Positions 1 to 25,008 of a stretch of DNA of 25,008 nucleotides are shown here, one piece after another. A model generated the notes under the pieces. It searched no databases. It saw only the letters and a list, made by a program, of their open reading frames with translations, and was not told the DNA's origin. A program made the translations under genes and the position numbers. Position 1 is the stretch's first letter; every line of letters begins with the position of its first letter. The stretch is from the NCBI GenBank assembly GCA_005223375.1, contig RXOD01004267.1:1-25008 (forward strand), read 5' to 3'. The DNA comes from Amoebophrya sp. AT5.2. Lineage: Eukaryota; Sar; Dinophyceae; Syndiniales; Amoebophryaceae.

Positions 1-669
1 GAAGCGGGGACGGAGGTGACCGAGGGAGGAGAGCTGCGGACTCGGCGAGGAGAGCTGCCGAGATCTCGGCGAGGTCGTTTCAACAAGCTGATCGCGCCCG
101 GGCCCGCCCAGCCGTTGTGCGACGACAACGCGTCCCGCGCTCCTCGTCCCGAAGACCAAGAAGAGCGTTCTTGCAGGAGCATCGCCGGCCAGCCTCAGTC
201 CCCGGGGTCAACTAGGGGGGGACAACTACAGGAGTCTGACCTCGTCGCTCAGGTTGAGGAGGACTACTCCCATTTGATAGGACATCAACTCCCGGGAGCT
301 GCAAGTAGAAGTGCGACCACAGCTGCAGCAGGTGCGAGTAGAAGAAGAGGCCGCGCGGCCACGAACAGGAGCCGGAACGCGGGGGCGGAATCGACCTCCA
401 CGGGGTTGCTGCCGTCCGCGCGGTCCTACCAAAGCGGGTGCTCCGCTGGATCCGCAGGCTCCGCAGGATGCCATTCGGGTGATTCGGGTGGTTCCATGGA
501 CTCCTCAGCGTCTACGTTCCGCGGGTGCCGACTGCCGCCACTGCCCAAAACGAGATCGCTGGCCATGCCGGAGCCGCTGTCGGGAGAAGCAGAGGACGGT
601 GCTGGGCTTGCCCCCGCTCCTGCCGCGAGTGGTCGGGGTCGTGCCAGCGCTACGGCGAATCCGAGTTAG
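1..669 (+). CDS. 3' end of unrecognised low-complexity protein (partial)
   Basis: One frame is open from the first base of the window to the TAG at 667-669, about 222 codons, so the start lies to the left of the window. Codons favour G or C at the third position, as in the clear exons nearby. The protein is rich in Ser, Gly, Ala and Arg, with Gly-Ser-Ala repeats around residues 140-165 and a short Pro/Leu stretch near residue 175. I see no domain, membrane segment or catalytic motif. It could be the disordered tail of a larger protein. An overlapping frame at 311-790 is also open but is extremely Arg-rich, as expected of a shadow frame. Coding status is likely but not proven, and the function is unknown. 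Confidence 0.45.
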   Translation, partial: EAGTEVTEGGELRTRRGELPRSRRGRFNKLIAPGPAQPLCDDNASRAPRPEDQEERSCRSIAGQPQSPGSTRGGQLQESDLVAQVEEDYSHLIGHQLPGAASRSATTAAAGASRRRGRAATNRSRNAGAESTSTGLLPSARSYQSGCSAGSAGSAGCHSGDSGGSMDSSASTFRGCRLPPLPKTRSLAMPEPLSGEAEDGAGLAPAPAASGRGRASATANPS

Positions 670-3366
670 GAGGCGGTCTCTGACGAGGGTTCCGCAAAGG
701 CTTGATCGATCGAGAAGATGTCGTGAGCATGTAGAGACTAGAAACCGGACTGTACTTCTTACAACTACTCCTGCAAGACACCGGCACTGACTTGCGACGC
801 CCTGATCTTCGACGAGGAAGGCTAGTACGCCTATACGACACTAACACTTGTTCTACGGGGGACTGGGACATCACGTGCGACAGACAGCCACTTGCAACAG
901 CTGTCGTCGCCCATCATTTTGCTAGGGTAGGTTCACTGGGGTGGCAGCCAAAACTGTTGTGTCTTTGTACGTAACTATGTTCTTGCTGATAACTCGCACA
1001 GCATAGGCCATAGGGCACAACCGTCACCCGATGGCGGCAATGTCTCAGCAGGTCAATCCACACCCACGGAACAGCCCAGCGGCAGGCGCATGACTTTGTC
1101 TGTCAGTGGTAGACATGTCGCAAGCGTTGCTCGTGTGGCACAGCACCTAGTATCGTTACGGCGGCAGCCAAAACTTAAGTATAGGTATGAATATGACAAG
1201 CGTCAAGCGGGCTTGTGGCGAGCCAAATATGCTTCTGTACTCCACCAAATATGTTTGTTGTACTTGCAGTCTGCAATGACAAGATACTAACGTCAACCGG
1301 CAAAAAAAAAAAAAACTTAGTAAGTCATTATCAAATAAATCAAAGCAAACTCAAGCATTTAGATTTAGGACGCCCCTCTGTTGGACTTACTTTCAAGGTG
1401 GCGGATCAACGGAGGAACGAGTCCGTCGCCCGCGAAGAGGCAGAAAAAAAATGCGCTTAGCATCGGAGATGGCCGCGCCCGCGAGGAGAAAAAATCTATT
1501 GGTATGGATGTTTTTTCGTGAAGAAGAATGTATAATGTAAAGCTATTTTTATCCGGGGAAATTTTATATCATTGAAATGTATGACCTTGCAATTGCAGCT
1601 AGTTTATCAGTACCTTCAAGAGTGCACTCGACATCGGACCACTTTGATGCATTGCCAGTTCGGCGGATTAAGTCACACCCATCTAAATCACACCCACCAT
1701 ATAGATTTAGTCCAGCGAACTAACCATCATTCCAACGGGAGTTTCAGTCCCTTGGACGGAAGTATTCTCATTCTAGCCGCGTTTTCTGCAGGTGATCTCT
1801 CATTCACTATCGTATTTATCCGGGGAAATTTTATTTCATTGAAATGTATGACTTTGTAGTTTATCAGTGCCTTCAAAAGTGCACGCTCGACATGGGACCA
1901 CTTTGATGCAGAGCCAGTTCGGCGGATTAAGTTTCAGTCCCATTGGACGGAAATATTTTCATTCTAACCGCGTTTTCTGCAGGTGACCTCTCATAATTGG
2001 ACGAAAACACGTCGAGGTCGAAACTAAGAATATGCTGTATTTGTGTTCTCTAGAGGAAGGAAGCCAGAGCAGCTGCATCTTGCGGTATTCGGTCCCTTGA
2101 CACACTTGATCTGCCGTCTTTTCAATTCGTCTCACTCGGTCTTTTTGTGTATATGTACTGCCTCCTGCCTCTGAGTTTTTCTTGGCATGTTTTCTCGTTC
2201 CGCAGACGGACTGCCTCTCCTTTCATTCTTGGTGTGTCCGGATGTTTATTTTTTTTTTGGCCAGTGAAATAATTCGCTGATCCCAAATTGAACTTTCCAG
2301 TAAGTACCCAAGGACCCCGATGGACTAGGAAGGTAGGACTCTAAACTTTAAGAAGTGCCTGATATCGCAAGCGGGAAGGGCATTATGCGTAGGATGTGCA
2401 GTGTGAAACTTGTGTCCTGATTGATAAACGAAATTATGTGAAGGCTGTACAGCATGATGGATAAGAGATGAGGTTGAACATCTCTGATGTCAAGCACAAC
2501 AAAGTGACCGACTCTGGTCTTCTTCGATCACTTTTTTCTACCGATGAGTTTGGCGCCCAGTATTTTGGGTCTTTTTTCTGAGTGCAGTGCCGCTTTCGAT
2601 CACATCACCGGTAGCCATAAGGTCATAGTACCATTACCACAGGCACGGTCCACTCCAGAGAACGACAATCACATTCGACAATCAGATTGACATTCACATA
2701 TGACTATGCCTACCGCTATTAGTTGTTGTAGGAGCCTCGTCAGATTGCAAGTGTAAAGTGCCTGTGATCAGCAAGAATCTGGCATTCATCGTTTGCCACA
2801 TAGCGATGGCTCATCTAGAAGCGAGCCGGGAGCCATAAAAAAAAATCTGGGTTGTTCCGCGGCTTCTATCGCGGAAACGAGTAGAGGCTGAGGGTGCCCC
2901 CAGTGAACACGCACACGGCTCTTCATCCAGAAGCCCATCCGGAATCACCTAAGAACGCACGTGGACCACGTCCACGGAATCTAATTGAAGACGTTTCTGA
3001 ATCTATTTGGGGAGAGAGGCATAAGATAACGACCATCTGGCATCGACCACACGACTTTGCCGCGCGTTGATTGATTCTTCGGCCATTTCCATTTTATACT
3101 GTAGATTGATAATAAATTCCGATTCATTGATTCTGATTCTTCGGTAGAAGGACCACCTAGTTGGGGCTCGTTATAATTAGAGGCCTACTGCCTAGTGGGC
3201 AGAATTCATTGTGTCCAGAGAATCGGAGGTCGGACTCGGAGGAGGACGCGGCCAGAGCAGGACACACGACGATCGAGGTTGCTGCTGGTCTCACAGCTGT
3301 CCGTTTTGAAAATATCGGCAGGACCACCACGCTTCCTCGTTCTTGTCGTTGTCCGCCTCCGCTCCG
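670..3366. other. Non-coding stretch between gene 1 and the four-enzyme locus
   Basis: About 2.7 kb with lower GC, many stops in all frames, short homopolymers (A-run near 1302-1315, T-run near 2249-2259) and no exon-like reading frame. It contains a diverged tandem duplication (1545-1994, listed separately) and a short motif GGCAGCCAAAACT near 943 and 1162. I found no tRNA, snRNA or recognisable promoter element. The promoter of the gene starting at 3367 presumably lies in the right part, but no TATA-like or initiator element stands out. Confidence 0.6.
1545..1994. repeat. Diverged tandem duplication, two copies of about 185-260 bp
   Basis: Copy 1 (about 1545-1803) and copy 2 (about 1810-1994) share the same order of blocks: a start around ATCCGGGGAAATTTTAT, then TTGAAATGTATGAC, a CTTCAA-AGTGCA block, GGACCACTTTGATGCA, GCCAGTTCGGCGGATTAAG, and an end around CGCGTTTTCTGCAGGTGA. 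Copy 1 has an extra segment of about 69 bp (about 1674-1742) that copy 2 lacks, and the copies differ at scattered bases. The duplication is therefore not recent, or one copy has since gained an insertion. The end block resembles a 3' splice site (TTTTCTGCAG|GT), but no open frame follows. Confidence 0.8.
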
Positions 3367-4580
3367 ATGATGGCGGAGATGAAAAGGGAAAACGAAAAGC
3401 TGCCGGCAGGGGAGGCCGAGGCCTCGTCCGAGCTCTTCCTGGGTATGATCAGCCTGCGGACCTGCCCCGAAAGACGCGCCTTCTTCGAGCGCGGATGGAA
3501 AGAACAAGCGCGTAGGAATATATGCTTTTATTTCCTTTTCCACTCTCATCTCAGCAAGTTCTATGCTATGCAACTCTTCCTTGTCACTTTTGCTTCATCG
3601 CACTCATGTGTTTTTTATATTTAAGTGGACCAGCACAAGCACTTGTTAAAGTTCCGCACCAAACACACGACCACGGATCGATGATCCTCCATTCTGACAC
3701 CGCAGGTAAATTCCTCCCGGCCACCGCATCCGAAGCGGAGAGGCAGGACCCGAGCTTCCTGGGGGCAAAGATGTATTACCACGTCGCCGACCTGGATCCA
3801 GAAGGCGGCGTCCTGGGCTGCACGCGCTCCCACATGGCCCTGTACCAGAAAGCAATAGACTCCACCAACGCAAAGGCGGCGATTGTTTTCGAAGACGACG
3901 TCAAGGTAGACGTATAGATAGGGGTCCAAGTGACGTTGATTAAACCCGGGCTTGACTGCAGCAGTATTTTTAGCCTTAGTTACTGCACGCCAACTGTTGA
4001 TCTTTTCTTTAGCGTAACGTTCGCGAGTTTCGGAGACCGCAGTTTCCCCCTCTGACGGACGGTCTCTTCTTTTTGTTTCGGTAGTCATCGATATAAAACT
4101 AATACAGGTAAACGGGCATTTCACGCCGTCGGTAATACGGGATTGCCTCGCGCTCATGGACACCTGGGACGTGGTTCGCTTTCACAAAACAGGGATCTGC
4201 AAAATTCACGGCTGCTTGTCCGACAATCTGTTCCACTCCTCGAACCTCTGCGGCCGCGCCTACATGATCTCCAGACCACTGATGGAGTACATTTATCCGG
4301 TTTGTTTCGGAGATTCGGAATAATTGTTTTTTTTTTTCTACACGTATTTTTTCAAGCGCACATCACGTGCGTGTGTACCAAACAACTTTGCTACCTTACA
4401 AAGCATTTTCATTTTGATTTTGAACCCGCCTTGCCCCTCGTCCAGGTACGTGCTGCGTTTCGACAGCAAGGAGGTGGTGCCCTATACGTACTTCTTGCCC
4501 AAGGCAAGCGCGCGACAGCTCACGTATCACCCGTCCTTGATTACGGAGGGAGCTTTTGGATCGTGGAACACAAAAGGCTT
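3367..4580 (+). other. Domain 1 of the fusion: GT25-family glycosyltransferase
   Basis: About residues 30-240 of the fusion. The order of motifs fits glycosyltransferase family 25 (LPS galactosyltransferase / procollagen galactosyltransferase-like): MISLRTCPERRAFFERGW near the N-terminus, GGVLGCTRSHMALYQKAI, then the acidic IVFEDDV motif expected for metal and nucleotide-sugar binding, then WDVVRFHK and CGRAYMISRPLME. Family members transfer a hexose from a nucleotide sugar to lipid-linked glycans or hydroxylysine. Donor and acceptor cannot be told here. There is no clear signal peptide, which is odd for an ER/Golgi enzyme. Introns: 3512-3633, 3906-4107 and 4287-4445. The family call is fairly secure, the substrate is not. 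Confidence 0.75.
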
Positions 4581-7500
4581 TGGCCGCGCCGCCGGCGCCA
4601 AGCAGGACGACGACACTTCCTGCTTGGCGCCGGCGGCGCCAAGCAGGACTTCTTCCTCCGCCAGCAGCGGCAGCAGCAGTTGTAGTTCGGTGAAAACGAC
4701 GACACCAAGTAGCGGCCCAGCCGCAAAAAAGCCGCGACCAGGGCCCGAGGTCGCGAAGCAAGACGCAGGTGGTTCCGCCGATAAGAAGTTTTCGGCGCTG
4801 GCGTTCCTGCAGTGGAGTTTGAAGTACACCACGGCGATCGAGCAGACGGTGGCGAACGTGCACTTCTTCACCAATCTGCCGTCGCCGCTGTTCAACGACA
4901 CGACGTTTCCCCGGGCCGAGACCTTCTGGTCCAAGTGCCGGGAGGAGCACGACGCGGGGAATCGGTTCAGCCGTGTGCAGACCTTCGCGGAGTATCGACA
5001 GAGGATCGGCAGATACGATAGCGCTGTGAAGGGGGTCTGTCCCCGGCGGCTGTCGGCGGAGGGGGTCCATTACTTCGGCTACGTGAAGAGTTTGCGGAGG
5101 CTGCTTTTCGGCGCCGAGACGGAGTACGCGGAAAGTAAGGACGTAACGGAGAAGTCCGTGCCGCGGGGGAACGACGACGACGCTGTAACGCACCTGCGAG
5201 CGGTGGAGCGACTGCAGCTCGCGAGACGCGAGGAACGAACGGGGCTGGGCTTTGGATACGAGATGGTCGCTGGGGCGGGGAGTTGCATGGCCGCGAAGCT
5301 CTTTCATCCAGGACCTCCGAGCAAGAGTGCTAGTTCCTGCGTCGAAATAGCCGCGCCGGTGAAACACGCACACCTCCAGCAGCCGACGACGGATTTTGAC
5401 GTTATCGTGGTGGGCGCGGGCATTGCGGGGAGCTCCTGCGCGTGGACGTTCGCGAACGCGGGGGCGAAGGTGTTGCTAGTCGAGCAATGGGACGTGCTGA
5501 ATGAGAACAAAAGGAAACTCTCCTCGCCGTCCTCGACGTCGTCGAATATCAAAACCGGAAAGGATCATCATAAGGACAACGACTACTTCGAGTCGATGGG
5601 GTCGAGTCGTGGCGGACCGCGGCGGATCGGGACTCTGGACCTTGCACCGGGCACGCGCGTGCGCGAAGCATGGACCGCGTGGTGCGACATGAAGGCCATG
5701 GCCGAGGAGTTGGCGGCTTCTTCATCATCAAGCAAGAAATCCGCTTCGGGTCCTCGTCCCCCGCCCCTGCTCGACGTGATCGGGGAAGTGCTGGTCGTGG
5801 ACATTTTTCCCTTTGGGTGGCTGCTGCTCGTTTTTTTTCTCATCTGGTGGCTGTGCCGGCGGATCTTCGCCGGCGCCGACTCGCTGCCGAGGGGACTGGA
5901 GCTGCTGTGGAACAGGGAACAACTGCTGTCGAAGTTGCCGAAAGACGCGTTCCGCTTCCGGTCCGCGAACGTGTTCGGGATCTACTACGCGGACGCCGCG
6001 GCGCTGTACACAAAGGAGATTCTGCAGCACTTCCACGCGGCCGCGGTTCCGGCGCGGCAGTTGGACGAGATGGTAGCATCTTCAAGTAGCAGTGAGGACC
6101 ACGACCAACGCTGTACAAGTAGCAGTGAGGCTCCTCCGAGCAGACCATCCTCAACGCAGACCCCGTCAGACTATTCGATTCTGGGCAAGACGAAGGTGGT
6201 GAACGTGCGGAGAGAGTCGAACGCGGCGGTGGTAGTAGACTGCGTGGAGAACCTAGCCGCGGCGTCCTTCGACGCGGGCAACGCGGGGAATGGAATGAGA
6301 GACGCGAAGCCGACGGCCCTGCGAGCGAAGCACGTCGTGATCGCTGGCGGGGGGTGGACGGGCGAACTCCTCAAAAAGATGGGCTTCGAAAACGCAAGGA
6401 CGAAGATTGGCGTCTTCACATGCCCGTCATACGACGTGAACGTGGTTGCAAAAGAGGGCAGAAGTAGTTGTACCCAAAAGCCGTCGCCGGCGAAGGGCGG
6501 CAAAAGGAAGGATGCAGTCGCGCCGCAGGTCGGAGTCGCGCCGCTGTCCGTGGAGAACAAGTGCCCGCTGTTCGCATTCCCCGCCGCAAGAATATACGGC
6601 TTCCCCATGGCGTGCGGGCACGACGGGCATCAGGTAGAGCGATTTACTTCTTTTGTAAAACTCAACAGTTCCACCCCCGGCCCAGCTGTCTCTGCCCTAC
6701 CTGAAGCACGTAAGTATCTATAAAAACCATCAGAAAAAAAAGAACTCTTTCACGATCCATCGATCCGCATCGATTTGGATGCCCGCAGGTAATGTCCATC
6801 CGCCCCAACTACCCGTCCACGTGGTGCCAGGACCCCGAGAACCACGCCAAGTTCGACGAACACTTGCACGTCGTCGACAGCTTCCTCACCGAGTACGTCA
6901 GACCCGACGCCCTCGTCCCCAGCGCAGCATCACCCAAGTCGCCGAACAAGACACTCCCACCAAGAAGACCCACCCCCACCGCGGCTTCCCCGAGCAGGAA
7001 ATCAGCACCCGGAAAGCCCCACCATCAACCCCTGAACCACGCGCCCCTGAATTCGTACACGTGCCGCTACCCGCAGCTCGCCGTGGACGGGAAGAAATTC
7101 GGCGCGGTGATGGATTTCGTCCCGGGATACGACAACCGCGTCGTGCTTGCCGCCGGTTTCGACGGCTACGGCTTTAAGTACGGCAGTTTGTACGGGAAGG
7201 AGGTGCTCGATTTGCTCGTCACGCACCGCCGGGTTTCCGGGCTGGAGTGGGAGAAGAAGCCGGCGGAGAACCTTCTGTTGAGGTGGCTGCACGCCATCAT
7301 CGACTTACTCCTGAAGGCCGCGGGCGGGGACGAGGGAGACGCAGACGAAGAGGCGACCAGCCGGTTCCCGCTGCACTTCGGGTTTGTCGTCCTCGCGGCT
7401 TGTTGGGCCTACCTCGCGGCGTCGAGCGTCCTCTTCGGCAGCACCCTCTCCGGCTTGTTCACGACGCTGTTTGTGCTGAACATCGCGTACACGCTCGGCT

Positions 7501-10500
7501 CGGAGTGGTTCTACCGAACGCCAAAAACCTTTTCCGACTGGCAGCGCGTGGGCGTAATATGGGGGGTGCACTATGCGTGGGCGCTCGGGGCGCCGGTGGC
7601 CGTTTCAGCGTTCGTGTCGCACCTGCTGTGCGCACCGCCCGATATCGGGGTTTCAGGCGGAGGTTCGGATACAGGTCTGCGGCAGGCGCCGGGCTTGCTG
7701 CTTTTTTCGTGTCTTCTAACGCTGGGCGGAATCTACCTCAGGTACCGCTCGATGGACGAGTGCGATCACTACGACCGCTCGGCGCGCGGGCTGCAATTAG
7801 GCGACGACGAATTCAAGCTCGGGGTAGACCAGAAGTGCGGAAAAGAACAGACGGGAAAGCGTGCTTCGTCCAGTAAAAACAAGAAGCCCGCGGCTCCGGG
7901 ATCTTCCGGAAAGAAGAAGACCGCACCGTCGTCCCCGAAGCTCCCGTCTTCTGAAGGACCCGAGGATGGGTCTCAGACGTCCTTCGCCCGGCAAGACCGC
8001 GTAGTCACGATGACCGGGATTTACTCGTACTGCCGGCACCCAGGCTTTGCCGCACACATTCTCCACGCCACCGCCGTCGCGATGGCAGTCGTCGTGTTCT
8101 TCCGAGTTTACGGCAGCGCCGGAACTACAACTACACCAGCGGCCGAAGGATCTACTTCGTCTTCACCAGCATTGTCCGAAACCGGTCTGCTAACCGCGGC
8201 GCGCGCGGTCTTCACGCAGGCTGCGGCGTTGCAGGAATTTCTGAGGGGACTCTTGTGGAGCGTGGTAATCCCCTTGGTTCATTTCCAAGTCGCGTACGTG
8301 ATTTTCGTCATGAGCGCGAATGCCGAGGAAAAGGAGTTCCTGGCGCAGGAGGACTTTCGCGAGGCGTACTTGCACTACCAGGTTGTCGTACCAACGCAGT
8401 TCAACTTCCTGACAAAGTTGCTGGAGCCAGTCGGCGAGGCGATTCGGGGAGTGCGCTGCGGCGGCAACAACGAGCGAAGGGTGTTTCTGCGGCTGCTGGG
8501 ACTGATTCAAGGGACGCCAGTGGACTTTCTGGATCCAGTCGAGGAACCGGAGCTTATCGAAAAGGTGCTCGAGGGAAGCAATAAAGGTACCGGCTACAAC
8601 AGTTTTCGTAGCTATCGAAAGCGAAACTAATACTTCCACCACAGCGCGAACGCAAATAGAAATACCCATGCGTCCTACTGGAATATACAAAATGCAGGTC
8701 ACTTTATCGAGGACCTGATTGCTTGTCCCGCGTGGCAGCCCGTCCGCTCCGTCGAATCGGTCCAGTATCACGAGGCCATGCGTATGAAGGAGTCTCTGAG
8801 CCACGTGTTCGCCCGGACCAGGGTCTTCGACCGCATCGACAGCATCATCGATGAGTGCGTCGCGCGCGATCCGTGTCTGAGCAGGAACAGCGCGCTCTCC
8901 AACATGGCGAAATCCAACTCCACCTGCACGACCGTGGACTGCAGCGACAGCGAGCGAAATCTCTCGATGAGCCAGCAGATATCGCTGGTGTCCACGGACT
9001 CCACGGACTCGCCCAGCATCGTGCCCTCAAGGGACCACAGCATAGTCGGGAGCCAGACGGGCAGCGACGACGGCGAGAAAATCGTGTCGGAGCCGGAAGA
9101 CGGTGGTGGCAATGGGAATAGCTGCTCGACGGGAAGCACAGCCGCGGGCTCGTCCGGGGAAGTAGGCGGGTTGACGCGGCAGGAATCCAGCGTGGGCGGC
9201 ACCGCCAGTACGTCCTCGTCGTCGCGTCCGAGGACGTCTTCCACCGGCCACGCCTTTTCGCCGCCGGCCAGGGGGAGTCGTGGGAGTGAGTGCAAGGGGG
9301 GCAGCGCGAGCTCGACCGCGTCGTCCCCGAAAAAAGGTGTGGCAGCACTACCGAAAAAAGGCATACCTGCGACCTCCGCTTCGGAAGACGGCGGCCCAAT
9401 CGCGGGCTGCGCGGACGTCACGAGGCACTCGTTCGAGATCTTCTTCAAGGTCCTCACGGACCGCTTTCCCACCGAAAGCGAGTCCAGGATGGCCCACGCG
9501 GCGGTCGACGAGTGGCGCAAGATGATCGCGATGAAGGGACAGGCTGATAGCGAGAAGAAGGTCGAGTTTGTCGACTTCATGAGGAGGTCGCTGAAGGAGT
9601 CTCCCTTCTTCCAATCGAACGCTCCTGCTCCTCGCGAAGAGTCAAATTATACAAATGCGAATGACCAAGACCACCACGCCGCGGACGAGCAGGAGGGTTC
9701 TACTTCCGTGGCCCCCCCCCCGAAGCAGGTGGTGAAGCGGACGACGTCGGAGAAGATGGCGGACGAGTACGTCTTCAATTGGGACGACATGAACTGCCTG
9801 TCGTGCGTGCTGCAGCCAATGATTATCTCGCCCATGATCAACTTCGCGGACGTGTTCACGAGCATGAAAACGATTCTGGATAGGCACCCCCACTGGCGAG
9901 AAGAAATCGTCGCGCCAACGAAGTTCTCGGAGGTACTGACTTTTTCACGGATTTAGTGTCCCGTGGGCTAGGTTTCACTGTCGCAGTTGTGTTGGTAGGT
10001 GTACTTTCGTTGTCTGGCAGCGAGACACTATCATTCAAATTAAATTTGGTGGCAAGAAGAAGAACTACTTACTCGCATGATTTACTTCTTTCGCTACCAG
10101 GTACTTAGAATCAGTATCAGTTCCGCCCATTCCAACATTTATTTCACCAAGCATCGGGCAACCCCCAAAGCACCAACAACGAACTCCAGACGCCCGCGGG
10201 CATTGTGCCTTCGCCCAACGTCGGGGCCCAGCTCGGGCTGAAAGAGCGCACCCGCTCCGAGGAGGTGGCGGATAAGGTGATCCTGGAGGGGATGCGGTGT
10301 GCCCACCCCTTCCCGATCCTCGAGCGGACGGTCACTCGGGACGTGGAGAGGAACGGCGAGACGCGCTTCAAGAAGGGCACCCAGGTGTTCATCGAGTACG
10401 ACCAATACTGCCAGGGCGAAAAGGAAAGCTCCTGCCCGTTTCTGAGCGGGAAGATGGAGGGTCCGGGCAGTGGGGGAGTGTCGTGCCCGTTCATGACCGG

Positions 10501-11066
10501 CCAGCAATCCGGAAAGACAGCGGGAACGTCGGACGAGAAGACGGCGACCGGTACGAGGAACTGTTTTCTGAGATTTCATTCTTATTCTTGGTGGGTAGTT
10601 TCCCTAGTGAATCCTCTTCAACGTCATCAGTTTAAGCGGTTTCTCTACCCCATACATAGATGTAAACAGAAGTGCGCACCTTAACTGTAGATTCAAGGGG
10701 AGGTTAGCACCAAGCCACAGAGTCGTCATATAGATGATAATGTTTTTCTTTTTTGCTCTCACACCAGCTTCGCCCCCCTCTGTGTTCGATCCCAACCGGT
10801 GGCACGACGAGCAAAAGTGCGTGTACCGCGCGGTGCCGTTCGGAAGTGGCGTCCGCCGTTGCTTCGGTCAGAAGGTCGCTCGCGTGATCCTGCGAAAGCT
10901 CTTGGTCGCGTACTGTAGGAATTGGGACCGGTTCGAGCCGAGCACGGGCCACGCCTTCTCCGGCAGGAACAACGACTCCGACCCGGGGGACACGTTCTAC
11001 GTCGCGAAAAACCTCGTACGCTGCCTCGCGGACGGAGTCAAATACCGTTTCGGACTCTCGATGTGA
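3367..11066 (+). CDS. Four-domain fusion: GT25 glycosyltransferase - FAD amine oxidase - ICMT-like methyltransferase - cytochrome P450
   Basis: Proposed exons: 3367-3511, 3634-3905, 4108-4286, 4446-6633, 6789-8586, 8698-9932, 10109-10550, 10768-11066. They sum to 6558 nt, exactly 2186 codons including the final TGA. Every proposed intron is GT-AG and phase-compatible. The glycosyltransferase end and the oxidase share one uninterrupted frame in exon 4. The oxidase end, the whole methyltransferase and the P450 start share exon 5. The only in-frame stop between methyltransferase and P450 (TAA at 8628) lies inside a 111-bp GT-AG intron. The start is the first ATG of the exon (ATG-ATG), about 30 codons before the glycosyltransferase motif. 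Linkers are Ser-rich and disordered-looking. The fusion is inferred from DNA. Separate transcripts from internal promoters, or trans-splicing, cannot be excluded. The least certain joints are 3512-3633 and 9933-10108. Confidence 0.7.
4586..4639. repeat. 22-bp perfect inverted repeat inside a coding exon
   Basis: Arms 4586-4607 and 4618-4639 are exact reverse complements around a 10-base spacer. The arms contain CGCCGGCGCCAAGCAGGA and its complement. The inner 14 bases, GGCGCCAAGCAGGA, occur a third time as a direct copy at 4635-4648. The repeat lies in the Ser/Ala-rich linker just after the glycosyltransferase domain and is translated in two different frames, so it was not conserved for its protein sequence. 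It would form a very stable hairpin in the mRNA. Confidence 0.9.
5392..7215 (+). other. Domain 2 of the fusion: sarcosine / N-methyl-amino-acid oxidase-like flavoenzyme (DAO fold)
   Basis: About residues 515-1070. A Rossmann FAD motif opens it: DVIVVGAGIAGSSCAW, with GxGxxG at residues 522-527. Further along are VFGIYYADAAALYTKEIL, HVVIAGGGWTGELLKKMG and CPLFAFP..IYGFPMACG, in the order seen in monomeric sarcosine oxidase and N-methyltryptophan oxidase. The C-terminal part has a Cys (residue 1020, codon 7062-7064) in C-R-Y context, then VVLAAGFDGYGFKYG. In sarcosine oxidases the Cys of C-x-Y carries FAD covalently and the GFSGHGFKF motif lines the active site. Expected reaction: oxidation of an N-methyl or secondary amine to imine plus hydrogen peroxide. 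Ser-rich and hydrophobic insertions interrupt the domain. Intron 6634-6788 lies within it. Confidence 0.75.
5800..5875 (+). other. Hydrophobic, membrane-like insertion inside the oxidase domain
   Basis: Residues about 652-675 read IFPFGWLLLVFFLIWWLC followed by RR, a strong membrane-segment profile with a basic flank. It falls between the first and second conserved blocks of the flavin domain, where soluble sarcosine oxidases have no membrane span. The DNA is pyrimidine-rich (T-run at about 5830-5837), so a cryptic or non-canonical intron is possible, but no GT-AG pair that keeps the frame was found. It may instead be an amphipathic or monotopic membrane anchor. Confidence 0.45.
7290..8415 (+). 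other. Domain 3 of the fusion: ICMT/PEMT-type membrane methyltransferase
   Basis: About residues 1100-1470. Several hydrophobic spans follow one another (for example around FPLHFGFVVLAACWAYLA, LFTTLFVLNIAYTLG, VGVIWGVHYAWALG, GLLLFSCLLTLGG). They lead to TGIYSYCRHPGFAAHIL, with the RHPG motif near residue 1344, and EEKEFL near residues 1441-1446 followed by FREAYLHYQ. RHPxY/F and a later EE pair are the S-adenosylmethionine-site signatures of isoprenylcysteine carboxyl methyltransferases and phospholipid N-methyltransferases. A Lys/Ser-rich loop of about 60 residues sits before the RHPG motif. Sterol reductases share an RHP-like motif but end differently. The methyl acceptor is unknown. Confidence 0.65.
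8440..11066 (+). other. Domain 4 of the fusion: cytochrome P450
   Basis: About residues 1490-2185. The N-terminal beta region GTPVDFLDP..PELIEKVLEG lies in the same exon as the methyltransferase. Then YHEAMRMKESLSHVFARTRV, a Ser/Gly-rich insertion (about residues 1590-1760), INFADVFTSMKTILDRHPHW (I-helix end and J-helix), the K-helix ExxR as EGMR (residues 1999-2002), the FDPNRW meander, and the haem loop VPFGSGVRRCFGQ with the ligand Cys at residue 2118 (codon 10860-10862). All hallmark P450 elements are present. The I-helix oxygen-activation motif is degenerate (FADVFT instead of AGxDT). Introns at 8587-8697, 9933-10108 and 10551-10767. Expected role: haem monooxygenase needing a reductase partner. 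Substrate unknown. Confidence 0.85.
8587..8697 (+). other. 111-bp intron containing the only stop between methyltransferase and P450
   Basis: The donor reads AAAG|GTACCGG and the acceptor TGCAG|GTCACTT. Both junctions carry AGGT, and both sides are phase 1. Splicing joins ..LEGSNK-G-HFIEDLIACPAW.., which reads smoothly into the P450 block. The unspliced frame would stop at the TAA at 8628-8630. Other GT-AG pairs tried here did not keep the frame. Confidence 0.65.
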
Positions 11067-13637
11067 GCCGCTGTAGGTAGTGAAAGTAGGAGTTGATTGA
11101 GTAAGCATGCGCTATGAATCTATGCATGAAAATGTTGGATCGCCATCGATTAAAGTGTAGCTGGGGCTGCTGTAATACTTCTAGCTGAGTGTGTACGCAA
11201 ATTCCTTGCAATAGCGAGTTGGGTGGCACATGAGCAGCTTCGCACGCCCAGGAGTAAGGAAGTAGACTCGGAGTAGCCATACAGCACACATTTAATTCAA
11301 CTTCATGCGGAAAGAAAGGCGGGCCACGGTAAAATACGCATGGGTATGGAGGAGATGAGACGGTCGTAGCTGTTATTCAGAAACTGTGGTGTAAATCAAT
11401 CCGAGACTAGAAGCTTCATTTTTGGTTGAGAGTACTACTCTACGTTCTTGCCCAGGAAATATGGAAGCAACTCTCGCTGCATTCAAAAAATGTAGACCTC
11501 CGGAATTCAGTATCTGCAGCCTATTTTCGACAAAGGAATCGCAAAGTAAGTAGCCAGGAAGCTGAACCAAAATAATGACAACTACAACAAGACACGGTGA
11601 AATGCGCCCAAAAAAATGTGATAGGTTAATGATATGTTTGTAGCTACTACGGCGCACGGGCACGACGAGGGCATCATGCTGCCTGCGCAACTCGCCAGAG
11701 CTATTTCTAGCTCCGACGAGGTTTTCGTTTTTTGCGAACTTTTTGAAAAATGAACCTTCACCACGGGTGCAGACAGATGCAGCTCTCACTCTCTCGGAGA
11801 TGACTTACCACCAGACAGGCAAATGTAGGTGTAGTTGCGGAGACGGATGAAGACAGCTCGACAGTCCTACTTTTACCATTTACCACGATCGGTATGTAAG
11901 GGGCGACGAAGGATTCAGGTGTAGCTACAACATGGGTGGCCGCGAAGTGGACTTATCGAGGGAACAAAGTAGACAGTGAGTTGCTCATGTACCACCCTCA
12001 GCAAACAGAGGGGGACACTCGTTACTACAGCAAGCAGATTCATCAGATTCAGATCCAAGCAAATTCAGCAGAGCCAGATTCTAATATTCCAGATTCAGCA
12101 GCAGGTAGACACGAGCATACATTAACGGGGGAAGCCACGGTACCACCGGGAGAAGTTGTAAGTAACAGTATAGATGCAGCCAGTGGCCTGAATTCATGGA
12201 TGGAGTATTTTTATATCTCTATATCATGCGTGCCACCAGCAACTGTAGTAAGTTTACCACGTCTCTCGGTGATCGCGACGACAGTCTACATTTAAACATA
12301 CGAAGCTCACGAGCACGCCTACGACATCAGATTCAGAGCGACGCAAGCATGATCCATTCTCCTACACCTACTTTCTTATAGCTAAAAGTACCCAGAACCA
12401 GAAGCGAAGTCTATGCCTACCTTTGTTCCTCTCCATCTTCATGATCCTACTCGATTGAATGCAAAGTATCCCACCCAACCCTCAGGTGTTTGCACTACAG
12501 GCACTTTGGAAAACATGTAATCACTATCAATGTCTTTTAGGCCTCAGAGAAGGCTCGTCGGAGCACGGCCAAGAGCCTTTTCAATTCCAAGGTTCCAGGT
12601 CTGTTGCGCGGCATCTCTGCAGCATTGGTTGAGTTTCACCGCCCATAGTCGTTTTAGACCGTCACATCAAGCAGCAACATAGTAGTTTCCGTTTCCCCCC
12701 GATTTAGTATAAGTTCGCTTTTCAATAATTTCGTTTAGTACTTGTTCTTATTCGGCAACATCACAAATTCCTTTTCCTAATGATTGACACCTAGCGACGC
12801 TGCGGCGGGAATCTCGATCGAAGATTTTCTCGTCGGTCAGCGCAGCACCTTTGGCAACAAAGCAACGCGCAGACAGCAAGCAGGGCCGCACCCTCGCTCT
12901 AGCTCCTGTATAGTAGAGGAGGTTGCAGCTCCGTAGAAAATGAGGAACAGACTTTCATCGAAATGCAAATTAATTGATTTCTATCGAGAATCAACAACGG
13001 AGGCGATACAGATGGAGTAGGTACGGTTACGTAGCAAGCATCTTCAATCAATAATCTACAAAAAAGTATCCGCATCGGGCCAGGCTGTTGGAAGGAAGGA
13101 AAGAAGGAAATTTTATGGATTACTGATTCACGAATTTGTGACGGCTCAGCGGCACGAGCTACTTTTGTAGCGGTCCGCTGAGTCGTGACCATGTGAACCT
13201 AGGCTAGCATTGAAGACCACAGGCACGGCATAAGCATTGAAAAAAGGAGAGAAAGGCGGTGACACCGTCAAAGGCCGCGAAGCACTCTACGCTTGTTCGG
13301 ATCCTTGATTTTGGTTTTGCTGTGGAATCGTTCGCGTTATCGTGCAGTCAGTGTGGCATTCTTGGAACCAATCGCGACGAGAGAGAAGGAGTGGCAAAGT
13401 ACGAACAGATCGGGACGGAAATTTTCTGCACCTTCTGAGAGTCGGATCTTGAGCGAAAGGTCATAAATGCTGCCGATACCGCCCGAGTCGCCTCGACGAA
13501 CTGCGCGCAAGAACGCTGAAGCATGGATCCTGGCATCCTATTCTTGCATGGAGACGGGAAGACGTAGGCATACTTAAATGGTACGTAGCGGCGCATCCGG
13601 CTGCATCTACGCAATTACAGCGCGATAAGCCCCGAAC
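11067..13637. other. Non-coding stretch between the P450 and kinesin genes
   Basis: About 2.6 kb of mixed composition with frequent stops. The longest open frames (for example 11373-11789 on the minus strand, 11936-12295 on the plus strand) have no coding-like codon use or recognisable motif. A short stretch with repeated CAGATTC words lies at about 12035-12110. Purine-rich GGAAGGAAAGAAGGAAA is near 13090-13110. I see no RNA gene. The kinesin promoter is presumably in the right part, but no specific element can be named. Confidence 0.55.
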
Positions 13638-16600
13638 ATGATGGCTACGTTAGCGGCGGCCTCCCCAGCAGCCGCCCCAGGACCAGCCGGGGCGGTGACG
13701 ACCCCAGTCCAACCGTCGCCGCCCGTCACTATTGCGCCCCGCCTCCAAGTAGTGAAGCACCGGAGCCCTGCAGCCTCCCGTCCGTCTCCCGAGGCCTCTT
13801 CCGCCGCCAGCACTCGTCGTCAGAGCCCCGTCCGTGGCGGGACAACGATCATCAACAACATCATTACGGTACAAAACCTGCACCAGCAGCAGCAGCTGTT
13901 GTCCGCCGCAAACAAATTCGGAAGGAGTCATCTCGGCGTTGGCGCTGGTGGTGGCAATTACGGGACAACTACCGCAGGAGCGGGGGTAGGGGTCGCGACT
14001 ACTACCCCTAGCATCGTCGCGGGGGTCGAGGCGGTGAAGACGAGCTACCACCGCCGCGTCAGCGTGTCGAAGGAAAATTCCGGGCGACATCCAGACGACA
14101 TAGTGAAGGAGATAATCGCCAGTGGAGGCGGGCAGGGACTAATGGCAAACACAACAGCACCGTTCGGGCAGAGTGGGCCAACGCAGCAGAAAAACGGAGC
14201 GCGGCCGCAGCGGGCTCCTGCAATAATGGGTCCCACGAATGGGGGGGCACAACCACAAGACAATGGAGGTGCGCTCCCCGGATCCGGAGTATCAAAGACT
14301 GCTTGCGAGTCGCAGTGCCACCAGCGAGGCGAGGGTAGCGTGACTGCAGCAAGCGCCGGCTCCTCGCGGGAGCCCTCCGCCAAGTGTTCATCGAGCGCCG
14401 CGAGCGCGCGTTCCGCATCGTGCGGTCGCGTCGGTGGTGCAGCGAGAATCGGTCTGGCAGCGCGCGCGGTGCCTGCCCAGCCGGCGGCCATCACACCGCT
14501 AAAGGTGAACCCGAGCAGTGCGTTGGGACGGAGTCTGTCAAGCACGTCTCTGTTGGGCGACTACAACCCGAAGCGGCACCTGACGGCGTCGGTGTCGTGT
14601 GCGCCAGCTGGAGATGGGGGTGGGGATCATGCGAAAAATCCTGCGGAAGGCGGCGCTTCAGGCTCCGGTCGTGGCCCGGCGACTTCCTTGTTCGCGGCTG
14701 CTCGTTCCCCAGGCAGCTCCAGCGCGACGGCGCTTGGAGGTCCTCTTGCAGGAGTTGCGCCGTCAGCCAACACGCCTTCTACGCTGTTCGCAACGCGGCC
14801 GAAAATGCCAACGATCGCGCTGAACAAGGGCAGCCTGCTGGCGCGTGGCGCCGTTGGATCGTCGCCGGCGGACGATGCGAAGCCGGCGTCTGGTGCCGAA
14901 GTTGCGAACGACCAAGCCGCGTCGTCCGGTGGCGTGGCGGCAAAAAGAGATGCTGGCGCAACTACCGAGCCTTCGGAGCGGACTACACGTGTCGCGACCG
15001 CTGGGAACAACAAAACGAATTCAAAAAAAAAATTGGATCTCCTCCACTCGGTGCTCGCGAACACAGACAAGCACTCGCCGAAACTGCACCCCAGCAGATG
15101 GATACCAGGGGGGACGGAGATCATGATGCCGCGCGTCAACAAATCAGCGCCGAACATGAACTACTGCGAAGTCCCTGTCGAGCGCGAGGTTGGATGCATT
15201 CGCAAGGTGGGGGACGCGGCCAAGGCGGTGTCCAACTCGGAGGAACACGTGATTGAGCTCGCACTTGACCCTGACTTTGAGGAGGAGGAGCAGCCGGCAC
15301 CGGTCGCGCATCGGCCGCCGGCGGGGGTAGACGTAGCCGAAAGTGAAGGAGTGGTGCGCCGACTCGAGAAGAGCGCGCCGCCGACGAAAGAACTGCATAT
15401 CCAGCGCGTGCCGTCGATGGGCGCGTGTTCGACAACAACGAATAGCACCAACGGTTGGCGCACGGCGGCGAGCTCGTCCTCGGATGTGTCGACAGCCGCG
15501 CGGAACAACTACAACATTGATGTCGCGCATCCGGGTCGTGGAGTAGTTCCCGCTGTCGGGGCCGCGGCAGTAGTTGTACAACCGTACGGAAGCAGTGGCC
15601 GCTCGGGTTCCCCCTTCCGCGGTCATGCCCGCTCGCCGGCCGAGGGGAGTAGACATTTTTCTCCAGCAGTAGGCCGCGGGGGAGGAATCATACCAACATC
15701 CACACCGTCAATACCCGTGGCGGGGCGCATGTCGCCGTCCCCTGCAGGCAGGTCGGGATACAGATCCGGAACGTCGCCGTATTTGGTGTCCTCAACAACT
15801 GGGGCGATGAACACGACGCGACCCCGACGCGGAAATCGTAATCCCCACCTCCCAGGGAGAAACAACAACTACCAAGGTACCGCCGGAGTCACAGCCGCAG
15901 GAACGCCGCATCACTACCGGCCGCGACCACGGGGCGCCGCTTCGTCCTTAGGCGGTCCCTCTTCCCGCCCGCAATCTCCTTTTCAGCGTGCGCGGATCGG
16001 TGGCGAGGCAATGGTCGTGGATCTGGTGAACCTGCCGGACACCGATCTGTCCGCTGGCGGGCAAGAGGGGACCGGATTCGGAATTGGAAACCAAAAACCA
16101 TCGGCTCACCAGATGCTGCTGCAGGGCAGCGAATCGTTCAAGGAGCTGTTCGGCGGTGGAAACGGACGGTCCGCTACTTCCTCCTCCGACTACACGAACG
16201 AAACCGACCGGCTGAGCCGATTGCCCATTTCCCCGATCGATTTCATGAGTAAGAGCAGCTGTTCCCTGCACAGCGCGAAGACCTTCACCACGACGCAGTA
16301 TGGAGGGTCTTCTTTCGCGGCAGATCGGTCGGTCGTGCGGGAAATCCACTCGCATTCGCAGATCAAGAGGAACCCGGGGAAGATCATGGGGGTTTTACTG
16401 CAGCCCCACGTGTACTGTCGGATCAGACCGCAGTTGTCCCGCGAAGAACGGCTGAACCTGTGCGTGGACGTGCGGAGCGAAACCGCCGCGGAAATGCTAC
16501 TGAACGGGTACGGGTGTTGGCGATCTTTATTACCATCTTCCCGCTGTCAGCAGCATACTTAAGTCTGTTCAGAATATGTATCCCCTAGTACCAAATTCGC

Positions 16601-18655
16601 GCGCGGAAATTTGCATTGTCCGCAGCTGTGATGTGTGCTTCAGTATCAATGTATAGTATCTCTGTACCTTCTCCTTCTGCGCAACAAGTAATTTTATTAA
16701 ACCTTCTATTCCCTGCTCACGTCACAGGTCGGGCGACTGCCACAAGTTGATTTCGATCCTGGACGAGAGCACGCACGAGGTCCGCGAATTCAAGTTCCAC
16801 AACGTGTTTCAGCAACAATCGACTCAGGAGGAAATCTTCCACAACATCGGGGAGCCCTGCTTCCAGTCGTGGGCCTACAACCGAATTTCCACCTGCCTGT
16901 TTGCACACGGGCAAACGAGTACCGGGAAAACGTACTCCATCATCGGGGACAAAAACACAAAGCATGCAGGTGAGCTTTCTTTGAACATTTGAAAGGCTTG
17001 CCTCTGCAACTGGTGTAGTGACTGGCGCAACTACTCTACAACATAAACACGGAACATCTTCTTCGCACTGATTCGCAAACGCAATCGCTACATCCACCCC
17101 GCCCCTCGGACCAGGTCTGTTGCCCCGTATTTTGTGGCGGTTCTTCGAGTCTTTCCCCGCGCTTAGCGTGAGCGTTGTCGAGATCTACCGCGAGCAAATC
17201 TACGATTTGCTCAACAAGCGTCAGCCGGTGAAGTGCTACAACAGCTCGACGCAGACGATCAAACGATCGGTGACGAAAGTGCCGTGCGACTGCTACAAAG
17301 CAGCCCTCAAAGCCGTCGAAAAAGGCAATCGACTGCGGGTTGAGGTACTTCATTTGCAGCTGGTTCTTTGTCGTTTTCGAATTACCGATAGTATAATACC
17401 GACGTTACAGCTTGCTATTTATCTTCATGTGCATATGGTAATCCTGTATCGCTAACGGTGACCACACCGACATCGGCACATCAACATTCTCCCCTCTCCC
17501 CGATCTCTGCAGGCACGGACGGTGTTGAACAGTGTATCCTCTCGTGGGCATCTGATCATCCTTCTTGAGTACCGCGGCGAGACTCTGTGCGTCGTGGACC
17601 TCGCCGGCAAAGAGACCGAGGCCGGTATTTCGTCTCTCCGCGAGGTTCTGGAGGAGACCGCGCGGAGAAGGTCGCTTCGCGGCATTCGGGACAACGCCTC
17701 CGCTTCCGACCTCGGGCAGCAGCACCAGCAGCATCAGTTGAGCCGCTCGGAGAGCAACGATCTGGCTCTCGCCGGTGTGGAATCCAGGTCGAGGTTCGGG
17801 AATCTTCATCACGACGGCTTGTCGCGCAGTTCCCCGCATATCGTTGCCGGAGCTCTGCGGGGGCGCTCGCCCCGGATACGGCACTTTCACAATGATTCAC
17901 GAGCCGCTAGCCCCAAGAACCGCGGCGGTCAGTCGCAGTTTCACGGTTCGAACGGAAGCGCCTCCCATGAGCTGACAGGGCAGCTGCTCCGCCGTTCGGC
18001 ATCCGCGGCGCGGGGCACCCTCCCCATAAGCCGAAAACGCTCCCGGACAACCATGATGGGAAGGAGTTCTTGTGGTCCCACGAGTGCGGCCGACAGCAAG
18101 ATTCGGATGCTCGAGCTGAAGTTCATCAACAAGTCGCTTTTCCACCTCAGCGAAGTGATTCAGAACCTGCGGAAGGACTCGAAGGTCGTGTGCTACCGGA
18201 ATTCGAAGCTGACGTACTTGCTTCAGGACTGGCTGTCCTCCAAGCAGGTTTACTTGCTCGCCACGATCTCCCCCTCCGAGCTGTGCTTCGAGGAGTCGCT
18301 CGCAACGCTGCGATTTGCGGACGCGGTAGCAAATCTGCCGAAGCTGCGCGAGACTCCGACGAGGGACGAAAGAGGGCCAACCTGGAGTGGAGCTGGAGCG
18401 GCGGGGGGATCCGGGTGGGAGGAGGCAGATTTGGGGGGAGTGGGGGGACCGTCGGTCTCGCCCGAAGATCGGTGTCCGATCACGCTGGCGCCGCGACTGA
18501 CGCCAGCGTCGAGGCGGAAGGAAGGGGCGGAAAGCAGCTTTTTCGGGCTGCGAGAAGAGGCAGGTAGTCAGGGAGCAGAGAACTGCCCGTTCTGGTCGTC
18601 TTCGAAAAAAACGATCGAGCGGGTAGGACAAAACGCGCTGCTCCTGCCGTCGTAA
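13638..18655 (+). CDS. Divergent kinesin with C-terminal motor domain
   Basis: Exons 13638-16507, 16728-16969, 17115-17344 and 17513-18655, all GT-AG and in phase, give 1494 residues ending at TAA 18653-18655. Residues 1-915 are Ser/Ala/Gly/Pro-rich with no evident coiled coil. The motor follows: VYCRIRPQ (926-933), P-loop GQTSTGKT (1018-1025), VVEIYREQIYDLL, switch I NSVSSRGH (1120-1127), switch II DLAGKE (1143-1148), FINKSL (about 1318-1323), then YRNSKLTYLLQDWL and ESLATLRFADAVANL. Canonical residues are altered (SSRGH for SSRSH, DLAGKE for DLAGSE, S for G in the P-loop). About 150 extra residues separate switch II from NKSL, where kinesins normally have about 20. C-terminal placement recalls kinesin-14, but no neck coil is visible, so the subfamily is open. 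Confidence 0.88.
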
Positions 18656-19206
18656 GGGAAAGGAAAGCCGCTGTCGCGGAGGGTCGAGCTATATCAAAAT
18701 GACGCTCGACGAGCAGGACCGCTGAGCGCAAAGATGGTTGTTTCAATCTATGATCACAAGAAAGCAATTGTAATTGATTCGAATGCCGCCCACGAGCAAA
18801 CTACTGAATATGACGTACACCCTGCTGCACATATCCACACTAGGGCGGGATCCGTAGTCCGGCGGAGGAATGTATCTAGAGTGACGCCACTCATTCTCAT
18901 TCATTGTAAGGCACAACACCTGATACGCCATTTATTCTGTGTCTGTACAAGCAAGTTTTGAGAAACATTTTGCAAGCGAGAACACGAATCCAATTCCACT
19001 TAGATCCAAATTAATCAATCACCATTTTGCCTGTAGCAGCTAGTGTTGCGGAGACCACCACACGCCTACCCGGAAGGGTCGAGGTGGCTGCGACGACGTA
19101 AAAATAAAGACGTCTTAACCCGCTCTTGGTGCATTCAGCAGCGCCATCTAGCAAGCAGCAAGAAATTGAAATTTGTGAACGCCGTGCCAGCTGCTGGTAA
19201 ATGTAG
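18656..19206. other. Non-coding stretch after the kinesin gene
   Basis: About 550 bp, AT-richer than the exons, with stops in all frames and no coding-like frame. A plus-strand frame opening at 19043 runs to 19600 but is rich in Arg/Ser/Lys without domain features, and it overlaps the better candidate exon at 19207-19407 in another frame. No RNA gene or terminator was recognised. Confidence 0.5.
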
Positions 19207-19407
19207 TTTTGGAAACACCTCCTCCGTCAAAGAAAGATCGACCTCTTCTGCCTGTACACGAAAGTGTCGAAGATATCTGTCTCCAGTTTCAAAGTTTCCC
19301 GACATCGGGTCCGAAGGTTTTGCTCGTCCTTCCCGCCGTCACGTCGCTCGAGGGAGACACGGCAATGGCGGAGACCTCGCGTTTCTGGACGCTCGTGTTT
19401 CAAAAAG
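19207..19407 (+). CDS. Candidate small exon of unknown gene
   Basis: Open in the frame that reads ..ESVEDICLQFQSF.. and ..GPKVLLVLPAVTSLEG.., followed by METS-like sequence: an in-frame ATG at 19365 gives MAETSRFWTLVFQK. Codon use is coding-like (CTC, GTC, GCC, ACG, GAG). The left edge could be the acceptor TGTAG| at 19206, the right edge the donor AAAAAG|GTATG at 19408. The exon ends in phase 1, and the acceptor TTCGCAG| at 20183 is also phase 1, so it could join the cysteine-rich gene downstream across a 776-bp intron. That match has a one-in-three chance of being accidental. No family recognised. It may instead be spurious. Confidence 0.35.
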
Positions 19408-19600
19408 GTATGAAAGCATAGGAAGGAGAGCGACAAAACCAAAAGATATCGAACGGCAACGGAGCGGAAGGAAGATTATAGGGAGAGAAATACTTAACCT
19501 CTATCAGCTCGGCCGGAAACAACAGCAACAGCGGTTGCCTCCGCTTCGGTTCGAGTTAGGAAGTCTAACGAGCAGAATCAGCATGAGCGTCGGCCGCTGA

Positions 19601-19677
19601 GGATCGTCGCACTAGAACTCGGAACACCGCGCCGGAAATTTTCCGGCGCGGTGTTCTGAGTTTTAGTGCGATGATCT
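19601..19677 (+). repeat. Long near-perfect palindrome: 38-bp arms, one-base centre
   Basis: Arms 19601-19638 and 19640-19677 pair along their whole length. Thirty-four pairs are Watson-Crick. The other four (19601-19677, 19606-19672, 19615-19663, 19621-19657) are all G on the left and T on the right, which are G-U pairs in plus-strand RNA but A-C mismatches in minus-strand RNA. The centre reads GGAAATTTTCC. No coding frame explains it. It could be a cruciform-forming palindrome, a foldback element or the stem of a plus-strand RNA. Confidence 0.92.
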
Positions 19678-19763
19678 GTCCAAGATCATCATCATCGTCA
19701 TGCTCTCCGCTTTTCAAACCATTTTCGCCGCTTGCCGATCCCGCTGCCCGAGAGCGCGGGGGC

Positions 19764-19791
19764 ACGGTGGGGCCGCCGGCGGCCCCACCGT
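19764..19791. repeat. Perfect 28-bp GC-rich palindrome
   Basis: The half ACGGTGGGGCCGCC is followed directly by its exact reverse complement, giving 14-bp arms with no spacer. It lies 86 bp after the 38-bp-arm palindrome, in the same non-coding block, and is part of a cluster of strong foldbacks. Confidence 0.88.
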
Positions 19792-19839
19792 TGCGGTGAA
19801 CAAGTCGCGCGATTCGCGCATCGCGCTCCAGCGAAGAAC

Positions 19840-19901
19840 GGCGCCGCGCCGCGCTGAGGTTCCCGCCGAACCACTGCGCGGCGCGCGGCGGCTTTTTTTT
19901 T
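19840..19901 (+). other. GC-rich hairpin followed by a nine-T run
   Basis: Bases 19845-19854 pair with 19876-19885, and after a two-base bulge 19840-19844 pair with 19888-19892, giving 15 G-C pairs. The loop contains a smaller hairpin, GGTTC-CCGCC-GAACC (19858-19872). Nine T's follow directly (19893-19901). In bacteria this would be an intrinsic terminator. In a eukaryote a T-run can end RNA polymerase III transcripts. No clear A or B box is present, so a small RNA gene is only a suggestion. Confidence 0.5.
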
Positions 19902-20152
19902 AGTGTCGGCGCTCCCCATTGCTTCGCTAGATATCGAATGGAGCGGAAGGGAGACGCTGTCACTGCTTTCATACGGCGATGGGCATCACCTCTGGAGGCG
20001 TGGCGAGTACGTGCATGCTCGAAGCATTCAGGGTGCTCCTCTTTAGCCGTGGAATCTACAAGACAAGACCCCCAAGGTGTCGAAGAGCGACCCGCCTACG
20101 TTACGCGCCGGGCGTCTGGCCCAGGTGGCATCTTTAAAAGGTGGCGCAAAAA

Positions 20153-20929
20153 ATGCGGTCCGTTCCGCTCTTCTTCTTCGCAGCTCCAGGCGCTGTCGCG
20201 AGGAGAGCAGCCGCGCGCCATTTCTTCGACTCGTGGCTCACCGCGGGCTCGGCAACCGGAACCGCGAGCACCTACAACGACCTCCCCGCCAGCAGCAACC
20301 CCATCGGAGACAAGCCTCCCTCCCTCGACCCCTGCGTGGAGAGCCGGGTGCAGTCGAAACAGCTCGCGCTGCTGAAAAGCCAGGAGGCGAGGATTGCTGC
20401 TGCGTACGAAGGAGTGCTGAAAGAGTGCGGCTCTCCCACAGCGTTCTCTCCTACCTGCGTTGCGCAGCTCGAATCCGAAGCCGCGCGGAAATCGACTGAC
20501 CCGCTGGTGTGGCTTGCAAACTGCGACGAGAAACAAAGTAGCGGCTCCAGCAAGCCGGACACCAGCGGGTCCATGTGTTTGTACGCGGAAAAAAAGGTCG
20601 ACCGGTACGCGAAGTACGTGGCTGGCTTCGCGGAGGTGGCGGACTTGATGAAGCAAGCGGCCGGAAACTGCCAAGCGGCGCCGCTGCAGTGCGTCAAGGG
20701 GCTGCCGCTGTGCCTGGACAGTGCGGTTGGGGATGCCGTCGAACGCAACAACGGCGCGCCGGGGATCGGAATTACGTGGTGCTTCAAGAAATGCCTGAGC
20801 CTGGGACACTATGACTTTTTGATGAAAAACCCCGACGACCTGCTGCTTCTCGAGGAGGGGGGCGGGTTTGCCTTTGATTCCGCGGAAAGCAGGGGGTCGA
20901 AAAATAAAATTCGACTACTGAATCGGTAG
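20153..20929 (+). CDS. Cysteine-rich protein of unknown function
   Basis: The frame is open from 20138 to the TAG at 20927-20929. The first ATG at 20153 gives 258 residues. Ten cysteines are spread through the chain (DPC, KEC, TC, NC, MC, GNC, QC, LC, WCFKKC), an even number that suggests disulfides. With the ATG start the N-terminus, MRSVPLFFFAAPGAVARR, looks like a short secretory or organelle-targeting leader. The same DNA (CTCTTCTTCTTCGCAG at about 20168-20183) is also a good 3' splice site, in which case the mature exon begins at 20184 and joins an upstream exon, possibly 19207-19407. The C-terminus is acidic and Gly-rich (DDLLLLEEGGGF). Codon use is strongly coding-like. No family recognised. 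Confidence 0.65.
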   Translation: MRSVPLFFFAAPGAVARRAAARHFFDSWLTAGSATGTASTYNDLPASSNPIGDKPPSLDPCVESRVQSKQLALLKSQEARIAAAYEGVLKECGSPTAFSPTCVAQLESEAARKSTDPLVWLANCDEKQSSGSSKPDTSGSMCLYAEKKVDRYAKYVAGFAEVADLMKQAAGNCQAAPLQCVKGLPLCLDSAVGDAVERNNGAPGIGITWCFKKCLSLGHYDFLMKNPDDLLLLEEGGGFAFDSAESRGSKNKIRLLNR

Positions 20930-21488
20930 GCGCTGTATCCGAACTGCTGTCAGAACGAGAATTTTTTTTTTCCGACTCCGATGTTGCTGTGGCGATTCAT
21001 GGGAACAGGAGTTATTCGCCGCAGATGAAGAAACGACTCAGCATGACAAAGTAAGTACCAGAAAGGAGCTCGCAGTCGCTCGAGTTTTTAGTTTTGTACG
21101 ATGGCAATGATCCATCCAAGGCCTAAAGCACCAGTTAGCGAGCTTCTCGCACAAAACTCGTTACCGAGAGACCACGCGAGGGTAGACCAAAGGGCTGTAG
21201 CGAGACAAACAGAGCAGAGAAAAGAGGGAAGCAAAGAACCGAGTCGGGCCGACTGCGAAGAGGATCAATGAATAAAACTTTTCTGCCACAACTAAATCAC
21301 TGTTGATTCCTTTATAGCTACGGGCATCGAGGATCAAAGGTAAGTTCATGATGGGCCTCTCGTCTAGCGGGCGTTGAGGGCAACGGTTCCACCAACAGTT
21401 TTCGGTCGGTTCCCCCGTCCTCGTCCTTCAACAGAAGGCTCCCGTTTTCGCGGCTTTATACCGGGGGTCCGGAACAAACAAGTACAAG
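20930..21488. other. Non-coding stretch before the CCDC180-like gene
   Basis: About 560 bp with stops in all frames, a T-run near 20963-20971 and no recognisable RNA gene. It ends immediately before the ATG at 21489. The last 100 bp are GC-rich and may hold the promoter and 5' UTR, but no element can be named. Confidence 0.5.
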
Positions 21489-24400
21489 ATGCCGAATCCG
21501 CCGCCGGTGCCGAAGAAGCAGACGGTCCTGCTGAATGCAGAGCAGCCGCGCAGTTCCGGCTTCGACGCCGTGTTCAAAGCCCCTTCCCAACTGGGCGCTG
21601 CCTACCAGACGCACCTCGATGAGGTGGCCGGCGGGAAGAAGACCGGGAATCTGCAGATCTCCAAGCTGGACGCTGACAAGTACATGAAAGCCTATGCGGA
21701 GGCCGAGAAACCACCAAAAGAAGGGGTGATACGGAAGCAGGTATAAGTACTTCGTTCTGGAATCTTCCTACTTTCTTAAGTCGAACATTCATCTTCAGCA
21801 GCTTCATTTTATTCTTTCGTCTGGTACGGCGGCGGCGCAGTAGACGCACTGCTACAGTTTTTACAGACAGAATAGAAGTAGAAGCGCAGCATGATCGGTT
21901 ACGGTAACGGTTTCGGTGAACTTTTCGGTGCCCCCGTCCCAAACGCACAGGAGCTGATCGGCGACCTTGCGCGCATGCAACGGCACCAAGTTCAGGCGGA
22001 TCCGGAGAAGGACATTGACGCGCGCAAGGAGAAGCGGGAGGCCTTCCTGGAGAGCCGCAAGCAGCGGCACGACGCCGCGGTCCTGGAAGCTGAGGCCGAG
22101 ATCGACAAACTGCACGACTCTTGCACCGAGAAGCTGCAGGGCTTTTCAAAATCCATGAAAACCTACCTGCGGGAGCGGGACGAGGAGGCGGAAACGATTC
22201 TGCACCCGCTGGAAAAAGACACGGAAAAGCTGGGGGAGAAAAGCGAGGAGTGGGTGCAGTCGCTGCTCACAAAATTGGAGGACGGTAAATCATTTATACT
22301 TATGTATCAAGGCCTAAGTTAGTGCAGTACGAGTTCGAGTTGTAGTTGTACGTTTCCAACGAATTATTTCACTAGGATGTTTCGGTGTCCGTCTCCATGA
22401 CGCGTATGATAGATGTAAAGGTTCAAAAGGGGTTTAAATTTAATGAATGGACTCGGGGTCGTGGTGCAGGTATCGCCCAGCGCGGTGCTCGGATCGCAGA
22501 GTTTCACGAGCAGCTGCAGGAGCTGGAGAAGTTTCGCAAGCGGCAGGGTTTGGATCGGTTGACGCACATGGTGAATCTCTGCACCGCGGCGGCCCACGCC
22601 TCGCCCGGCGAGGTCGAGCGCATCGCGGACTCCAAGTCCGACGCTGTGAACAACCTCACGCTGCAAAACTGCCAGAAGGCGACCGAGGTGTTCACGAGGC
22701 TGAAGGAGCAAAACATGGAGAACTCCAAGGTCCACCGGCGGCGATGGTACGAGGGTCTGTTGCTGTGGAAGAAGAAGCGGCACCAGAACGCGGTGGAAAC
22801 GGTGCTGCGGCGGATCGAGAGCCGGGAGTTCCGGGGCTGTCCCGAACTGGTGAGTTTGTTGCAGCGAATACGGGTGCAACAGAGAGACGTGTTCTCCCAG
22901 AGAAAGGAACTGCTGGTCCAGGTTTTCACGACGGAAATCGACCTGCTGAACAGCAACAAATTGCGGGGCATCGAAGAACAGATCACGGCAATCAATGACC
23001 GCACGAGCGAAGAAACAGACAACTTCCTGGTGGAGCTCAAGGAACTGAAAGACACCCTGCAGTACAAAAGCGAAGGGATGCTGAACCAACTGCGCACGGA
23101 GCTGGAGATGTAGTAGACGAGTGACTCGCTTTTAACATACTAGTACTTATGGCTATGTGTACTAGCTGTAGCTGTAGCCCCGCCCGCGGCACTTTCTACT
23201 AACAGCAGCTCCATTGTGATTCGTGAACCGATGGAGCGTTGATCGGAATCGGAATCGGAAGGGATCGCCACGGCATCCCTAGGCACAAAAATATCACGTC
23301 TAAAACAAATCAAGGTTCGACGCCCGCACGGAGTGGGGTGACCACGAGTCGATAAAGGCGCTTGTCGACGCGGACATCAAGCCGCACATGGAAAACTGCC
23401 TGAACTGGATCGAGAACCTCTGTCTCGAGCTCGCCAACGTGATGCAGACGTTGGACGAGTGGGCCCACCACACGGCGTCCAACTTGAACACCTTCGCGAT
23501 CAAGATCGCCACGCTGCTCGAGACGTTTAAGCAGCAGCTGAACGAGCTGAAGGTTAAACACCAGGGCGAGATCGACGACTGCGTCGAGGACCACGACAAC
23601 GAAAAGAAGAGGAACGAACTCGAGATGGTGGACTTCCACGAAAAAATGGAGGACGAGGTGCACATCGAAGGCCTGGACTTAAGGGGAGGAAGAAGCTCTT
23701 TTCCTTGGGCATTGGTCTGGTGGTGGTGGGAGACTGGGCGCTCCTCTCGTAGCTGGTCCCGTTTGATGTGGGCAGTGTTGTCTTGTATTTCGTCTGCTAT
23801 TTTTTTGTCCTGCTATTTTCTCCGGCTATTTTGTCCTGCTATTTTGTCCTGTATTTGGTCCTCTCGCATTGTGTTCCTCGACAATCGAGCAGAACGAGCC
23901 ATCCGATGGCCATCGGCCATAAACAAGTGCCGCCAAAATAAAGGGGTTCTTTTTCACTCGCCTGTAATGGAGGTGCTGCTGCAGCAGACCTTCGACAAGC
24001 TGGATGTGATCGCGCAGTCGTACCGGGACTTCGCGAAGAATCTGCTGGACATCCACAAGTCGTACGAGCCGAAAATCCACGAATTCTTCCGGGCGCAGTG
24101 CGACCAGTTCATGCCGCACTTCGCTCTTGAACGTAAGCTGGAGGAGGACGAGCTGGAGGAGGACGAGGACGAGGAATAGGCAAGGAGCCAGCGATGGTAC
24201 TTAAGTGAGTGAGTGATGTAATTGTAAGCTAGGTAGGCAAGAATGGGGCCGCCTAGCGATGGCGAGTGACCTGCGCGATGGCGAGTGGTTTGATGCAGGC
24301 GCTCTGAAGATTCATAGTACACGGCACGAGTTTCTCAGAGCTGCCGCATTCGATGGGGAGTAGGGGATAGATGAGAGTGGGGGTTAGGGCGGGGGGTACG

Positions 24401-25008
24401 GCGCCGGGACCGGGAGATGAGCCATTGGAAGCGCGGGCTGTAGTGGTGGAAAGCCACTGACTACAATGCTGATACGGCCTAACAGCAGGGCAAAATATGG
24501 CGCCCAGGATTGCGACATTTATTGCCAGCTCTAGCGGGTTGCAGAGCTGTGGGCACCAGTCCCGCCGACCGCGGATAGCATACCACTTTCGCTACTTTCT
24601 TCCCATCGCTGGCCCCGCCACAAGGAGGGAGCAGCTACTGGCGCTGTAGTTGGTGGCGGTCCAGTGGAAGGCGAAGACGAGGAGGAGCGCGAGGAGCCGT
24701 TCTGGGGCGACGCGCCGGACTCGTTTTCGTTTACGCTGCTGACGAAGGTGGAGAACGAGCTCTGGCGCCTGCAAATCGTGCCGCGGATTGAGGAGCAGGG
24801 CGACGAGGCCGGCACGACGGACGAGGACGCGGAGGAGCGCGCGGTCGGCTTGCCCGCCTCGGTGAAGCAGGAGCTGGCGCTCGAGAAGGCCTCGCTGAAC
24901 AAGATCGTCCGCCTCCCGAAGTCCGCGGAGGGCCTTTGGACGCTGGAGGAGCTGATTTTCAAGACGCACTTCGTTGAAACCCTCCTCGCCGACCTGCGCA
25001 AGCGGCTG
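21489..25008 (+). CDS. CCDC180-like coiled-coil protein (DUF4455 type), 3' end beyond window
   Basis: Proposed exons: 21489-21740, 21882-22284, 22470-23109, 23315-23657, 23973-24132 and 24650 to the window edge. All are GT-AG and in phase, giving 719 residues so far. The protein is almost wholly alpha-helical and charged. Its order of features follows CCDC180: NNLTLQNCQKATEVFTRLKE, then RRRWYEGLLLWKKKRH, then a QQRDVFSQRKELL block, later FDARTEWGDHESIKALVD, a DEWAHHTASNLNTF helix, and FDKLDVIAQSYRDFAKNLLDI..IHEFFRAQ. The sixth exon resumes after an acidic stretch with LPKSAEGLWTLEELIFKTHFVE. CCDC180 is associated with motile cilia and flagella, so a flagellar role is likely. The match is by remembered family pattern, not alignment. 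The sixth exon has no ATG in this window but its codon use is strongly coding. Confidence 0.72.
23658..23972 (+). other. 315-bp intron that is open in frame (multiple of three, no stop)
   Basis: The donor GAG|GTGCAC and acceptor GGAG|GTGCTG share GAGGTGC, and both sides are phase 0. The intron is 105 codons with no in-frame stop. Its translation (VWWWWETG, then several Leu/Ile/Cys-rich stretches such as FLSCYFLRLFCPAIL) is unlike the charged helices on either side, so it is read as intron, not exon. It contains a short tandem repeat at 23796-23862. Confidence 0.6.
23796..23862. repeat. Five imperfect copies of a 13-bp tandem repeat
   Basis: The unit GCTATTTTGTCCT is exact at 23825-23837 and 23838-23850. 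Variants lie at 23796-23811 (longer T-run), 23812-23824 (TTCTCCG ending) and 23851-23862 (GTATTTGGTCCT). The array lies inside the proposed 315-bp intron and supplies its pyrimidine-rich tract. Confidence 0.85.
24133..24649 (+). other. Proposed 517-bp intron of the CCDC180-like gene, with an alternative stop
   Basis: The donor GAAC|GTAAGCTGG matches the eukaryotic consensus closely. The acceptor TGTAG|TTGG restores the frame (phase 1 on both sides) into a strongly coding exon. If it is not spliced, the frame continues through a short acidic tail (KLEEDELEEDEDEE) to TAG at 24177-24179. The rest is non-coding, with a direct repeat GCGATGGCGAGTG at 24256-24268 and 24275-24287. Confidence 0.5.

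Follow-up and report, generated by a model that had tools for sequence, protein, structure and literature searches.

An Amoebophrya gene encodes a four-enzyme fusion of a glycosyltransferase, a flavoenzyme, a methyltransferase-like domain and a cytochrome P450 with an unusual I-helix

The window analysed here is a 25,008-nucleotide stretch of DNA from Amoebophrya sp. AT5.2, lying on contig C471 of the genome assembly we examined (50.7 Mb, 2759 contigs). It contains a coding region of eight exons on the plus strand, 3370-11066 with the stop codon included, which specifies a protein of 2133 amino acids. A homologue search with the draft protein revealed a transcriptome peptide, P0001 (2133 aa), whose header carries MMETSP0795 and taxid 88552, Amoebophrya sp. 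(Syndiniales). The translation of the window equals P0001 residue for residue, through all seven introns. The exons, domains and motifs are as follows.

3370..3511, plus strand: exon 1, start of the GT25-like domain; matched by P0001
3706..3905, plus strand: exon 2, GT25-like core with GCTRSH and FEDD; PF01755 at E 1e-07 on the frame 3639-3917
4108..4286, plus strand: exon 3, GT25-like (HKTG ... CGRAYMIS); matched by P0001
4446..6633, plus strand: exon 4, GT25-like C-terminus, conserved extension and N-terminal part of the DAO domain; first fusion point; PF01266
6789..8586, plus strand: exon 5, DAO C-terminus, methyltransferase and N-terminal block of the P450; second fusion point
8587..8697, plus strand: intron 5, in phase, 111 nt, with one in-frame stop between methyltransferase and P450
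8698..9932, plus strand: exon 6
10190..10550, plus strand: exon 7
10768..11066, plus strand: exon 8, stop codon included
3433..4590, plus strand: GT25-like domain, aa about 22-222, broken by introns 1-3; from PF01755 and the family alignment
4786..4899, plus strand: conserved extension after the GT25-like domain, aa about 288-325, also in P0009
5392..7229, plus strand: DAO / monomeric sarcosine oxidase-like domain, aa about 490-1050, broken by intron 4; from the 1zov match
5788..5844, plus strand: hydrophobic helix inserted in the DAO domain, aa 622-640, Kyte-Doolittle 2.61
7353..8417, plus strand: putative ICMT-like methyltransferase, aa about 1092-1446, with five hydrophobic segments, RHP at aa 1319-1321 and EE at aa 1416-1417
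8424..11063, plus strand: cytochrome P450, aa about 1449-2133, exons 5-8; N-terminal limit from family conservation
9813..9842, plus strand: P450 I-helix block QPMIISPMIN, without A/G-G-x-D/E-T
10286..10297, plus strand: P450 ExxR motif (EGMR)
10839..10868, plus strand: P450 haem motif FGSGVRRCFG, ligand Cys codon 10860-10862

All seven introns have GT...AG borders, and each retained intron would bring one to four in-frame stops. We place the start at the ATG at 3370, with a further in-frame ATG at 3367. The sequence-only reading had described one open reading frame of 2186 codons over eight exons; the frame and the exon count hold, and the length is revised to 2133 from 3370 (2134 from 3367). 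The exon edges that it named, 4446, 6633, 8586 and 8698, are all right by the P0001 match, which also overturned an early splice model of our own with microexons at 4357-4370 and 6686-6709 and exon 7 running from 10109. It was likewise correct that the GT25/DAO join falls inside exon 4 and the DAO/methyltransferase join inside exon 5, that the methyltransferase/P450 join is the in-phase intron 5 with its single stop, and that the N-terminal block of the P450, as delimited by family conservation, shares the methyltransferase exon. Exon 4 comprises 729 open codons, against a mean of 171 and a maximum of 351 in 200 dinucleotide shuffles; for exon 5 the values are 599, 181 and 313 (again 200 shuffles). 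As both open lengths exceed the shuffle maxima and the transcriptome peptide matches at full length, the open frame is not a product of chance. The linker holds an inverted repeat (4618-4648), which was considered as a mobile element and rejected, as no second copy was found in the assembly at up to three mismatches.

The GT25-like, DAO and P450 domains each match their families at low identity. The PF01755 profile covers aa 26-121 of P0001 with 37.3 bits (cut-off 24, E 3.4e-09), and the extent beyond these residues was drawn from the family alignment. The acidic FEDD motif (aa 109-112) is present in seven of the eight records that span it, the exception being a paralogue on contig C359. The nearest solved chain is 9crz, 'Putative glycosyltransferase R655', which we take to be a mimivirus protein; the match is weak (E 5e-4), and procollagen galactosyltransferase was not significant in the solved-structure comparison (E 0.54 or worse). 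The GCxxSH and EDD core is common to the GT25-like part, 9crz and procollagen galactosyltransferase 1, whereas here that core is followed by an extension and fused to three more enzymes.

The flavin domain matches PF01266 with 45.9 bits (cut-off 27.9), retains the FAD-binding GxGxxG and aligns with the solved structure 1zov at E 2.2e-11; the NCBIfam soxA_mon profile gives 53.5 bits, under its cut-off of 479.65. AlphaFold models were built for P0004, the C359 paralogue (11 aligned rows, mean pLDDT 51.6), and for P0007, a relative described below (6 rows, 43.1); both are of low confidence and serve as support only. The P0004 model matched 7exs in Foldseek at E 1.9e-16. The FAD fold is shared with monomeric sarcosine oxidase (MSOX), N-methyltryptophan oxidase, NikD and FsqB, as is an aligned cysteine: that of TC(R/H)Y, found in 7/7 records with this part of the domain, falls at the MSOX cysteine of CMY and is a candidate covalent-FAD residue. 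According to PMC6222107, MSOX-type enzymes carry their FAD on a cysteine and oxidise N-methyl amines at a C-N bond, and FsqB provides a precedent for such an enzyme using an N-methyl amine in biosynthesis. The window domain differs from these enzymes in its place within a megaenzyme, in its inserted hydrophobic helix (a matching segment occurs in P0002, P0004, P0005, P0006, P0012 and P0013) and, apparently, in having no conserved O2-activating lysine. PMC5459902 gives Lys265 as important in MSOX, and the stretch after YGFP, where the alignment is ambiguous, holds no conserved lysine across the seven DAO records. With no conserved counterpart of Lys265, the domain may pass its electrons to an acceptor other than O2. 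The N-demethylating oxidation proposed earlier follows only from the sarcosine-oxidase family assignment and has to be read together with this apparently missing lysine. Scans with the DAO alignment gave 21 pattern stretches in prokaryotes and 44 stretches in viruses, none of them confirmed.

The third domain is, on its motifs, a putative divergent ICMT-like membrane methyltransferase. Like the ICMT (PF04140)/PEMT superfamily it is hydrophobic and carries GxYxxxRHPxF ... EE ... Y..Y, and RHP and EE are kept in all five records with a full methyltransferase. A long variable insert sets it apart from ICMT, as do the scores of the window protein, which at 16.7, 14.4 and 17.6 bits stay below the Pfam cut-off of 24. 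ICMT was matched in 5/5 members of the methyltransferase alignment, at E values up to 1, and the profile returned four PDB rows, none significant (4a2n, an ICMT, E 1.1). With this sub-threshold match the methylation step put forward in the sequence-only reading is less secure. A separate, clear ICMT is encoded on contig C1213 (E 5.4e-19), and no second core of the fused type was found in the genome assembly, which may be incomplete.

For the P450 domain PF00067 scored 47.4 bits on P0001 (cut-off 22.8), and ExxR and FGxGxRRCxG are present in all six P450 records. Family membership is seen both by sequence, through the shared ExxR and FxxGxRxCxG, and by model: a Foldseek search with the P0007 model gave 65 matches, none with E < 0.001, and among the best 50 of these 49 were named P450s and one a fatty acid decarboxylase. 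The domain departs from the family norm in its I-helix, which reads QPxxISPxIN in 6/6 records. The monooxygenase pattern A/G-G-x-D/E-T is absent there; outside the block it was hit in just two records, at aa 1751 of P0002, which is 15 residues ahead of ExxR, and at aa 1315 of P0003. P450cam carries Asp-Thr at the I-helix pair. Counting back by eye from the HP that follows the block in four of the six records, we find Ile-Asn at this place, where the HMMER alignment is shifted. In the absence of the usual I-helix motif ordinary monooxygenation is not to be assumed for the haem oxidation claimed earlier. Among NCBIfam profiles the RiPP P450 ApyO matches 6/6 members (best E 2.2e-10); CYP152 matches 3/6 weakly (best E 0.0023) and is not the top match. 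Like CYP102 (BM3), the P450 is one domain of a bigger polypeptide; its partners here are other biosynthetic enzymes and not its own reductase. No further P450 genes were found in the possibly incomplete assembly, and an alignment scan of viruses gave 44 stretches, none confirmed. Given a diflavin reductase-like gene on contig C1154, the P450 may be reduced in the ordinary way.

A third homologue search returned 14 proteins from 7994 scored candidates; the two earlier searches had returned three of 7987 and three of 7981, the latter not recovering P0003. As scored candidates are limited in number and share exact words with the query, these are at-least counts and say nothing on absence from other dinoflagellates. 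P0002 (2667 aa) has all four domains in the same order, aligns to 74% of the query with 28% of residues identical, and has an extra C-terminal part that reads by eye as hydrophobic and His-rich. P0003 (1769 residues) is GT25-methyltransferase-P450 without the DAO domain, so the four domains need not form one strict line. P0005 (1762 residues) begins in the GT25 C-terminus and continues as DAO-methyltransferase-P450, only the GT25 start being missing. From Amoebophrya sp. A25 come P0006 (GT25 and the DAO start, labelled 'partial') and P0007 (DAO end, methyltransferase and P450), both records giving a longest contig of 272,899. P0008 is a GT25-DAO fragment, P0014 a P450 fragment, and P0009, P0010 and P0011 are GT25 pieces, of which P0009 has a hydrophobic tail of its own and looks stand-alone. 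P0012 and P0013 are DAO records on contigs of only 1542 and 1724 bases that share their start and end and so also look stand-alone. The methyltransferase is followed by the P450 in 5/5 records with a full methyltransferase (P0001, P0002, P0003, P0005 and P0007). Identities among P0001, P0002 and P0003 are 43-55% for GT25, 24-32% for the methyltransferase and 26-37% for the P450; for DAO the P0001-P0002 value is 43%, P0003 having no DAO domain to compare. In the family alignment the linkers vary freely while the domain order stays. By these comparisons the four-domain fusion is conserved in Amoebophrya and its relatives. P0004 is GT25-DAO and 56-57% identical to the window protein; its similarity ends near aa 1139, early in the methyltransferase. 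Its GT25 part lacks introns 1-3, shares the intron after GHQ at the same position and has EDG in place of EDD.

It is confirmed that the window gene encodes one protein with a GT25-like glycosyltransferase, a DAO domain, an ICMT-like methyltransferase and a cytochrome P450; the domain identities and their order stand as first read, borne out by the profile matches, P0001 and the relatives. The opposite reading, in which adjoining genes have been wrongly joined by annotation or assembly and give separate mRNAs in the cell, is extremely improbable and largely refuted. Amoebophrya genes lie in co-oriented blocks with trans-spliced transcripts, according to PMC7789003, and fusion artefacts are reported from helminth genomes (PMC12964723). 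Against this, two of the three joins lie within exons, the joins are kept in relatives at about 30% identity, and the transcriptome peptide crosses all three; the separate mRNAs that had been named as a refutation are thus not borne out. MMETSP peptides, which we take to derive from RNA, are presumably short-read assemblies, so a chimera is conceivable, though genome and relatives concur. Orthologues encoded as separate genes had also been named as a refutation; in the relatives a single polypeptide runs across the joins, and only the annotation of A25 as two products speaks the other way. However, P0006 aligns up to aa 709 of P0001 and P0007 from aa 819. This break within the DAO domain, rather than between domains, suggests a single gene that the annotation has divided, and the two look like halves of it.

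What the joined enzymes do together allows several readings. It is unlikely that the protein performs just one or two reactions, with part of its domains degenerate and serving as a scaffold or to anchor it in the membrane. The unusual I-helix, the sub-threshold methyltransferase, the EDG and early end of the C359 paralogue and the loss of DAO in P0003 would fit, but each of the four domains retains its catalytic motifs between relatives whose domain-wise identity is 24-55%. Survival of these motifs over such divergence suggests that all four domains probably work. Rather unlikely, too, is that independent enzymes share a polypeptide for common expression or a common place, such as one membrane, and not for a substrate; the stand-alone-looking single-domain relatives and the DAO-less form agree with this, whereas the order has been kept over long divergence with linkers free to vary. 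A very doubtful reading is that the P450 works as a peroxygenase on H2O2 made by the DAO domain of its own polypeptide, which would be nature's parallel to the self-sufficient P450s. MSOX-family oxidases do form H2O2, and the weak CYP152 match points the same way. The acid-alcohol pair is missing from 6/6 I-helix blocks, as it is from CYP152 peroxygenases, which according to PMC6167049 have Arg-Pro. The window I-helix block contains no Arg-Pro, however, ApyO outscores CYP152, P0003 has the P450 without DAO, the MSOX Lys265 place apparently holds no conserved lysine, and the reductase-like gene on C1154 offers another electron source.

The reading that we favour, at even odds, is that of an expressed, conserved, membrane-bound four-enzyme fusion which holds together the intermediates of one tailoring pathway. 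Since distant relatives keep the domain order, the protein is probably a small built-in assembly line. The hydrophobic helix in DAO and the several in the methyltransferase would place it at a membrane, and its substrate would likely be a hydrophobic amine-bearing molecule, for example a lipid or long-chain base. On this the MSOX-type domain would oxidise a C-N bond, the ICMT-like domain methylate, the P450 oxidise and the GT25-like domain add a sugar. That all four domains are active on one common substrate, its class and the order of steps are what we infer from these features. Hints of a lipid-like substrate come from the hydrophobic segments and from the additional C-terminal part of P0002, the DAO family is the one feature by which an amine is suggested, and the stand-alone-looking DAO (P0012, P0013) and GT25 (P0009) records suggest linked steps. 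The proposal at the outset was a megaenzyme that tailors a product derived from a lipid or an amino acid; a tailoring multienzyme is indeed likely, its chemistry is less secure, and the product class is a reasonable inference. In the literature searched, with partial coverage (titles and abstract starts among the matches listed), no described protein with this domain order was found, in line with the earlier claim, and MMETSP0795 gave no match. PMC12005148 and PMC7789003 contain 'P450' and 'fusion' 0 times each; in PMC11453091 'P450' occurs five times, 'fusion' four and 'fused' twice, and none of these 11 passages concerns the window protein.

A bolder and improbable extension makes the protein a self-contained assembly line, anchored in the membrane, whose product would be an alveolate lipid or amine not yet described; its P450, the sole one found in the genome, would be fed oxidant or electrons by the flavin domain. 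If this were true, ordinary O2 activation would have been given up and one gene would define a whole new pathway. Syndiniales are marine parasites whose metabolism is poorly known, and no P450 was found in the assembly other than that of the fusion gene, with its unusual active-site helix. As fusions often mark cooperating enzymes, the gene points to a Syndiniales pathway and identifies four steps of it together.

A paralogue of the four-enzyme fusion is present in the Amoebophrya assembly:

Contig C359 (locus L020), about 590-3980, reverse strand: paralogue of the fusion, 56-57% identity.

This gene has few introns, carries EDG in place of the acidic EDD motif in its GT25 glycosyltransferase domain and ends abruptly within the methyltransferase part; its public gene model is the protein record P0004. 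A further fused gene was observed on contig C678 (L022:2283-4913), where a GT25 domain (E 2.8e-11) and a JmjC hydroxylase domain (E 8.2e-11) are joined in a single 876-codon frame.

The window itself holds three further features:

4587-4648: inverted repeat within the linker of low complexity that follows GT25.
17120-18655: partial matches to the kinesin motor (PF00225), one at E 1.5e-06, short of the cut-off, and one at E 6.5e-23.
21891-24179: three frames whose matches cover successive segments of DUF4455 (PF14643; lowest E 1.5e-24).

The three DUF4455 frames are probably exons of a single gene. For the 31-base piece of the inverted repeat at 4618-4648, no further copies with up to three mismatches were found in the assembly.

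The extra C-terminal part of P0002 (residues about 2050-2667), the 2667-residue relative with the same domain order, contains several hydrophobic segments and gave no match in a Pfam search. Judged by eye, its histidine-rich stretches appear to resemble the fatty-acid-hydroxylase pattern.

A six-frame Pfam search of the assembly, which is possibly incomplete, returned a single P450 match, as did a search with the last exon of the fusion at E values up to 10. The assembly also contains a diflavin reductase-like gene:

Contig C1154 (locus L023): flavodoxin, FAD and NAD domains.

We consider this gene a candidate for the role of redox partner to the fusion's P450.
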